Source: Pedobacter cryophilus (GTDB lineage: Bacteria; Bacteroidota; Bacteroidia; Sphingobacteriales; Sphingobacteriaceae). From it: a DNA stretch of 64,000 nt. The notes beneath the pieces are model-generated. The model ran no database searches and was not told the origin of the DNA. It worked only from the letters and a program-made list of their open reading frames with translations. This document shows, in pieces, positions 1 through 64,000 of this stretch; the first letter of the stretch is position 1, and every line of letters starts with the position of its first letter. Made by a program: the position numbers and the translations under genes. Where the stretch lies: the NCBI RefSeq assembly GCF_005116455.1, contig NZ_SWBP01000007.1, positions 62,001 to 126,000 on the forward strand. The letters run 5' to 3'.

Positions 1-714
1 CTTACAAGATACTGAAGCTCCAAAGTGTTCGAATTTTAAAATTAAATTCCCATTGGGTCGAAGATTGGTTCTCTCCCAATTGTATTCTTTAACTATTTCT
101 TTTGTTTGAGATTCTCTAAAAGTCATTTTAACATTCTCACCACCAAGTTGAATAAAACTCTCTCTTTCAGAGACTTTAAATCCAACCCCTCTTTTGCGCA
201 TAATCTTAATAAAAGTATTTAGAATACATAGTGTTCGATTTAAGTTCTCAGGAGTTACTCGGACATCAAGTACATTTAAGCCGGGAAATGATAACTCACC
301 TAATTTGTGGAAATCCTTCTTTTTTTCTAATGATTTTTCTAAACTAAGAATTAACGGGTCGGGATCTATTAAAATACTAGGAACTGATAAATCAAGAGAT
401 AAATCTTGTTCTAGTGATTTTTGTATTGTCATTTGCTCAGAGAGTTCAGATTCAATTATATTCCCACCTTCTCCCCTTATCGATAAACTGAGTGAATCCT
501 CATCCTTTTCATTATCTAGGAATGGTTTAACTTCAACTTGCTTACCTGCTCTAACTTTACTCCAATATCCTGAATCAGGCAATGGAATATCCATTCTAAT
601 ACATGCCTTTCTTAAACCTACATCTGAAATATTGTATCTTTTAGAAATAGATAAAAGAGATTCTGACCATACCAACTCATAAAGCTGTCGTCGATTAAAT
701 AAGATATTATTCAT
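1..714 (-). CDS. HTH-domain protein, truncated by window edge
   Basis: Reading leftward from the ATG at 714 the frame stays open to base 1, giving 238 residues with no stop, so the 3' end lies outside the window. The N-terminus (YELVWSESLLSISKRYNISD, then VGLRKACIRMDIPLPDSGYW) has the look of a helix-turn-helix unit found at the start of uncharacterised bacterial proteins that are common in genomic islands; the rest is unrecognised. I infer a DNA-binding or sensor role only from this unit. Its leftward orientation matches the neighbouring integrase block. The opposite-strand frame over the same bases is low-complexity and is probably a shadow. Confidence 0.7.
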   Translation of the reverse strand, partial: MNNILFNRRQLYELVWSESLLSISKRYNISDVGLRKACIRMDIPLPDSGYWSKVRAGKQVEVKPFLDNEKDEDSLSLSIRGEGGNIIESELSEQMTIQKSLEQDLSLDLSVPSILIDPDPLILSLEKSLEKKKDFHKLGELSFPGLNVLDVRVTPENLNRTLCILNTFIKIMRKRGVGFKVSERESFIQLGGENVKMTFRESQTKEIVKEYNWERTNLRPNGNLILKFEHFGASVSCK

Positions 715-1629
715 AATTAAAGCAGATGTATTTACAATACTTCTAAAGCAAAATGGGCAACAACTTGGTTTTGAATTGGATTTTGCCTTCAATGTCTTAA
801 GTAACTGCAAGATAAAAAATTTCACATTTCTTATAATGCATTATCTTGAATTATTTATTTTTAACCTGCAAAATAAATTAAACATTAAAATAGCACCTTA
901 TTTGCTTGATATCGAAAAAATCAGGGTAATGTTCAACTCGATGACCAGTCGTTGCGCCCCCAAGCAATAAACTGTCTTAAATCGCAAATCTGCCCTCAAC
1001 TATTTCTTTATTTTCACTTATCCGTTTAGACTTCAAGCTAAAATGTAAGGATTATTTTGACCTTGGGCAATTTAGTTCTGATATGATGATTTGCTTGTGT
1101 TTGTTCAGATCTGATGTTGGATTACATCTATCTCAAGGCTTTTTTCTTTTGTTTTTGGTTTTCTAATTCTTCCCTTGTAGAATATTAGCATTTTGCTTTC
1201 TTAAAGTTATTTGGGAGTAATTTTGGACTTATACTTTGAGATATTGTATTTTGTAGAATCCTTTGGTTTATATAATTAATCTCTGAGATTTAGAGGTTAG
1301 AGTAGAGGTAATCTGGTGTAAACACCAGACACCAGAAACCACTCACCCCCCCACCCCCTCTCTCTCCTTATAATTGGGATTTCTAAAAATACTTTTTGTA
1401 GATTTCTCTCTATTCCAAAGAACCTCTTTTGCTTTTGTCTTTTTAATTCTTTTAAGATTAAAACAATCTTCAGATTAGTATTTGCTAGAGAATATAATAA
1501 CATCACTCCCCGAAAGGGAGTAATGTAAGTAACTTTGCGAATTAAATTTAACCATGGGCTGTAGTAAATTCAGAAAAAACTTACAGTCCAAAAGAAAATC
1601 AGTTAAAAAAAACTTAAAAAAAATTTAAC
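715..1629. other. AT-rich gap with no supported gene
   Basis: About 900 bases without a convincing reading frame. Two short frames (776-970 plus, 1297-1506 minus) have no recognisable protein features and the second runs through a pyrimidine-rich tract at about 1345-1370. An 8-base perfect inverted repeat with a two-base loop lies at 1312-1329 (TCTGGTGT/ACACCAGA). I saw no tRNA, no integrase-type direct repeat and no strong promoter. It may be decayed mobile-element sequence. Confidence 0.5.
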
Positions 1630-1962
1630 CTAATAAGAATCCTTCTTTTTAACTGTTCGTTTGTTCGGTTTTGGTATTGGACGTAGAACTATTCCACCAA
1701 AATGAGCCTCTTCAGCTTCGAAAGACATATCCTTAATAAAGCAAATTCTTGACCTTGTTAATTTGCCTGAATCAAGTAACTTACCTTGGCAACCATGTCC
1801 ATCTAATGTAATGTTAAAAAAACCTACACGATGACCTTTGTCATCAACTGCCTTCTTAACACATTTTTCACAGGGATAAATGCGATACCGAGTTGAGGGC
1901 TTAACATATCTATTACAGACAGGGCAATGTTGTCTTTTGGGCAATTCTCTTGGGTTATCCAT
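1630..1962 (-). CDS. Small zinc-ribbon protein
   Basis: 110 residues. The N-terminal third carries a CPVC pair (residues 15-18) and a CEKC pair (31-34), which together could bind one zinc. The second half ends in a segment (CFIKDMSFEAEEAHFGGIVL) that I recognise as the shared ending of a widespread family of short uncharacterised bacterial proteins. Function is unknown. It lies leftward, downstream of the integrase and HTH genes, and is probably cargo of the same element. The overlapping frame at 1824-2048 lacks these features and is taken as a shadow. Confidence 0.7.
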   Translation of the reverse strand: MDNPRELPKRQHCPVCNRYVKPSTRYRIYPCEKCVKKAVDDKGHRVGFFNITLDGHGCQGKLLDSGKLTRSRICFIKDMSFEAEEAHFGGIVLRPIPKPNKRTVKKKDSY

Positions 1963-2099
1963 TTTACTGTATAATTTGTTTTAACTGCTAAATCTGTCGT
2001 TAGATGAAACTTTAAAATTAGAATATGGCTTTGACTACCTATGACCAAGTTCTTTTGCCTAGGACACTTAAACGCATGAAAAAAGCTTATTTTTAGGAA

Positions 2100-2645
2100 T
2101 CAGACTGCTTCGTCTTCTTTAAGCCATTCACTTACCTCTTCCAGATTAAAGAATTTAAATTTGCCTTTTTGATGACATGGCATTCCTTCCGCAATTCTGC
2201 GGTTAAGGGTTGTTCTACTAAATTTAAACATGTCTTGAACCTCTTCCTGAGTTAACCAACTCTTACTTAAGGTTAATTTAGCTTGAGCAATTTCACTTGA
2301 TGTTTGCTGATTAGAATTTAGTAATTTAATGTTAGTCCAGAATTCCAGCTCCACATCAATCCATTTTATTGGATTGAAATTTTGCCTGTCATTCATATAA
2401 TTGTCCTCAAAAGCCACAAAATGCTCAAAATCAGGTCTTCTCTCCGTATGTAATAGTTCTTTTTTAGCAAAGTGGAGATAAAGCATCTTTTCATCAATCC
2501 CAATTAATCCTTTGATTTTATCCTCTATAAACTCTATCAAATCCTGATTGATGGGTTTTAAAAGTATTTTTCTCTTGAATTTATCAAGTTCATTTGGCTT
2601 GGCAATTGATGTCCAAGACGTCTGATATTTACTTATTTTTTTCAT
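2100..2645 (-). CDS. Helix-turn-helix (excisionase-like) protein
   Basis: 181 residues. The C-terminal part, about residues 131-175, is a MerR/excisionase-like winged HTH (LTQEEVQDMFKFSRTTLNRR, followed by a FFNLEEVSEWL strand-helix). The first 130 residues are a charged region of unknown fold, so this is longer than a classical excisionase. It sits 91 bases downstream of the integrase gene on the same strand, the usual place for a recombination directionality factor or element regulator in Bacteroidetes integrative elements. The role is inferred from the fold and from the neighbour. Confidence 0.75.
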   Translation of the reverse strand: MKKISKYQTSWTSIAKPNELDKFKRKILLKPINQDLIEFIEDKIKGLIGIDEKMLYLHFAKKELLHTERRPDFEHFVAFEDNYMNDRQNFNPIKWIDVELEFWTNIKLLNSNQQTSSEIAQAKLTLSKSWLTQEEVQDMFKFSRTTLNRRIAEGMPCHQKGKFKFFNLEEVSEWLKEDEAV

Positions 2646-2736
2646 GATTTAAAGTTTTGTTCCATGATTTTGATGTAGGACTGGCAATTAATAGTTCTGA
2701 TGGATGATATTTTTATTTTTAAAGGTCTTGATGATG

Positions 2737-3915
2737 CTAGCCAACATGTTTATACATATTATTTAATTTATCCATCGTATCGTATAAATCTGCGGGTAAT
2801 GTTTTAGCATAAATTTGAGTTTGAACAATGTTGGTATGACCAAGCAAATCCTTTAGATGAGGCATATACGTTCCTGCTTCGACATGGTTTGAGGCAAAAG
2901 TGTGTCTTGCACAATGGAAACTAATGGATTTTGTAATACCTGCTAACTCCATTAATTCCTTAATCCCTCTGTTAATTACTTGATTCGCCATTTTTGGTAA
3001 AGCCAAAGATTTAGGGCTCTTAATGGTCAGCTTTGAATATTTATCTAGAATCTCTATTGCTTTTGATGATAATGGTATAGTTAAAGGTTTATCAGTTTTT
3101 TTAACTTGAATCTCAATTCTTTCTGGTTCTGATTTTATGTTTTCCCATCTCACATTTACAACATCAGAGTACCTCAGTCCGGTAAAACAACTGAATAAAA
3201 AAAGGTCTTTTACCCTATTTAAAAAGCCATTATTCGCCGGAATTTCCAAAACCATTATTTGTTTAACTTCATCAATTGACAAGAATTTCCTATTACCAAC
3301 TGCTGACTTTATTTTGAAGTAGCGATAAGGATTCTCATTCATATAACCTTTCATGATGGCTTGATTGATCATTGCTTTTAAAATTTTGTGTTTAGTAAAA
3401 CATCCCCCTGTAGAGTTTGATCTAACTTTCCTTAAAAACAAATCAAACTTCTGAATACAGTCATAGGACAAGTCGCCAAAGTTTAATTTGGGATTGAACT
3501 CTCTTATAACATTAAGCCCACTTTTGTAAGATTTCAAAGTATTAGGCTCTTTAGTTAACTGCCAAAGATCAATCTGTTGCTCCCAAAATTTAAAAAGGCT
3601 CACTTTGGTATTATCTCTAAAATAATCCATAGCAACATTTAAGGTTATTGATTTACCCAAGCTTTCTCTAGTGAGCATAAAGGTCTCAAAGCCACTCTCT
3701 TTTTTATTAAGATATGTTGCTAAAAGTTGAAGGTATTTATCCTTCTTTTTTGGACAATTATTTTTATCATCCCAATCTTTGGGATTAATAGATTTACCAG
3801 ATGATAATCTTGTGGTTATTGCGCCAACACGTACAGAAAAGTGTATTGGGCAATTACCATCTTGTTTCATTTTATCTAGCCTTATCACGCTACGCACAGA
3901 AAAAGTCAATTTCAT
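2737..3915 (-). CDS. Tyrosine recombinase / integrase
   Basis: 392 residues, the usual length of Bacteroidetes phage/conjugative-transposon integrases. Domain order: N-terminal arm-binding region (about 1-90), SAM-like core-binding domain (about 105-205), catalytic domain (about 210-390). Catalytic residues are all visible: R248 in FTGLRYSD, K at about 273, H334 and R337 in HCARHTF, H360 in LLGH and the nucleophile Y369. The enzyme should be active. It marks the 1-6580 block as an integrative element. I found no duplicated attachment core inside the window, so the element ends are not fixed. Confidence 0.95.
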   Translation of the reverse strand: MKLTFSVRSVIRLDKMKQDGNCPIHFSVRVGAITTRLSSGKSINPKDWDDKNNCPKKKDKYLQLLATYLNKKESGFETFMLTRESLGKSITLNVAMDYFRDNTKVSLFKFWEQQIDLWQLTKEPNTLKSYKSGLNVIREFNPKLNFGDLSYDCIQKFDLFLRKVRSNSTGGCFTKHKILKAMINQAIMKGYMNENPYRYFKIKSAVGNRKFLSIDEVKQIMVLEIPANNGFLNRVKDLFLFSCFTGLRYSDVVNVRWENIKSEPERIEIQVKKTDKPLTIPLSSKAIEILDKYSKLTIKSPKSLALPKMANQVINRGIKELMELAGITKSISFHCARHTFASNHVEAGTYMPHLKDLLGHTNIVQTQIYAKTLPADLYDTMDKLNNMYKHVG

Positions 3916-3932
3916 AGTGTTCTTATTTTAAA

Positions 3933-3944
3933 TGGAAATTTCCA
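3933..3944. promoter_or_regulatory. 12-bp palindrome upstream of integrase gene
   Basis: TGGAAATTTCCA is a perfect palindrome 18 bases before the integrase start codon. Its position would suit an operator for an element-encoded regulator, but no second copy was found nearby to support that. Confidence 0.3.
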
Positions 3945-4027
3945 CCGAGTTTTTTATATTCTAAAGTTTTTTTGTATAAATATTTTATAATCAATCCATT
4001 AATTCATTTTATGTGCTTATCTCCTGA

Positions 4028-4312
4028 TTATCTGTATCCTCTTTCCCTTCCTTTTGCCTTTAGATAAAACATAGTCGCCGCCCTATCTTTTTGATGTATC
4101 ATTTCAATTAGATTACTCTCTACATAATCTAAAAAAGTGAGATCAATTTCCCTCACTTTAAAGGCAAATTCGGCATCTATCTTTTGCCATTCATAAAACT
4201 GAGTTCTTCCCACATTGGCTCTTCTACATCCTACAGTTTTTATACCACAACAAGTTGTTAAATGGTTTAATACCTCTATCTTTTTCTGTTGAATTGTTCT
4301 ATTATTTTTCAT
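4028..4312 (-). CDS. phBC6A51-type HTH, terminase small subunit-like
   Basis: 94 residues. An HTH region (TVGCRRANVGRTQFYEWQK) is followed by the signature seen in phage terminase small subunit-like proteins of the phBC6A51 type: acidic helix, LDYVESNLIEMI, then ATMFYLKAKGRERGY at the C-terminus. In phages this fold recognises DNA ends for packaging; here no large terminase or structural gene is present, so it more likely acts as a DNA-binding partner. Its start overlaps the end of the upstream dioxygenase-like gene by 11 bases, implying translational coupling and a shared function. Confidence 0.7.
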   Translation of the reverse strand: MKNNRTIQQKKIEVLNHLTTCCGIKTVGCRRANVGRTQFYEWQKIDAEFAFKVREIDLTFLDYVESNLIEMIHQKDRAATMFYLKAKGRERGYR

Positions 4313-5138
4313 TTTCTAATAACATTTTAAGTTTTCCTTTTGGTTGATCTATGTACATTTGATATTTGTCCCATTCTTCTTTTTCGGACAAGCATAAGTT
4401 CATTCCACTATTATTGTAATAGACTATAGTATATCGATAACCACCCGGTGCTTGGTGAATTTTGGTTACACCATGAAGAAGCTTTTTCCCATCAAATAAG
4501 AGTAAGAACCTATTTTGACATGCAAATCCAATGTTTAATTCTGGCAATATGAGTTCTCCTCCGAGAATATTTTCCTTGAGGATAATCATACATGAAATAC
4601 CACTTGATGTATTCGCTTTATCGTAATGATAATTTAGATTGGAGTTCTTATTAATGACACCCCCCGTAAATGGTGTTCCTTTTATTAAGTAATCTGGATG
4701 AATTCTTTTTTTACCTACATAACTACTTTTCACTTGGTGGGCATAAGCTGTTTTAAAATAAGATCTATACCATTTTGCAACGTTCTTCCCTTGTTTAATA
4801 AAAACCTCATGTTTGGATGGGTATTTAACCCCAAGCCTTGATTTTCTGCAAACATTTTGTCTTAAGGCATTTCTAGGTGAAAAATTGAAATTGATTGTTT
4901 TTGAGACTAATCCATTTGTTCTTTCACGTTCGTCAAATTTCAGAGACAAACATGTTTCCAAAACTCCATCTATGTCAAAGTCTATACGCTTATAAACTGC
5001 AACAATTTCACCACTCACATATACAATCGCTTCTTCCCTTATTATTTCACTAATGTGCTCAGTATTTGGCGTTTGAATTTTTAAGCCTCTGATCTGCGCT
5101 TCGTTAAGTTTATTCTGCTGTACTATTACCTTTTTCAT
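4302..5138 (-). CDS. TET/JBP-like 2OG-Fe(II) dioxygenase
   Basis: 278 residues. Residues 150-245 carry the ordered features of a double-stranded beta-helix 2-oxoglutarate/Fe(II) dioxygenase: TPFTG at 155-159, the metal-binding HxD at H171/D173 (in YHYD), GGELILPE at 193-200, the distal metal ligand H222 (in LLHGVTKI) and the 2OG-binding R235. This order matches TET/JBP family enzymes, which oxidise methylated or plain pyrimidines in DNA; phage members exist. The first 145 residues are unrecognised. The gene overlaps the ParB-like gene upstream by 29 bases and the HTH gene downstream by 11. Oxidation of DNA bases is inference; a protein hydroxylase cannot be excluded. Confidence 0.7.
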   Translation of the reverse strand: MKKVIVQQNKLNEAQIRGLKIQTPNTEHISEIIREEAIVYVSGEIVAVYKRIDFDIDGVLETCLSLKFDERERTNGLVSKTINFNFSPRNALRQNVCRKSRLGVKYPSKHEVFIKQGKNVAKWYRSYFKTAYAHQVKSSYVGKKRIHPDYLIKGTPFTGGVINKNSNLNYHYDKANTSSGISCMIILKENILGGELILPELNIGFACQNRFLLLFDGKKLLHGVTKIHQAPGGYRYTIVYYNNSGMNLCLSEKEEWDKYQMYIDQPKGKLKMLLENEK

Positions 5139-5769
5139 ATGAATCCATTAATGTCATTAACACTTGTGATTTGTTCCTCAATTGCAATTTCTTCTTTAAC
5201 TCCTCTATTCTTTTCATGTATGACAATGGGATTGTTGCAATTAACTTCTGATTACAGATGTTGTCGTCTTCACCTTTTTCGTAATCATTTTTTTCCATTT
5301 TGTTGTTTTCAACTGGAGTAGAACACAAATCGGCAGTGCTAAATCCAAAATCATTGATGAGATCAAATTCTTCAAAAGCAGCTGTAAAGCCAAAGTCAGA
5401 TGCGGTAAATAGAGAAACTTGCTGATTTAAAAATAAATGAAGTCTTTTTGAATGTTCCATTGGTGCATCAAGCTTTATACAAGGAATAGTTTTATTCCCC
5501 ATATATTTCCATATCTCCAATCTATGCCAACCGTCGATAACTTGATTTTTATTATTGATGAATATTGCGCCTAAGAACCCATGTTCATGGAAACTTGTGG
5601 TTAATGTTCGTAGTCTTTCTGGTAAGACTTTTTTGGTGTGAAACTCAGGTCTTGTGAGTTCGTCAATGTTGAATTCTTCAATATTCTCTGGAGAACAAAG
5701 CTCCTCTTTCTGAACTTGATTTTTCACCTGGTCATACAGGTCTTGAATTTTTTTGTTTAAATCTTTCAT
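5110..5769 (-). CDS. ParB/Srx-fold protein
   Basis: 219 residues from the ATG at 5769; an in-frame start at 5814 adds 15 residues with no clear benefit. Residues about 30-105 form a ParB N-terminal (ParB/sulfiredoxin-like) domain: RPEFHTKK, then INNKNQVIDGWHRLEIWKYM and IPCIKLD. The GWHR at 80-83 stands where chromosome ParB has GERR, as is common in phage and plasmid ParB-like proteins that accompany DNA-modifying enzymes. A basic, helical C-terminus may bind DNA. It is first in a three-gene overlapping unit with the dioxygenase-like and HTH genes. CTPase, nuclease or specificity roles are all possible. Confidence 0.8.
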   Translation of the reverse strand: MKDLNKKIQDLYDQVKNQVQKEELCSPENIEEFNIDELTRPEFHTKKVLPERLRTLTTSFHEHGFLGAIFINNKNQVIDGWHRLEIWKYMGNKTIPCIKLDAPMEHSKRLHLFLNQQVSLFTASDFGFTAAFEEFDLINDFGFSTADLCSTPVENNKMEKNDYEKGEDDNICNQKLIATIPLSYMKRIEELKKKLQLRNKSQVLMTLMDSYEKGNSTAE

Positions 5770-5869
5770 AACATTTATATTTTTTGTTGATACAAATGTC
5801 TGACTAAAATACATAGCTAAAAATCCACACGTTATCCTGTGGATTGTTAATCTATTGAATTACAAGCTA

Positions 5870-6580
5870 TTAATTCATCTGATTAGGTTGTATACAATTA
5901 AAAATTCCATTTACAGGTAGAGGGTATGGATAACTCCGTTTATTGTAATCTTGAAAATTATTAACTATTGTTTGCGGATCTTTTCCTGAAATCTCAAATA
6001 AAGTAGCAATTGTTCGGTAAAAAGCTTCTTTCTGTCGTGGTAATAATCCTTCAACCCAATTTTTAGCAATAAGTCTTTCGAAAAGTTCGGCAAGCTCCCT
6101 TTGATTTCCTTTCCAAACAATTTTCTGAAGTTTTTGACGAGAAAATTTTGAATCAGTTAAATATTCGTCAGTTAAATTTTTGATGATTCCTTTTTGCAAA
6201 GAATCTTGAGCTTTTCTGAATTTTTTTATAACTCCATGCTGCTTTTCACTTAATTTCTTTATGTTTTCTTCATCATTAAAACCTAGATAACAATTATTAG
6301 ATTTTAAATCCCTAATAATAATTTCAACAAGCAATGACCTCTTTTCTATATTCAATTCATTTAAATGACATAGATTTATTAAATTCTTAATTTCAGTCAT
6401 CAAGTCCAATTCTATATCGTTTATAAATGCATCGACATATGAGTAACCATGAAAGGTAAAATCACTTGATTCTAAAAACTTATTATCTGTATTTATTAGT
6501 TCAATTCTTGCCTCTTGAAGATATGACTTCAACAAGGTTAACTTTTGGCTTAAATTATATTTTGCTTCATCAAGAGTCAT
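5870..6580 (-). CDS. RteC-like protein
   Basis: 236 residues. The C-terminal half (IVWKGNQRELAELFERLIAK, then a helix with IATLFEISGKDPQTIVNNFQ) resembles RteC, a regulator of excision and transfer in Bacteroides conjugative transposons, and its relatives. The N-terminal half is helical and charged. It lies 101 bases upstream of the ParB-like gene on the same strand and may regulate or co-transcribe with it. No transfer (tra) genes are in the window, so the element may be mobilisable or partly lost. Confidence 0.6.
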   Translation of the reverse strand: MTLDEAKYNLSQKLTLLKSYLQEARIELINTDNKFLESSDFTFHGYSYVDAFINDIELDLMTEIKNLINLCHLNELNIEKRSLLVEIIIRDLKSNNCYLGFNDEENIKKLSEKQHGVIKKFRKAQDSLQKGIIKNLTDEYLTDSKFSRQKLQKIVWKGNQRELAELFERLIAKNWVEGLLPRQKEAFYRTIATLFEISGKDPQTIVNNFQDYNKRSYPYPLPVNGIFNCIQPNQMN

Positions 6581-6713
6581 AATCTTTTTAATTGTTCGGT
6601 TGTTCGCAATTTAGTTATTCAGATTAAATTTAGATATTAGCCTTAAATATATTGCTTATAGATAAAAAAAGAAAATATCATATAGCTTAACAGCATTGCG
6701 TTAGTTAAATCGT

Positions 6714-6827
6714 GCGGAAGAAAACTGGTAATTTTTAAAACGTGCACAAGATAATAACTAAACGCTCACCTATGAGGTGGGCTTTAGTCTTATTTGTGCA
6801 CCAACGGGATACCAGTTCCGCTTCCGC
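6714..6827. repeat. Nested 114-bp inverted repeat
   Basis: Four nested complementary arm pairs share one centre: GCGGAAG/CTTCCGC (6714-6720 with 6821-6827), AACTGGTA/TACCAGTT (6723-6730 with 6810-6817), GTGCACAA/TTGTGCAC (6742-6749 with 6794-6801) and ACTAAA..CTCACCT/AGGTGGG..TTTAGT around a three-base ATG loop near 6773. The whole folds as one long bulged hairpin. It lies between the leftward RteC-like gene and a rightward operon. It could be a structured RNA, a single-strand recombination or transfer site, or a miniature element. Confidence 0.75.
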
Positions 6828-6897
6828 AGATAGCTACAGTTCCACCTCTGCTTTTTCTTAACCACCTATCGGAGCTGGAGGTAAAAAACAACCTTCA

Positions 6898-7521
6898 ATG
6901 AAAAGAAAATTTCTAATCTGCTTATTAATAGCAGGAATTCACAATTGCTTTGCCCAAGGAGCAAAAGAAACTGTTAAAGATTATTTAATTCCAGAGAGCA
7001 GCTTTAACAATGCTACCTTCTATGGGGTTTTTAAAACAAGTCCTTTTTACAGAAATAACAGGTCAATCTACTATATCGATAAAGGAAATTATTTTGATAT
7101 AACAGATGCTCAACTTTATGAAGGAGAGCCAACAGCTATATCAACCCTTTCTGTTAGCACCTCTAGTACTGAGGTTAAAATGTTCAAATCAATTTTAACA
7201 AATCCTTTTACAACTAATAAAGTAACAAACTACTCCAACCCTGTAATTTTATTAAAATTACCAATAAACAACCTTCCAGTGAAATGGACATCCAAAACAA
7301 TAGCAGGAGATTTAGAATATTGTTCGGCAATATTTAGCAGTATTACTTATAAAGAAAAAACTTATAAAGCAATAAAGGTTACTAAAACATCTCCAGACAC
7401 TAAAATTAAAACTATTGAGTACTATGCAAAAGGAATTGGTTTATATGAAGTCTCTTTCTTAGATCCTTCAACTGGTAAAACACAATTAATACATAGTTTA
7501 TTAAAATTGAATTTTGAGTGA
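6898..7521 (+). CDS. Secreted protein of unknown function
   Basis: 207 residues with a signal peptide (MKRKFLICLLIAGIHNCFAQ), cleaved after about residue 20 to leave a mature N-terminus starting GAKETVKD. The mature part is rich in beta-prone segments and resembles no family I know. A GGAGG sequence at about 6877 is rather far upstream for a ribosome site. The stop codon overlaps the next start as TGATG, so the two proteins are probably made together and may cooperate at the envelope. Confidence 0.7.
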   Translation: MKRKFLICLLIAGIHNCFAQGAKETVKDYLIPESSFNNATFYGVFKTSPFYRNNRSIYYIDKGNYFDITDAQLYEGEPTAISTLSVSTSSTEVKMFKSILTNPFTTNKVTNYSNPVILLKLPINNLPVKWTSKTIAGDLEYCSAIFSSITYKEKTYKAIKVTKTSPDTKIKTIEYYAKGIGLYEVSFLDPSTGKTQLIHSLLKLNFE

Positions 7522-8048
7522 TGAAAATTGGACACACAACAAAAAACATTATAATTCTTGTCTCCACCATTGTTATTACTATTATCATATTCTACTTTAT
7601 TCAAAACTATAATAGAGCTATTGAGGATAAAGAATTATATAAAGAATACATTTCAAGTATAGAAAAAAAAGAGTCGCTGAAAGAGAAAACAGAAACAGCG
7701 GACAATAGCAAAGATGAATTAACAGTAGGAGATATTTATGGGGAATATGAAGAAAACAAAATTTCATTTAACAAAAAAAATGAAGGGAAAGCTTTTGAAT
7801 TCGTTGGTTATATAGATGAATTTACAACTACATTAATGGGATGCTCAGCAATTAGATTCAATATAGAAACAGAAGATTATACAATTATAGGATCAGTAAA
7901 TTGCATGAATTGTCCAGAACTTGTGGATAAATGGGAAAGCGAAATAACAACTTTAAAAGTCGATCAAAAAGTTAAAATAAGAGGTTATTACTCAAGCTCT
8001 TTACAAGAAAATACTTTAACATTTAGAAATTGTAAAATCATTAAATAG
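7521..8048 (+). CDS. Membrane-anchored OB-fold (tRNA_anti-like) protein
   Basis: 175 residues from the ATG at 7521, which shares one base with the stop of the preceding gene. Residues about 8-28 are a hydrophobic anchor (IIILVSTIVITIIIFYFIQ). Residues about 70-175 fit the tRNA_anti-like OB-fold family: IYGEYEENKISFNKK, GKAFEFVGYIDEF, a VKIRGYY strand and a final TFRNCKIIK. Three cysteines (in GCSAI and NCMNCPE) may form disulfides outside the membrane. These families are usually of unknown function. A terminator follows. Confidence 0.7.
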   Translation: MKIGHTTKNIIILVSTIVITIIIFYFIQNYNRAIEDKELYKEYISSIEKKESLKEKTETADNSKDELTVGDIYGEYEENKISFNKKNEGKAFEFVGYIDEFTTTLMGCSAIRFNIETEDYTIIGSVNCMNCPELVDKWESEITTLKVDQKVKIRGYYSSSLQENTLTFRNCKIIK

Positions 8049-8068
8049 CAGTATTTTTCAGGAAATTC

Positions 8069-8098
8069 GCCCTATAGCTTTACCTATGGGGCTTTTTT
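8069..8098 (+). terminator. Rho-independent terminator
   Basis: GCCCTATAG pairs with CTATGGGGC (one G-T pair) around a short loop, followed by TTTTTT. It lies 21 bases after the stop of the OB-fold gene. Confidence 0.8.
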
Positions 8099-8219
8099 AT
8101 ACCTAAAATCTTTGTTTCTGATGGGCAAACGAACTTTTTATATAGCCCTAATCAGGATTCAAACCCAATATTTAGGAAATTTAAAATAACGCTTGAAAAT
8201 GATGTTCAATTCTTAATAT

Positions 8220-8318
8220 GACTCTATAATAGGCAGTATGAAAAAATATTGTATAAAGATTGCAAGACAAATTAGTTTTGAAATTGACTTAGTTGTATTT
8301 GCTTTGTATTATAGAGTC
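8220..8318. repeat. 12-bp inverted repeats flanking 75 bp
   Basis: GACTCTATAATA at 8220-8231 is matched exactly by its reverse complement at 8307-8318. The 75 bases between hold no gene. The 8049-8402 gap otherwise contains only the terminator above. This may be a tiny mobile relic or a pair of binding sites. Confidence 0.5.
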
Positions 8319-8402
8319 TATTAATATAGGTCCTCGATTCTCCAGATTGTTTTGACTGAAAGAAATACAGGGTGATTCGCTAAGATCACTTGCAGGTTAA
8401 AG

Positions 8403-9017
8403 TTATATGTGATTGTTGCTTTTCCATAAATTGCTGAGTATGTTTAGATCTTGATCATTTATAACAGCTGACGCTTCTGGACGGACGTTACATACGTATT
8501 TTCTAGGTTTTTCAAAATATCTACTTTCCTTATCTGTTTCATAAAATAAGCCTTGAAATACTCTCGATCCGATAGATAAGTTGATTGGATTGTTATTATA
8601 GTTAGTCAACTCAATCGATAAGCACCCACAGTAGCCCGGTTGTGCTATTGTGGACATCGTAAGTCCCAGTCTTGAATAGGAACTTCTCATACATAGGGCC
8701 AGTAGGTAATTTTCTGGTAGCTTAACATATTCCAAGCTCGTTGCTAAAACAGTTTGATTCGGATGCAATATAAATGTCTCGCCTAACTGTCTTCTGGTTT
8801 CTTGAAAAAAGTGCTTCGATGTGCTCCTGCCAAACTCTTGGTTAAGAGAAGCATTTATAAGTGGCTCCCTACCCTGTACAGATACTAGGAAATTCCCGCC
8901 CAATCTAAAATCTATTCCTACCGAGGTGATTTGATCTTCTTCTAATAAGGGCTTTATGATCAGCTTTTGTTCTGCGATTAACGCCTTGATAGCATCCGAC
9001 GTGATTATACTGCTCAT
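8403..9017 (-). CDS. dCTP deaminase / dUTPase-fold protein
   Basis: 204 residues, close to the 193 of E. coli dCTP deaminase. Family features in order: VGIDFRLGGNF (33-43), TVLATSLEYVKLPENY (89-104), RSSYSRLGL (111-119), QPGYCGCLSIELTN (126-139) and IGSRVFQGLFYE. The substrate-binding R111-S112-S113 and the general base equivalent E136 are kept, so deamination of dCTP is likely. It overlaps the upstream metalloprotease gene by 4 bases (ATGA) and is last in an operon headed by XRE and ImmA/IrrE genes. Such context, rather than a nucleotide-synthesis operon, suggests dCTP depletion in phage defence; that role is inferred. Confidence 0.85.
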   Translation of the reverse strand: MSSIITSDAIKALIAEQKLIIKPLLEEDQITSVGIDFRLGGNFLVSVQGREPLINASLNQEFGRSTSKHFFQETRRQLGETFILHPNQTVLATSLEYVKLPENYLLALCMRSSYSRLGLTMSTIAQPGYCGCLSIELTNYNNNPINLSIGSRVFQGLFYETDKESRYFEKPRKYVCNVRPEASAVINDQDLNILSNLWKSNNHI

Positions 9018-10144
9018 CCTTTACTTTTTTGCCAATTTTGAACTGTAAAATAATTTCCAATAGACTTTTCAACCAAATTGTTGATCACTCTATAAATCGT
9101 ATCTTCTGATAAATTTACATCGTATTTCATCTCGTCATTGAACTTTTTAAAGTCTTCCATCCATACGTCCCATCCATAAACAATTGTCCCATGTAATTCC
9201 CTATCATTTTGAATGTCATAAGGCACTAAAGTATGAAAATCATTAGACGTAACTCTGTCAAAACGAATCTCAAGGGATTTCCCGGTTAACACATTAACAA
9301 CACTCTGCAGGTAATTGATAATAGGGTTATCATTTCCATTTACAAAGTCAGAGATAACCTGTATTCTATTTACTGTTGATGGATGGGTAGGCGAGTCAAT
9401 TTCACTTTTACTCGTAATATATTCTAAAAAAAGGCCTATTGTTTCACCTATGTATTGTGCTGCAAATAAATCGCAAAAATACTCGCCTAAATGATAAATC
9501 AACTTCGGACGATCCATTTCGGCTTCTTTCAATAGCGGTAGAAACATTTCGAGACTCGCTTTTTCTTTGAATTCTCCCGATAATATAAGGTATGCTGCTA
9601 CACCAGTGATAGAGTGCTGTAGATCGACAAAGTGACCTAGCTCATGATACAGCGCGACCGATGATAGATAGTCTTTAGATAAATTCAATGGTAAATTTAT
9701 CTGAATAAGTTTTCTTTCAAAGTTTATTCCATATTCTGTTTGTAGTGATTGATAGAAAATGTCATTTTTCGCATATGAGAGGTCATAGCTAAATGAGTAT
9801 AGACTATTCTGTAGACTTGTAACGATTATGAATTTTTCGGGATCGATCCAGTCGCTCATTGCTCGGTCTAAGCAACCTACGACTTCAAACGGAATAGTAT
9901 TTAATGTACTATCTTTTAAAAACTCCAGGCTTTTAAAAATAAAATCCAAATGATTTTTTTTCTCAAATATCTTAGCGTCATCGAGCCCATCATTTATACT
10001 AGACTTGATTCCATTGAATAATTCAACTAAGTTTTTAAGGTACTGATCCTTATACTTGTCGGAAAAATTATATTTCTTTGAGCTTGATATTAGTGTTTCT
10101 GCCTGGTATAGCTGTAGATATAAAAGACGTTTAATCGGAAGCAT
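9014..10144 (-). CDS. HExxH zinc metalloprotease-like protein
   Basis: 376 residues without signal peptide or membrane segment. The zincin motif HELGH is at 167-171, with a likely third ligand region at 221-225 (EYFCD) and an M48-like SPTHPSTVNRI at 251-261. The N-terminal 150 residues are helical and unrecognised. A soluble zinc protease inside the same operon as an ImmA/IrrE peptidase and a dCTP-deaminase-like gene could be an activator or effector. I do not recognise a named family. It starts 15 bases after the end of the 100-residue gene. Confidence 0.75.
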   Translation of the reverse strand: MLPIKRLLYLQLYQAETLISSSKKYNFSDKYKDQYLKNLVELFNGIKSSINDGLDDAKIFEKKNHLDFIFKSLEFLKDSTLNTIPFEVVGCLDRAMSDWIDPEKFIIVTSLQNSLYSFSYDLSYAKNDIFYQSLQTEYGINFERKLIQINLPLNLSKDYLSSVALYHELGHFVDLQHSITGVAAYLILSGEFKEKASLEMFLPLLKEAEMDRPKLIYHLGEYFCDLFAAQYIGETIGLFLEYITSKSEIDSPTHPSTVNRIQVISDFVNGNDNPIINYLQSVVNVLTGKSLEIRFDRVTSNDFHTLVPYDIQNDRELHGTIVYGWDVWMEDFKKFNDEMKYDVNLSEDTIYRVINNLVEKSIGNYFTVQNWQKSKG

Positions 10145-10158
10145 CTAGACTAAACCCC

Positions 10159-10461
10159 TTATGCAAAAGCATAATTTTTGTTGTCACTAATAATCTCCTG
10201 TAATTGTTTGAGTTCCTCTCTGGAAGGTTTACTTACATCGACCTTTAATAACCAGTCATGAGCGAATCTGTCAATTAAGATTTTAAGATTAAGCGAAGTT
10301 TTATCAAGTTCATACACCGACTTGCCGGAAGCAAGTGATTTGGCATCTTCAAGCAAATTGATTACAAAAGAATTATACCTCTCGTCACCCTTTATTGCGT
10401 TGTATAGAAACGAAAGAAAAAATTCAATTTCCTGATCTGAAGAGTTATGCGACATTAACAT
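10159..10461 (-). CDS. Small acidic helical protein
   Basis: 100 residues (an ATG two codons later is equally possible). No family recognised; the sequence is predicted helical with a DNA/partner-binding feature not obvious. It is separated by 161 AT-rich bases from the ImmA/IrrE gene upstream and by only 14 bases from the metalloprotease gene downstream, so it should be translated with the latter. It could be an inhibitor or adaptor of the protease; this is speculation from position. Confidence 0.6.
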   Translation of the reverse strand: MLMSHNSSDQEIEFFLSFLYNAIKGDERYNSFVINLLEDAKSLASGKSVYELDKTSLNLKILIDRFAHDWLLKVDVSKPSREELKQLQEIISDNKNYAFA

Positions 10462-10622
10462 AGCTGAGAATTTGATTGTATAAATATATATATACCTATC
10501 GAATAAAATACCAAGATGGGCTAGAAAAAAAAATCTTGTTAACAGTAATTATCAACATTTTTTTAAAAAAATGATATAAAATATTTATTTACAAGTGTTT
10601 ATAGAAATAGTTATTAACATTA

Positions 10623-11507
10623 TTAATAACTATTAATGATAACTTTAGTCTTTCCACCACTTTTTTCGCCTTTCGGATATATTAGAACGAAAGCATTATA
10701 TGAGGTATCGAAGAAATCATAATTGAAACTCAAAATGCCATCATAGGTATTAATGTTAATCTCTTGTTCAAATTTCATTCGTTTTCTGAAATAATAGTCC
10801 TGGACAAAAGGCCAAGTAAATCCGAGTTGTTTCTCCCAAGAAATGGTGCCAAAATTTTTGGTGAACTTAGGGGACTGGAAGTAGTCACGAACTGTACAGT
10901 TTGCAACTTCATTTTTTGGACTTATATCTTTTAAGACAAGTAATGCGCATCTGTTCGGCGAATACTCAACGAATCTGCGAATCGCTGCATGATTGGAACC
11001 TCCAAATAATTTAGCGAGCGCCATGGCGCTTTTAATCCCAAATTCAAGTTTAGCCATCTCATCTTCGAACCTATCAAGTTGAAACAAAGTAGCAGATGCA
11101 AATAGATTTGCTTCTGCTTCGAACTGTTCTCTATAATCCAGACTTAGTGTGTTGTCGTCATCCAAAAAGGAACTAGTCTGGTTTTGCCAAGGAAGTACTC
11201 CGTGTCCTACCTCATGAAGTTTAACGAAATTTTTCTTCTGGTCGTTTTGTGATAAGTCTAAGTATATTGTCTTTTCGCTTCTATCAAACAATCCCCTTAC
11301 TTTAGCCAAAGCGCTGAATAAAGCATCTGTAGCCTTTGATAAATAGCCATGGTGTATTTTTGAAACATCCACGGTTTTATTAACGATTAGATCCGAATAG
11401 TTAACAATACTGTCAACAGGAGTTGGGAATTTACCCCAGCTATTGCTCGATTTTAAAATATCATACGCAATTGTTTCTATATCCTTTTTTGCATGTGGAT
11501 CAACCAT
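10623..11507 (-). CDS. ImmA/IrrE family metallopeptidase
   Basis: 294 residues. The zinc motif HEVGH lies at 98-102 (KLHEVGHGVLPW) and the third ligand glutamate in FEAEANLFA at about 129-137, the ImmA/IrrE (Peptidase_M78) pattern. The C-terminal 150 residues are an extra domain of unknown role, possibly a sensor. Known relatives cleave a partner XRE repressor on a stress signal. Here the XRE gene lies directly upstream and overlaps by 8 bases, supporting such a pair. Confidence 0.9.
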   Translation of the reverse strand: MVDPHAKKDIETIAYDILKSSNSWGKFPTPVDSIVNYSDLIVNKTVDVSKIHHGYLSKATDALFSALAKVRGLFDRSEKTIYLDLSQNDQKKNFVKLHEVGHGVLPWQNQTSSFLDDDNTLSLDYREQFEAEANLFASATLFQLDRFEDEMAKLEFGIKSAMALAKLFGGSNHAAIRRFVEYSPNRCALLVLKDISPKNEVANCTVRDYFQSPKFTKNFGTISWEKQLGFTWPFVQDYYFRKRMKFEQEININTYDGILSFNYDFFDTSYNAFVLIYPKGEKSGGKTKVIINSY

Positions 11508-11841
11508 TACGCTTTTCGTGTCTTAGAAATTTTAAATATTTCATCAATGCATCTTCCTCTTCTGAAGAAAGTTGCTGAGAGGATAGTGCAATTGAATTTA
11601 GCATTTTAGTTTTAGGAGTATTCGATTCTTCAATGATCCCCGCAGCCCCTAATAGCACTTCCAATTCTATATTATATGCCGTTGCCAATTTGTGTAGAAC
11701 ATTGGCGGATGGCTTTTTAATTTTCTCATTTTCTACCTGGCTAAGGTAAGCATTCGAAATTCCTGTCGCTTCTTCCACTTGTTTCAGCGTAAAAGATGCC
11801 TGCTCCCTTGCATCCTTTAAAGTTCGTCCTAGTGATTTCAT
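11500..11841 (-). CDS. XRE-family transcriptional regulator
   Basis: 113 residues. A Cro/CI-type HTH occupies residues about 5-65 (LGRTLKDAREQASFTLKQVE, GISNAYLSQVENEKIKKPSA), followed by a linker and a helical tail that may be the ImmA cleavage region. It is the first gene of the leftward operon, with a consensus promoter and a 21-base palindrome just upstream. By analogy with ImmR/ImmA pairs I infer it represses its own operon and probably the divergent ubiquitin-like operon. Confidence 0.9.
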   Translation of the reverse strand: MKSLGRTLKDAREQASFTLKQVEEATGISNAYLSQVENEKIKKPSANVLHKLATAYNIELEVLLGAAGIIEESNTPKTKMLNSIALSSQQLSSEEEDALMKYLKFLRHEKRNG

Positions 11842-11859
11842 GGCTTTTTATTTAGAGTT

Positions 11860-11891
11860 CAAATGTAAGAATAAATTCTCATTTCACCAAA
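11860..11891 (-). promoter_or_regulatory. Bacteroidetes-type promoter of the XRE operon
   Basis: On the minus strand TTTG (11888-11891) and TACATTTG (11860-11867) are separated by exactly 20 bases, matching the TTTG/TAnnTTTG consensus of Bacteroidetes. The start codon of the XRE gene follows 19 bases after the -7 element. Confidence 0.8.
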
Positions 11892-11898
11892 CTGATCT

Positions 11899-11919
11899 AA
11901 TTTATAATCGTTATAAATT
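11899..11919. promoter_or_regulatory. Operator-like 21-bp palindrome
   Basis: AATTTATAA and TTATAAATT form a perfect dyad around TCG. It abuts the upstream side of the leftward -33 element, a fitting site for the XRE regulator or an activator. Confidence 0.6.
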
Positions 11920-11939
11920 TAACTAATCTTATTATTTTA

Positions 11940-11971
11940 TTTGGTATAATTAGATTTACTAATTATATTTG
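11940..11971 (+). promoter_or_regulatory. Bacteroidetes-type promoter facing the ubiquitin-like operon
   Basis: TTTG (11940-11943) and TATATTTG (11964-11971) are separated by 20 bases, a full consensus match. Transcription would start near 11978, giving a leader of about 260 bases before the gene at 12240. No other good -7 element was seen closer to that gene. Confidence 0.75.
11945..11967. promoter_or_regulatory. Operator-like 23-bp palindrome inside the rightward promoter
   Basis: TATAATTAG and CTAATTATA form a perfect 9-base dyad around ATTTA. It fills the spacer and overlaps the -7 element of the rightward promoter, so binding there would block RNA polymerase. The half sites are AT-rich like those of the 11899 palindrome, though not identical. 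Confidence 0.6.
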
Positions 11972-12061
11972 TATCGTTCGCAGCTACTTAAGATTGAACG
12001 ATAAAAATTAACTATTTAAATATAACATTCTAATCATGAGATACGAGACATAAAAAAATAA

Positions 12062-12137
12062 AGCCCAATCGCCGACAGAGGGAAATTGGGCTAACAAAGA
12101 GGGCAAAGTTTGGCGACTCTCCGGGAATAGTTCCCGG
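12062..12137. ncRNA. Structured leader or small RNA
   Basis: Two strong hairpins: AGCCCAAT/ATTGGGCT (12062-12069 with 12085-12092) and CCGGGAA/TTCCCGG around TAG (12121-12137). On the minus strand the first hairpin is followed by TTATTTTTTT, the form of a terminator, so a minus-strand small RNA of about 100-170 bases ending near 12052 is possible. Alternatively both hairpins belong to the 5' leader of the rightward operon. GTCGCC and GGCGAT segments could also pair with each other (minus-strand sense). The stretch is clearly richer in G and C than its surroundings. Confidence 0.5.
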
Positions 12138-12239
12138 CCGCACCTCAAAAGCTTCTGCAAGTTACATATTTTCTAAAGAAATCTGCAATAGAAGTAAGCT
12201 ACCTCTGAAGTTATTTACTAATAAGAAAATTCTATTGGA

Positions 12240-12932
12240 ATGAAAAATTTAGAAGAAGAAGAAAAAAACGAAAGCGCAAAGACTCTGACATTTATTGTTG
12301 ATGAGCGCACATATGTAAGCCGTAAGCAGAATGTTAACGGCAGTGAAATTAAGGTAGTATCAGGTATTCCACTCGATACAAAACTTTACCTTCAGAATAG
12401 CAGACCGTGGATCGACAACCTTATCGAAAATGATGAGGAAGTTGATCTAGCCCGTCCTGGGATCGAATATTTTTTCACAGAAAAAAGGTTCGAGATTAAT
12501 GTGAACGGTAAGATTTATTCATGGCATCAAAGGTATATTACCGGCGAGCAAGTTAGGGAGCTAGTTGGACTTGATAAAGAAGATCAATTATTTCTAAAGA
12601 CAAGTCACAGCAGCATAGATCAACTTATCGCAAATGATGACAAAGTGGATCTTCAAGAACCAGGTATTGAGCAGTTTTATTCAATACAGAAGGGCAAGCA
12701 AATTACTATTATTGTTAGCGGTGTGCAAAAGCAATGGGATAAGAAAAAAATCTCATTCAAGGAGGTTGTTATATTGGCATACGGACAATATGAAGATCGT
12801 CCTACAATGGTTTATACTGTTGCATATGAAGATGGTCCTAAGCAGAATCCGGAAGGCTCTATGATTAAAGGTTCAGAAGTGGTTACTAAAAACATGATGA
12901 TTTTCCATGCAACAGCAACTGATAAATCATAG
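12240..12932 (+). CDS. Multiubiquitin-domain protein (ubiquitin-like modifier)
   Basis: 230 residues made of three beta-grasp repeats: about 15-80 (ending DEEVDLARPGIEYFF), 83-150 (VNGKIYSW, LTGE-like TGEQVRELVG, DDKVDLQEPGIEQFY) and a longer C-terminal domain 153-230 (ITIIVSG, ISFKEVVILAYG, YTVAYEDGP, PEGSMIKG, MIFHATATDKS). This matches the multiubiquitin family of bacterial ubiquitin-like proteins. The chain ends in ATDKS, not Gly-Gly. It is first in a four-gene overlapping operon with DUF6791-like, E1-like and DUF6527-like genes, the set known from comparative genomics as a bacterial ubiquitination-like (Bub-type) pathway. Whether the repeats act as one polymeric modifier is unknown to me. 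Confidence 0.9.
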   Translation: MKNLEEEEKNESAKTLTFIVDERTYVSRKQNVNGSEIKVVSGIPLDTKLYLQNSRPWIDNLIENDEEVDLARPGIEYFFTEKRFEINVNGKIYSWHQRYITGEQVRELVGLDKEDQLFLKTSHSSIDQLIANDDKVDLQEPGIEQFYSIQKGKQITIIVSGVQKQWDKKKISFKEVVILAYGQYEDRPTMVYTVAYEDGPKQNPEGSMIKGSEVVTKNMMIFHATATDKS

Positions 12933-13353
12933 TCCAGACCTGAAGAAGCTTCAGGATCAAGGGTATGACATTTTAGCGGACGGCGGGTATCTTATTACCC
13001 GCCATGTCCCATACCTGGACGCTAATCTCACAGTAAAATATGGTACGCTTGTCTGTCTGTTGACCTTGGCAACACCCACACGGGCTGGTAGTCCGCAAGA
13101 TCATACAATCTACTTTTGTGGAGAAGTACCTTGCGATGCACAAGGGATCGCTTTGCACTCTGTAATTAATGAGAGCAGGTGGCAACAACTGACCCCGGAA
13201 ATTGCTGTGGATCATTATTTTTCAAGCAAACCACCTTCGGGTAATTACCCTAATTTTTATGAGAAGGTCTCTACTTATGCAAAGATTTTAGGATCGCAGG
13301 CACAAGCAATAGATCCTTCAGTTACTTGGACACCTTTAAAAAAACAGCCATGA
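12907..13353 (+). CDS. DUF6791-like component of the conjugation operon
   Basis: 148 residues. The sequence fits the domain I know as DUF6791, normally the N-terminal part of a fused DUF6791-ThiF protein: SPDLKKLQDQGYDI, GGYLITRHVPYL, KYGTLVCLLTLA, FCGEVPCD, DHYFSSKPPSGNY and AQAIDPSVTW near the end. It may be the E2-like or E1-accessory part; I am not certain. It begins inside the multiubiquitin gene (26-base overlap). It ends at a TGA that overlaps the next start as ATGA, just after a TTTAAAAAAAC run, so it is separated from the E1 domain with which it is usually fused. Confidence 0.85.
   Translation: MQQQLINHSPDLKKLQDQGYDILADGGYLITRHVPYLDANLTVKYGTLVCLLTLATPTRAGSPQDHTIYFCGEVPCDAQGIALHSVINESRWQQLTPEIAVDHYFSSKPPSGNYPNFYEKVSTYAKILGSQAQAIDPSVTWTPLKKQP
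13335..13353 (+). promoter_or_regulatory. Slippery run and ATGA overlap at the DUF6791/E1 junction
   Basis: In the DUF6791 frame the ribosome reads CCT TTA AAA AAA CAG CCA TGA. T TTA AAA and A AAA AAA are both valid -1 slippery heptamers, and a -1 slip leads directly into the ThiF frame, giving the fusion normal for this family. The same bases offer an ATGA stop-start overlap (13350-13353). Either frameshifting, coupled reinitiation or an assembly indel in the seven-A run could explain the split. Confidence 0.6.
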
Positions 13354-14081
13354 CAAACAATGTTTTTAGATATCCCGACACCAATTCTTCAAGGGCAAAA
13401 ATTGAGATGCTTAATGAAAAATTTGATAGCCTTAAAATAGGTATCATTGGGGTGGGTGGTACTGGTGCATATATATTAGACCTGATTTCAAAGACACCTG
13501 TAGCAGAAATCCACCTCTATGATGGTGATATTTTTCAGCTACACAATGCCTTTCGAGCACCGGGTGCCACTCCAGCCGCAAAATTTGACATTGAAGGCGA
13601 CCTTACTAAAGTTGACTATTACTATCAAGTTTACAATGAAATGCATAGCGGAATATTTCCACATCAACAGTATATCACATTGAAAAACATCGGTGAGTTA
13701 GATGGCTTGGATTTTGTATTTCTAAGCGTAGATAGGAATTCAGTGCGTTATGAAATCACAAATGCCCTATTGGCTATGTGCATTCCATTCATTGATGTGG
13801 GTCTTGGAGTAAATGCCCTGGAAAATGAATTAATAGGTACGCTACGGGTAACATTAGTAACGGAAGAAAAAAGTGACCATCTACCCAATAGAATTGGACC
13901 TGACGAAGCAGCAGAAAATGAGTATAAAACTAATATACAGATTGCAGATTTGAATTGCCTAAATGCTGCACACGCTGTTGTCGCCTGGAAACGATACGTC
14001 GGGTTTTATCAGGATTTGAAAAAAACGCACAACTCACTTTATTTCATTAATACTGGAAAATTGATAAATGAAGACACTTAA
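13350..14081 (+). CDS. ThiF/E1-like adenylating enzyme
   Basis: 243 residues from the ATG at 13350; an upstream in-frame TTG at 13326 is less likely. A Rossmann ATP-binding loop GVGGTG is at 34-39, followed by LYDGD (56-60), HNAFRAPG (65-72, holding the E1-type Asn and Arg), FLSVDRN (124-130) and FIDVG (147-151). The NIQIADLNCLNAAHAV segment (195-210) and INEDT C-terminus are typical of the multiubiquitin-linked ThiF family. It should adenylate the C-terminus of the modifier. Cysteines at 144 and 203 are visible, but I cannot tell whether either is catalytic. It overlaps the next gene by 14 bases. Confidence 0.9.
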   Translation: MTNNVFRYPDTNSSRAKIEMLNEKFDSLKIGIIGVGGTGAYILDLISKTPVAEIHLYDGDIFQLHNAFRAPGATPAAKFDIEGDLTKVDYYYQVYNEMHSGIFPHQQYITLKNIGELDGLDFVFLSVDRNSVRYEITNALLAMCIPFIDVGLGVNALENELIGTLRVTLVTEEKSDHLPNRIGPDEAAENEYKTNIQIADLNCLNAAHAVVAWKRYVGFYQDLKKTHNSLYFINTGKLINEDT

Positions 14082-14550
14082 GCCAAATTTTGTAGAGTTT
14101 ATTCCCGATGTAATTGGTGATGATACCCTGTATATTTCTATGAAATATAAAACTGTTAGACACAAATGTGTTTGCGGGTGCGGTAACATAGTCATCACTC
14201 CAATAACACCTAATGATTGGTGGCTGAAATACAATGGCGCTGGAGTCACATTAAAACCTTCCATTGGAAATTGGGGGTTCAGTTGCCGGTCACATTATTG
14301 GATTATCAATAGCGCAGTTATTTGGGCAGAAGAGTGGAGCGACAAAGAGGTCAAAATAAAAAGGGAAAAAGATTTCAATCGCAAAAAAACATACTACAAA
14401 GATATAAAAGCAAAAAAAAATGCGAAGGATGGAAGATTCTTTGTCTTTTTTAAAAAGTTATATGCCACACGATTTAAATCAATTATTCAAAAAATTCTCC
14501 ATCAAAACCTTATTATAAAAAAACTTGGTGGAAAATATGGTAATATATAG
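14068..14550 (+). CDS. DUF6527-like zinc-binding protein
   Basis: 160 residues. The first 95 match what I recognise as DUF6527: FVEFIPDVIGDDTLYIS, RHKCVCGCGN (H32, C34, C36, C38), DWWLKYNGAGVTLKPSIGNW and FSCRSHYWI (C73, H76), a likely zinc site. This family recurs with multiubiquitin/E1 genes and has been suggested to remove or process the modifier. Residues 95-160 are a basic, aromatic-rich tail (KIKREKDFNRKKTYYKDIKA) not typical of the family in my memory. It is last in the operon and a terminator follows. Confidence 0.85.
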   Translation: MKTLKPNFVEFIPDVIGDDTLYISMKYKTVRHKCVCGCGNIVITPITPNDWWLKYNGAGVTLKPSIGNWGFSCRSHYWIINSAVIWAEEWSDKEVKIKREKDFNRKKTYYKDIKAKKNAKDGRFFVFFKKLYATRFKSIIQKILHQNLIIKKLGGKYGNI

Positions 14551-14600
14551 ACCGTTAGTTCAATTAACTACATAAAACCAGCGTTCCTTAATTCTACTTT

Positions 14601-14638
14601 TGCCAGCGTTTGTAAATAAGCAAGCGCTGGCATTTTTT
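14601..14638 (+). terminator. Terminator of the ubiquitin-like operon
   Basis: TGCCAGCG (14601-14608) pairs with CGCTGGCA (14625-14632) and is followed by six T. It lies 51 bases after the DUF6527-like stop codon. From here to 14803 I see no gene. Confidence 0.85.
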
Positions 14639-14803
14639 GTTTCAAGGTGTTATAAAAGGCCGATCTTCTCCAAATTTACCTGACCCTTTCTCTCCCTATC
14701 GAAAAAAAGCCAACAGTTATTATATATAATTACCCGTAAAGTAAGTGGCACGAGGCGATTTTTTTTTTATATTTAATTCGCCCTATTGCTCGCCCTAAGA
14801 CAT

Positions 14804-14835
14804 AAAAAAAGCAGCAATCGTGTGTGATTACTGCT
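14804..14835 (-). terminator. Terminator of the tRNA operon
   Basis: On the minus strand AGCAGTAATC and GATTGCTGCT form a hairpin followed by seven T. It sits 8 bases beyond the tRNA-Glu 3' end. Because it is intact, the accessory region does not interrupt the tRNA transcript. Confidence 0.85.
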
Positions 14836-14842
14836 TATTTTG

Positions 14843-14914
14843 TAGCCCGTAGGGGAATCGAACCCCTGTTTCTAGAATGAAAATCTAACGTCCTAACCCC
14901 TAGACGAACGGGCC
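14843..14914 (-). tRNA. tRNA-Glu (UUC)
   Basis: The minus strand starts GGCCCGTTCGTCTAGGGGTT and ends CCCCTACGGGCTA. The anticodon loop reads ATTTTCATT with anticodon TTC. Acceptor stem GGCCCGT/ACGGGCT pairs with one G-U; the T-arm GGTTCGATTCC is canonical. CCA is not encoded. Confidence 0.97.
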
Positions 14915-14949
14915 ATAAAAAAAGAATTGTCTTTCAAATTCTTTTTAGG

Positions 14950-15022
<73 letters not shown>

Positions 15023-15116
15023 CTATATTTTTGTGACTTGTAATCTTTCAAACTTAATTGAAAACACTTGCTGTTTTCTTTTTTAAGCCTTTTCAGAAAC
15101 AAATAGTTTCTCTGAA

Positions 15117-15147
15117 TTGGTCTGCAAAGATATAATTCGTTTCTTTG
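15117..15147 (+). promoter_or_regulatory. Likely promoter of era
   Basis: TTG (15117-15119), 20 bases, then TTTCTTTG (15140-15147), one mismatch from TAnnTTTG. The era start codon is 30 bases downstream. Confidence 0.5.
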
Positions 15148-15177
15148 TACTCCAAATCTTTTTTAAAATAAATTTTA

Positions 15178-16056
15178 ATGACACATAAAGCAGGTTTTGT
15201 AAGTATCATCGGAAAGCCAAACGCAGGCAAGTCAACCCTTATGAATCAATTAGTTGGAGAAAAAATGGCCATTATCACGCCAAAAGCTCAAACTACAAGA
15301 CATCGTATTTTAGGGATTGTAAATGATGAAAATTATCAAATTGTTTTCTCAGATACGCCAGGAATCATCAAACCCAACTACAAATTGCAGGAAAATATGA
15401 TGCATTTTGTGGATGATGCTTTGGTGGATGCCGACATTTTAGTTTTTGTGACTGACATTAACGAAAGACAGGATGAAGAAGACGTTTTAGAGAAGCTAAA
15501 AAAAACCAGCGCAAAAGTTTTGGTAGTGATCAATAAAATTGATGAATCACAAAACGAGTTGATTGAAGAAAAAATTAATTACTGGAAAGAAAAGCTAAAC
15601 CCAGAAGGAATTGTGGGCTGCTCTGCCTTACATGCTTACAATGTAGAACCGGTAATGAGTTTTATTATAGAGAATTTACCTGTTCACCCACCATATTACG
15701 AAAAAGACGAATTAACTGATCGCTCTGAACGCTTTTTTGTTTCGGAGATGATTAGAGAAAAAATCTTTAAATTCTATAAAAAAGAAATCCCTTACAGTAC
15801 CGAAGTTATAATTACCTCTTTTAAAGATAGTAAGGACATTATAAAAATTAGTGCCGAGATTGTGGTGGAACGTGATTCTCAAAAGAACATTATTATTGGC
15901 GCTGGCGGGGTGATGTTAAAAAAAGTAGGTACTTATGCCCGTCAGGATATGGAGGAGTTTTTACACAAGAAAGTTTTCTTAGAAATGTTTGTGAAAGTGA
16001 TTCCTGATTGGAGAAACAGAGAGAATTACTTAAAGAGTTTTGGTTATTCTGAGTAA
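15178..16056 (+). CDS. era: GTPase Era
   Basis: 292 residues, the usual Era length. The G domain occupies about 1-170: P-loop GKPNAGKS at 12-19, switch region TTRHRILG, DTPG and NKID. The C-terminal part contains the KH RNA-binding domain (IVVERDSQKNIIIGAGGVML). Era binds 16S rRNA near its 3' end and acts in small-subunit maturation. It stands alone, rightward, between the tRNA genes and the der gene 414 bases away, with which it shares an intergenic repeat region. Confidence 0.98.
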   Translation: MTHKAGFVSIIGKPNAGKSTLMNQLVGEKMAIITPKAQTTRHRILGIVNDENYQIVFSDTPGIIKPNYKLQENMMHFVDDALVDADILVFVTDINERQDEEDVLEKLKKTSAKVLVVINKIDESQNELIEEKINYWKEKLNPEGIVGCSALHAYNVEPVMSFIIENLPVHPPYYEKDELTDRSERFFVSEMIREKIFKFYKKEIPYSTEVIITSFKDSKDIIKISAEIVVERDSQKNIIIGAGGVMLKKVGTYARQDMEEFLHKKVFLEMFVKVIPDWRNRENYLKSFGYSE

Positions 16057-16244
16057 AGTCCAAGGTTAGAAGTCCGCTGTCCGCAGATAATTTTGAGGTT
16101 CATTTTAAACTTTATGATTAAAACGGAATTCTTGTTAGGAGTTAGGAGTTCGAAGACCGCAGTCGGAAGACAACTTTGGTTTACTTGATATTTTGTAATT
16201 AAAACAAAAATTACTGCCGACATCCGACTGCCGACTTTGCTACC
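16057..16244. other. Era-der gap, first half: imperfect inverted repeat
   Basis: This stretch contains short duplicated phrases built on GTCCGC, GCAGTCGG and CCGACTGC. AGACCGCAGTCGG near 16154-16166 is roughly complementary to CCGACTGCCGACTT near 16224-16237, forming a loose stem with a loop of about 55 bases. No gene is seen. Such filler phrases are frequent between genes in this phylum. Confidence 0.4.
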
Positions 16245-16353
16245 GCGTTAAGGATGGAAATGGATACCGGCTAGTGGCTAAGGCTTGTGCAGTATGAATG
16301 TACAGCCTGCCCCGTGTAATGGCCTTGTGTTTAGGGAATGGGAAACGCCCAAA
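16245..16353 (-). repeat. Interspersed intergenic repeat, copy A (inverted)
   Basis: Begins GCGTTAAGGATGGAAATGGA, continues TACCGGC and ends GGGAAACGCCCAAA. The ends match, in reverse orientation, the copies at 17781 and 53941 (GGGCGT ... GGATGCCGCTTCAAT ... ACGC). The middle of this copy is quite different from the others, so only the ends and general length are conserved. Confidence 0.6.
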
Positions 16354-16416
16354 TTATTTCATTTAGTCCTGAAAATCAATAATATATAATAATCTCCTTA
16401 AGCCGAGTTTTTTAAC

Positions 16417-16424
16417 TAGCTTTG
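16417..16424 (+). promoter_or_regulatory. -7 element of the der promoter
   Basis: TAGCTTTG is a full match to TAnnTTTG, 47 bases before the der start codon. No clear TTG element lies at the expected distance upstream. Confidence 0.5.
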
Positions 16425-16470
16425 CAAAAAAATTATGCCGGTAGGATAAGACCGGGAAAAAATTAAATTT

Positions 16471-17772
16471 ATGAGTAATATACTAGCGATCGTCGGGAGA
16501 CCGAACGTAGGAAAATCAACGTTATACAACCGTTTAACGGAATCCAGAAAAGCCATTGTTGATGATGAAAGTGGCGTAACCCGAGACAGGCATTACGGCA
16601 TTGGAGAATGGACCCACAAAAATTTTACTGTAATAGATACGGGCGGTTATGTAGCCAATTCTGAAGATGTGTTTGAAGCTGCCATTAGAGAGCAAGTTTT
16701 AATTGCCATTGAAGAGGCCAATGTAATTGTTTTTATGGTAGATGTAACTACCGGAATTACAGATTTGGATGATGACATTGCCCAAATTTTAAGAAGAAGT
16801 AAAAAACCTGTTTATGTAGCTGTAAATAAGGTAGATAATTTTCAGCTTCAGTCTGATGCCACTGTGTTTTACAGCCTTGGTTTAGGAGAAATTTATTGCA
16901 TTTCTTCTATGTCTGGTTCTGGTACCGGAGAATTATTAGACGAGGTGATTGTTAATTTTGATGAGGAAAAAGAAGAAGAGAACAAATTGCCTGTTTATGC
17001 AATTGTTGGCCGCCCAAATGTGGGAAAATCTTCTATGATTAATGCTTTAGTTGGTAAAGACAGAAACATTGTAACTGAAATAGCGGGTACCACCAGAGAT
17101 TCTATCCATATCCACTACAACCAGTTTGGGCATGAGTTTATGCTGATTGATACTGCCGGATTAAGAAAGAAAACCAAGGTTAGAGAAAACATTGAGTTTT
17201 ACTCGGTAATGCGTACCATTAAAGCTTTAGAAGAAGCTGATGTAATTGTTTTGATGATTGATGCCGTTGACGGAATTGAATCTCAGGACATTAATATTTT
17301 TCATTTAGCCGAGAAAAACAAAAAAGGTATTGTTATAGTGGTTAACAAATGGGATTTAATTGAGAAAACGCATAAAAGCACTTTAGAGTTTGAAGAAAAA
17401 ATTAAAGAAAAACTTCAACCTTTTGTAGATGTGCCTATTGTATTTACATCAGTTACAGAAAAACAAAGAATATTAAAAACAATTGAAGCCGCAGCAAAGG
17501 TTTACATTAACAAAACCAAAAAAATACCGACTTCTAAATTGAACGATATTTTATTACCAATTATAGAAAATACGCCGCCACCAGCAATTAAAGGAAAGCA
17601 TATTAAGATAAAGTACATTACTCAAATTAACGCTACATCACCCATGTTTGCGTTTTTCTGTAATTTACCTCAATACATTAAAGAACCTTATAAAAGGTTT
17701 ATTGAAAACAAATTGAGAGAACATTTTGACTTTACTGGTGCGCCAATTCAAATATTCTTCAGACAGAAATAA
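16471..17772 (+). CDS. der: GTPase Der (EngA)
   Basis: 433 residues with two tandem G domains: GRPNVGKS at 8-15 with DTGGY and NKVD, and a second GRPNVGKS near residue 182 with DTAG and NKWD. A C-terminal KH-like domain follows (about 350-433). Der is essential for 50S ribosome assembly. It is a single gene, flanked on both sides by copies of the same intergenic repeat. Confidence 0.98.
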
Positions 17773-17780
17773 TATTTTTA

Positions 17781-17886
17781 TTTGGGCGTCCCGATAGCTA
17801 TCGGGATAACCGCTTTCCGCTGTATCCGTTTGTCACCCTGAGCGGAGTCGAAGGGCCAAAAAAGATGCCGCTTCAATCGTTAACGC
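17781..17886 (+). repeat. Interspersed intergenic repeat, copy B
   Basis: Starts TTTGGGCGTC, contains a perfect 16-base palindrome CCCGATAGCTATCGGG (17790-17805) and the block CCCTGAGCGGAGTCGAAGGG (17836-17855), and ends GATGCCGCTTCAATCG TTAACGC. The same CTTCGACTCCGCTCAG block is present in copy C in the opposite orientation. Confidence 0.7.
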
Positions 17887-17944
17887 AAACAAAATTGAAG
17901 CATATTTTATTAGTAATAATTAATCAACATTATAAAATTTAAAA

Positions 17945-18151
17945 ATGAAAAAATTCTTAACCCTTACATTCGTAGTTGCTGTATTAGGTTTAGCAGCTTG
18001 TAGTAATGACAAAAAAACAAATGAAGAAATAGATTCTTTAAACCAAGCTTCTGCAGATTCTTTATTAAATGCAGCATTAGCTGACACTACTAGTGTTTCT
18101 GATAGCCTTGCTACAGATAGCCTGGTTGTTGATAGTACGGTAAACAAATAA
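17945..18151 (+). CDS. Small lipoprotein
   Basis: 68 residues. A signal peptide with lipobox LAAC places the lipidated cysteine at residue 19. The mature part is a Ser/Asp/Ala/Thr-rich chain (SADSLLNAALADTTSVSDSL) likely to be disordered. No family recognised. The opposite-strand frame at 17920-18147 is a shadow. It ends 45 bases before a terminator shared with the convergent protease gene. Confidence 0.75.
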   Translation: MKKFLTLTFVVAVLGLAACSNDKKTNEEIDSLNQASADSLLNAALADTTSVSDSLATDSLVVDSTVNK

Positions 18152-18196
18152 AAATGTAATGCTGAATATGTTTTAGCTTTAAGAAAATTATCAAAT

Positions 18197-18224
18197 AAAA
18201 AACCCGGTTTAAGCTGGGTTTTTT
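18197..18224. terminator. Bidirectional terminator
   Basis: An A-run, AACCC ... GGGTT stem and T-run lie between convergent genes. The stem overlaps the stop codon of the leftward protease gene at 18209. Confidence 0.75.
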
Positions 18225-19822
18225 ATTTTCTCAATGGCTTTAATCACAAAGTCGTCATCCAAATTATATACTTTATAAAAGCCTTCTTCATTAAAGTAAA
18301 ACCTTGCCAACAAAGCCTTAATTTGCTTGGTAATTAATGGTTTTGAAAGCAGCATTTCTTTATTATTTAAAATGATTTTTTTGGTTTTACAGAAAGCCAA
18401 AAATTGCTTAAAATCTGTTTCATTAAAAATATATTTATTCACAAACTCATCTGCAGTTAAATATTTTTTGGGATTAAAATTATTCACCAATGTACCATAA
18501 ACATACTCGGGGATAAGGTTTTTCCTACTAATTGCTCTATAAAAAGAGGTAATGTTTGTGGTATCTAAAGAAATAAAAACATCGGGCATAATGCCGCCGC
18601 CGCCATACACCACTTTTCCTTTACTTGTTTTATAAGTTTGGGTTGTGCTGTAAAACATAGAATCTTTTAAAGCACTATCTAAAGAAGTGTACTCGCCACG
18701 CTCAAATCTTTGGTTAATTTCATTTTTATAAGCTACTGTGCCATTACGATAAGATTTTTGAATAGACCTTCCAGATGGCGTATAATACCTGGCTATAGTT
18801 AAATTCATGGCAGAACCATCTCCAAAACCAAATTGCTCTTGCACCAATCCTTTCCCAAAAGAACGTCGACCTATAATTGTTCCTCTATCTAAATCTTGCA
18901 ACGCTCCGGCAACTATTTCACTAGCAGATGCGGTGCCTTCATCAATTAAAATAATGAGCTTACCTTTTTCAAAAACGCCATCTTCTGTAGCAAAATAGTC
19001 GGTACGTGGTTCGTGTAATCCTTTGGTATAAACTATCAATTTTCCGTCGGGTAAAAACTGATCTGCTAAGGCTGTTGCCGAGCTTAAATAGCCGCCGCCA
19101 TTTCCTCTTAAATCAAGAATAAGACTTTGCATTCCCTTATCTTGTAGCTTACCCAATTCATTAACAAAATCTTCATCGGTATTAGACCCAAAATTGGTAA
19201 TCTTAATAAAGCCAATGCCTGCTTTCATTAAAAATGAGGCATCTATGCTGCTCACAAAAATTCGGTCTCTTATAATGGTAAACTGCTTTGGTTTTGCCAA
19301 ACCTTTTCTTAAAACCGAAACATTTACTTCGCTACCCTTTTTACCCCTCAGCTTGTTCACCATGTTTTCTGATAACAATGCTGTTCCTCCCAATTTTTGC
19401 CCGTTTACGGCAATAATTTTATCTCCTTTTAGTAAACCTGCTTTAAAAGACGGACCATCATCTCTCACATGAGTTACAAAAAGCGTATCATTAATCATAT
19501 AATACTCTACTCCAATCCCATCAAAATTACCTTCTAAACTTTCATTTTGAGTTTTAGCTTGTATGGGTGGTAAATAAACAGAATGCGGGTCTAAATGAGC
19601 TAAAATCTCATTAATTGCTAAATCTTCTAAACTATCAACAGCTACTTTGTCTACATATTTTTTTTGAATGATATGAAGAATTTTATTGACTTTTCTAGAC
19701 GGAGTTAAACCTAAACCACTGCTAATCTTAAGATCTGATGATTGGGAACCAATATAAATACCTAATGCCAAAATAAGACAGGTAAATACGGCGAGTTGAA
19801 TATTCTTTTTAGTAGTACTCAT
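18209..19822 (-). CDS. C-terminal processing peptidase (S41)
   Basis: 537 residues. An N-terminal membrane anchor (about 8-26) is followed by a PDZ domain (about 95-180, HVRDDGPSFKAGLLKGDKII) and the S41 catalytic core: LRGNGGGYLSSA (238-249), the serine in GTASASEI (S299 or S301) and the lysine in SFGKG (K324). Family enzymes cut periplasmic proteins near the C-terminus. The region after about 400 (ISRKNLIPEYVYG and beyond) is the extra C-terminal domain usual in this phylum. Periplasmic location is expected. Confidence 0.95.
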   Translation of the reverse strand: MSTTKKNIQLAVFTCLILALGIYIGSQSSDLKISSGLGLTPSRKVNKILHIIQKKYVDKVAVDSLEDLAINEILAHLDPHSVYLPPIQAKTQNESLEGNFDGIGVEYYMINDTLFVTHVRDDGPSFKAGLLKGDKIIAVNGQKLGGTALLSENMVNKLRGKKGSEVNVSVLRKGLAKPKQFTIIRDRIFVSSIDASFLMKAGIGFIKITNFGSNTDEDFVNELGKLQDKGMQSLILDLRGNGGGYLSSATALADQFLPDGKLIVYTKGLHEPRTDYFATEDGVFEKGKLIILIDEGTASASEIVAGALQDLDRGTIIGRRSFGKGLVQEQFGFGDGSAMNLTIARYYTPSGRSIQKSYRNGTVAYKNEINQRFERGEYTSLDSALKDSMFYSTTQTYKTSKGKVVYGGGGIMPDVFISLDTTNITSFYRAISRKNLIPEYVYGTLVNNFNPKKYLTADEFVNKYIFNETDFKQFLAFCKTKKIILNNKEMLLSKPLITKQIKALLARFYFNEEGFYKVYNLDDDFVIKAIEKIKNPA

Positions 19823-19924
19823 TTAAAAACAGAAGCCTAAAATTAATCAGATAATTGCTTTAGCAACATGATTTAGGACGAAAATAAACCTATTTGTATT
19901 ATTTAGAATAAATCTAATTAAATA

Positions 19925-19955
19925 TTGCGAAAGCAATTCACAGTTTCTATATTTG
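19925..19955 (+). promoter_or_regulatory. Promoter of the TonB receptor gene
   Basis: TTG (19925-19927), 20 bases, TATATTTG (19948-19955): a full consensus. The first ATG of the receptor gene is 30 bases beyond, which rules out the TTG start at 19953. Confidence 0.75.
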
Positions 19956-19985
19956 CCATCGTTATTTAAAATCAGTCTAAATAAA

Positions 19986-22190
19986 ATGCATATGCGCAAA
20001 TTATCCGTTTTATATCTTGCTTTTTTACCTCTTTTTGCCGTTGCTCAAAAAGCAGAAAATGAAGTTTTACTAAAGAAAATAAATAATGACAGTTTAAGCT
20101 ATGAAATGCCTCAGGTTACCGTTGTTGGCACAAAAGATAAGCTGTTTAGTCGTGTACCAGGATCTGTAAGTATAGTCACCAAAAAAGATCTTTTACAGTT
20201 AAACCCTTTAACAGTAAATGAGGTTTTAAGAAAAATAACCGGACTTAATGTTGTGGATGAAGAAGGTGCGGGTTTAAGAGTTAATATTGGTATAAGAGGC
20301 TTAGATCCTGATAGAAGTAGAAGTGTTTTGATGCTTGAAGATGGTGTTCCTATAGCCTTAAACCCTTACGGTGAACCTGAAATGTACTTCACTCCTGCTA
20401 TTGATAAAATGGCTGGGTTAGAGATATTAAAAGGCTCTGGTCAAATTTTGTTTGGTCCGCAAACGATTGGTGGTGTAGTCAATTTTTTCACCGCTGATCC
20501 TCCAAGTGAATCTCAAACTAGAATTAAATTAAATGGAGGTGATAACGGTCTATTCTCTAGTTTTATTAGCCACGGTAATACCTTCGGAAAAACAGGATTT
20601 ATTATTTCTTATTTACATAAAAGAGCAGATAATTTAGGAACTGCTGCTTTTAGCATTCATGACTTATCAGCAAAAATAAAGCTCCAAACCAGTGAAAAAT
20701 CAAATTTGGGGTTAAAAATTGGTTTTTATGATGAAATATCTAACTCCACTTATGTTGGCTTAACACAAAACTTATATGATAACGGCGGTCAGGATTTTTT
20801 AAGAATCGCACCTGAAGATAGGCTTCCAATTAGAAGGTATAATGCTTCTTTAACGCATCAATTATTTCTAAATAACAATATCAAACTTCAAACTACTGCA
20901 TTTGCTTACACCATTACTAGAAATTGGCAACGTCAAGAGTTTTCATTCACACGCCCCAATGATTTTTCTGGTGTTGTTTATGGTGATACCAATATCCCAA
21001 ACGGAGCATTATATTTAAGAAACACTACAGGCAACAGAAACAGACAGTTTGAGGTTGTTGGTATTGAACCTAAATTGAATATCAAACATCTTCTTTTTAA
21101 TAAAGAGAACGTATTAGAAACTGGTGTACGTTTTATTTACGAAAGAGCGAATGAGCAATTTATTATTGGCGCTAAACCAGATGCTTCTTCTGGTAATATT
21201 AGAGATAATGAAATTAGAACAGGAAGAGCTTTTAGTTTATATGCTCAAAATAAAATTGATATAACTTCTAAGCTAAACATTAATATAGGTGCAAGATTAG
21301 AAAACTACGATTACAACCGTGAAATTTTAAGAGGCAGGTTTAGGGTAAACGGAGTTAACAATGTGGTAAGAGACACCAGTGTTTTGGCAAGTAGTAATAC
21401 TTTAGCTTTTATACCTGGCGCTGGCTTAAACTATAATTTATCTGATAAAATAAACCTATTTGCAGGGGCACATAAAGGTTTTGCTCCGCCTAGAGTAAAG
21501 GATGCCATTACCAGCGAAGGTATAGCCCTAAATTTAGATGCCGAGTTAAGTACCAATTACGAATTAGGCTCAAGATTTAATTTTAACGAGGTTTTAACAG
21601 CAGAAATAACTGCTTTTGTAATGGATTTTCAAAATCAAATTATTCCGGTTTCACAATCATCAGGAAATTTGAACGCTACAGGTTTAGTAAACGGAGGCCA
21701 AACTTTACATCAAGGTTTAGAGTTGGGTTTTAAATTTGATTTTGGCAAACTACTAAATAGTAAGAACAGTTTCTACATAGAAAACAGCAGCACATTCCAA
21801 AAATCGGTTTACAGTGGAGATCGCTTTGTGGGTAACGCTAATTTAAAAAACTTAAGCTTACCCTACGCCCCTAATAAAATGATTTGGACCGCTCTAGGAA
21901 CCAATCTTAATAACGGTTTTGGGGCTAGAGTAAGCGGAAACTTCATCGATAACCAATTTACCGATGAAATAAATAGCATAACACCTAGTGCAAACGGCAG
22001 AACAGGGCAAATTGATAGTAGATTTATTATAGATGGAAATCTTTCGTATAAACTGCCTAAAATAAATGCAAACATCAATATCGCTGCTAAAAATTTAACA
22101 GATCAAAGATACATTAGCTCTAGAAGGCCTGAAGGAATTAGGGTAGGTTTACCTAGGTTAATTACTTTAGGTTTCGATTATACTTTCTAA
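19986..22190 (+). CDS. TonB-dependent receptor, FecA-like
   Basis: 734 residues from the ATG at 19986. A signal peptide (MRKLSVLYLAFLPLFAVAQ) is followed by a plug domain: VTVVGTKDKLFSRVPGSVSI, IRGLDPDRSR, EILKGSGQILFGPQTIGGVV. A long beta-barrel follows, ending in the aromatic FDYTF C-terminus typical of outer-membrane barrels. The plug resembles ferric-dicitrate-type receptors, so ferric chelate uptake is the best guess. There is no carboxypeptidase-like N-terminal domain and no SusD partner, unlike the SusC-like gene at 37968. No sigma/anti-sigma pair is adjacent. Confidence 0.9.
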   Translation: MHMRKLSVLYLAFLPLFAVAQKAENEVLLKKINNDSLSYEMPQVTVVGTKDKLFSRVPGSVSIVTKKDLLQLNPLTVNEVLRKITGLNVVDEEGAGLRVNIGIRGLDPDRSRSVLMLEDGVPIALNPYGEPEMYFTPAIDKMAGLEILKGSGQILFGPQTIGGVVNFFTADPPSESQTRIKLNGGDNGLFSSFISHGNTFGKTGFIISYLHKRADNLGTAAFSIHDLSAKIKLQTSEKSNLGLKIGFYDEISNSTYVGLTQNLYDNGGQDFLRIAPEDRLPIRRYNASLTHQLFLNNNIKLQTTAFAYTITRNWQRQEFSFTRPNDFSGVVYGDTNIPNGALYLRNTTGNRNRQFEVVGIEPKLNIKHLLFNKENVLETGVRFIYERANEQFIIGAKPDASSGNIRDNEIRTGRAFSLYAQNKIDITSKLNINIGARLENYDYNREILRGRFRVNGVNNVVRDTSVLASSNTLAFIPGAGLNYNLSDKINLFAGAHKGFAPPRVKDAITSEGIALNLDAELSTNYELGSRFNFNEVLTAEITAFVMDFQNQIIPVSQSSGNLNATGLVNGGQTLHQGLELGFKFDFGKLLNSKNSFYIENSSTFQKSVYSGDRFVGNANLKNLSLPYAPNKMIWTALGTNLNNGFGARVSGNFIDNQFTDEINSITPSANGRTGQIDSRFIIDGNLSYKLPKINANINIAAKNLTDQRYISSRRPEGIRVGLPRLITLGFDYTF

Positions 22191-22328
22191 ACTTGAAAAT
22201 TAATAGCTCTTACACCAAAAATAATTTTAATTAAGCCCTTGGCTAACCCGTAAAGCTATATTAAAACATACTTTGCATTTTAAACTTTTATTAAAGCTTT
22301 TAATTTCCGAATTTTACGGCTATAAGCT

Positions 22329-23144
22329 ATGCAAAGAATAACAGAGCAAGATTCAAATCATCAAAATTTAGAACACATGAGTGTTTTAGATATCCTCCAA
22401 AATATTAATAAAGAGGATAAGACGGTAGCTTTTGCTGTAGAAAAAGCCATTCCGCAAATAGAAAAATTAACTACTGCCATAGCTCAAAAAATGAGTAAAG
22501 GTGGCCGGTTATTTTATATTGGAGCTGGCACCAGCGGGCGTTTAGGGGTTGTTGATGCTTCTGAGTGTCCTCCAACATTTGGAGTCCCATTTGATTGGGT
22601 AGTTGGAATTATTGCAGGTGGCGACCACGCCATTAGAAAAGCGGTAGAATTTGCAGAAGACGACACCGAACAAGCTTGGATTGATTTGCAAGCTTTTAAC
22701 ATCAACACTAATGATGTTTTAGTAGGAATTGCAGCATCTGGCTCTACACCGTACGTTATTGGCGGACTAAATAAAGCTAACGAATTAGGAATCATTACTG
22801 GCTGCATTGTAAATAACAGCGAAAGCCCTATTGCTGAAATTGCCAAATACCCAGTAGAAGTTGTTGCAGGCCCTGAGTTTGTAACAGGTTCTACCAGAAT
22901 GAAAGCCGGCACTGCCCAAAAACTAGTCCTTAATATGATTAGTACTACCGTAATGATAAAATTAGGTAGGGTTAAAGGAAATAAAATGGTAGATATGCAG
23001 TTAACCAATAATAAGCTGGTTAATCGCGGTATTCAAATGATTATGAATGAAACCGATTTAGATGTACAAACGGCTTCAAAATTATTAGAAGAAAACGGAA
23101 GTGTAAGAAAAGCGGTAGAAGCTTATCTTGCCACATTACAGTAA
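22329..23144 (+). CDS. murQ: N-acetylmuramic acid 6-phosphate etherase
   Basis: 271 residues. An SIS sugar-phosphate domain with FYIGAGTSGRLGVVDASECP (about 62-81) and the family segment PEFVTGSTRMKAGTAQK (about 179-195) identify MurQ, which removes lactate from MurNAc-6-phosphate in peptidoglycan recycling. The C-terminal helix ends in a UBA-like segment (DVQTASKLLEENGSVRKAVE). A 188-residue unknown gene starts two bases after its stop. No other recycling genes are next to it. Confidence 0.96.
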   Translation: MQRITEQDSNHQNLEHMSVLDILQNINKEDKTVAFAVEKAIPQIEKLTTAIAQKMSKGGRLFYIGAGTSGRLGVVDASECPPTFGVPFDWVVGIIAGGDHAIRKAVEFAEDDTEQAWIDLQAFNINTNDVLVGIAASGSTPYVIGGLNKANELGIITGCIVNNSESPIAEIAKYPVEVVAGPEFVTGSTRMKAGTAQKLVLNMISTTVMIKLGRVKGNKMVDMQLTNNKLVNRGIQMIMNETDLDVQTASKLLEENGSVRKAVEAYLATLQ

Positions 23145-23145
23145 C

Positions 23146-23712
23146 ATGCATGAAATAGAACCTTATTACAAATGGAGAGATGATTATATCGCCTCAGAAG
23201 ATAACCGCTCCCCATTTTTTGAAACCCAATACAATGAGTTTCATTACGATAAACAGATTTACAATTACCTTATTCACCCTCAATGGGATTTCTTTGGCTC
23301 TAACACTCTTTATTTAAAAGTAATTTTTGTTGATTATGACTTGTCTTATGCCATTATAGAATTTATTGGCGAGTGGAATGACGCCATAGATAACGACATT
23401 ATGCTGCTGAAGAGAGAAATTTTAGAGTCTATTATTAGTGAAGGTATTAATAAATTTATTTTAATAGGGGAGAATGTGCTTAACTTTCATTCTTCTGATG
23501 ATTGTTATTACGAAGAATGGTTTCAAGATGTTGAAGATGGTTGGATAGCAGGAATCAACTTTAGAGAACATGTAATTGATGAGTTTAAAACCAATAATAT
23601 AGATTATTACATCAATTTTGGCGGCGCTTTAGACGAAATGAATTGGCGTCAGTTAAAGCCTGTAGAGCTTTTTAATAAAGTAGAAGCACAATTGATGCGG
23701 AGGTTAAATTGA
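23146..23712 (+). CDS. Conserved protein of unknown function
   Basis: 188 residues from the ATG at 23146, one base after the murQ stop; the longer frame from 23128 would overlap murQ and starts with TTG. The protein is acidic and aromatic-rich, with no signal peptide. IIEFIGEWNDAIDNDIMLLK followed by INKFILIGENVLNF suggests an alpha/beta fold of the STAS-like size, but I recognise no family. The tight spacing implies co-transcription with murQ. Confidence 0.75.
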   Translation: MHEIEPYYKWRDDYIASEDNRSPFFETQYNEFHYDKQIYNYLIHPQWDFFGSNTLYLKVIFVDYDLSYAIIEFIGEWNDAIDNDIMLLKREILESIISEGINKFILIGENVLNFHSSDDCYYEEWFQDVEDGWIAGINFREHVIDEFKTNNIDYYINFGGALDEMNWRQLKPVELFNKVEAQLMRRLN

Positions 23713-23725
23713 TGATAAACAAAAA

Positions 23726-23751
23726 AACCGTTCCCACCACAGAACGGTTTT
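23726..23751 (+). terminator. Terminator after the murQ operon
   Basis: AACCGTTC (23726-23733) pairs with GAACGGTT (23742-23749), preceded by an A-run and followed by T. Confidence 0.75.
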
Positions 23752-23860
23752 AAAACCAAAAACTAAAATATAAACCTTTCTATTTTCTACCTTTTATGCA
23801 AATAGATAAAAACCTGAGACTAAACTCACTACTAAAGGTTTAAAGCAACTCAAAAAAACA

Positions 23861-24490
23861 ATGATTTTTAGGTTAACCGATGAGCTTATTTTCCCAAATC
23901 CTGCTTTAGCAGACGAAGATGGATTACTAGCCATAGAAGGAGACCTGTCTACACAGCGACTGCTTTTAGCTTATCAAAACGGCATATTTCCTTGGTTTGG
24001 TGATGATAGCCCCATTTTATGGTATAGCCCACATGAACGTTTTGTGCTATTTCCTGATCAAGTAAAAATCAGTAAAAGTATGCAGCAGGTGTTAAGGTCT
24101 AAAAAATTTGAAATTACTTTTAATACCGCATTTGAAAAAGTGATTAAGGCTTGCGCCGATGCAAAAAGAGCAGATCAGGACGGCACTTGGATTACCAATG
24201 AAATGCAGGAAGCTTATGGCAAACTTCACCATGAAGGCATGGTTCATTCTATAGAAGTTTGGGAAAACAACGAATTAGTTGGCGGTTTATATGGTGTAGC
24301 TGTAGGTAAAGTGTTTTGTGGCGAATCTATGTTTTCTAAAAAAAGTAATGCTTCAAAATGTGCTTTAATATGGCTTTGCCAAAATGGCAATTTCGAAATC
24401 ATAGACTGCCAAATCCATTCAGAACATTTAGAAAAATTAGGTGCCGAGATGATTAGCAGAGAAGAATTTTTCACCTACCTAAACTCTTAA
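23861..24490 (+). CDS. aat: Leucyl/phenylalanyl-tRNA--protein transferase
   Basis: 209 residues. Family features: GLLAIEGDLS (22-31), LLLAYQNGIFPWF (33-45), WYSPHERFVLFP, GTWITNEMQEAYGKLHHEGM, ELVGGLYGVAVGKVFCGESM and MFSKKSNASK. The enzyme adds Leu or Phe to N-terminal Lys/Arg for ClpS/ClpAP degradation (N-end rule). It converges on the beta-lactamase-fold gene with only 6 bases between the stops. Confidence 0.97.
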   Translation: MIFRLTDELIFPNPALADEDGLLAIEGDLSTQRLLLAYQNGIFPWFGDDSPILWYSPHERFVLFPDQVKISKSMQQVLRSKKFEITFNTAFEKVIKACADAKRADQDGTWITNEMQEAYGKLHHEGMVHSIEVWENNELVGGLYGVAVGKVFCGESMFSKKSNASKCALIWLCQNGNFEIIDCQIHSEHLEKLGAEMISREEFFTYLNS

Positions 24491-24496
24491 TAATTG

Positions 24497-25528
24497 CTAT
24501 TTTAATTGTGCATTTAGCTGATTCCTAAAATCAATATAAATAGGAAAAACTTCTTTCATGCTTTTTACTGTTGCTAAAACACCGTAATACTGATGCTCAA
24601 AATCTATCCAAGGTGTAAAACCAAATGCACCCGGTGATGATGAAATTTTAAGCCTCCCAGTTTTTGGATCTTGCTCTCGCCAATTTCCAATTCCATACTT
24701 CATAACTATTGGTGGCGTAAATAATTTTTCATACTTAGTAAACGGACTGTATTCTACTTTTGCTTCGCCAATTTGATTTGCTAAAAGTTGATTAATAGCT
24801 GTTTCAGAAAGAATTCTTTTCCCTTTAAAAATTCCTTTATTCATCATCATGCTTAATAAATTGAGATAATCATTAACTGAAGAATGCGCTCCTCCACCAA
24901 CTTGTGGTGTTTTCTCATTTTTAGTAAACGTGGTGTTTTTCATTTCCAAGGGCTTGGCAATTTTTTCTTGAAAAAGCGTTTCAAAATCTTTTTTACCTAC
25001 CAATTCAGCTATTCTTCCAGCAACTTGCATAGAATGGCCTCCATAGCTAAAATATTCCCCTGGTTTTCCAATCAGTTTCTCTTTAAAAATGGTTTCGCAT
25101 TGCTCGGCCATTTCATTTTTATTCATTCTTATAAGCTTTAAAGTTCCTTTTCCAGACATTCCAGATGTATGCGAGAACAATTGCTGAATGGTAATATTGG
25201 CTTTATCTTGAGGAACAGTCGGGAAAAATTTCTTTAGTGGATCATTTAATGTAATCAATTTTTCGTCAACCAATTTCATGATTAATGCCCCACTTAACCA
25301 TTTACTGGCCGATGCAATTGGGATTGCGGTATCATCATTAATTACCCCAAATTGATACTGGTACAACACTTCATTTTTAGACACTACTTTCACATTTAAA
25401 CCCTTTTTAAAGCCCACCAACTCTTCTTGGTTGTTTCTTAAAAATTGATCTAACTGCTTTTTATCCAAACTTTGTGAAAAAGTTGGTGCAACTAGCAATT
25501 GCAACAAAATAAATATTGTATACCTCAT
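24497..25528 (-). CDS. Serine hydrolase of the beta-lactamase/PBP fold
   Basis: 343 residues from the ATG at 25528 (two codons inside the longest frame). A signal peptide (about 1-18) leads into a class-C-like fold. The S-x-x-K active site is IASASKWL (S73, K76), with the Tyr motif YFSYGGHS near residue 160 where beta-lactamases have YxN. The family includes esterases, D-aminopeptidases and PBP-like proteins; the substrate cannot be told. The LFSHTSGM segment is typical of the group. It is preceded by the terminator of the M16 genes and should have its own promoter. Confidence 0.9.
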   Translation of the reverse strand: MRYTIFILLQLLVAPTFSQSLDKKQLDQFLRNNQEELVGFKKGLNVKVVSKNEVLYQYQFGVINDDTAIPIASASKWLSGALIMKLVDEKLITLNDPLKKFFPTVPQDKANITIQQLFSHTSGMSGKGTLKLIRMNKNEMAEQCETIFKEKLIGKPGEYFSYGGHSMQVAGRIAELVGKKDFETLFQEKIAKPLEMKNTTFTKNEKTPQVGGGAHSSVNDYLNLLSMMMNKGIFKGKRILSETAINQLLANQIGEAKVEYSPFTKYEKLFTPPIVMKYGIGNWREQDPKTGRLKISSSPGAFGFTPWIDFEHQYYGVLATVKSMKEVFPIYIDFRNQLNAQLK

Positions 25529-25560
25529 CACCAATTGACTGTTTTATCATTAAAAAGTTT

Positions 25561-25592
25561 AAAAAACAAAAGCCTCAATTTTTACTTGAGGC
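25561..25592 (-). terminator. Terminator of the M16 peptidase operon
   Basis: On the minus strand GCCTCAA and TTGAGGC (25586-25592 with 25572-25578) are followed by TTTTGTTTTTT. Confidence 0.75.
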
Positions 25593-25619
25593 CTCAATTT
25601 TATTAAATTATTTTGGTTC

Positions 25620-27014
25620 TTAATACCCGTCAGTTTTAATTTGTTTCTCGGTTACGGGTCCGTATTTCTCTACAATACTTTTAATATCTGCAGATTTCCC
25701 AATAAATAAGAACTGCAAATTATCTGCAGGGAAATATTTAGCCACAATTTCTTTGGCTTTCGCCGATGTTAAACCATCTACATTAACCTGAAAATTATTA
25801 ATATAAGATTCATCAAATCCGTACCAAAACATCTGCGTAAGCAAAGAAGCTAACTGACTAGATGTTTCATAATCTGGGGGAAATTGCCCTTTCACATAAT
25901 TTTTTGCTGATGTTAAAGTCTCTTCATCCATCCCTTTTTCTCTCAATTTTTTCAAAACCTCTAAGGCTTTATCTACAGTTGGTTCCGTGGTTTTAGTAGC
26001 GGTAAAAGTAGAAACATAAAAAGTTCCAGCATTTTTTAAAGCCGCAAAGCGACTGTTGGCACCATAAGTTAAGCCCGAGTTTACCCGTAACTCGTCATTT
26101 AACCAAGAGGTAAATCTTCCACCCAAAACGGTATTCACTACTTCAATAGCCACATAATCTGGATTGTTTCTACTAATGCCTTTCCCTCCTATATACATGG
26201 TGGTTTCTCTGGCATCTTCCTTATTTACCAATAAAACTCTTGATTTTGTTGGCAAAGCTTCTGGCATAGTAATTTTCATGCTGTTTTCACTTCCTTTTTT
26301 CCATTCGCCAAATAATTTAGTGATTTTCTCTTTCATCAACTTAGCGTTAAAATCTCCAACGAGGGTAATTGCTGAACCATTTGGATGATAATTACTTTGG
26401 TAAAAAGCTTTTAGATCTGAAGTATTAATATTAGTGATGGTACTTGGTTTTCCAGAAGTTGGGTTCGCATAAGGGTGCTCTCCGTAAATAAATTTATCCC
26501 AATAATTGCCCATTACATTACGCGGGCTTTCTTTAGCTCTTTCTAATTCCTGTAAACCTCTGGCTTTTTCTTTATCAAATTCTTGTTGGTTAAAAACCGG
26601 ATGAAGCAACACTTCTTTAATAATAGGTAAAACCTTGTCTTGATCTACTTTGGCAAACTTAGCACTTAAATTGGCCGACTCTTTACTTGCTGATGTATTT
26701 AATGATGCCCCTAAAAAATCAAGTTGCTTTTCAATTTCTGATTTGGTGTAGCTTTTAGTTCCGTACTGCAAACCATCAGCAGTTAAAGCTGCTAGACCAT
26801 TTTTTTGCCCATCGTAAATGGCTCCAGCTGGGATAACTGCCGCTAAACTTATGGTGGGCACTTCATGCTGCTCCATTAAATAAATGGTTAATCCATTCTT
26901 TAAAATAAATTTTTGATAGGCCGGCACTTTAAAAGCCTCCTGAGCATTTGTTATATTAATGGATACTGCCAGAAGTAAGAAAGGCAACATCATGATTGAT
27001 ACTATTTTTTTCAT
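25620..27014 (-). CDS. M16 peptidase-like protein, non-catalytic partner
   Basis: 464 residues with a signal peptide ending near residue 24 (VSINITNAQ). The fold is M16: LKNGLTIYLMEQHEVPTISL, a C-terminal half with YIGGKGISRNNPDYVAIEVV and GGRFTSWLNDELR. The zinc motif HxxEH is absent; the corresponding region reads GLAALTADGLQYGT. It therefore pairs, as usual, with the catalytic subunit encoded 48 bases upstream. Periplasmic or outer-membrane-facing protein degradation is likely. Confidence 0.93.
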   Translation of the reverse strand: MKKIVSIMMLPFLLLAVSINITNAQEAFKVPAYQKFILKNGLTIYLMEQHEVPTISLAAVIPAGAIYDGQKNGLAALTADGLQYGTKSYTKSEIEKQLDFLGASLNTSASKESANLSAKFAKVDQDKVLPIIKEVLLHPVFNQQEFDKEKARGLQELERAKESPRNVMGNYWDKFIYGEHPYANPTSGKPSTITNINTSDLKAFYQSNYHPNGSAITLVGDFNAKLMKEKITKLFGEWKKGSENSMKITMPEALPTKSRVLLVNKEDARETTMYIGGKGISRNNPDYVAIEVVNTVLGGRFTSWLNDELRVNSGLTYGANSRFAALKNAGTFYVSTFTATKTTEPTVDKALEVLKKLREKGMDEETLTSAKNYVKGQFPPDYETSSQLASLLTQMFWYGFDESYINNFQVNVDGLTSAKAKEIVAKYFPADNLQFLFIGKSADIKSIVEKYGPVTEKQIKTDGY

Positions 27015-27062
27015 CTTTTTATAATTAATTGGGCTTAAACCCTAATCCTTTTACCTTAAACC

Positions 27063-28379
27063 TTACTCTTCTACGTTTGCTTTTAAAACCCCTACCGTTC
27101 TATTAGATTTTTTGAAATAAGTATTGGCTACTCTTTTCACATCATCCAAACTTACTTTAGCATATTCATCTGGGGCGCTAAACATTTTTTTATAATCGCC
27201 AAAAAACAACTCGTAAGTACCTAAACTATTAGATTTACCATCAATAGTTTCTATAGAACTGTAAAACTCCATTAACTTCTGGTTCTTAATTTTTTGCAAT
27301 TCATTTTGCGTAATTCCTTCTTTAGCAATCTTTTCTAATTCTGCATAAACGGTTTTTTCAACCTCATCTAAAGATTTCCCTTTGTTTGAGGAAATATAAA
27401 ACTGAAATAAAGTAGGATCAAAACTTTCTCCATAACGAGAAAAAATAGACGTTGCCAGTTGCTTTTCATCTACCAAAGAAGTGTATAATCTAGAAGAATT
27501 TCCACTGGTTAAAACCGAGCTTAAAATATCTAAAGCATAATAATCTTTAGATTTTGATTCGGGCACATGATAAGCAATCATCATGTAAGGTGCATTCACT
27601 TGCTTTTGTACGGTTATTCTTCTTTCGCCAGTTTGTGGAGGCTCTACTAAATGCACTTTAGGAGCAGGAGCTTGTGCCGGAATTGGCTCCATATATTTTT
27701 CGGCTAAGCGCTTTACTTCAGCTAATTTAACATTGCCAGAAACTACAACGGTACAGTTATTTGGCGCATAATAAGTTTTAAAATAATATTCTAAATCTTG
27801 TTTAGTCCAGTTTTTAATATCTTCTTCATATCCAATTACGCTCCAACCGTAAGGATGTTCTACATAAGCTGTGGCGCTAACCATTTCGCCTAATGTTCTC
27901 CATGGAGAGTTTTCTAAACCAGTGCTTCTTTCAGAAAGCACCACTTCTCTTTCAGAATCAACATATTTTGGATCAATGGCTAAATTAGCAATCCTATCAG
28001 ATTCTAAATCAAACATGGTTTCCATCGCATTTGCTGGAAACCAATCAGTATAAACGGTCACATTTTCTGTGGTGTAGGCATTATTTGCACCTCCGTTAAA
28101 TTCCATGGTTCTATCAAATTGCTTGGGGCCGTATTTTTTTGCTCCGTTAAACATCATGTGCTCAAAAAAGTGAGACAAACCGGTAATACCGGGATGTTCA
28201 TTTCTAGAACCTACGCTGTAAAACAAATACATATTTGCATTAGGGATAGAATTATCCTCTAAAACCAAAAACTTCATCCCATTTTTTAGGGTAAAAGTTT
28301 TTACATCATCCACCTTATTTTGGGCATAAAGCTGAGTGCCTGCCACTAATAATAAAGCTACTGCTATTCTTTTGATCAT
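27063..28379 (-). CDS. M16 zinc peptidase, catalytic subunit
   Basis: 438 residues, signal peptide about 1-20 (VALLLVAGTQLYAQ). The inverted zinc motif HFFEH is at 70-74 (H70, E73, H74), with the downstream glutamate in SEREVVLSERS. GNSSRLYTSLVDEKQLATSI in the second half is typical of the R-Y-rich substrate pocket. It is the first gene of a two-gene unit with the inactive partner. Confidence 0.95.
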   Translation of the reverse strand: MIKRIAVALLLVAGTQLYAQNKVDDVKTFTLKNGMKFLVLEDNSIPNANMYLFYSVGSRNEHPGITGLSHFFEHMMFNGAKKYGPKQFDRTMEFNGGANNAYTTENVTVYTDWFPANAMETMFDLESDRIANLAIDPKYVDSEREVVLSERSTGLENSPWRTLGEMVSATAYVEHPYGWSVIGYEEDIKNWTKQDLEYYFKTYYAPNNCTVVVSGNVKLAEVKRLAEKYMEPIPAQAPAPKVHLVEPPQTGERRITVQKQVNAPYMMIAYHVPESKSKDYYALDILSSVLTSGNSSRLYTSLVDEKQLATSIFSRYGESFDPTLFQFYISSNKGKSLDEVEKTVYAELEKIAKEGITQNELQKIKNQKLMEFYSSIETIDGKSNSLGTYELFFGDYKKMFSAPDEYAKVSLDDVKRVANTYFKKSNRTVGVLKANVEE

Positions 28380-28476
28380 AATTTTGATTTTTGCAAATGC
28401 AATTTAAAGCTTGATGCTCATAATAACTAATAAGAAATAAATTATGTCAACATTTTTGCAATCAACTGCCTGCTAA

Positions 28477-30156
<1,680 letters not shown>

Positions 30157-30225
30157 GGATGAGTTGAAAGTGGAGTGGGCATTTTAGTCCCGATGAAAAA
30201 TGCAGCTTCACTCTTTGAAGCAAAA

Positions 30226-30256
30226 AGCCTTGCAAAATTTGTAAGGCTTTTTTTTT
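30226..30256 (+). terminator. Terminator after pgi
   Basis: AGCCTT (30226-30231) pairs with AAGGCT (30243-30248), followed by nine T. It lies inside the longest frame of the next gene, showing that this gene must start later. Confidence 0.85.
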
Positions 30257-30288
30257 CGCTACGACAAAGCATTCAAAAACCGAATGTT

Positions 30289-31227
30289 ATGCGAAAAATT
30301 CAACTACTTCAAATCGTTTTAATATTTATCACTTTGGCTTTAACCGCTTGCCAAGGAACAGATGTTTTGGATGATCCGATTGTAGCGCCAAAAATACAGC
30401 TCGATAAAAACCAAGCTATTTTAAGAGTAAACGAAGAAACAACCGTTAAAGCAAAATATTTTGACGAATATGGTGTAGAAAAAACTGTTCCTTTCATCTG
30501 GGCATCTACTCAACCACAAAATGTAACTGTAAATCAGGATGGAAAAATAACTGCCTTAAAAGCGGGTAGCGCTCAGGTTTTCCCACAATATCAAAACTTT
30601 ATTGGTCCTGCTGTAGATGTAAATGTTGTAGCCACAGACAACGCAATTGCCAAAGTCATTATCAGTTCATCTAAATCTAACCTAAACCTAAATGAGCAAA
30701 TTAATCTTACCATAACCGCTCAAAACATTAATGGACAAACTGTTACCGGGATAAAGACAGAGTGGTTTTCTGAAAACGCATCTATTTTAAAAGTAAATGC
30801 CAACGGAGAAGTAACCGCTTTAGCAAATGGGATTGCTGGTATACATGCTAAAATTGACGGTGTAAAAAGTAACAGCATAGATTTTACAGTTGGAAGTAAT
30901 TCTCTAAATGGAACTTTTGTATCAGCAGGTGGGTATAAAGCGGTTGGTACTGTAATACTTAAAAATATAAACAACGAGGTTATTTTAGAATTAGGAAGCG
31001 ATTTTGAAACCAGTTTTGCCTTAGGAACTTTTGTTTATTTAGCCAACTCTACTAATGGCTCTGTGGTAAGATCAACAGGTTTAGATTTAGGAGAAATTAG
31101 AGCTAACGGCGCTAAAAGCTTTAATGTTAGCATGGCAAAAGCTAATGTGACTTTAACAGATTACAAATATGTGGTGATACTTTGCAAACCTGCAAGTGTG
31201 AGTTTTGGATTTGCTGAATTGAAATAA
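30289..31227 (+). CDS. Lipoprotein with bacterial Ig-like (Big_2) domains
   Basis: 312 residues from the ATG at 30289; the longer frame from 30175 would run through the pgi terminator. The lipobox LTAC puts the lipidated cysteine at residue 21. Two Big_2-type domains follow (PKIQLDKNQAILRVNEETTV ... GKITALKAGSAQVF, and VIISSSKSNLNLNEQINLTI ... GEVTALANGIAGIHA), then a C-terminal beta domain of unknown type. Surface or periplasmic adhesion/scaffold roles are plausible. The next gene starts one base after its stop. Confidence 0.85.
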   Translation: MRKIQLLQIVLIFITLALTACQGTDVLDDPIVAPKIQLDKNQAILRVNEETTVKAKYFDEYGVEKTVPFIWASTQPQNVTVNQDGKITALKAGSAQVFPQYQNFIGPAVDVNVVATDNAIAKVIISSSKSNLNLNEQINLTITAQNINGQTVTGIKTEWFSENASILKVNANGEVTALANGIAGIHAKIDGVKSNSIDFTVGSNSLNGTFVSAGGYKAVGTVILKNINNEVILELGSDFETSFALGTFVYLANSTNGSVVRSTGLDLGEIRANGAKSFNVSMAKANVTLTDYKYVVILCKPASVSFGFAELK

Positions 31228-31228
31228 G

Positions 31229-32065
31229 ATGAAAACTACTTTAAAATTTGGAGCGCTACTTTTACTTCCTTTTAATTTATTTGCTCAAGGTTGGTCACAA
31301 GGCAAAGGTAATGGCTATTTAAAAATCAACCAAAACATAGTGAGTTCTTCTAAATATTATGCGCCAAATGGAAGCAAAGTAAGTATTACTACTATTAACC
31401 AATATGCAACCGGTTTTTATGGTGAATTTGGTATCAACAAAAACCTTACTGGCTTAATTAATTTTCCTGTTTTTGTAAATCAGAGCTTAAATGCCATTCA
31501 ATACAAACAAAGTGGCAAAACAATTCCGGGTGATGAGCTGAATGCCATTGGAGACACAGATATTGGCTTAAAATTTGGTTTTGCTCAAAAAAAATCAATT
31601 GTATGGAGTACCAGCCTGATTTTAGGATTACCTTTTGGCAAAACCAATGGCGGAGAAACAGGCATTTTGCAAACTGGAGATGGCGAGTTTAACCAAATGA
31701 TAAGAGTAGACGCTAGTCATTCTTTTTATCCTAAACCTATTTACGTTTCTGCATATTCTGGCTTTAATAATAGAACAAAAGATTTTTCAGACGAGTTGAG
31801 GTATGGTTTTGAAATTGGCTTTCCATTTAAAAGTTTTACTCCTGTTTTTAAACTAAGCGGAATAAAATCATTAAAAAATGGTTCTACTTTAAGCAATCAA
31901 GGCAATCTGTTTGCAAACAATGTCGAATTTTTATCCCCAGCTTTAGAGTTGAACTATTTATTAAATAAGAAAATTGGCTTAAGCGGAGCCGTTGCTTCTG
32001 CCCTATTTGGCAAAAATGTATTGAGTGCGCTCAATTATAATTTTGGAATTTTTAGAAAGTGGTAA
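31229..32065 (+). CDS. Outer-membrane beta-barrel protein
   Basis: 278 residues, signal peptide about 1-19 (ALLLLPFNLFAQ). Repeated amphipathic strands (GYLKINQNIV, GFYGEFGINKNLTGLINFPV, TDIGLKFGFAQKKSIVWSTS, YGFEIGFPF) and a final FGIFRKW suggest an outer-membrane barrel, similar to the phenol-degradation/transporter-like families of this phylum. Function unknown. The one-base spacing to the preceding Ig-like lipoprotein implies a joint envelope role. Confidence 0.75.
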   Translation: MKTTLKFGALLLLPFNLFAQGWSQGKGNGYLKINQNIVSSSKYYAPNGSKVSITTINQYATGFYGEFGINKNLTGLINFPVFVNQSLNAIQYKQSGKTIPGDELNAIGDTDIGLKFGFAQKKSIVWSTSLILGLPFGKTNGGETGILQTGDGEFNQMIRVDASHSFYPKPIYVSAYSGFNNRTKDFSDELRYGFEIGFPFKSFTPVFKLSGIKSLKNGSTLSNQGNLFANNVEFLSPALELNYLLNKKIGLSGAVASALFGKNVLSALNYNFGIFRKW

Positions 32066-32071
32066 TTGAAC

Positions 32072-33121
32072 TTATTGCTTTACCAATTCTATTTGGAAAA
32101 GTTTATCCCACTTTTTACCCGTTACAAATAATCTTTTACCCGCTTTATCATAGGCAATGCCGTTTAAAACATTATTGCCTTCATCATCAACCGGGCCTTT
32201 TGGCAAGCCTATCAAATTAATATAGGCTTCTACTTCGCCTGTTTTAGGATTGATGATAGCCACCAACTCTGATTGATAAATATTAGCATATAATTTACCC
32301 TCTACCCACTCTAATTCATTAAGCTGACTAACCGGTCCTTTATCATCATAAACCTCTATCATCCCGGTAGGTAAATACGTGTTTTTATCTAATAAAAAAA
32401 TACGATTAGTTCCATCTGTATTGTAAACGGTTTCTCCGTCAAAAGCTAATCCCCAGCCTTCTTCGGCATGGTTATAAGGAATAGTTTTTAATAATTTAAA
32501 AGTAGCTCTATCATATTCAAAAATCACTTTTTCTGTATAGGTTAACTGAATAATTTTATTAGCAATAACAGTCATTCCCTCCGCAAAATATTGATCAATG
32601 TCTTGCTGCTTTAATACTGTACCATCTAAAGCTACTTTTCTTAAACTTGAGTAATTAGCTTCGCCGTCGCTTTCGTAAAAAACACCATCGTGATATTCTA
32701 ATCCTTGGGTATATGATGTAACGGAATGAGGAAAAGTTTTGATGATTTGATAACCATATTGATCTGGCTTTTTAGAACTCACTATTATAATGTTGGCTGT
32801 GACTTCTTCTGATATTCCTTTTCTAAATATTTTTGCAGTAATTAACCTGCTACCCAACGAATAGTTTTCTGTTTTCAGTTGAAAAGCAGTAGTATCTAAA
32901 ATGGTTTCAACTTTTGAAGTATCTACAAAATATTGGATAGAATCTACCAATCCGTCTGTAAAGGAAAGTCGAAGTGAAATAGGTTGCCCTGATTTTACTA
33001 TTTCTCCACTTTCTGGGCTGATAAAAGAACTTGTAGAATTGGAGTTACTCTTTTGCTTGCAAGCAATAAATAAAGAGAGAAAGCAAATGGCTACAATTCT
33101 ATATGTGTTTTTAGTTGTCAT
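32072..33121 (-). CDS. Glutaminyl-peptide cyclotransferase, lipoprotein form
   Basis: 349 residues. The lipobox FIAC gives C21 as the lipidated residue. An N-terminal beta domain (about 35-115) precedes the five-bladed glutamine cyclotransferase domain: SVTSYTQGLEYHDGVFYESD, AEGMTVIANKIIQLTY, EEGWGLAFDGETVYNTDGTN, LNELEWVEGKLYANIYQSE, VLNGIAYD. The enzyme forms N-terminal pyroglutamate on exported proteins. It ends 6 bases from the convergent barrel gene. Confidence 0.93.
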   Translation of the reverse strand: MTTKNTYRIVAICFLSLFIACKQKSNSNSTSSFISPESGEIVKSGQPISLRLSFTDGLVDSIQYFVDTSKVETILDTTAFQLKTENYSLGSRLITAKIFRKGISEEVTANIIIVSSKKPDQYGYQIIKTFPHSVTSYTQGLEYHDGVFYESDGEANYSSLRKVALDGTVLKQQDIDQYFAEGMTVIANKIIQLTYTEKVIFEYDRATFKLLKTIPYNHAEEGWGLAFDGETVYNTDGTNRIFLLDKNTYLPTGMIEVYDDKGPVSQLNELEWVEGKLYANIYQSELVAIINPKTGEVEAYINLIGLPKGPVDDEGNNVLNGIAYDKAGKRLFVTGKKWDKLFQIELVKQ

Positions 33122-33411
33122 TTTTTGATCTTATAGATAATAATCTTCTAATTTAAAAGCTTATTGGCTAAAGTAAAAGAAAGACAGTATTAATACGAAT
33201 TTTAAAAACCATTCCTATTCATTAAATTAGTAAATAAGATTGTGAAACAGATGATTAAAACGTTTTGCAGAAAAAACAGGCCCCTAATTTTAAAATACTT
33301 AAGAACTTAATTTTTAAAAGATTTAAAAAAAACCATACCTGTTGTATTTGCGTTATTTAATATGAATTAACCTAATTAATACTATTTCTTTTTACCATAA
33401 AATCAATAAAA

Positions 33412-33876
33412 ATGGAACGTCATGAATTTTTAAAATCTTTAGGTTTGGGAGTTGCAATGGTTTGCGGTGGCGCTTGTTTAAGTGCTTGTGGTGGCGATGA
33501 TACTTCTACACCAAATAATACTACGCCAACACCATCTCCAAATCCAGGCACTGGTAATACGGTAAGTATAGATATCCCAAGTAAGCTGGCTAATATAGGC
33601 GACCAAACTACCATGAATGGAGTGCTTTTCTTTAGATTATCAGCAGGAAACACTAGTGCTTCTTTTGTAGCTACAGAAGCTTTGTGCCCTCATCAAAGTG
33701 GGCAATTACGTTGGTTAAACAACCAAAGTAAGATTCAATGCCAACTTCACCAAGCTGAATATACCAGTAGTGGAACAGTTACTCAAGGTCCACAAAATTC
33801 ACAAGGGAGTACTAGAACGTTAAAAATTTATACCACAACAATTTCGGGGAACACCATTACGGCAACAGTGGTTTAA
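33412..33876 (+). CDS. Rieske [2Fe-2S] lipoprotein
   Basis: 154 residues. The N-terminus has the shape of a lipoprotein signal (VCGGACLSAC) and a Thr/Pro/Asn linker (28-48). The Rieske motifs are C92-x-H94 (LCPHQSG) and C110-x-x-H113 (QCQLHQAEY), which bind the 2Fe-2S cluster. It is a minimal single-domain Rieske protein without a cytochrome partner nearby; the redox partner is unknown. The 290-base gap upstream holds no gene that I can see. Confidence 0.9.
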   Translation: MERHEFLKSLGLGVAMVCGGACLSACGGDDTSTPNNTTPTPSPNPGTGNTVSIDIPSKLANIGDQTTMNGVLFFRLSAGNTSASFVATEALCPHQSGQLRWLNNQSKIQCQLHQAEYTSSGTVTQGPQNSQGSTRTLKIYTTTISGNTITATVV

Positions 33877-33881
33877 AGAAA

Positions 33882-34247
33882 TTAATAATTCCAAAAGGCG
33901 TCTTCAATGTGGTTAATTTGATAGGTTTCAAATCCTTTTTTAAATAAAATGGATATGATATCGAACCTCATTTCGCCTTTATGATCTACTAAATAAACAT
34001 ATTCTTCGGCGGCATCTGTTAATAGTTGCTGCTTTTTTTGATCTACAAATTCTTCTGGGTCACCAAAATAATTTCCCGAACGGGCTTTAACTTCTACAAA
34101 AATGATGGTTTTATTGTGGTAGGCAATAATATCAACTTCGGCTTTGCCAAACGTCCAGTTTTCATCTAAAATCTCAAAGCCTTTGGCCTCTAAAAAAGCT
34201 TTTGCAATGGCTTCTCCTTTTTTACCATCATCGTTATGCGTTGCCAT
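33882..34247 (-). CDS. yraN: YraN family (UPF0102) protein
   Basis: 121 residues. GKKGEAIAKAFLEAKGFEIL, then the restriction-endonuclease-like core VDIIAYHNKTIIFVEVKARS (E-x-K) identify UPF0102/YraN. The fold is nuclease-like, but the activity of the family is not settled. Its start directly abuts the stop of dnaG upstream, so they are co-transcribed. Confidence 0.95.
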   Translation of the reverse strand: MATHNDDGKKGEAIAKAFLEAKGFEILDENWTFGKAEVDIIAYHNKTIIFVEVKARSGNYFGDPEEFVDQKKQQLLTDAAEEYVYLVDHKGEMRFDIISILFKKGFETYQINHIEDAFWNY

Positions 34248-36200
34248 TTATTTGATAATTACTGAGCCTAAATAGTTAGAAATATATTTTTCTACCTCTT
34301 TTAGCTGCAAATATTCTTTCATCAAAATGGTAACATTATCCACATCTGCTTCTTCCTGAATGGCTTTTTGTTTGGTGGTAATCATGCTGGCAATTTTTTT
34401 CTTTTTCAAATGAAAAATAGCGCCCATTACGGTTCCTTTTAATCTTTCGGTTTCATCTGGTACGGTAATGTTGTGCATCAGATACCAATTCTCACTTAAA
34501 TGATAAGGAGATGAAATCATAGAAACCGCCATATTTGCAATCTCCGCATCGGGATGTTGAATAAAATCTTTTTCAGTCGGTAATTTTCCGTTCTCTAACT
34601 CATCATGATAATGTTGAATGACTTTAGCATAAAGAACATTGCTAAAGCTTACATCACTTAAATTGGTAATAATATATGGCCCAATATAAGTATCGGTCAT
34701 TTCATCCCAATTCACCATTTTATCTCCGTAGGTTAATAAAACCCTAATCATGTCTCGCTCTTGAAATTCATCAGCTGGTATAACCTGCTCCTCCACAAAT
34801 GCATCAACAAAAGCTTCAATTGGATAATCATCATGACTTTGCTGTTGGGGTTGCGGTTGAAACTTGGCTTGCTGATTTTGGCTGTCCTTTTTAGCTTTTC
34901 CAAGCTTCATTTTATTGAGCTCAGAAATCAGAATTCGCTCTTCCATTTGCAGCAAGTTGCTACACTCTCTTAAAAAAACAGAAGCTTTAATGGCATCGGG
35001 AATTTTAGCAATACTTTCTACCACTTCCCTTATCACGCCAGCTCTTTTTATAGGATCTTTTCCTGCGTCTTTTAAAAGAATCTCGGTTTTAAAGAAGATA
35101 AAATCCTTCTTGTTTTTTTCTACATGGGTTTTAAAAGTATCAGCTCCTAATTGTTGGATATATGAATCCGGATCATGGCCATCAGGGAAAAGGACTATTT
35201 TCACATCCAATCCTTCCTCCAAAATCATATCTAAACCTCTTAAAGAAGCTTTAATTCCGGCAGCATCACCATCATATAAAATGGTTACACTTTTGGTGAA
35301 ACGACCAATTAATCTTATTTGTTCAACCGTTAAAGAAGTCCCAGATGAAGCCACTACGTTTTCTACGCCGGCTTGCTGCACAGATAAAACATCGGCATAA
35401 CCTTCTACCAAGTAACAATTGTCAAAATCTCTTATGGCTTTCTTTGCCTGAAAAAGCCCGTAAAGCACACTAGATTTATGGTAAATATCACTTTCTGGAG
35501 AGTTTACATATTTAGGAACTGCTTTATCTGTTTTTAAAGTCCGGCCTCCAAAACCAATAATCCTACCTGTAAAATTATGGATGGGAAACATCACCCGCCC
35601 TCTAAATCTATCGTATATTCGGCCTAAATCATTTTTGATGACTAAGCCAGTTTCCTCTAAAAATTCTTGTTTAAATCCATCGGCAACAGCAGCATCTAGT
35701 AAAGCATTCCAATCATCGGGCGAAAAGCCTAATTCAAATTTCTTTATAATGTCTTCTCTAAAACCACGCTCCTTAAAATAGCTTAGTCCGATAGTTTTGC
35801 CCGCTTCACTATTCCACATTTTATTGGCAAAAAATTTGGCCGCATAATTAGAAACAATGTATAAACTCTCTCTCCTATCTACCTCTGCCTGATACTCTGG
35901 CGTAACTTCTGTTTCTTCAACCTCAATATTATATTTTCTGGCAACGTACTTTAAAGCTTCTGGATACGAGTATTTTTCGTGTTCCATAATAAACCTAACC
36001 GAGTCTCCGCCTTTGCCACAACCAAAGCATTTAAAAATCCCTTTTGAAGGAGACACATGAAATGAAGGCGACTTTTCTCCATGAAAAGGACATAAACCAA
36101 TCATGCTTGTTCCCCGCTTTTTTAGATGCACAAAATCACCCACCACCTCTTCTACTCGGGCAGTTTCTAAAATACGATCTATGGTTTCTTTCTTAATCAT
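34248..36200 (-). CDS. dnaG: DNA primase
   Basis: 650 residues. The N-terminal CHC2 zinc finger (CPFHGEKSPSFHVSPSKGIF, then CFGCG) spans about 35-65, the TOPRIM core includes YLVEGYADVLSVQQAG (about 263-278), ASSGTSLT and LYDGDAAG, and the C-terminal DnaB-binding region is divergent with a Gln-rich linker near residue 440. It synthesises RNA primers for replication. It is followed without gap by yraN. Length is normal for the phylum. Confidence 0.98.
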   Translation of the reverse strand: MIKKETIDRILETARVEEVVGDFVHLKKRGTSMIGLCPFHGEKSPSFHVSPSKGIFKCFGCGKGGDSVRFIMEHEKYSYPEALKYVARKYNIEVEETEVTPEYQAEVDRRESLYIVSNYAAKFFANKMWNSEAGKTIGLSYFKERGFREDIIKKFELGFSPDDWNALLDAAVADGFKQEFLEETGLVIKNDLGRIYDRFRGRVMFPIHNFTGRIIGFGGRTLKTDKAVPKYVNSPESDIYHKSSVLYGLFQAKKAIRDFDNCYLVEGYADVLSVQQAGVENVVASSGTSLTVEQIRLIGRFTKSVTILYDGDAAGIKASLRGLDMILEEGLDVKIVLFPDGHDPDSYIQQLGADTFKTHVEKNKKDFIFFKTEILLKDAGKDPIKRAGVIREVVESIAKIPDAIKASVFLRECSNLLQMEERILISELNKMKLGKAKKDSQNQQAKFQPQPQQQSHDDYPIEAFVDAFVEEQVIPADEFQERDMIRVLLTYGDKMVNWDEMTDTYIGPYIITNLSDVSFSNVLYAKVIQHYHDELENGKLPTEKDFIQHPDAEIANMAVSMISSPYHLSENWYLMHNITVPDETERLKGTVMGAIFHLKKKKIASMITTKQKAIQEEADVDNVTILMKEYLQLKEVEKYISNYLGSVIIK

Positions 36201-36351
36201 TGCGGGAAGACAAAATTGCAGAAAATAAAATGGAGGGCAAAGTATAATTTATTGCTAAAACAAAAAGCCTTTCTGCAAAGAAAAAATAAATAATTCTAGA
36301 AAAGGTACTGTTATGGTTGCTAAAAAAAGATAGTCTTGCTGTACACTATAG

Positions 36352-36372
36352 TCCCCAAATAAAAATTGGGGA
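36352..36372. repeat. Short hairpin upstream of dnaG
   Basis: TCCCCAA (36352-36358) pairs with TTGGGGA (36366-36372). No T-run follows. The rest of the 36201-36481 gap holds only the SusD terminator. Confidence 0.4.
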
Positions 36373-36425
36373 GCTGCCGCTGCCATCAAGTTTATTTTAC
36401 TCGGGCTGTTGCAATTAAAGCAAAA

Positions 36426-36460
36426 AATAAGGGCTACAAATTTACTTTGCAGCCCTTATT
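36426..36460 (-). terminator. Terminator of the SusCD operon
   Basis: AATAAGGGCT (36426-36435) and AGCCCTTATT (36451-36460) form the stem; on the minus strand TTATTTTTTG follows. Confidence 0.8.
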
Positions 36461-36481
36461 AAAAATTAAATTACTTAAATA

Positions 36482-37930
36482 TTACCAACCTGTTGATTGT
36501 TGAGTGCTAATTGCTGGATTAGCATCAATTTCTAATTGTGGTATTGGCCAAGTCCAGTATTTTGAGGTAGAAGCTAAATTTAAAGCTGTAGAAGTTAAAG
36601 CTCTTTCAGTTCTTGCAATGGTTTTAGATGTTCTCTTTAAATCAAACCATCTATGACCTTCACCTACTAACTCTTTTCTTCTTTCTAATTCAATAGCATC
36701 TAACAAGGCTGTTCCAACTAATAAAGCTGGGGTATAACCTGTAATTCTAGCATCTCTTAAAGCATTTAAATCAGCTAATCCTAAAACTTCTTTAGCGCCG
36801 CCTTGTCTTGCTCTGGCTTCTGCTCTAATTAAATAGAGTTCTCCTGTTCTTAAAGCTTTCCAATTTACAAGGTTATCATTAGCAGTAAGACGACCATAAA
36901 ATTTATTGATAATTCTTCTTGGAGTTCCTCCAGCAGAATTTCTAGTTGCAAAATAAGGAGCAAATCTTACATCATTAGTTTGATCATAAGTTGCCTCTAA
37001 TGCCGCTGCAGGACGAAATCTATTACGGTTTGAGGACGCTAAATGAACGCCTGCTGCTGGAGATCCTTCACCAGCGTTAAAAGAAACTGACCATAAAACT
37101 TCAGCTACAGAAGCATCTTTCCAAATACCAGGGAAATTAGCTTTAGACGCTAAAGGAACTGCAGTAATAACTGTAGTTGCATAACTTTCTGCGGTTGCAT
37201 ATTCTTTAGAATATAAATACATTCTTGCCAATAAACCTCTTATTGCATTCACGTCAAGGTTTGACTTGTTAGTTGCGGTATTAATTCCAGTAACTGCTGC
37301 AAGAGCTGTTTCTGCGGCAAGCATATCTGCAAATATTTTATCCCAACTTCCTTTAACAGTTAATCTGGCTGGTTTCAATTCTATATCTACAGTTTCAATA
37401 TAAGGAATACCTAATTTTGTAGAATTTCTATCGTATTCTTCAGCCCAAAAACGAAGTAAATCAAAATGAGCCATTGCTCTAATTGCTAATGCTTGTCCCC
37501 TAATTCTATTAGTTCTAGCAGCATCTTCAGAAGAAAAGGCATCTAAACCTCTTAAAGTTAGGTTAGCTTGGGCAATAACTGAATAGGCAGCGGTCCAAGC
37601 TATGATAACATCAGATTCAGCTGTACTAAAAACCCAATTAGTTTGTGGTTGCCAATTGGCTAAATCTTCACCTGTTTGTACTAAATTATCTCCCATCATA
37701 TCAGGAAGGTTAGCCCAAGTACTTGTTGTTTGGCCTCCACTACCAAAGTAACCAACTTGTCTAAACAATGCGTAGGCACCTGTTAAGGCAAAATCGTAAT
37801 CATTTAAATTTGTAAAAATTTGGGAGCCATCTTTCTGAAACTCTGGCTCAACGTCTATGACATCGCTACATGCCGCGAACATCATCGATAAGGTGAGTGC
37901 GCTAACTGTAATTATCTTATTAAATCTCAT
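36482..37930 (-). CDS. SusD/RagB family nutrient-binding lipoprotein
   Basis: 482 residues. The lipobox MFAAC gives C21. SusD features: DYDFALTGAYALFRQVGYFG, a TPR-rich helical part (IRGQALAIRAMAHFDLLRFW), RGLLARMYLYSKEYATAESY and a C-terminal YLIRAEARARQGG with LDAIELERRKELVGEGHRWF. It binds a ligand at the cell surface for the SusC transporter encoded 37 bases upstream. No glycoside hydrolase or regulator is adjacent, so the ligand cannot be assigned and may be a peptide or glycan. Confidence 0.97.
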   Translation of the reverse strand: MRFNKIITVSALTLSMMFAACSDVIDVEPEFQKDGSQIFTNLNDYDFALTGAYALFRQVGYFGSGGQTTSTWANLPDMMGDNLVQTGEDLANWQPQTNWVFSTAESDVIIAWTAAYSVIAQANLTLRGLDAFSSEDAARTNRIRGQALAIRAMAHFDLLRFWAEEYDRNSTKLGIPYIETVDIELKPARLTVKGSWDKIFADMLAAETALAAVTGINTATNKSNLDVNAIRGLLARMYLYSKEYATAESYATTVITAVPLASKANFPGIWKDASVAEVLWSVSFNAGEGSPAAGVHLASSNRNRFRPAAALEATYDQTNDVRFAPYFATRNSAGGTPRRIINKFYGRLTANDNLVNWKALRTGELYLIRAEARARQGGAKEVLGLADLNALRDARITGYTPALLVGTALLDAIELERRKELVGEGHRWFDLKRTSKTIARTERALTSTALNLASTSKYWTWPIPQLEIDANPAISTQQSTGW

Positions 37931-37967
37931 TTTGTTTATATTAATATTAATAATTCAATAATTTAAA

Positions 37968-40910
37968 TTATAGTCCAAAGTTTAAACCTAGGGTAAAGGT
38001 TCTCAATGCAGGATATTGAGCTCCGTTATTTATACCGGTAGATATTTCAGGATCATATCCTTGAAACTTATGCCATGTATAAATATTTTGTCCTTGAATA
38101 AATAATTTCACATTATCAATTTTAGCTTTTTGTAAAAATGATTTAGGAAGTGAATATGAAAGGGTTGCATTTCTTAATCTTAAGAAATTTCCAGATTCTA
38201 CAAAACGAGTTGTTCCATCTTCATAAACATCATCAAATGCGGGTACATCTGTAATATCTCCTGGGTTACGCCACTCTCTTAAATTTTCTACCGCTAAATT
38301 ATCATAATAGTATCCTGGATTAAGAACGTTACTTTTATCATTATTGAAGATTTTATTACCTCTTACAAAACTGAAAAATGTATTCAATGATAATCCTTTA
38401 TAGGATAAAGTTGTTCCAAAGCCACCAAAGTAAGGAACTTGAGTGCTTCCAACAATTACTCTGTCATCTGCATCATACTCTTCAGTAATACTTCCATCTA
38501 TCTTACGGTATTGTTGAGCTCCATTTGCGGGATTTACACCTGCTGTTGGCACAAGAAACAATGAATTGATAGATTCACCAATTCTATTAATAGTAACTCC
38601 CCCACCAATAATTTCAGTTTGATCACCAACTAATTTTTTAATCTTATTTTGGTTGTAAGTTAAACTAGCATTTACAGACCAGTTAAAATTTTGTGATCTA
38701 AGAACATCTACATTTAATGAAGCTTCAACTCCATTATTTTGTAACTCTCCAATATTTGAAGTTAAAGAAGGATAACCTGTTGTTCTAGATAATTGTCTAT
38801 CAAGAAATAAATCACTAGTTAATGAGCTGTAGTATTCTAAAGCTCCACTAAAACGACCTTTAAAGGTAGAAAACTCAAAGCCAGCATTGAAAGTTGCTTT
38901 TCTTTCCCATTGTAATTCTGGATTAGCTAATTGAGTTTGTAATAACCCGCTTATTCCGTTATAAACAGATCTGCCATATAATTCTCTTGATTGAAAGTTA
39001 AGTAATCCAGATTGATTACCTGCAGAACCATAACTTACTTTGAATTTTAATTCATCAAGGAAACTGTTTTTAAGAGATGACATAAAATCCTCGTCTGAAA
39101 CTATCCAACTTGCACCGATAGATCCAAAGTTTGCAAATTTCTTGTTGGCTCCAAATCTTGAAGAACCGTCTCTACGGAATGATCCTTGTAAAAAATATCT
39201 GTCTTTAAAAGAATATTTAGCATCTACAAAATAAGATAATAGGGCATTTATACTTCCATTTCCTGTAACTGCAGGAATAAATCCATTGGTTGCATTACCT
39301 GGGGTTATACCGGCTTCATTTTCAAATGCACCACCCAAACCATAACCAGTGAAGCCAAAATTGGCAATTTTATTTTTTACAATCTCATTAAAAAGTCCAA
39401 CAGAAAAAGTATGATCTTTTTTGAAGGTTGTACTGTAGTTTACTGAAGAAGTAGCAGTATATCTGAAGTAACGATCGCCACTTCTGCTGTAGCTTCCTTT
39501 GCCACCCGTTTGTGCTCTACCTGTAGCTGTTGTTGGATCTGTAAACTGAGAATTTTCGTTATTTCTAAAGTCACCTCCTAGGTTAGTTTTTAAAGTTAAT
39601 CCTTTTAAAAATGGTGCATTGTAAGATAAATAAACACTACCAATACCTTTAAATTGTTTTCTATTACGACTGTTTTCTAACAATTCTTGTAAGCCATTTG
39701 GTTGACCAGAATAAATTTCAGTATAGTTACCGTTAGCATCAAAAGGAGATTCGTAAGGATTAGCCCAACGAGCTGCATTTAATGGAGAGGCAATACCTGT
39801 GTTGTTCTCATCTGTATTTGTGAATAAAGAATAACCAAAAGAAGAGGTTAATCCGAAATTAAAATCACCAGATTTGCTATCAATATTTGCTCTTCCTGTA
39901 GTACGTTCTAAAGCTGTAGCTTCTAAAGTACCTGTTTGATCAAAGTAAGATCCTGACAGGAAAAAAGTAGTTTTTTCATTTCCACCTGACGCACTCACTG
40001 TATGATTAGCTGTTTTACCTGTTCTGTATAAAACATCTTCCCAATCAGTATCAATTAATCTTAGAGCAGCTAAATCTGCAGCTGACCATCCGTAAGGATT
40101 TCCATTTGCAATTTCGTAATCTAATTTTTGCTGAGTGTTCATTAAAATCAACTTACTAGCCGGAAGATTTGATTCTCCGTATTGAACGTCATATGTTAAT
40201 TTTGTAGCTCCTGATTTACCTTTTTTTGTTGTAATTACAATTACTCCATTAGAACCTCTAGAACCATACTGAGAAGTAGAAATTGCATCTTTTAAAACTG
40301 CAATACTTTCAAAATCACCTGAGTTTAATGTTGAAAAATCATTTGCAGTAATTTCAATACCATCTACAATATACAATGGAGTGTTGCCTCCTTGTATAGA
40401 ACCAGAACCTCTGATAAGAATAGAAGCTGCTGCACCTGGCTGACCTGAATTAGATTGAACTAAAATTCCAGGAGCTTTACCTTGCAAAGCTTGGTCAAAA
40501 GATGCAATTGGCACCTGAGCAAATTCCTCTGCTTTAATGGTTGAGACAGACCCTGCAATAGATCTTTTGTTTTGAGTACCGTAACCAGTTACGACTACCT
40601 CAGATAAAAGTTTTTGATCTTCTGATAATTGCATATTAACTGTTGTTCCAACAGAAGCTTCTTTAGGAAGAAACCCAATGTAACGGAAAACCAAAGTTTT
40701 AGCAGTAGCTGGTACTGATAATTTGTAATTTCCATTAGCATCTGTTTGTGTTCCAACTGAGGTGTTACCTTTTACAGAAACACTAACTCCTGGTAGCGGC
40801 AAACCGTCTGCCGCTGATGTAACTTTTCCTGTTACGTTAACGTTTTGTGCAAACGCCACCGAAACCATCAAAAAGCACATAATTACATAGCTTAGTAATA
40901 ATTTTTTCAT
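37968..40910 (-). CDS. SusC/RagA family TonB-linked outer-membrane transporter
   Basis: 980 residues. Signal peptide about 1-21 (FLMVSVAFAQ), a carboxypeptidase-D-like regulatory domain (about 23-95, GLPLPGVSVSVKGNTSVGTQ), then SEVVVTGYGTQNKRSIAGSV at the plug start, the SusC signature IRGSGSIQGGNTPLYIVDGI and VLKDAISTSQYGSRGSNGVI, and the large barrel ending in LGLNFGL. It forms the pore lidded by SusD and is energised by TonB. It heads a two-gene operon. Confidence 0.97.
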   Translation of the reverse strand: MKKLLLSYVIMCFLMVSVAFAQNVNVTGKVTSAADGLPLPGVSVSVKGNTSVGTQTDANGNYKLSVPATAKTLVFRYIGFLPKEASVGTTVNMQLSEDQKLLSEVVVTGYGTQNKRSIAGSVSTIKAEEFAQVPIASFDQALQGKAPGILVQSNSGQPGAAASILIRGSGSIQGGNTPLYIVDGIEITANDFSTLNSGDFESIAVLKDAISTSQYGSRGSNGVIVITTKKGKSGATKLTYDVQYGESNLPASKLILMNTQQKLDYEIANGNPYGWSAADLAALRLIDTDWEDVLYRTGKTANHTVSASGGNEKTTFFLSGSYFDQTGTLEATALERTTGRANIDSKSGDFNFGLTSSFGYSLFTNTDENNTGIASPLNAARWANPYESPFDANGNYTEIYSGQPNGLQELLENSRNRKQFKGIGSVYLSYNAPFLKGLTLKTNLGGDFRNNENSQFTDPTTATGRAQTGGKGSYSRSGDRYFRYTATSSVNYSTTFKKDHTFSVGLFNEIVKNKIANFGFTGYGLGGAFENEAGITPGNATNGFIPAVTGNGSINALLSYFVDAKYSFKDRYFLQGSFRRDGSSRFGANKKFANFGSIGASWIVSDEDFMSSLKNSFLDELKFKVSYGSAGNQSGLLNFQSRELYGRSVYNGISGLLQTQLANPELQWERKATFNAGFEFSTFKGRFSGALEYYSSLTSDLFLDRQLSRTTGYPSLTSNIGELQNNGVEASLNVDVLRSQNFNWSVNASLTYNQNKIKKLVGDQTEIIGGGVTINRIGESINSLFLVPTAGVNPANGAQQYRKIDGSITEEYDADDRVIVGSTQVPYFGGFGTTLSYKGLSLNTFFSFVRGNKIFNNDKSNVLNPGYYYDNLAVENLREWRNPGDITDVPAFDDVYEDGTTRFVESGNFLRLRNATLSYSLPKSFLQKAKIDNVKLFIQGQNIYTWHKFQGYDPEISTGINNGAQYPALRTFTLGLNFGL

Positions 40911-40933
40911 AAAAAATTGTTTTGTTTAAAAAA

Positions 40934-40964
40934 TGAAGGTAATAATAATTTATATAGATGCAAA
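40934..40964 (-). promoter_or_regulatory. Possible promoter of the SusCD operon
   Basis: Minus strand: TTTG at 40961-40964, 19 bases, TACCTTCA at 40934-40941 (two mismatches at the end of TAnnTTTG). Confidence 0.35.
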
Positions 40965-41020
40965 AAAACAACAATATTTTTGTCCTTTTTTCATAAAAAC
41001 AGACCAAATAGTGAAAATAT

Positions 41021-41521
41021 TTAACCTAGACCTATCATCACCTGATTTTTTTCTACTTTATCTCCAGGATTGATAAAAATCTTCTTAATAATTGCATCTG
41101 AAGGAGATTTTATCATGTTTTCCATCTTCATGGCCTCTAAAACAAAAAGATTGTCTCCTTTTTTTATATCATCTCCCTCCTTTACTAATAATTTAAGGAC
41201 CAAACCAGGCATTGGAGCTTTAATCTCTTTAATTTTAGTAGTATTTAAATTATCTAAGCCCAAATTCTTTAATAATTCATCATATTGATCTTTAATGGCT
41301 AACTCATATCTATTAGAATTCACCTTAATGGTCATTTTCTTTTGAGAAAAATCTACTTCTACTAATTCTGCCAAATAAGATTTTTGCTGATGTATAATAT
41401 GAAACCTACTTGGAGTTATACTTGCCATATCAATTTCTACAGCATCTCCATTTATTAAGACTAAGCCGTCTTTATATTCGGTTTCTAAATTTATAGAGTC
41501 ATTAATGTTTACTTTATACAT
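41021..41521 (-). CDS. Biotin carboxyl carrier protein of acyl-CoA carboxylase
   Basis: 166 residues. The C-terminal 70 form a biotinyl domain: KAPMPGLVLKLLVKEGDDIK and the biotinylation site EAMKMEN with K132. The first 95 residues are a linker/oligomerisation region as in the detached carriers of propionyl- or acetyl-CoA carboxylases of this phylum. The carboxylase and carboxyltransferase genes are not in the window. It follows the DUF4159 gene after 4 bases. Confidence 0.92.
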   Translation of the reverse strand: MYKVNINDSINLETEYKDGLVLINGDAVEIDMASITPSRFHIIHQQKSYLAELVEVDFSQKKMTIKVNSNRYELAIKDQYDELLKNLGLDNLNTTKIKEIKAPMPGLVLKLLVKEGDDIKKGDNLFVLEAMKMENMIKSPSDAIIKKIFINPGDKVEKNQVMIGLG

Positions 41522-41525
41522 CTTT

Positions 41526-42281
41526 TTATTGAGTTAATGCAAATTGCAATAAGTTGGCGCCCATTTTCAAAGCTTTCTCTCTTGATTGAGGCGTATCTTC
41601 TGGATAGGTCCCAAAATCTTCCCATCCGTTACCTAAATCACATTCGAAAGTATAAAAGCACACTACTTTACCTTTATAGGTTAACGCAAAAGCTTGTGGT
41701 CTTTTTCCGTCATGTTCATGAATTTTTGGTAAGCCCGCCGGGAATTTAAATTTCTGATTAAATATGGCATGCTGTGGGGATAATTCAATAAAATCTAACT
41801 CAGGAAAAACTTTTTTCATTTGCGGTCTGATAAATTTATCTAAACCATAATTATCATCTATATGCAAAAAACCTCCTCCTATTAAATATTGGCGCAAGTT
41901 TTTAGCTTCTTGATCTGAGAAAACCACATTTCCGTGGCCGGTTAAATAAACAAAGGGATAGTTGAACAAATCAGCACTTCCTACTTCAACTACAGTTTCT
42001 TCTTTAGCTATACGAGTCCCTAAATTTTGATTACAAAAATCGATGAGATTTGGCAAAGCTGTTCTGTTAGCGTACCAATCTCCACCTCCATTATATTTTA
42101 ATTTAGCAATTTTATAAGTCTCAACTGATTTGAAGGACAGAACAAAGAATAAGGAACAAAGACAAAAGAAGACAATTAAAAAGCTAGTCTCTTTAACTTT
42201 CCAATTTCTACTTTTAACTTTTAACTTAAAACGCTCACCTTTCAAATCTTCTATCGGTTTAAATAATTGATTTCGAAGCAT
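41526..42281 (-). CDS. DUF4159 domain protein
   Basis: 251 residues in the open frame. A membrane/signal segment (FLIVFFCLCSLFFVLSF, about 34-50) precedes a DUF4159 domain: LKYNGGGDWYANRT, NYPFVYLTGHGNVVFSDQEA, LRQYLIGGGFLHIDDNYGLD, and a GNGWEDFGTYPED end. It resembles a glutamine-amidotransferase-like fold; function unknown. The first 30 residues (KGERFKLKVKSRNWKVKE) look like translated intergenic repeat text and overlap rsmE by 31 bases, so the true start may be a non-ATG codon near the hydrophobic segment. Confidence 0.85.
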   Translation of the reverse strand: MLRNQLFKPIEDLKGERFKLKVKSRNWKVKETSFLIVFFCLCSLFFVLSFKSVETYKIAKLKYNGGGDWYANRTALPNLIDFCNQNLGTRIAKEETVVEVGSADLFNYPFVYLTGHGNVVFSDQEAKNLRQYLIGGGFLHIDDNYGLDKFIRPQMKKVFPELDFIELSPQHAIFNQKFKFPAGLPKIHEHDGKRPQAFALTYKGKVVCFYTFECDLGNGWEDFGTYPEDTPQSREKALKMGANLLQFALTQ

Positions 42282-42952
42282 GCTTGTAGTGCCGCAGTTT
42301 CTGTTCTTAATCTGCTGCTGCCTAAAGTTATGGGAACAAATCCATTTTGCAAAGCATATTCTATTTCTGATGGAGAAAAATCACCTTCGGGACCTATCAA
42401 AATTAAATAATTTTGATGTGGAATAAAGCCTGATGAAATGGATTGCTTATCCATTTCATCACAATGAGCGATATATTTTACATCGGCGAAAGCCTGTTTA
42501 ACAAACTCTTTAAACGTAATTTGATGATTTAATTTTGGATGATATGCTTTTAAAGATTGCTTAACTGCAGAGGTGATAATTTTATTAGATCGATCTGTCT
42601 TGATTTCTTTTCGCTCTGATCGTTCACAAATGATTGGGGTAATTTCATCAATCCCTATTTCTGTAGCTTTCTCTAAAAACCACTCAAACCTATCAATGTT
42701 TTTTGTTGGCGCTACCGCGATATGTAAATAATGGTTTCGCTTTGAATATTCTCTTTCTACAGAAATGACTCTAAGCGTGGTCTTTTTGGGGTGATCACTT
42801 ATGATCTCGGCTAAAAAAAAACCGCCTTTTCCATCAATTAAATGAACTTGATCTCCTATTTTTAGTCTTAAAACACGAGTGCAATGTTTGCTTTCTTCTT
42901 CATCAAGCTGATAAGCTTCTCCTATAATATGTGGAGTGTAGAATAAATGCAT
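42251..42952 (-). CDS. rsmE: 16S rRNA (uracil-1498-N3)-methyltransferase
   Basis: 233 residues. N-terminal PUA-like part (SKHCTRVLRLKIGDQVHLID) and a SPOUT methyltransferase domain with EKATEIGIDEITPIICERSE, the knot segment LILIGPEGDFSPSEIEYA (about 192-209) and LGSSRLRTETAALQA. It methylates U1498 of 16S rRNA using S-adenosylmethionine. It lies 8 bases after the CNNM gene in a leftward cluster. Confidence 0.97.
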   Translation of the reverse strand: MHLFYTPHIIGEAYQLDEEESKHCTRVLRLKIGDQVHLIDGKGGFFLAEIISDHPKKTTLRVISVEREYSKRNHYLHIAVAPTKNIDRFEWFLEKATEIGIDEITPIICERSERKEIKTDRSNKIITSAVKQSLKAYHPKLNHQITFKEFVKQAFADVKYIAHCDEMDKQSISSGFIPHQNYLILIGPEGDFSPSEIEYALQNGFVPITLGSSRLRTETAALQACFEINYLNR

Positions 42953-42960
42953 ATCAATTT

Positions 42961-44301
42961 TTAGTGGATATCTACCATATCTTCATCTGGTAATAGTAAC
43001 TGTAATTTAACAGATTCTATATTTTGATCAATCTTTTTAAGGATGGTAAAAGTATAGCCATTAAATTCTTTAGTTTCGCCAACTTCAGGAATTTTACCAA
43101 AAATTTCACTCAACAACCCTACAACGGTATCATAGTCTTCATCTTCGGGTAAATCATGTGGTAAAAATTCATTTACATCATAAACCGTTGCTGATGCGGT
43201 TACTATAAATTCGTTATCAGAAATTTTCTCTACAATGGCTTTTTCTTCATCGTACTCATCCTGAATTTCACCAACCAATTCTTCTACAATATCTTCTAAA
43301 GTAACCATACCGGCAGTTCCACCAAATTCATCTAAAACAATAGCAATTTGGATTCGCTTTAGCTTAAGTTCGGCCATTAAATCATTAATCTTTTTAGATT
43401 CGGGAACAAACATGGGTTTCCTAATGATGTCTTTAAGATTAAATTTCTCATGTCGTACAATAAGTGAAAGAATATCTTTTGCATGTACAATTCCAACTAT
43501 TCTATCAATAGTTTCATCATAAACCGGAACTCTTGAATAGCCTTCGGAAATTATGGTATCTAATAACTCTTCTTGTTTACAGCCCAGTTCTACGGCAGAA
43601 ATTTTAGTGCGGGGAACCATAATATTTTTAACCACTCGTTCATTAAAATCAAATACATTTTTAATGAGTTCATGTTCCGCTTTGTCTAAAGCACCTGATT
43701 CTTTTCCTTGATCTAATAGGTATTGCAGCTCTTCAGATGAGTGTATAGATTCGTGTGCGTTGGCGGCATTTACCCCTAATAACTTTAAAATCACATTTGC
43801 AAAACCATTTAACACATAAATAAACGGACGAAATACGATATAGAAAAACTGTAAGGGAAAAGCAATAGCCATGGTGGTAGCTACTGGCTTTTGAATAGCT
43901 AATGTTTTAGGAGCTAATTCACCAAAAACTATATGTAAAACAGTAATAATAGTGAAGGCTAAAATATGACCTAAGCTTACCGCTAAACTTGCTGAAATTG
44001 GCAGAGAAAGTAAACTAAATATATTTAAAACCAAATTAGACATTACCTCTTCACCAACCCAACCCAAACCAAGTGATGCTAAGGTAATCCCTAGCTGCGT
44101 GGCGGCTAAATATCCATCTAAATGGGCTATCATGTGCTTTGCAACACCAGCAACTTTACTCCCTGTTTTTGCTTTTATTTCTATTTGAGAGCCTCTAACT
44201 TTTACTATTGCAAACTCAGCTGCAACAAAAAATCCGTTTAGAAAAACAAGGAATATGGTTAAAAAAATATTAAAACTACTGACTGGGGGAAGGGGGTCCA
44301 T
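42961..44301 (-). CDS. CNNM/CorC-type membrane protein with CBS domains
   Basis: 446 residues. An N-terminal CNNM (DUF21) transmembrane domain (about 1-190: IFLTIFLVFLNGFFVAAEFA, ATQLGITLASLGLGWVGEEV, LHIVFGELAPKTLAIQKP), two CBS domains (IMVPRTKISAVE ... YSRVPVYDETIDRIVGIVHA, and a second ending IVLDEFGGTAGMVTLEDIVE) and a C-terminal CorC_HlyC domain. Family members transport or regulate Mg2+/Co2+ efflux; the older name is hemolysin-like. It follows ppa after 11 bases. Confidence 0.95.
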   Translation of the reverse strand: MDPLPPVSSFNIFLTIFLVFLNGFFVAAEFAIVKVRGSQIEIKAKTGSKVAGVAKHMIAHLDGYLAATQLGITLASLGLGWVGEEVMSNLVLNIFSLLSLPISASLAVSLGHILAFTIITVLHIVFGELAPKTLAIQKPVATTMAIAFPLQFFYIVFRPFIYVLNGFANVILKLLGVNAANAHESIHSSEELQYLLDQGKESGALDKAEHELIKNVFDFNERVVKNIMVPRTKISAVELGCKQEELLDTIISEGYSRVPVYDETIDRIVGIVHAKDILSLIVRHEKFNLKDIIRKPMFVPESKKINDLMAELKLKRIQIAIVLDEFGGTAGMVTLEDIVEELVGEIQDEYDEEKAIVEKISDNEFIVTASATVYDVNEFLPHDLPEDEDYDTVVGLLSEIFGKIPEVGETKEFNGYTFTILKKIDQNIESVKLQLLLPDEDMVDIH

Positions 44302-44312
44302 TTTTTATATTA

Positions 44313-44852
44313 TTACTTTGGAAAAGTAGAATTATACAATTCTATACTTTCTTCTATTACTTTGTATGCATATCGTTTACCTAAAAGATGCTCGATAGTC
44401 ACATTTTTTTCTTCTAAAGCTTTATAATCTTGAAAGAAACGTACAATTTCTTTCATGGTATGTGGTGGCAATTCGGCTAAATCTTCAATATAATTTACAG
44501 ACATATCGTTTTTTGCTACCGCTATAATCTTATCATCTTGCTCTCCATTATCAACCATGTGCATTACACCAATTACTTTAGCCTCTATCATAGACATTGG
44601 ATAAACATCTGCAGAACATAACACTAAAATATCTAAAGGATCATGATCATCACAATAAGTTTGCGGAATAAAACCGTAATTAGCTGGGTACATTACTGAG
44701 GAGAAAAGCATTCTATCTAGCCTTAATAAGCCAGTTTCTTTATCTATTTCATATTTAGCTTTGGATCCTTTTGGGATTTCAATAATTGCAGTAACGCTCT
44801 CTGGTGAGTTTTCTCCTGGTGAGATGGAGTGCCATGGGTGGAAGTTATTCAT
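44313..44852 (-). CDS. ppa: Inorganic pyrophosphatase (family I)
   Basis: 179 residues, the usual length. Active-site features: [40 protein letters not shown] and [10 protein letters not shown] (the D-x-D-P-x-D metal site, about 75-80). It hydrolyses pyrophosphate and drives biosynthetic reactions. Its start overlaps the dedA stop region by 8 bases, so it belongs to the same transcript. Confidence 0.97.
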
Positions 44853-45513
44853 TTTCTGTATCTTCTACTTTTTCTATATCAACTTTGTTATTCGAATTCC
44901 TTTTAAAAAATGCAGTAATTAATGGGATGGTAGTAATTAAAATGAAACCTAAAATAATGTATAAAAGGTATTCATTAATTTCTGTTTCAAATCTTTTACC
45001 TAAAAAATAACCCAGTAATGTGAGTGATGTTATCCATAAAATTGCTCCTACAAAGTTATAAAAAGCAAATCGTTTTATGTCTAATTTTACAACCCCAGCA
45101 AAAATAGGTGCAAATGTGCGTACAATTGGCACAAATCTGCCCATAATTAAAGCAAAAGCACCTTGTTTATTATAGTAATGTTCGGCTGCTTTTAAGTATT
45201 TTTTCTTAAAAAAGAAAGAATCCTTTCTGTTGTACAACATTGGTCCTGTTTTATAACCAAACCAATATCCAACAAAATTTCCCGCTACTGCGACCAGAAT
45301 CAAGCCAACAATCATGCCTAAGATGCCAACATCTAACTTTCCGGTTGCTACAAACATTCCGGCCAAAAACAGCAAATAATCTCCAGGTAAGAAAAACCCA
45401 AAAAACAATCCAGTCTCTGCAAATACAACAAAAAGAATGAGATAAAACCCACCTTTGTGAATAATTTGCTGCGCATCGGTCAGCTTGGTGATGTACTCCC
45501 AGAATTCATGCAT
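44845..45513 (-). CDS. DedA family membrane protein
   Basis: 222 residues, several membrane segments. DedA/SNARE-associated features: [20 protein letters not shown] (about 31-50), [40 protein letters not shown] with the conserved F-x-x-R-x(3)-P, and [18 protein letters not shown]. Members are lipid (undecaprenyl phosphate, phosphatidylserine) flippases or contribute to membrane energetics. It lies 52 bases downstream of nuoN. Confidence 0.95.
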
Positions 45514-45565
45514 AGTTTCATTATAAAACTACAAATATTATTGCAATTTCATAATCAGAGGGTTG

Positions 45566-46945
45566 TTAAAATAAATCAGTAATAATAGATGGATAAACTC
45601 CAAGTAGAATGCTAAAAACAGCTGAAACTCCAAGTACAAAAGTATAATAGCCTGAAGTGCTTAATTCTTTTCTTTCTGCATCTTTAAAATACATAGCAAC
45701 AATAACCTTAAAGTAATAGAAAATTCCAATTATTGCATTAACAATAGCTAATATAATTAACCAAATATGGTATTGCTGCAAAGCTGTAGAAAACATAAAA
45801 AACTTCCCTACAAAACCAGCAGTTAAAGGGATACCAGCTAAAGAAAGCATGGCTACGGTTAAAACAAAAGCTAAAAATGGATTTCTTTTCCCTAAGCCAT
45901 TAAAATTATCAAAATTCTCTCCTCCTGTTTGCTCTTTCACCATAATAAGTACTGCAAACGCAATAATAGAGGCTAAAGAATAAGCTGAAGCGTAAACAAA
46001 AACTGCATTTACTGAAGTAGTGCCTAAGGCCACAATAGCAAAAAGCATATACCCAGCATGAGATATGCTAGAGAAAGCCAACATCCTTTTAAAGTTTGTT
46101 TGATATAAGGCGGTAATGTTTCCAACAAACAAAGTGATTACTGTAATGATTAATAAAGCTGGCATCCAAAACTCTGCTAAAGGAGCAAAACAAATAGCAA
46201 ACAAACGTAAGAAAGCTGCAAAGCCAGCAGTTTTAACCACAGTAGACATAAAAGCGGTAATTAATGTTGGAGAACCTTCATAAACATCTGGAGTCCAAAA
46301 ATGGAATGGGGCGGCACCAATCTTAAAACACATTCCAACCATCATTAAGGCGATACCTACATAAAACATAGGGTCAATTCCGGTTGGTCTGTCAATTACA
46401 TATTGTGCGATCACTGAAAGATCAAATGAATGAGATGAGCCATAAATTAATGCAATACCAAAAAGTAAAAAGCCGGTAGAAAAAGCACCCATTAAAAAGT
46501 ACTTTAAGGCTGCTTCATTAGATGCAAAATCTCTTTTCTTTATCCCTGCTAAAATATATAAACTTACTGACATGATCTCTAACCCTACAAAAAGCATGGT
46601 TAGATTATGGTAAGAAACCATTACAATAATTCCTGTTAAAGCAAAAAGGATAATGGTATAATACTCAGCCACGTTAGAGCTGATTTTATCAAAATAAGTC
46701 TTAGATAATAATAAAATAAGAATGGTAGAAACTATGGTTAAACCTGAGAAGGCAACTGCAAAGTTATCAAACAGCATCATGCCGCTAAAAATAGCCGTTG
46801 CACCACTATTCCATTCCATAATAGCTAAAACAAGCGCTCCAATTAAACCAATAATGGTAACTGGCAACAATGCATTTTTTGCTTTATATAATCCTAAATA
46901 AAGAACTACAATGGCTAAAATTGATATAACTATTAAAGAATTCAT
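45566..46945 (-). CDS. nuoN: NADH-quinone oxidoreductase subunit N
   Basis: 459 residues, about 14 membrane segments; proton-pumping antiporter-like subunit of complex I. Family cues: LTMLFVGLEIMSVSLYILAG, ALKYFLMGAFSTGFLLFGIA, KIGAAPFHFWTPDVYEGSPT and MLAFSSISHAGYMLFAIVAL. The lysine in KIGAAPFH is the buried charge typical of these subunits. It is the last of the fourteen nuo genes, 8 bases after nuoM. Confidence 0.97.
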   Translation of the reverse strand: MNSLIVISILAIVVLYLGLYKAKNALLPVTIIGLIGALVLAIMEWNSGATAIFSGMMLFDNFAVAFSGLTIVSTILILLLSKTYFDKISSNVAEYYTIILFALTGIIVMVSYHNLTMLFVGLEIMSVSLYILAGIKKRDFASNEAALKYFLMGAFSTGFLLFGIALIYGSSHSFDLSVIAQYVIDRPTGIDPMFYVGIALMMVGMCFKIGAAPFHFWTPDVYEGSPTLITAFMSTVVKTAGFAAFLRLFAICFAPLAEFWMPALLIITVITLFVGNITALYQTNFKRMLAFSSISHAGYMLFAIVALGTTSVNAVFVYASAYSLASIIAFAVLIMVKEQTGGENFDNFNGLGKRNPFLAFVLTVAMLSLAGIPLTAGFVGKFFMFSTALQQYHIWLIILAIVNAIIGIFYYFKVIVAMYFKDAERKELSTSGYYTFVLGVSAVFSILLGVYPSIITDLF

Positions 46946-46953
46946 TCTTTTAA

Positions 46954-48408
46954 TTAAAATGCTAATTTATTATTTACCTGATTGATTAACCCATTTACTG
47001 CCGCTTCTGAAATATGAAGAATTGGTTTTGGGTAAACTCCGATGACAATGACTAAGGCACAAATGATGCTCAACACCAATATCTCTGTTCCCTTTATATC
47101 TTTAAATGAAGCAGTCAATTCATTTAATTGACCTTGCATTACATTTTTATACATTCTTAACATGTAAACCGCCCCAAAAATGATGGTTAAACCTGCAATT
47201 GCAGCGGCCCATATTTGATATTGATATACTGCATTTAGCAATAAAAACTCGCCAATAAAACCATTGGTTAATGGTAAAGCTACTGTTCCTAATAAAATAA
47301 TTAAAAAGGCGATTGCAAATTGAGGAGCCACTTTGGCTATCCCACCCATTGCAGAAATTTCTCTGGTATTTAATCTGTTGATGATGATATCAATGATAAA
47401 AAACAAACCAATTACGTTAATTCCATGATTTAACATCTGAATCATGGCGCCTTGTACACCTTCTACATTCCAAGCAAAAATACCAGCAGATATTAATCCT
47501 ACGTGAGCAATGGAAGAATAAGCTATCAATTTTTTGATGTCTTTTTGGGTGAACGCAATAATTGAAGCGTATACAATTCCGATAATTGATAAAATAATTG
47601 CGACTTGTTTCCACTCTATAAAACCTAATGGAACAACAGGAATTAACCATCTAATCACTCCGTAAATACCCATTTTTAACATGATACCTGCTAAAAGCAT
47701 TGTACCCATAGTAGGTGCTTCCGTATAAGTATCTGGCTGCCAGGTATGGAAAGGAAAAATTGGCATTTTTATCGCGAAAGCAATAAAGAAACACCAAAAT
47801 AGCCAACCTTGCGTATTAGCATCTAGGTTTAGTGCATAAAAAGCATCAATATCGTAGTTATTTGCTGGAGTTTGTAAATGCAGGAAAATGATCCCTAAAA
47901 GCATAAAAAGTGATCCTGAAAAAGTGTAAATAAAGAATTTCATATTTACACGGATACGATCTGCACCGCCCCAAATGGCACAAATAAAATAAATTGGAAT
48001 TAAAGCGGCTTCCCATCCTACATAAAACAAGAAAGCATCTAAAGCAGTAAATACAATCAATAAACCCGATTGCATAAATAATATCAAAGCAAATAAGGCA
48101 GAAGGATTTTTGAATGTTCTATTAAAGCCAGAAAGGATAATTAAGGGAACTAAGCCTGTGGTTAATAAAACCATGATCATGCTTATTCCATCTATACCTG
48201 CTTTAAAATTAATGCCGAGTTGAGGAATCCAAGCAAAATCTACCACAAACTGTCTGCTGGCATCTGCATTGAAATCAGAAAGTAGCACAATTGCTAAACC
48301 TAGCGTAATTAAAGCGCTAATTAAAGCAGTTTGCTTAGCGTAATTTTTATTCAGAAGACAAGCTAATGAACCAACTAAAGGAAAAAACAATAAGATTAAT
48401 AAATTCAT
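46954..48408 (-). CDS. nuoM: NADH-quinone oxidoreductase subunit M
   Basis: 484 residues, membrane antiporter-like subunit. Cues: FYVGWEAALIPIYFICAIWG (the conserved Glu on TM5), KMPIFPFHTWQPDTYTEAPT and KKLIAYSSIAHVGLISAGIF. Works with NuoL and NuoN in proton translocation. It is separated by 21 bases from nuoL. The 77-residue frame at 47417-47650 is a shadow. Confidence 0.97.
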   Translation of the reverse strand: MNLLILLFFPLVGSLACLLNKNYAKQTALISALITLGLAIVLLSDFNADASRQFVVDFAWIPQLGINFKAGIDGISMIMVLLTTGLVPLIILSGFNRTFKNPSALFALILFMQSGLLIVFTALDAFLFYVGWEAALIPIYFICAIWGGADRIRVNMKFFIYTFSGSLFMLLGIIFLHLQTPANNYDIDAFYALNLDANTQGWLFWCFFIAFAIKMPIFPFHTWQPDTYTEAPTMGTMLLAGIMLKMGIYGVIRWLIPVVPLGFIEWKQVAIILSIIGIVYASIIAFTQKDIKKLIAYSSIAHVGLISAGIFAWNVEGVQGAMIQMLNHGINVIGLFFIIDIIINRLNTREISAMGGIAKVAPQFAIAFLIILLGTVALPLTNGFIGEFLLLNAVYQYQIWAAAIAGLTIIFGAVYMLRMYKNVMQGQLNELTASFKDIKGTEILVLSIICALVIVIGVYPKPILHISEAAVNGLINQVNNKLAF

Positions 48409-48429
48409 CTATTTCTTTAATTCGGAATC

Positions 48430-50331
48430 CTAAAATTTAAAAAAACTATATAACAATAGCGCTATCACGCCTATCACCATGGCAAAAATATAAAAGCCAA
48501 CATTTCCGGTTTGTAATAACCTTAATGTTTTACTTGCTTCTATTGATCCTTTACCTAAACCATTTACTAAAGCATCAATTCCAGATTTATCTATCACTTT
48601 ATAGAAAAATCCAGAAAGGGCATCTAAAGGCTTTTGAATAATGGCATTGTAAAACTCATCAAAGTAAAATTTGCTATAAGATATTTTAGCTAAAGCCGAA
48701 CGTGGCTCGGAATCTAAAACAGGAACGTGATTATTTTTAATGTATTTAATGTAAGCATATAGTATAGCTAAAACTACTCCACCAACTGAAATACCCATTA
48801 ACATATATTCGGTGGTATGATCTAAAGCTAACTCTCCCATTTTTGAGGTTGAACTTTCAAAAACTGGCGCTAAGTAATGACTTAACCAATGCCCACCGCC
48901 TAAAACCTCTGGAACTCCAATAAAACCACCTACTACAGAAAGTACTGCTAGTATAATTAAGGGTAAAGTCATAGATATTGGAGATTCATGTAAATGATGC
49001 TTTTGTTCTTCAGTCCCTCTAAAAGATCCCCAGAAAGTTAAAAACATCATTCTAAACATATAAAAAGCAGTTAATAATGCGCCCAATAACCCTATAATCC
49101 AAAGAAGTTTGTTATGTTCATAAACATGAGCCAATATTTCATCTTTAGAAAAGAAACCTGCGAATGGAGGTAAACCTGAGATGGCTAAAGTTCCCATTAA
49201 CATAGTAAAGAAGGTAATTGGTAATTTGCTTTTCAATCCACCCATTTTTCTCATATCCTGCTCATCACTCATAGCATGAATTACAGAACCTGCTCCTAAA
49301 AACAATAAAGCTTTAAAGAAAGCATGTGTTAATACATGAAAAAATGCACCTGTATATGCGCCAACTCCCAAGCCTAAAAACATGTATCCTAATTGAGAAA
49401 CTGTTGAATAAGCCAATACTTTTTTAATATCTGTTTGGGTTAACGCAATAATAGCGGCAATAATAGCTGTAGCTAAACCAATTACAGCAATAATGCTCAT
49501 GGTTACTGGAGATAACGTAAACAGGATATTAGATCTTGCTATCATATAAATACCTGCTGTTACCATAGTTGCAGCATGTATTAAAGCTGAAACTGGTGTT
49601 GGACCAGCCATTGCATCTGGCAACCAAGTAAACAAAGGCAATTGTGCAGATTTACCAATAGCACCTATAAATAATAATATGGTAATTAAAGTAAGGGTAG
49701 CATCTCCAGAAATCATTCCTGCTGCTTTTGGAAAGATCTCTGCAAAAGAAACGCTTCCAAAAGTGCTTATAATTAAAAACACACCTAAGAGAAAGCCTAA
49801 ATCACCAATTCTATTCATGATGAAGGCTTTTTTAGCAGCATCGGCGTAATTAGCATTGGTGTACCAAAATCCTATTAATAGATAAGAGCATAATCCTACG
49901 CCTTCCCAACCAATAAACATGATGACATAATTGGATCCTAAAACCAATAGCAACATAAAGAATACAAAGAGATTAAGGTAAGCGAAAAACTTTCCAAAAC
50001 CTGCATCGTGGCTCATGTAACCCACAGAATAAATATGAATTAAAGATCCTATTCCTGTAATAATAAGTAGCATTAAAATACTCAACTGATCTATCTGGAA
50101 TGAAAATGGAATATCAATTCCTCCAACTTTAATCCAATCAAATAAATTAATGATTACTGGTTCTGTGGCATTAAATTCAAAAAATATTCCCAAACTCACC
50201 CCAAATGAAGCCAAAACGGCTAAACTTGCTATAGACCCAATCACAACTTTAGGAAGAAAATTTCTCCCCAAACCATTAATTAAGAAACCTATAAAAGGAA
50301 ATAAAGGAATTAACCAAACTAAGTCTATCAT
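48430..50331 (-). CDS. nuoL: NADH-quinone oxidoreductase subunit L
   Basis: 633 residues, the largest antiporter-like subunit. Cues: FIGWEGVGLCSYLLIGFWYT, KSAQLPLFTWLPDAMAGPTP, VSALIHAATMVTAGIYMIAR and KKVLAYSTVSQLGYMFLGLG. The C-terminal part contains the long lateral helix region and a last membrane helix (IFAMVIGVIALLLYSFFKF). It is separated by 16 bases from nuoK. Confidence 0.98.
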   Translation of the reverse strand: MIDLVWLIPLFPFIGFLINGLGRNFLPKVVIGSIASLAVLASFGVSLGIFFEFNATEPVIINLFDWIKVGGIDIPFSFQIDQLSILMLLIITGIGSLIHIYSVGYMSHDAGFGKFFAYLNLFVFFMLLLVLGSNYVIMFIGWEGVGLCSYLLIGFWYTNANYADAAKKAFIMNRIGDLGFLLGVFLIISTFGSVSFAEIFPKAAGMISGDATLTLITILLFIGAIGKSAQLPLFTWLPDAMAGPTPVSALIHAATMVTAGIYMIARSNILFTLSPVTMSIIAVIGLATAIIAAIIALTQTDIKKVLAYSTVSQLGYMFLGLGVGAYTGAFFHVLTHAFFKALLFLGAGSVIHAMSDEQDMRKMGGLKSKLPITFFTMLMGTLAISGLPPFAGFFSKDEILAHVYEHNKLLWIIGLLGALLTAFYMFRMMFLTFWGSFRGTEEQKHHLHESPISMTLPLIILAVLSVVGGFIGVPEVLGGGHWLSHYLAPVFESSTSKMGELALDHTTEYMLMGISVGGVVLAILYAYIKYIKNNHVPVLDSEPRSALAKISYSKFYFDEFYNAIIQKPLDALSGFFYKVIDKSGIDALVNGLGKGSIEASKTLRLLQTGNVGFYIFAMVIGVIALLLYSFFKF

Positions 50332-50347
50332 CTAGCTGTATAAAAAA

Positions 50348-50677
50348 TTACCACTTTAACCTGTTCAAAACATTGATATCTATAGAACTTGTATTTCTAT
50401 AAACCATTACAATAATGGCCAAACCTACGGCAACCTCCGCAGCAGCAAGGGCCATAACGAAAAACACAAAAACCTGACCTGAAGCATCTCCGCTGTAGGC
50501 AGAAAAAGCAACCAATAACAAGTTTACTGCATTTAGCATTAACTCTACACACATAAAAATAATGATGGCGTTTCTTCTAATTAAAACACCAATTACACCA
50601 ATACTAAATATGATTGCACTTAATAAAATGTAATGATTAAGTGGAACTACTTGAATGGTTGAAGTAATGTTATCCAT
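50348..50677 (-). CDS. nuoK: NADH-quinone oxidoreductase subunit K
   Basis: 109 residues, three membrane helices ([60 protein letters not shown]). Both conserved glutamates (in CVELMLN and AAAEVAVG) are present. Overlaps nuoJ by 8 bases. Confidence 0.97.
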
Positions 50678-51173
50678 TTTGAGTTCTTTTGTCTTTTTTA
50701 GCTAATAATACGGCTCCAACTAATGCGGTAAACAATAAGATGGATGTTAATTCGAATGGTAAAAGGAATTCACTAAAAAGTACTTTCCCTAAGTTTTCTA
50801 CTAAACCAATATCAGAATTAGGCAGTTTACTCACTTCTGAAGTTTGGATTGCATTAATGGCGCCTATTAAGGTTACCAATAAACTTCCTCCAGCAACAAC
50901 TCCTATAATTTTAAGGAGGTTAGATTTTACAGGCTCTGTATCTTTGTTCAGATTCATTAACATCAAAACAAAAAGGAAAAGCACCATAATTGCTCCCATA
51001 TAAACAATAAAGTTTACGACTGCTAAAAACTGAGCATTCAGTAAAATATAATGAATAGTGAAAGTAAAAAAGGTAGCAATTAAAGCTAAAACACTATAAA
51101 CCGGATTCTTGACAAAAATTACCAAGAGTGAAAATAGTATGGATAAAAATGCGACTAAGTAAAATAAACTCAT
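50670..51173 (-). CDS. nuoJ: NADH-quinone oxidoreductase subunit J
   Basis: 167 residues, five membrane helices; [20 protein letters not shown] is the conserved broken-helix segment. It is a membrane-arm subunit linking the quinone site to the antiporter-like subunits. The gap to nuoI upstream is 81 bases and holds no gene. Confidence 0.96.
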
Positions 51174-51254
51174 CTATTTGAAAAACTATTACCGTTTTTT
51201 TGAACGGCAAAGGTAAAATTTTTGATTTAACTTATGCTATTTATTAACTAATAT

Positions 51255-51779
51255 CTAATGAGTAACTGCTTTTAAAGCTTCCAACTCATTAATTGGCATT
51301 TCCACTAGTTTATCTTTCCCGTAAATAAAATCTTTACGTAAAAAATCAGCCGGTACAATTGGACCGTCTAAATAAATTGCTTCTTTTGGGCAAGCTTCTT
51401 CACACAAACCGCAAAAAATACATCTCAGCATATTAATTTCATATACTGCGGCGTATTTCTCTTCTCTGTATAAATGCTCTTCTCCTTTTTCTCTTTCTGC
51501 AGAAATCATGGTAATAGCTTCGGCAGGGCAAGACAAAGCACAAAGTCCACAAGCGGTACAACGCTCTTTTCCTTGCTCATCTCTTTTTAAAGAATGCATT
51601 CCTCTCCAATTTTCAGAAAATTCTCTTTCTTGCTCTGGATAATGAATAGTCTCTTTCTTTTTAAACATGTGCATAAAAGTAATAGCCATTCCTTTGAAAA
51701 TTGCGGGCAGATAAATCCGCTCCATAAAATTCATTGGTTTTTGTTCTAGTACTTTTTTTCTACCACTTAATGATTCCAT
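51255..51779 (-). CDS. nuoI: NADH-quinone oxidoreductase subunit I
   Basis: 174 residues from the ATG at 51779; an in-frame ATG at 51794 lies in repeat-like sequence and is less likely. Two [4Fe-4S] motifs are visible, CTACGLCALSCPAEAI and CIFCGLCEEACPKEAI, carrying clusters N6a and N6b that pass electrons to NuoB. The N-terminal amphipathic part docks on the membrane arm. Confidence 0.97.
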   Translation of the reverse strand: MESLSGRKKVLEQKPMNFMERIYLPAIFKGMAITFMHMFKKKETIHYPEQEREFSENWRGMHSLKRDEQGKERCTACGLCALSCPAEAITMISAEREKGEEHLYREEKYAAVYEINMLRCIFCGLCEEACPKEAIYLDGPIVPADFLRKDFIYGKDKLVEMPINELEALKAVTH

Positions 51780-51795
51780 AATGCCTCCCCTCACT

Positions 51796-51813
51796 CCCCT
51801 CCAAAAGGAGGGG
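51796..51813. repeat. GGAGGGG hairpin between nuoH and nuoI
   Basis: CCCCTCC AAAA GGAGGGG, preceded by CTCCCCTCACT. This is the common intergenic phrase of the phylum. It may be a weak attenuator or stabilising hairpin within the operon. Confidence 0.55.
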
Positions 51814-51830
51814 AAGGTAAAATCTAATAT

Positions 51831-52868
51831 TTATAATTTATCAACTACGGTAATTACAATTGCCGTAATTACGATGTTGGCAATTGCCAAAGGAATTAAT
51901 ACTTTCCAACCTAAATCCATCAACTGATCATAACGGAAACGGGGAACAGTCCATCTCACCCACATAAAAAAGAATATGAATGCAATAATTTTGAAGAACA
52001 AAACTGCTACTCCAACCAAAGGGCCCCAAGTAGCGCCTAATGTTTCGTTCACAAAATCCATTCCCGGATAATTGTATCCTCCAAAATATAACGTTGCCAT
52101 TACTGCTGATGAAACAAACATGTTGATATATTCTGCAAACATGTAAGCTCCCATTTTAAAAGCAGAATACTCGGTATTATAACCACCAATTAATTCGGTT
52201 TCACATTCCGGTAAATCAAAAGGAACACGATTAGTTTCGGCAAAAGCACAAACCAAAAATATTAAAAAGCCCAAAGGCTGATAAATAATATTCCAGTTTA
52301 AACCATGTTGTTGCTCTGCAATAACTTTAAAACTTAATGAATTGGTTACTAAAAGCAAAGCGATAATAGAAAGTCCCATTGCTATTTCATAGCTAATGTT
52401 TTGAGAAGCTCCACGAATGGCTCCCATTAAAGAATACTTATTATTAGATGCCCAACCACCAATCATAATGCCATATACACCTAAAGAAACTACTCCAAAA
52501 ATGTAAAGAATCCCTACGTTAATATCGGCAATTTGCATGGGAACTATTCTTCCAAATAACTCCACATCTTGGCCAAACGGAATGACCGCTACTCCTAAAA
52601 AAGAAGTTAATAAAGCCAAAGAAGGCCCTGCTATAAATAACCATTTATTGGCACCACTAGGAATAATTTCTTCTTTAAAGAACATCTTTCCACCATCTGC
52701 CAACGGTTGCAATAAACCAAAAATTCCAGCTCTGTTTGGTCCTACTCTATCTTGTAACCAAGCCGCAACTTTACGTTCTGCCCAGGTGGAGTAAGCGGCT
52801 ATAGTTAGCGTTAATGTAAACAGTACCGTAACTAAAACAAGCTTTTCTATTAAAAATGCTACTTCCAT
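51831..52868 (-). CDS. nuoH: NADH-quinone oxidoreductase subunit H
   Basis: 345 residues, eight membrane segments. Cues: AAYSTWAERKVAAWLQDRVG, GPNRAGIFGLLQPLADGGKM, AFAETNRVPFDLPECETELI and MWVRWTVPRFRYDQLMDLGW. It forms the quinone-binding chamber at the arm junction. Its start overlaps the nuoG stop by one base. Confidence 0.98.
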   Translation of the reverse strand: MEVAFLIEKLVLVTVLFTLTLTIAAYSTWAERKVAAWLQDRVGPNRAGIFGLLQPLADGGKMFFKEEIIPSGANKWLFIAGPSLALLTSFLGVAVIPFGQDVELFGRIVPMQIADINVGILYIFGVVSLGVYGIMIGGWASNNKYSLMGAIRGASQNISYEIAMGLSIIALLLVTNSLSFKVIAEQQHGLNWNIIYQPLGFLIFLVCAFAETNRVPFDLPECETELIGGYNTEYSAFKMGAYMFAEYINMFVSSAVMATLYFGGYNYPGMDFVNETLGATWGPLVGVAVLFFKIIAFIFFFMWVRWTVPRFRYDQLMDLGWKVLIPLAIANIVITAIVITVVDKL

Positions 52869-53896
52869 TAAAATTTAGTTGCTCTTTCGAATTGTTCTTT
52901 ATTTGCTTCCATTAACTCCAAATTTTTCTTCACCACTTGGGCTGGTTGCAATTGATCATAATGATTAGAATTGATAACAGATTGACGAGAAACCTTTTTT
53001 GGACCTTCAATTACCCAATCTTTAGTTTCTTTTTTATCAAAGCGGCAGGTATTACAAATAAATTCTTCCACTTCACCAAACTCATCTTTTCTGGCTGTTA
53101 CACGTAAAACCTCTTCTCCTTTGTACCATAAAGTGGTTTTACCAGAACAAGTTGGGCAATCTCTATGCGCTTCTACAGGCTTTGTAAACCAAACTCTGTT
53201 TTTAAAACGGAAAGTTTTATCTGTTAAAGCACCTACAGGGCAAACATCAATTACATTTCCAGAGAAATCGTTATCAATTGCTTTTTCTATATAAGTAGAA
53301 ATTTCTGCATGATCTCCTCTTCCCAAAATACCGTGAACACGGTTTTCTGTAATTTGATCTGCAACAAAAACACAACGGTAGCATAAAATACAACGCGTCA
53401 TGTGCAGTTGAATTTTATCGCCAATATCTATTCTGTCAAAAGTTCTTCTATCAAACTCATATCTGGTAGCTTCAGCACCATGCTCATAAGCTAAATCTTG
53501 CAAATGACACTCGCCGGCTTGGTCACAAACAGGGCAATCTAGCGGATGGTTAATCAATAACATTTCCACAATGCCTCTTCTTGCTTCAACCACTTCTGGC
53601 GAAGTAATATTTTGCACTTCCATCCCATCCATCACATTGGTACGGCAACTGGCCACCAACTTTGGCATCGGACGAGGGTCTTTTTCAGAACCCTTGCTCA
53701 CTTTTACCAAACATGTACGGCACTTTCCTCCGCTACCTTCCAACTTAGAATAATAGCACATGGCTGGCGGCACAATATCTCCACCTATTTGCCTTGCGGC
53801 ATTTAGAATTGAGGTTCCTGGCTCTACTTCAACGGGCATCCCGTCTATTGTTACTTTTACTTTTTCAGACAATTTTAAAAAATTTAAAATGTTCAT
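52868..53896 (-). CDS. nuoG: NADH-quinone oxidoreductase subunit G, short form
   Basis: 342 residues, against about 700-900 in proteobacterial NuoG. Present: the N-terminal [2Fe-2S] domain (PPAMCYYSKLEGSGGKCRTC), the His-ligated [4Fe-4S] motif (NHPLDCPVCDQAGECHLQD) and a further four-cysteine motif (MTRCILCYRCVFVADQ and later CPVGAL). The C-terminal molybdopterin-type domain is missing. Short NuoG is common in Bacteroidota, so this is a lineage form and not a truncation. A zinc-like CPTC/CNTC pair near residues 244-280 closes the protein. Confidence 0.95.
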   Translation of the reverse strand: MNILNFLKLSEKVKVTIDGMPVEVEPGTSILNAARQIGGDIVPPAMCYYSKLEGSGGKCRTCLVKVSKGSEKDPRPMPKLVASCRTNVMDGMEVQNITSPEVVEARRGIVEMLLINHPLDCPVCDQAGECHLQDLAYEHGAEATRYEFDRRTFDRIDIGDKIQLHMTRCILCYRCVFVADQITENRVHGILGRGDHAEISTYIEKAIDNDFSGNVIDVCPVGALTDKTFRFKNRVWFTKPVEAHRDCPTCSGKTTLWYKGEEVLRVTARKDEFGEVEEFICNTCRFDKKETKDWVIEGPKKVSRQSVINSNHYDQLQPAQVVKKNLELMEANKEQFERATKF

Positions 53897-53940
53897 CTAT
53901 AATTAAGATCAGCCTAAGCGTATCTTCATTGTACTTATTT

Positions 53941-54044
53941 GGGCGTGTCCCAAAAAAGGGTCGGGCTTTACGCTATATCTTTTTTGTTCTTCCTTCGACT
54001 CCGCTCAGGATAACAAAAAAGGATGCCGCTTCAATCCCTCACGC
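53941..54044 (+). repeat. Interspersed intergenic repeat, copy C
   Basis: Starts GGGCGTGTCC, contains GGGTCGGGCTTTACGCTATA and CCTTCGACTCCGCTCAGGA, and ends GGATGCCGCTTCAATCCCTC ACGC. It sits in the only large gap of the nuo operon, between nuoG and nuoF. Confidence 0.7.
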
Positions 54045-54064
54045 AAAACCTATATGGTGTGTTA

Positions 54065-54149
54065 GATAATCCGAGGATTATTTCTACAAATTCAATATTC
54101 TAAAACGGATAATCCGAGGATTATCCCTACTGTTCACAATCCGAAGATT
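54065..54149. repeat. Three tandem ATAATCC palindromes
   Basis: GATAATCCGAGGATTATTT (54065), a perfect dyad GGATAATCC-GA-GGATTATCC (54107-54126) and a shorter AATCCGAAGATT (54138-54149). They follow copy C in the nuoF-nuoG gap. They may be processing or attenuator hairpins, or another repeat family. Confidence 0.65.
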
Positions 54150-54152
54150 ATT

Positions 54153-55508
54153 TTATGATACCAATTCTGGCAATGGATCTGCATAATGTGCTAATCCAAA
54201 ATTTTCTTTAACTGCTAATGTTGGGTTTCTTACATGCCATTCAAATTCATCTCTAAAATGACGAATTGCACTGGCCACAGGCCAAGCTGCGGCATCACCT
54301 AATGGGCAAATGGTGTTTCCTTCTATTTTCTTAGAAACATCTACCAATAAATCCATATCACTCATTTTACCATGTCCGTTCTCTAAACGGTGCAATACTT
54401 TTTCCATCCAGCCTGTTCCTTCACGACAAGGAGAACATTGACCGCAAGATTCATGATGATAAAAACGAGAGAAATTCCAGGTATTTCTAACAATACACTG
54501 ATCTTCATCTAAAACCACAAATCCACCCGAACCTAACATCGTTCCAGTTGTAAAACCACCTTCAGATAATGACTCATAAGACATTAAACGCTTATCGCCA
54601 TTTACCAAATTCAGTATTAAATTAGCTGGTAAAATTGGCACAGAAGAGCCTCCGGCAACAACCGCCTTTAATCTTTTTCCGTTTGCAATTCCACCACAAT
54701 ATTCTTCAGAATAAATAAAATCTTCTACAGAAACTCCTAATTCAATTTCATAAACTCCAGGCTTGTTGATATTCCCTGAAGCTGAGATTAATTTAGTTCC
54801 TGTTGAACGGCCAATTCCAATTTTAGCATATTCTTCTCCGCCATCATTAATAATTGGAACCACTGCTGCAATAGATTCTACGTTGTTTACCACTGTTGGG
54901 CAACCGTATAAACCTGCAATTGCAGGGAAAGGAGGTTTAATTCTTGGATTTCCTCTTTTTCCTTCTAAAGATTCTAAAAGCGCTGTTTCCTCTCCACAAA
55001 TATAAGCTCCACCACCAGGCTGAACGTATAATTCTAAATCGTAACCAGAACCTAATATGTTTTTGCCCAAAAATCCAGCAGCTTTAGCTTCGGCAATAGC
55101 CTTCTCTAAAATTCGGATTTGAGGCATCATTTCTCCTCTTACATAAATATAACTGGTATTTGCACCAAGTGCATAACTAGAAACAATCATTCCTTCAATT
55201 AAAGCATGAGGAATGTTTGTCATCAAATACCTGTCTTTAAAAGTTCCTGGCTCAGATTCATCAGCATTGCATACCAAATAACGAGCTACACCTTCTGGCT
55301 TGGCCAAAAAGCTCCACTTCATCCCGGTAGGAAAACCTGCTCCACCTCTACCACGTAAACCAGATTTCTTCACTTCTTCCACCACCTCATCTGTCGACAT
55401 GGTTTTAATCGCTTTTTCAACAGCCCTGTAGCCTCCCGTTTTACGGTAAACTTCTAGGGTGTTAATTCCCGGTACGTTAATATGTTCTAATAATAATTTG
55501 CGACCCAT
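54153..55508 (-). CDS. nuoF: NADH-quinone oxidoreductase subunit F
   Basis: 451 residues. FMN/NADH-binding cues: GLRGRGGAGFPTGMKW (about 51-66), CNADESEPGTFKDRYL, YICGEETALLESLEGKRGNP; the N3 [4Fe-4S] motif CGQCSPCREGTGW plus a later Cys (NTICPLGD). It takes electrons from NADH. It abuts nuoE (3-base gap). Confidence 0.98.
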   Translation of the reverse strand: MGRKLLLEHINVPGINTLEVYRKTGGYRAVEKAIKTMSTDEVVEEVKKSGLRGRGGAGFPTGMKWSFLAKPEGVARYLVCNADESEPGTFKDRYLMTNIPHALIEGMIVSSYALGANTSYIYVRGEMMPQIRILEKAIAEAKAAGFLGKNILGSGYDLELYVQPGGGAYICGEETALLESLEGKRGNPRIKPPFPAIAGLYGCPTVVNNVESIAAVVPIINDGGEEYAKIGIGRSTGTKLISASGNINKPGVYEIELGVSVEDFIYSEEYCGGIANGKRLKAVVAGGSSVPILPANLILNLVNGDKRLMSYESLSEGGFTTGTMLGSGGFVVLDEDQCIVRNTWNFSRFYHHESCGQCSPCREGTGWMEKVLHRLENGHGKMSDMDLLVDVSKKIEGNTICPLGDAAAWPVASAIRHFRDEFEWHVRNPTLAVKENFGLAHYADPLPELVS

Positions 55509-55511
55509 AAT

Positions 55512-56036
55512 TTATGATTTACTCGCTTTATCTTTTAAATCTGAGATCAATTGATCAACAGAATTGGTTGTTAAATTCTCGTAGAAAGTATATTCTGGTC
55601 CAATTTGCAGAACTGGTGCGAAACCGCAAGCGGCTAAACATTCTACTCCTCTATAACTAAACAAACCATCGGCTGTAACTTCTCCTTCTTTTACCCCTAG
55701 TTTTTCACCAATGTAATCTATAATCTTTTCGGCACCAACTAAACAACATGGTCCGGTACGGCAAACCTCTAAAACAAATTTACCTTGTGGCCTAAGAAAG
55801 TACATGCTGTAAAAAGAAGCCACTTCATAAACTTCAATAGGGGCAATATTTAAGTAAGCTGCCACTTTATCCATTGCAACAGAGCTTAACCAACCATTTA
55901 CTGCTTGCACCTCATGTAAAATAGGAAGCAAAGCCGATTTTTCTTTCCCTTCTGGATAACGGCTAACAATTTCCGCAAACTTATTTACCAGTTCAGTAGA
56001 AAATTCTACTGATTGTGTTTCTTCCACTTTAAGCAT
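55512..56036 (-). CDS. nuoE: NADH-quinone oxidoreductase subunit E
   Basis: 174 residues. A thioredoxin-like [2Fe-2S] protein with ligands in CRTGPCCLVGA and CLAACGFAPVLQ, carrying cluster N1a next to the FMN of NuoF. The start overlaps nuoD by 8 bases. Confidence 0.97.
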   Translation of the reverse strand: MLKVEETQSVEFSTELVNKFAEIVSRYPEGKEKSALLPILHEVQAVNGWLSSVAMDKVAAYLNIAPIEVYEVASFYSMYFLRPQGKFVLEVCRTGPCCLVGAEKIIDYIGEKLGVKEGEVTADGLFSYRGVECLAACGFAPVLQIGPEYTFYENLTTNSVDQLISDLKDKASKS

Positions 56037-57264
56037 CTAATTCTCCTGCTATAACGTTCAAACTCGACATATTGATGATGGCATCAGACAACAACATTCC
56101 ACGACTCATTGGCGCATACATCTGATAATTGATAAAACTTGGTCGGCGGAAATGTAAACGGTAAGGTGTTCTGCCACCATCGTTAATTAAATAAAAACCT
56201 AATTCGCCATTTCCACCTTCAACAGCATGGTAAACTTCTGTTTTTGGGGTATCCACTTCGCCCATCACAATTTTAAAGTGATATATTAACGCTTCCATAT
56301 TGTTATACACTTGCTCTTTTGGAGGTAAGTAAAACTCGGGAACATTGGCATGGAAAATTCCTTTTGGCTCTTTCTTTATTTTCTCCATGGCTTGCTCAAT
56401 AATTCTTAAGCTTTGCCACATTTCTTCGTTTCTTAAAATGAAACGATCATAAACATCTCCTTTTGTTCCTACGGGAATTTCAAAATCAAAATCTTGGTAA
56501 GAAGAATAAGGTTCGTTTACACGAACATCATAATCTACACCGGTAGCTCTTAAAATTGGACCGCTCCAGCTATAATTTAATGCAGTTTCTGGATCAACCG
56601 CTCCAACACCTGAGGTACGTTCTATAAATATTCTATTCCTGTTAAAAAGTTGTTCAAATTCTTTTAAAATAGGAGGAAATTTTACTAAAAACTTTTCAAT
56701 CTTAGCAAAAGCAATGTCGTTAAAGTCTCTTTCAAAACCGCCAATTCTACCAATATTGGTGGTTAATCTTGCTCCACATATTTCTTCAAATATTTCATAA
56801 ATATGTTCTCTTTCTTCCATTAAATAAAGGAAACCAGAGAATGCGCCTGTATCAACACCTAAAATTCCGTTACAAATTAAATGATCGGTAATTCTACTTA
56901 ATTCCATCACAATCACACGCAAATAATCTACTCTTTTGGGCATTTCAATACCTAGGAGTTTTTCAACTGTCATGTGCCAACCCATGTTATTGATTGGAGA
57001 CGAACAGTAATTCATTCTGTCTGTTAATGTGGTAATTTGGTAAAAAGGTCTATGTTCTGCTATTTTTTCAAAAGCTCTGTGAATATAACCTATGGTAGAA
57101 ACTCCGCTTACAATGCGCTCACCATCCATTTGTAACACATTTTGAAAAACGCCGTGTGTTGCAGGATGTGTTGGGCCAAGGTTTAAAGTAGAAAAATCTC
57201 CTTGCGGATCATTATCTGTATAAACCGGACGGTTTGGAGTGATTTCTGTGATAAAATTGCTCAT
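56029..57264 (-). CDS. nuoD: NADH-quinone oxidoreductase subunit D
   Basis: 411 residues, the 49-kDa homologue. Cues: LNLGPTHPATHGVFQNVLQM (about 27-46, quinone-site His), GYIHRAFEKIAEHRPFYQIT, GAFSGFLYLMEEREHIYEIF and the final INMSSLNVIAGELDA. With NuoB it forms the quinone reduction site. NuoC and NuoD are separate genes here, not fused as in E. coli. Confidence 0.98.
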   Translation of the reverse strand: MSNFITEITPNRPVYTDNDPQGDFSTLNLGPTHPATHGVFQNVLQMDGERIVSGVSTIGYIHRAFEKIAEHRPFYQITTLTDRMNYCSSPINNMGWHMTVEKLLGIEMPKRVDYLRVIVMELSRITDHLICNGILGVDTGAFSGFLYLMEEREHIYEIFEEICGARLTTNIGRIGGFERDFNDIAFAKIEKFLVKFPPILKEFEQLFNRNRIFIERTSGVGAVDPETALNYSWSGPILRATGVDYDVRVNEPYSSYQDFDFEIPVGTKGDVYDRFILRNEEMWQSLRIIEQAMEKIKKEPKGIFHANVPEFYLPPKEQVYNNMEALIYHFKIVMGEVDTPKTEVYHAVEGGNGELGFYLINDGGRTPYRLHFRRPSFINYQMYAPMSRGMLLSDAIINMSSLNVIAGELDA

Positions 57265-57273
57265 TTAAGTTAC

Positions 57274-57777
57274 TTAACGTCCAAAGAAAAAATCTTTTTT
57301 ATCTACTCTGTTTGGATCTTCTAAAGCGTATTCTCTTCTCATTGGGAAAACAGTCATATCATCAACATTTAAGATTCTTCTTAAATCTGGGTGACCTGTA
57401 AATTGTATTCCAAAAAAATCAAATGTTTCTCTTTCCATCCAGTTTGCACCTTCCCATAAAGTAGTTGCTGTAGGAATGGTTGGGTTAGAAACTGGCATAA
57501 ACACTTTGATTCTAATTCTTACATTATTGGTTAAGCTGTGCAAATGATAAACTACGCACAAAGCTTTTTCCAATTCTGGATAGTGAACCGCAGTAATATC
57601 TGTTAAATAATTAAAGCTTAGTTCTTTATCGTTTTTTAAATACGTTAATAACGAATTAATAGTACCTGTAGAAGTTTCTAAGGTTAATAAACCAAAAGGC
57701 TCTGTTGGAGCAGTAAACTGACCATCAAATTGAGCGGTTAATTGATCTATAATATGTTGATTAGATATCTTACCCAT
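57274..57777 (-). CDS. nuoC: NADH-quinone oxidoreductase subunit C
   Basis: 167 residues, the 30-kDa homologue. The signature WMERETFDFFGIQFTGHPDL followed by RRILNVDD is clear. The stop is 9 bases before nuoD and the start overlaps the nuoB stop by one base. Confidence 0.97.
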   Translation of the reverse strand: MGKISNQHIIDQLTAQFDGQFTAPTEPFGLLTLETSTGTINSLLTYLKNDKELSFNYLTDITAVHYPELEKALCVVYHLHSLTNNVRIRIKVFMPVSNPTIPTATTLWEGANWMERETFDFFGIQFTGHPDLRRILNVDDMTVFPMRREYALEDPNRVDKKDFFFGR

Positions 57778-58319
57778 TACTGGATTCCGTATTTAGCTAA
57801 TAATTCTGAATATTCTGGCGAATCTCTTCTTCTTAAAGATTCATTTCTAACCAAATCTTGGATTTTATTGAATCCATTGATGATGGCTTCTGGTCTTGGA
57901 GGGCAACCTGGAACGTAAACATCTACAGGTATAATTTCATCTATTCCTTGTAAAACAGAATAAGTATCAAAAATACCTCCACTTGATGCGCAAGCACCAA
58001 CAGCAATTACCCAACGTGGTTCGGCCATTTGAATATAAACTTGTTTTAAAACAGGTGCCATTTTTTTAGCGATGGTTCCCATCACCATTAGTAAATCTGC
58101 CTGACGAGGAGAAAAAGAAGGACGTTCTGCACCAAAGCGAGAAAAATCATAATGAGAGCCCATAGTCGCCATAAACTCTATTCCGCAACAAGAAGTTGCA
58201 AAGGGTAATGGCCACAGAGAATTGGCTCTTGCCATCCCTATCACTTTATCTAAGGAGGTAGCAAAAAAACCTGCTCCTTCTACTCCTGCTGGAGCTTCGA
58301 CTAAATTAATATCACTCAT
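57777..58319 (-). CDS. nuoB: NADH-quinone oxidoreductase subunit B
   Basis: 180 residues from the ATG at 58319; a longer frame from 58379 adds 20 residues unlike the family. Ligands of cluster N2 are in ATSCCGIEFMATMG, GACASSGG and PGCPPRPEAII. It hands electrons to quinone together with NuoD. Confidence 0.97.
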   Translation of the reverse strand: MSDINLVEAPAGVEGAGFFATSLDKVIGMARANSLWPLPFATSCCGIEFMATMGSHYDFSRFGAERPSFSPRQADLLMVMGTIAKKMAPVLKQVYIQMAEPRWVIAVGACASSGGIFDTYSVLQGIDEIIPVDVYVPGCPPRPEAIINGFNKIQDLVRNESLRRRDSPEYSELLAKYGIQ

Positions 58320-58437
58320 AATTCTCTTATCCTCTTTGATAAAACTAAAAAGGCTCGCTGATGTTTCAACAAGCCCCAAATTTATTAAGATTTCATCTTA
58401 AACAATGTTGATGATTCTTATTTAGAATAATTCTACT

Positions 58438-58812
58438 TTAATCCCAATCTAAAGCCTTCTTTTTTACAATGTATATGAAGCCCAAAAGAAGGGTTCCCAT
58501 AAAAATAAACATTTCAATTAAGCCATTTAAGCCAAATTCACGAAAATTTACAGCCCAAGGGTACATAAATATTACTTCCACATCAAACAGCACAAATACA
58601 ATTGCTACCACAAAATACTTGATAGAAAAGGGCTGACGAGCATTTCCAATAACTTCAATTCCTGATTCGAAAGCGGTTAATTTGACATCGGTAGTTTTTC
58701 TTTTTGGCCCAATCATGTGGGTTAAAATCATGGTGAAAGCCACAAAACCAAATGCTACAACTAACTGAATAATAATGGGTAAATAATTTATAGGGGCACT
58801 TATTTTTTCCAT
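58438..58812 (-). CDS. nuoA: NADH-quinone oxidoreductase subunit A
   Basis: 124 residues from the ATG at 58812; the longest frame starts with a TTG inside the promoter. Three membrane helices, with FESGIEVIGNARQPFSIKYF and VALIFVLFDVE-like VAIVFVLFDVEVIFMYPWAV. First gene of the nuo operon. Confidence 0.96.
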   Translation of the reverse strand: MEKISAPINYLPIIIQLVVAFGFVAFTMILTHMIGPKRKTTDVKLTAFESGIEVIGNARQPFSIKYFVVAIVFVLFDVEVIFMYPWAVNFREFGLNGLIEMFIFMGTLLLGFIYIVKKKALDWD

Positions 58813-58830
58813 TCCAAATGCTTTAGGGCG

Positions 58831-58838
58831 CAAATATA
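58831..58838 (-). promoter_or_regulatory. -7 element of the nuo operon promoter
   Basis: Minus-strand TATATTTG, a full TAnnTTTG match, 18 bases before the nuoA ATG. A TTTT, not TTG, lies at the -33 distance. Confidence 0.6.
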
Positions 58839-58916
58839 GTGTAAAGCATACAATATGAAAATTAAATTAAGCTTTTTGATGATAATGTTTGATTTTTTTG
58901 TTCGAGCACTTGTATC

Positions 58917-59010
58917 GCGTTATTGGATTGAAGCGATATCCTTTTTGGCTTTTTGGCCAAAAAGATTTAGCGTAAAGCCAGACCCTTGCGCAGCTTGGGG
59001 AACGCCCAAA
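58917..59010 (-). repeat. Interspersed intergenic repeat, copy D (inverted)
   Basis: Begins GCGTTATTGGATTGAAGCGA TATCC, contains a hairpin TTTTTGGC TTTTTGGCCAAAAAG and TAGCGTAAAGCCAGACCC, and ends GGGGAACGCCCAAA. In reverse it lines up with copy C across most of its length. Confidence 0.7.
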
Positions 59011-59012
59011 AA

Positions 59013-62000
59013 TTATCTTTTTAAAATTAAATATCCTTTATTGAGCTTCCTTGCGTTGTTTTGAGTGGTGTAAATAATATAATAATACACGCCATCTACC
59101 AATTCTTTGTTAGCATTTGTTAGGATCCCCACGTTGGCAAAACCGCCAAATGCTTTATCATCATTATTATAACCTTTAACTCTATAAACCTCATTCCCCC
59201 AACGGTTAAAAATTAGCACTTCATTGTCTAGATATTTACTAATGTTGTAAATAATAAAACGCTCGTTACCTTGTCCGTCTTGGTTTGGAGAAACCAATGG
59301 ATCAGGATTGATATCTGGGTTTTCATCTGGCGTGGTAGGTTTAATTACAGGATAAACGTCTGTAATAGCAATTGTAGACCCTGTCCCTATTAAAACAAAA
59401 GTTGAAGATGTTGTGGTAATACTTGCTTCTACTTGTTCGCCTGGATCTTGCAGGGCATCATTAATAGCATTAATAGTAAATTCTTGTGAGGTTTTGGTTT
59501 GACCAGCAGGAATTAAAATAGAGATATAATTGCCAGTTATAGTATAGTCTAAATTAGGCGTTGCAGTGCCATTAAATGCTAAAGTAATGGTCACATCTTC
59601 TAATATTGATTGGGTTAAAGTGGCAGTAATGCTAATTTTTTCTCCTTCTTTAATTACCCCGGTTGATGGTGTTAGATTTACAGTAACAATTGGCTGAACC
59701 AAAATAGTAACGGTGGAATTATCACATAAACCTAATGGATCACAGGCTTGGTAAGTAAAGGAATCTATGCCCTTAAAGCTTGGGTTTGGTTGATAAACAA
59801 ATGTACCATTGGTATTAAAAATAAGCGTTCCATTTGCTGGCTGAGTAAGTGCTGAAAATTGTAATGGATCAGCATCTGGATCTGTATCATTATCGGTCAC
59901 TTTTTGACTGACAGGTTTATTAATTTCTGTTTTAAACCTATCGTCTTCGGCAATTGGTGGGTCATTTACCGGAGATACCGTTATAGTTACAGTAGCCTGA
60001 TCACAAGCACCAGAAGGATCACAAACCTGATAGATAAAAGTAATGATTCCACTAAAATTTGCAGGTGGTATATATCTAAAAGTACCATCTGAATTGAAAG
60101 TTAAAGCGCCTTGTACTGGTGCGTTCACTAAAGAATAAATTAAAGGATCAGCATCTGGATCTGAATCATTTGCTATAACAGAACCGTTTACAGGAATATC
60201 TTCTGATGTTATAAAATTATCATCATTAGCTACCGGAGGATCGTTTACAGCAAGTACATCTATAAAAACGGTTGCAAAGTTTGACATGAGGTCGCCATCA
60301 GAAACTTTATAAACAAATTTTTCTGTACCATAGAAATTTTTCTTTGGGGTGTAAGTAAACGAGCCTTCGTTGTTTAAGGTTACAGATCCATTCATGGTAT
60401 TAAAAGCAATATTATTTCCGCTGGTTGTGCCTTGTATGGCTCCAGGGTCTTTCACGGTATTCAATGAAATTTTAATTATATCCTGATCTGGATCATTATC
60501 ATTAACAATTACCCCGGGTGTATTAATTGTGATAGGAGTATCCTCCATAGTTGAATAACGATCATTATCTGCTGTTGGGGCACAATTTCCTTCTAATACT
60601 ACTCCATAAAGCAAAATAGAACAGTTATTTGCATCCACAATTCTTACGGTATGTCGACCTGCTTTTTGGTTATTTGCAAAAGTTCTAATTCCACCGTTTG
60701 CATCATCCCATGAAATGGAATAGGGTTTAGTCCCGCCTGAAATTACCGCTTCTATAGCACCATCAGATATGAATTTACATGAAGTATTGGTAATGTTTAA
60801 AGTAGCTGCAAGTGGCGCTGGCTGTGTGATGCTTATTGTTTTTTGAAGCGTACAACCATAAGCATCTACTGCTTTGTAGGTATAATTACCGGCAGCTAAA
60901 TTGTTAATTTGTGGACCAGAAGCTCCATTTACCCATGTTACTGTATAAGGCGCTTTGCCTCCGCTTAAATTAAGACTAATGCTACCTGAATTATCATTAA
61001 AGCATTTTACATTTTGTACTGTTTCTACAATTACAAAAGGTTGCATTGGAGTAATGCTTACGCTGATATTTTGTGTACAGTTATTTTTATCTGTTACCGT
61101 TAATAGATAATTACCCGAACCTAAATTGTTAAGATCCTGAGTGGTTTGTCCGTTATTCCACAAATAAGTGTAAGGAGCAGTTCCGCCAGTTACGGTCACA
61201 TCTATTTTCGCAATTTTATCGCCAAAGCAAACATTGTTAATATGAGTTTCGCTTAATGTTAAAGGGGCGTTAGGCTGAATAATCTGAATTTGTTTAATGG
61301 CGGTACAACCATTTTTATCAGTTACTTTTACTTGATAAGTTCCTGCCGAAAGATTAACTAAGTTTTGTAATGTACCCCCATTTACCCAAGAATAAGTATA
61401 AGGTGCAGTGCCTCCCAAGGCATTGATAGAAATACTTCCGGTTTGCTCACCAAAGCAGTTTATATTTTGATGAGTTTCTGAGATAGTAAGAGGAGCAGCT
61501 GGTTGATTAACCTGGATTTGTTTACCGATGGTGCAGCCTTTTGCATCAGTGATGACTACTGAATAAATACCCGCTTTTAATCCTGATAAATCTTTAGATA
61601 CTGCGTTATTATTCCACAGGAAAGTATAAGGAGCTGTACCTCCATTTACTGTTAAAACTATAGATCCGGCAGCTTCTCCAAAACAAGTAATATCTTGATG
61701 AACTTCTGTTAGTTGCAAAGGCGCCAAGGGTTGCTCAACTACAACCGTAATTACTGATACACAATTGTTAGCGTCTGTAACCGATAAAGTGTAATTCCCA
61801 ACAGCCAAAGCACTTAAATCTTTTGTGGTAGCACCATTACTCCATGAATAAACGTAAGGACTTTTTCCACCGCTTACGCTGATATTAATAGTTCCATTTG
61901 CACCACCAAAACAGCTCACATTTGTATGAATTTCAGTGATGCTTAACGGTGCTGTCGGTTGAGTAATAGTAATCGTTTCTGAAATGACACATCCGTTGGC

Positions 62001-64000
62001 ATCGGTGATGTTTACGGTATAAGTTCCGGCTATGAGGTTAGTTAAATCTTCAGTTGTTGAGCCGTTACTCCAGCTATAAGTGTATGGCAATGTTCCGCCA
62101 GTTACGCTGATGTTGATATTTCCTGTCGCCTCTCCAAAGCAGTTAACATTGGTTTGAGTTTCTGTAATACTTAATGGTGCTATCGGTTGAGTGATAATGA
62201 TCATTTTTGAAACAGTACATCCGTTGGCATCTGTGATATTTACGGTGTAAGTTCCTGCTATTAAGTTGTTGATGTCTTCAGTTGTTGAGCCATTACTCCA
62301 GCTATAAGTGTATGGCGATGTTCCGCCAGCTACGCTGATATTGATATTTCCTGTCGCTTCGCCAAAGCATTTAACATTAGTTTGGGTTTCAGTGATACTT
62401 AATGGTGCAGATGGCTGAGTGATAATGATCGTTTTTGAAACAGTACATCCATTTGCATCCGTAATGTTTATAGTATAAGTTCCTGAAGTGAGATTAGTTA
62501 AATCTTCCGTTGTTGAGCCATTATTCCAGTTGTAAGTGTAGGGTGCTGTTCCACCAGTTACACTGATATTGATATTTCCTATCGCTTCTCCAAAGCAGTT
62601 AACATTTGTTTGGGTTTCTGTAATACTTAATGCTGCAGTCGGTTGAGTGATGGTTATCGTTTTTGAAACGGCACATCCGTTAGCATCTGTGATATTGACG
62701 GTGTAAGTTCCTGCTATTAAGTTGTTGATGTCTTCAGTTGTTAAGCCATTGCTCCAGTTGTAAGTGTATGGTGCAGTTCCACCAGTTACACTGATGTTGA
62801 TATTTCCTGTGGATTCGCCAAAGCATTTTAACTCTTCATGTGTTTCAGTAATGCTTAACGGTGCTGTCGGTTGTGTAATTGTTATCGTTTTTGAAACGGT
62901 ACATCTATTTGCATCCGTAATATTGACGGTGTAAGTTCCTGCTAATAAGTTGTTGATGTCTTCTGTTGTTGAACCGTTACTCCAGCTATAAGTGTATGGC
63001 AATGTTCCGCCAGTTACACTGATATTGATATTTCCTGTGGATTCGCCAAAGCATTTTACCTCTTCATGGGTTTCAGTGATGCTTAATGGTGCTGTCGGTT
63101 GAGTGATGGTTACCGTTTTTGAAACGGCACATCCGTTAGCATCCGTAATGTTTATAGTATAAGTTCCGGCTATTAAGTTGTTGATGTCTTTACTTGTTGA
63201 GCCGTTGCTCCAGCTATAAGTGTATGGCGATGTTCCGCCAGCTACGCTGATGTTGATATTTCCTGTCGCTTCGCCAAAGCATTTAACATTAGTTTGGGTT
63301 TCGGCTACGGCCAAAACTGCTGGTTCTGCTATTGTTACTGTATTGGTTCTGGTAAAACAATCATCTGTTACTGTAAGCGTGTAGGTATCTGCCGGTAAAT
63401 TATTTACGGTTACTGTGGTTCCAACTTCTACGTTTGCACTGTTTTTCCAGCTGTAAGTTAAGACTCCAACTGCATTATTGACCGTTCCCGCAGTTACGCT
63501 TCCGGTTGAAGTGGCGTTACAAGTGGCATCGGTTTTTGTGGATGTGGCTAAAGTTAAGGCGGCTGGTTCTGATATTGTTACTGTATTGGTTCTGGTGAAA
63601 CAATTATCTATTACTGTAAGCGTATAGGTGTCTGCTGGTAGATTGTTTACGGTTGCTGTGGCACCGACTTCTACGTTTACACTGTTTTTCCAACTGTAAG
63701 TTAAGACTCCAACCGCATTGTTTATTGCTCCGGCAGTTACGCTTCCGGTTGAAGTAGCGTTACAAGTGGCATCGGTTTTTGTAGATGGCGCTAAAGTTAA
63801 GGCAGCTGGTTCTGCTATCGTTACGGTGTTGGTTCTGGTAAAACAATTATCTATTACTGTAAGCGTGTAGGTATCTGCTGGTAAATTGTTTACGTTGGCT
63901 GTGGTACCGACTTCTACGTTTGCACTATTTTTCCAACTGTAGGTTAAGACTCCAACTGCATTGTTTACTGCTCCCGCAGTTACGCTTCCAGTTGAAGTAG
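59013..64000 (-). CDS. Giant SprB-repeat surface protein, 5' end missing
   Basis: The frame is open from base 64000 to the stop at 59013 (over 1,660 residues); the N-terminus lies outside the window. The apparent start at 63314 is a TTG inside the repeat array. Order in the visible part: at least two and a half 80-residue repeats (TYSWKN, TYTLTVTD), about eleven SprB repeats (CFGEATGNINISV, PYTYSWSNGSTTEDINNL, TYTVNITDANGC), a degenerate one, three cadherin-like/Big_9-type domains (NDPPVANDDNF, NDSDPDADPL), a Calx-beta-like domain (ITATLTQSILEDVTITLAF) and a gliding-type (type B) C-terminal sorting domain (SPNQDGQGNERF, IFNRWGNEVYR, GVYYYIIYT). This is a type IX secretion substrate, probably an adhesin. 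Confidence 0.93.
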   Translation of the reverse strand, partial: TSTGSVTAGAVNNAVGVLTYSWKNSANVEVGTTANVNNLPADTYTLTVIDNCFTRTNTVTIAEPAALTLAPSTKTDATCNATSTGSVTAGAINNAVGVLTYSWKNSVNVEVGATATVNNLPADTYTLTVIDNCFTRTNTVTISEPAALTLATSTKTDATCNATSTGSVTAGTVNNAVGVLTYSWKNSANVEVGTTVTVNNLPADTYTLTVTDDCFTRTNTVTIAEPAVLAVAETQTNVKCFGEATGNINISVAGGTSPYTYSWSNGSTSKDINNLIAGTYTINITDANGCAVSKTVTITQPTAPLSITETHEEVKCFGESTGNINISVTGGTLPYTYSWSNGSTTEDINNLLAGTYTVNITDANRCTVSKTITITQPTAPLSITETHEELKCFGESTGNINISVTGGTAPYTYNWSNGLTTEDINNLIAGTYTVNITDANGCAVSKTITITQPTAALSITETQTNVNCFGEAIGNINISVTGGTAPYTYNWNNGSTTEDLTNLTSGTYTINITDANGCTVSKTIIITQPSAPLSITETQTNVKCFGEATGNINISVAGGTSPYTYSWSNGSTTEDINNLIAGTYTVNITDANGCTVSKMIIITQPIAPLSITETQTNVNCFGEATGNINISVTGGTLPYTYSWSNGSTTEDLTNLIAGTYTVNITDANGCVISETITITQPTAPLSITEIHTNVSCFGGANGTINISVSGGKSPYVYSWSNGATTKDLSALAVGNYTLSVTDANNCVSVITVVVEQPLAPLQLTEVHQDITCFGEAAGSIVLTVNGGTAPYTFLWNNNAVSKDLSGLKAGIYSVVITDAKGCTIGKQIQVNQPAAPLTISETHQNINCFGEQTGSISINALGGTAPYTYSWVNGGTLQNLVNLSAGTYQVKVTDKNGCTAIKQIQIIQPNAPLTLSETHINNVCFGDKIAKIDVTVTGGTAPYTYLWNNGQTTQDLNNLGSGNYLLTVTDKNNCTQNISVSITPMQPFVIVETVQNVKCFNDNSGSISLNLSGGKAPYTVTWVNGASGPQINNLAAGNYTYKAVDAYGCTLQKTISITQPAPLAATLNITNTSCKFISDGAIEAVISGGTKPYSISWDDANGGIRTFANNQKAGRHTVRIVDANNCSILLYGVVLEGNCAPTADNDRYSTMEDTPITINTPGVIVNDNDPDQDIIKISLNTVKDPGAIQGTTSGNNIAFNTMNGSVTLNNEGSFTYTPKKNFYGTEKFVYKVSDGDLMSNFATVFIDVLAVNDPPVANDDNFITSEDIPVNGSVIANDSDPDADPLIYSLVNAPVQGALTFNSDGTFRYIPPANFSGIITFIYQVCDPSGACDQATVTITVSPVNDPPIAEDDRFKTEINKPVSQKVTDNDTDPDADPLQFSALTQPANGTLIFNTNGTFVYQPNPSFKGIDSFTYQACDPLGLCDNSTVTILVQPIVTVNLTPSTGVIKEGEKISITATLTQSILEDVTITLAFNGTATPNLDYTITGNYISILIPAGQTKTSQEFTINAINDALQDPGEQVEASITTTSSTFVLIGTGSTIAITDVYPVIKPTTPDENPDINPDPLVSPNQDGQGNERFIIYNISKYLDNEVLIFNRWGNEVYRVKGYNNDDKAFGGFANVGILTNANKELVDGVYYYIIYTTQNNARKLNKGYLILKR
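61946..63314 (-). repeat. 228-bp tandem repeat array (SprB units)
   Basis: Six near-identical 228-base units, each coding a 76-residue SprB repeat, follow one another; units further left (to about 60780) are more diverged. High DNA identity suggests recent duplication or gene conversion. Confidence 0.85.
63315..64000 (-). repeat. 240-bp tandem repeat array, continues past window
   Basis: Units with a 240-base period (starts near 63325, 63565 and 63805; GTTACTGTATTGGTTCTGGT) code an 80-residue Ig-like repeat different from the SprB units. The frame is unbroken. Confidence 0.85.

What the first reader, a model, noticed from the sequence alone, without database searches (positions are those of the whole stretch)
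8403..14550. Divergent XRE-ImmA / dCTP-deaminase operon and ubiquitin-like conjugation operon sharing one control region
Seen: a leftward operon (XRE, ImmA/IrrE, 100-aa protein, HExxH protease, dCTP-deaminase-like) faces a rightward operon (multiubiquitin, DUF6791-like, E1-like, DUF6527-like). Both start from full-consensus promoters about 80 bases apart with palindromes between. Known: ImmA/IrrE peptidases inactivate XRE repressors; dCTP deaminases and ubiquitin-like pathways each occur in antiphage defence. Inference: a two-armed, signal-induced defence unit in which proteolysis of the XRE protein releases nucleotide depletion and protein conjugation together. I do not know a described system with this composition.
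Basis: partly seen in the sequence, partly recalled or inferred. Interest (0 to 1): 0.9.

Follow-up and report, generated by a model that had tools for sequence, protein, structure and literature searches.

The report
Ubiquitin-like operon with added protease cassette
A bacterium carries a ubiquitin-like protein-tagging operon next to a regulator pair of a kind known to respond to DNA damage; here they are joined by an uncharacterised three-gene protease and nucleotide-enzyme cassette that also sits beside such operons elsewhere, and by a possible small antisense RNA.

Summary
Leftward: XRE, ImmA/IrrE, 100-aa protein, HExxH protein, dCTP-deaminase-like protein. Rightward: multiubiquitin, DUF6791, ThiF/E1, DUF6527. 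They share a control region. The core is published: a Bub (bacterial ubiquitination-like) operon beside a CapH+CapP-type pair (PMC13373217: 219 of 544 Bub operons lie next to CapW or CapH+CapP). ImmA matches CapP best (PADLOC 6e-20; PDB 7t5t 7e-10). Seven of seven examined loci share facing TAnnTTTG boxes and an operator-like site. Not found in the papers searched: (1) p100-HExxH-DCD is a separable mobile cassette, in 12 distinct loci of two phyla; a multiubiquitin-E1 operon lies beside 6 of 12 (3 of 9 lineages), in three layouts, and Rhizobiaceae loci also carry a capH/capP-like pair. From the Bub side it is rare: 0 clear cases in 93 loci, one remote. It docks onto Bub and is no obligate arm. 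(2) Bub leaders hold an antisense small-RNA candidate: terminator in 16 of 23 versus 18 of 261 control leaders; terminator plus promoter box 11 of 23 versus 1 of 261. The window copy lacks a consensus box. (3) E2-like and E1 parts are split in a few relatives. Phage defence and CapH control of the cassette are inferred.

The parts
8403..9017 (-). dCTP-deaminase-like protein (DCD), third gene of the cassette
   Evidence: PF22769 1.4e-27; TIGR02274 above its cut-off; Glu136 and Arg-Ser-Ser 111-113 invariant in 11 aligned sequences; Gln126 invariant where the five PDB alignments displayed (four of them E. coli variants) have Asp
9014..10144 (-). HExxH metalloprotease-like protein, M48-like pattern, second gene of the cassette
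   Evidence: invariant HELGH, H218, E221, H254-P255 and R260 in 11 aligned sequences; sub-cut-off Pfam M48 hits of two relatives, E 0.01 and 0.003; phrog_24479 1.5e-43, function unknown
10159..10461 (-). 100-aa helical protein (p100), first gene of the cassette
   Evidence: a gene of this size precedes the HExxH gene in the 12 loci counted as intact; sequence similarity to the window copy only within the own family; single-sequence model has 4 helices, pLDDT 76
10623..11507 (-). CapP-like ImmA/IrrE peptidase
   Evidence: PADLOC capP 6.4e-20; profile hits PDB 7t5t CapP at 7e-10; HExxH and downstream Glu residues invariant
11500..11841 (-). CapH-like XRE repressor
   Evidence: PADLOC HTH_VI 5.4e-14, capH 3e-12; aligned with 6 relatives, 41-60% identity
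11860..11867 (-). -7-type box of the leftward promoter
   Evidence: CAAAnnTA 14-25 nt from the capH start in 7 of 7 loci
11941..11957 (+). candidate CapH operator TTGGTATAATTAGATTT just upstream of the rightward -7 box
   Evidence: TTGATATATTTAGATTT at 2 or fewer mismatches in 7 of 7 loci at this place (motif read off the same loci); background 13 of 1392 windows at 3 or fewer. In the window alone it is not above chance
11964..11971 (+). -7-type box TATATTTG of the rightward (Bub) promoter
   Evidence: TAnnTTTG present at this place in 7 of 7 loci
12052..12146 (-). antisense small-RNA candidate in the Bub leader: core 12099-12146, terminator hairpin 12062-12092 with T-run to its left
   Evidence: three-way junction plus terminator, z -2.5 for 12052-12152; leader survey; no consensus -7 box in the window copy
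12240..12932 (+). multiubiquitin (ubiquitin-like modifier)
   Evidence: PF14452, 3 repeats, 8.5e-33; PDB 9cd2 2.8e-26
12907..13353 (+). DUF6791 protein (E2-like by its place in the operon)
   Evidence: PF20590 3.3e-44; matches the N-terminal part of the PRK06153-type fused protein
13351..14081 (+). ThiF/E1-like protein; ATG at 13351 in an ATGA overlap (ORF list gives TTG 13326)
   Evidence: NF004805 2.9e-96, a model of a 392-aa protein; split also in L122 and L123
14068..14550 (+). DUF6527 protein, last gene of the Bub operon
   Evidence: PF20137 1e-20

Best explanation
This is a Bub operon (Ubl, E2-like DUF6791, E1, DUF6527) held silent by a CapH-type repressor on a shared, divergent control region. 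A CapP-type peptidase, probably activated by single-stranded DNA during DNA damage or phage replication, cleaves CapH. That opens both the Bub promoter and capH's own leftward promoter. The leftward transcript probably reads on into a mobile cassette (p100, M48-like metalloprotease, DCD-like enzyme), so protein tagging and a nucleotide-directed effector are made together. For the cassette I commit to this: the DCD-like enzyme drains or changes the dCTP pool, and the protease switches it on by removing p100 or part of the enzyme. A small RNA made antisense to the Bub leader probably lowers leaky Bub expression. Shown here by sequence: genes, conserved promoter boxes and operator-like site, the cassette as a unit, its recurrence beside Bub-type operons, and the excess of antisense terminators and promoter boxes in Bub leaders. 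Published for relatives: ssDNA-activated CapP cleaving CapH, and Bub next to CapH+CapP. Inferred: read-through into the cassette, its biochemistry, the RNA's role and phage defence.
For: ImmA: PADLOC capP 6.4e-20, PDB CapP 7e-10. Passages of PMC13373217: 219 of 544 Bub operons next to CapW or CapH+CapP. Facing -7 boxes and operator-like site in 7 of 7 loci. Cassette intact in 12 distinct loci. A multiubiquitin-E1 operon beside 6 of 12: window, L090, L092, L097, L105, L141, in three layouts; none in the 15-20 kb held around the other six. Rhizobiaceae HTH and ImmA (L090) score as capH 1.9e-8 and capP 1.9e-14. By contrast the window-type E1 occurs in only 14 of 395 sampled Bacteroidota genomes. 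Some other cassette neighbours are of defence type: type I R-M by annotation (L088), the antiphage dCTPase family (L105), a sub-cut-off Abi_2 hit (L095). Small RNA: 16 of 23 versus 18 of 261, and 11 of 23 versus 1 of 261; 13 of 15 fold better on the antisense strand.
Against: Bub has not been shown to protect against phage (PMC13373217, discussion). The cassette is absent from 79 of the 80 Bub loci (the exception, L061, is remote) and from the 14 further loci (13 new), apart from a lone weak HExxH profile match in L121 (1.1e-4, no DCD or p100). In 395 Bacteroidota genomes only the window's own had a clear HExxH relative. Six of 12 cassettes have no Bub-type or capHP-like gene found nearby, L097 has Bub but no capHP-like gene, and four of five Bacteroidota cassettes checked have their own TAnnTTTG box within 250 nt upstream of p100 (323 of 1954 background windows have one). 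The window operator has only one copy. The CapP cysteine switch is not met: no conserved Cys between HExxH and the downstream Glu in the Bacteroidota ImmA set. DCD has an invariant Gln where the displayed PDB enzymes have Asp, so its activity may differ. Small RNA: the window and L008 copies lack a consensus -7 box; 7 of 23 leaders and 7 of 9 further ones lack the terminator; RNAalifold on the class B alignment supports only the terminator; covariance model R1 found only one near-identical new copy. Limits for one search were set, and the loci are related.
Confidence: 0.57

Rival explanations
1. Neighbours without a joint function: a CapHP-controlled Bub operon and an independent mobile cassette sit side by side because both collect in defence or mobile islands.
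For: The cassette occurs without Bub next to R-M genes and on 90-109 kb E. coli/Salmonella plasmids. Bub loci almost never carry it. The window module lies on an island with an integrase beside tRNA genes.
Against: A Bub-type operon beside 3 of 9 cassette lineages in three arrangements, in one of them directly downstream on the same strand with a gap of about 70 bp, with a capHP-like pair present there too.
Confidence: 0.32
2. General DNA-damage response rather than antiphage immunity: ssDNA-activated CapP releases Bub tagging and dNTP adjustment to help the cell survive genotoxic stress.
For: [quoted passage not shown] dCTP deaminases are ordinary enzymes of dUTP/dTTP supply (recalled).
Against: The mobile location of the cassette and some defence-type neighbours.
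Confidence: 0.25
3. The leader element is not an antisense RNA but part of the Bub 5' UTR (an attenuator or protein-binding leader) read on the plus strand.
For: Hairpins also fold on the plus strand, L005 and L058 fold better there, and L004 shows a weak plus-strand match to the Bacteroid-trp leader, 30.6 bits against a cut-off of 49.
Against: Terminator-like hairpins with T-runs on the minus strand in 16 of 23 leaders against 3 of 23 on the plus strand; 13 of 15 fold better on the minus strand.
Confidence: 0.3

Closest known systems
Bub (bacterial ubiquitination-like) operons (Corbett laboratory; passages of PMC13373217 seen; Gong 2025 and Ye 2026 not held, known only by citation)
   Same: Ubl of the multi-ubiquitin type (PDB 9cd2, 2.8e-26), E1, DUF6791 and DUF6527 in one operon; a CapH+CapP-type pair next to it
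   Different: E2-like and E1 parts are separate genes in the window and two relatives; the cassette and the antisense RNA candidate appear in no text that my searches returned
CapH+CapP regulator pair
   Same: XRE repressor and ImmA/IrrE peptidase adjacent to and divergent from a candidate immune operon; PADLOC and PDB matches are HTH_VI/capH and CapP
   Different: No conserved cysteine between HExxH and the downstream Glu in the Bacteroidota set; here the pair seems to head a longer operon
Antiphage dCTP deaminase (PADLOC dCTPase)
   Same: A deaminase-type enzyme in defence loci; one such gene lies in the same locus as the cassette of L105 (PADLOC dCTPase 1.9e-158)
   Different: The window DCD hits no PADLOC model; it is a 204-aa DCD-fold protein with a protease and p100, not the 541-aa enzyme
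CapK+CapS-controlled Bub (PMC13373217)
   Same: DNA-damage-responsive control of Bub from an adjacent regulator pair
   Different: A kinase and STAS repressor instead of peptidase and XRE
Type II CBASS Cap2 / Bil E1-E2 systems (compared from recall)
   Same: ThiF/E1-like activation of a protein tag; weak PADLOC E1-E2 hits
   Different: No nucleotide cyclase among the operon's genes; separate multiubiquitin gene; DUF6527 and no JAB-type peptidase found

Membership tests
Bub operon | Ubl, E1 and E2-like genes in one operon | tested here: met
   PF14452, ThiF and DUF6791 in overlapping genes. That DUF6791 is the E2 is inferred from place and recall; the defining papers were not held
Bub operon | Bacterial Ubl of the solved multi-ubiquitin type | tested here: met
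   PDB 9cd2 at 2.8e-26, 9d59 at 1.4e-12; that these entries are from the Bub work is assumed
Bub operon | Conjugation activity | not testable with these tools
   needs biochemistry
CapH+CapP | XRE repressor plus ImmA/IrrE peptidase next to an immune operon promoter | tested here: met
CapH+CapP | HExxH plus downstream Glu zinc site | tested here: met
   H98, E99, H102, E130 and E132 invariant in 9 sequences
CapH+CapP | Cysteine switch between HExxH and the third zinc ligand | tested here: not met
   no Cys there in the window and no conserved Cys column in the six Bacteroidota sequences (L015 alone has one); the three Rhizobiaceae relatives have one. Switch as described in passages of PMC13273310. 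So the claim is: works like CapHP, not a proven member
CapH+CapP | ssDNA-stimulated cleavage of the repressor | not testable with these tools
   published for CapP (passage); not tested for this pair
dCTP deaminase | Whole-protein score above the curated model cut-off | tested here: met
   TIGR02274 113.6 bits, cut-off 92.8; PDB dCTP deaminase matches
dCTP deaminase | Catalytic Glu and the neighbouring Asp of the DPG motif | tested here: inconclusive
   Glu136 invariant, Asp replaced by an invariant Gln126 in 11 of 11
Antiphage dCTP deaminase (PADLOC dCTPase) | Match to the PADLOC model | tested here: not met
   no hit at E 0.1 for the window, L089, L105 or L061 DCD
Peptidase family M48 | Pfam PF01435 above its cut-off | tested here: not met
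   16.1 bits for L089 and 17.8 for L061 against 20.3; the window protein was not hit

The most novel reading that the evidence does not exclude
A three-layer immune unit: ssDNA-activated proteolysis opens a divergent promoter pair, an antisense RNA family specific to Bub leaders keeps the tagging operon quiet, and a previously undescribed mobile protease/p100/deaminase cassette adds nucleotide attack to protein tagging. The same union was assembled independently in Bacteroidota and Alphaproteobacteria.
Probability: 0.28. Interest if true: 0.82.

Novelty: new variant of a known kind. Interest (0 to 1): 0.6.

Why it matters
Bub operons are widespread, but according to PMC13373217 none has been shown to protect against phage. 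A cassette with a testable enzyme (a DCD-like protein) that repeatedly sits beside them suggests what pathway they work with, and the 12 loci give natural variants to test. The antisense RNA candidate would add an RNA layer to a system described, in the text I saw, only with protein regulators. The operator-like site, shared by seven loci, makes CapH control of Bub directly testable by reporter fusion.

Tried and rejected
Sigma-70 promoters: not above chance. Rfam: no family above its gathering score except the two tRNAs. Fold of the HExxH protein: unusable, pLDDT 43, so no fold search was run. p100: 4 helices, pLDDT 76 in the best of five models, the others 44-55; no fold search. PDB profile search with the HExxH alignment: none. 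PDB searches with the E1 and DUF6791 proteins: none. Viral contigs: no relative of the HExxH protein, no match to two leader patterns. Phage records: no HExxH relative, although PHROGs holds families for the E. coli p100 and the HExxH protein. Plasmid search with the L008 leader: none. Descriptor scan for the RNA (no shuffled control): 33 hits in 1.9 Mb, most of which I judge chance; it recovered L004, L008, L058, L123 and L124 but not the window or L057; not used as evidence. Pattern search in 296 genomes: one hit, at a Bub leader; the pattern does not match the window's own copy. RNAalifold on class B: terminator only. Covariance model R1 over 48 sources: 4 training members plus one near-identical copy; it missed L123 and L058. 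Sub-cut-off Pfam matches resting on the HExxH motif were judged chance: Peptidase_M43 (E 0.038, window protein) and a zinc-protease toxin family (E 0.074, L105 protein). The 625-aa neighbour of L091 matches only the C-terminal, presumably nitrilase, parts of PADLOC DRT models and is not counted as a reverse transcriptase. Rows dropped from the cassette count: the remote L061, a weak 146-residue match in G033, two diverged or broken Salmonella plasmid copies (L093; NZ_MK356558), a 24-residue Sinorhizobium match, and ten E. coli/Salmonella plasmid records at 90% or more counted once as L089. L129 repeats L037. Assembly error as the cause of the E2/E1 split: rejected, because L122 and L123 are split too.


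Full report
1. What is there. The HExxH and 100-aa proteins match no Pfam, NCBIfam or PADLOC model above threshold. The XRE and ImmA proteins match PADLOC HTH_VI/capH and capP. A profile of nine ImmA sequences finds CapP of the PDB (7t5t) at 7e-10 and IrrE at 0.0014. The ubiquitin-like protein matches a solved bacterial multi-ubiquitin protein, 9cd2, at 2.8e-26.

2. The core is published. Passages of PMC13373217 (I saw passages only) name Bub operons. They report 219 of 544 next to CapW or CapH+CapP and 59 next to CapK+CapS, and state that phage protection by Bub has not been demonstrated. Passages (PMC13273310) give the published CapP mechanism second-hand: ssDNA opens a cysteine switch and CapP cleaves CapH. 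Gong 2025 and Ye 2026, and the CapH/CapP paper that I looked for by a recalled DOI, are not held and were not read.

3. Relatives of the Bub operon. A genome scan with the E1 found 83 relatives and kept 80 loci. With the window proteins as queries (E 1e-2), an XRE relative appears in 7 of 80, six of them upstream and divergent; an ImmA relative appears in 8 of 80; both upstream and divergent in 5 of 80 (L005, L008, L010, L015, L057). Several contigs end close to the operon and more distant regulators would be missed, so these are lower bounds. In 395 Bacteroidota genomes the E1 was found in 14 at E 1e-20.

4. Control region. Seven loci with an XRE relative upstream were examined (window, L001, L005, L008, L010, L015, L057). 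In all seven a leftward CAAAnnTA box lies 14-25 nt from the capH start and a rightward TAnnTTTG box about 105-123 nt from it. TTGATATATTTAGATTT lies just upstream of the latter at 2 or fewer mismatches, against 13 of 1392 background windows at 3 or fewer, or 8 of 502 A+T-rich ones. The motif was read off these same loci. In the window the three sites are 11860-11867, 11964-11971 and 11941-11957. Within the window alone the operator-like site is not above chance (2 found, 1.84 expected), so the support is comparative. A reverse copy at 2 or fewer mismatches is seen in L001, L005 and L010, not in the window.

5. The leftward extra genes are a cassette. HExxH searches found intact p100-HExxH-DCD trios in the window, in four other genomes of the family (L094-L097; 5 of 301 genomes with the window's), on an Emticicia plasmid (L088), on 90-109 kb E. 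coli/Salmonella plasmids (L089; 8 of 5426 E. coli genomes, all on plasmids), on a Bradyrhizobium plasmid (L091), and in four Rhizobiaceae (L090, L092, L105 on plasmids; L141, 1 of 247 genomes). That is 12 distinct loci with the E. coli/Salmonella records counted once. In the phylum sample only the window's genome and one weak match were found among 395. p100 is recognised by similarity to the window copy only within the own family; elsewhere it is assigned by size and place (11-23% identity). The HExxH protein keeps HELGH, a downstream H..E and an HP....R motif. That resembles the M48 pattern (recalled), with sub-cut-off Pfam support from two relatives. DCD keeps the catalytic Glu: it aligns with the residue that differs between E. 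coli PDB entries 1xs1, 2v9x and 1xs4. It has an invariant Gln where the five displayed PDB sequences have Asp.

6. Link with Bub. Six of 12 cassettes have a multiubiquitin-E1 operon beside them: window, L097, L090, L092, L105, L141. The four Rhizobiaceae loci are one lineage, so 3 of 9 lineages. No such gene was found at E 1e-2 in the 15-20 kb held around the other six. The layouts differ: behind capHP and divergent from Bub (window); divergent from a Multi_ubiq plus 125-aa plus 501-aa ThiF operon (E2-like and JAB parts by eye only, not by Pfam), with no capHP-like gene found (L097); about 70 bp behind Bub with a capHP-like pair divergent (Rhizobiaceae; PADLOC capH 1.9e-8, capP 1.9e-14 for L090). 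From the other side, cassette proteins were found near 1 of 80 Bub loci, and that one is remote (L061: DCD 1.1e-31, HExxH 8e-4, no p100). Among 14 further loci (13 new) there was no DCD or p100, and one lone weak HExxH profile match (L121, 1.1e-4). Other cassettes sit with type I R-M genes by annotation (L088), a sub-cut-off Abi_2 hit (L095), or a protein matching the C-terminal parts of DRT models (L091). This reads as a mobile, probably defence-related cassette that docks onto Bub repeatedly, not as an obligate second arm.

7. Antisense RNA candidate. I surveyed 23 Bub leaders, chosen as Bacteroidota-like: 20 of the 80 loci, two same-genus loci close to each other (L103, L104) and the window; for a few the Ubl start is approximate. 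An intrinsic terminator on the strand antisense to Bub was found in 16. In 11 of these a TAnnTTTG box lies 85-130 nt before its end. Controls: other ORF leaders of the same loci 18 of 261 and 1 of 261; plus strand of the same leaders 3 of 23 and 1 of 23. The limits were set after seeing the first scan and the loci are related, so the P values (6e-12, 8e-13) are indicative only. In the further set (14 loci, 13 new, 9 with a callable Ubl start) two of nine had it, L123 and L124. Of 15 elements folded on both strands, 13 fold better antisense. Five elements (window, L004, L008, L057, L058) each fold alone into a stem enclosing two hairpins, followed by the terminator; stems set side by side by hand, with L123 and L124 added by eye, show changed but kept pairs. 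Alignment-based tests are weak. A plasmid search with the L103 leader hit a single record, in front of another Bub operon; the L008 leader hit none. A pattern search in 296 genomes hit one place, also a Bub leader. The window copy has no consensus promoter box, so its activity is less certain.

8. Setting. The module lies on an island with an integrase (2737-3915) and a TET/JBP-like oxygenase (4302-5138), beside tRNA-Glu and tRNA-Met and era. The tRNAs stand beside era in six of six genomes of the genus that were checked. In four compared by blastn, the match to the window begins at the tRNAs and nothing held to their left matches. No direct repeat of the tRNA end longer than 15 nt was found elsewhere in the window.

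9. How it most likely works: see Best explanation, where shown and inferred steps are separated. Absence from print rests on searches of the held library, of which I saw only the listed rows (at most 20 per search); none of those titles and abstract beginnings, nor the passages I read, describes the cassette or a small RNA at Bub. Most subscription papers are not held.

Noticed in passing
window 4302-5138 (-) and 5110-5814 (-): A TET/JBP-family 2OG-Fe(II) oxygenase (PF12851, 6.9e-13) next to a protein that looks ParB-like by eye (no Pfam hit at 0.001), on an integrase-bearing island: possible DNA base modification genes.
   Followed up: partly
window 12907-14081; L122; L123: The DUF6791 and ThiF parts, in one frame in L001-L016, are in two frames as overlapping or closely coupled genes in the window and in two relatives.
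   Followed up: yes
L103, L104 (same genus): A different Bub operon, with the leader RNA candidate but with no capHP or cassette seen, lies among conjugation-type genes (by eye), with a subtilase-like and an AAA-like gene nearby.
   Followed up: partly
L097 11342-14820: Cassette next to a Bub-like operon of another build (Multi_ubiq, 125-aa protein, 501-aa ThiF protein) without a capHP-like gene; an unassigned 214-aa and a 136-aa gene lie between.
   Followed up: partly
L095 5075-6511 and 15286-16722: The cassette is flanked by two direct copies of a gene pair: a 311-aa protein with a PADLOC DrmA hit (1.6e-7) and a 121-aa DUF4325 STAS-like protein.
   Followed up: no
L093 (Salmonella plasmid, 98.5 kb): Diverged, apparently broken pieces of the HExxH and DCD genes; described only.
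   Followed up: no
L061 4340-6931: A remote version in Sphingopyxis: 187-aa gene, 427-aa HExxH protein with M48-like motifs, DCD, about 2 kb upstream of a Bub operon.
   Followed up: partly
window 12900-12932 and L103/L104: The Ubl C-terminus ends in TATDKS in the window and in the same-genus operons, with no terminal Gly-Gly; where it is processed is unknown.
   Followed up: no
L121: Lone weak match (1.1e-4) to the HExxH profile in a Bub locus, without DCD or p100; may be any zinc peptidase.
   Followed up: no
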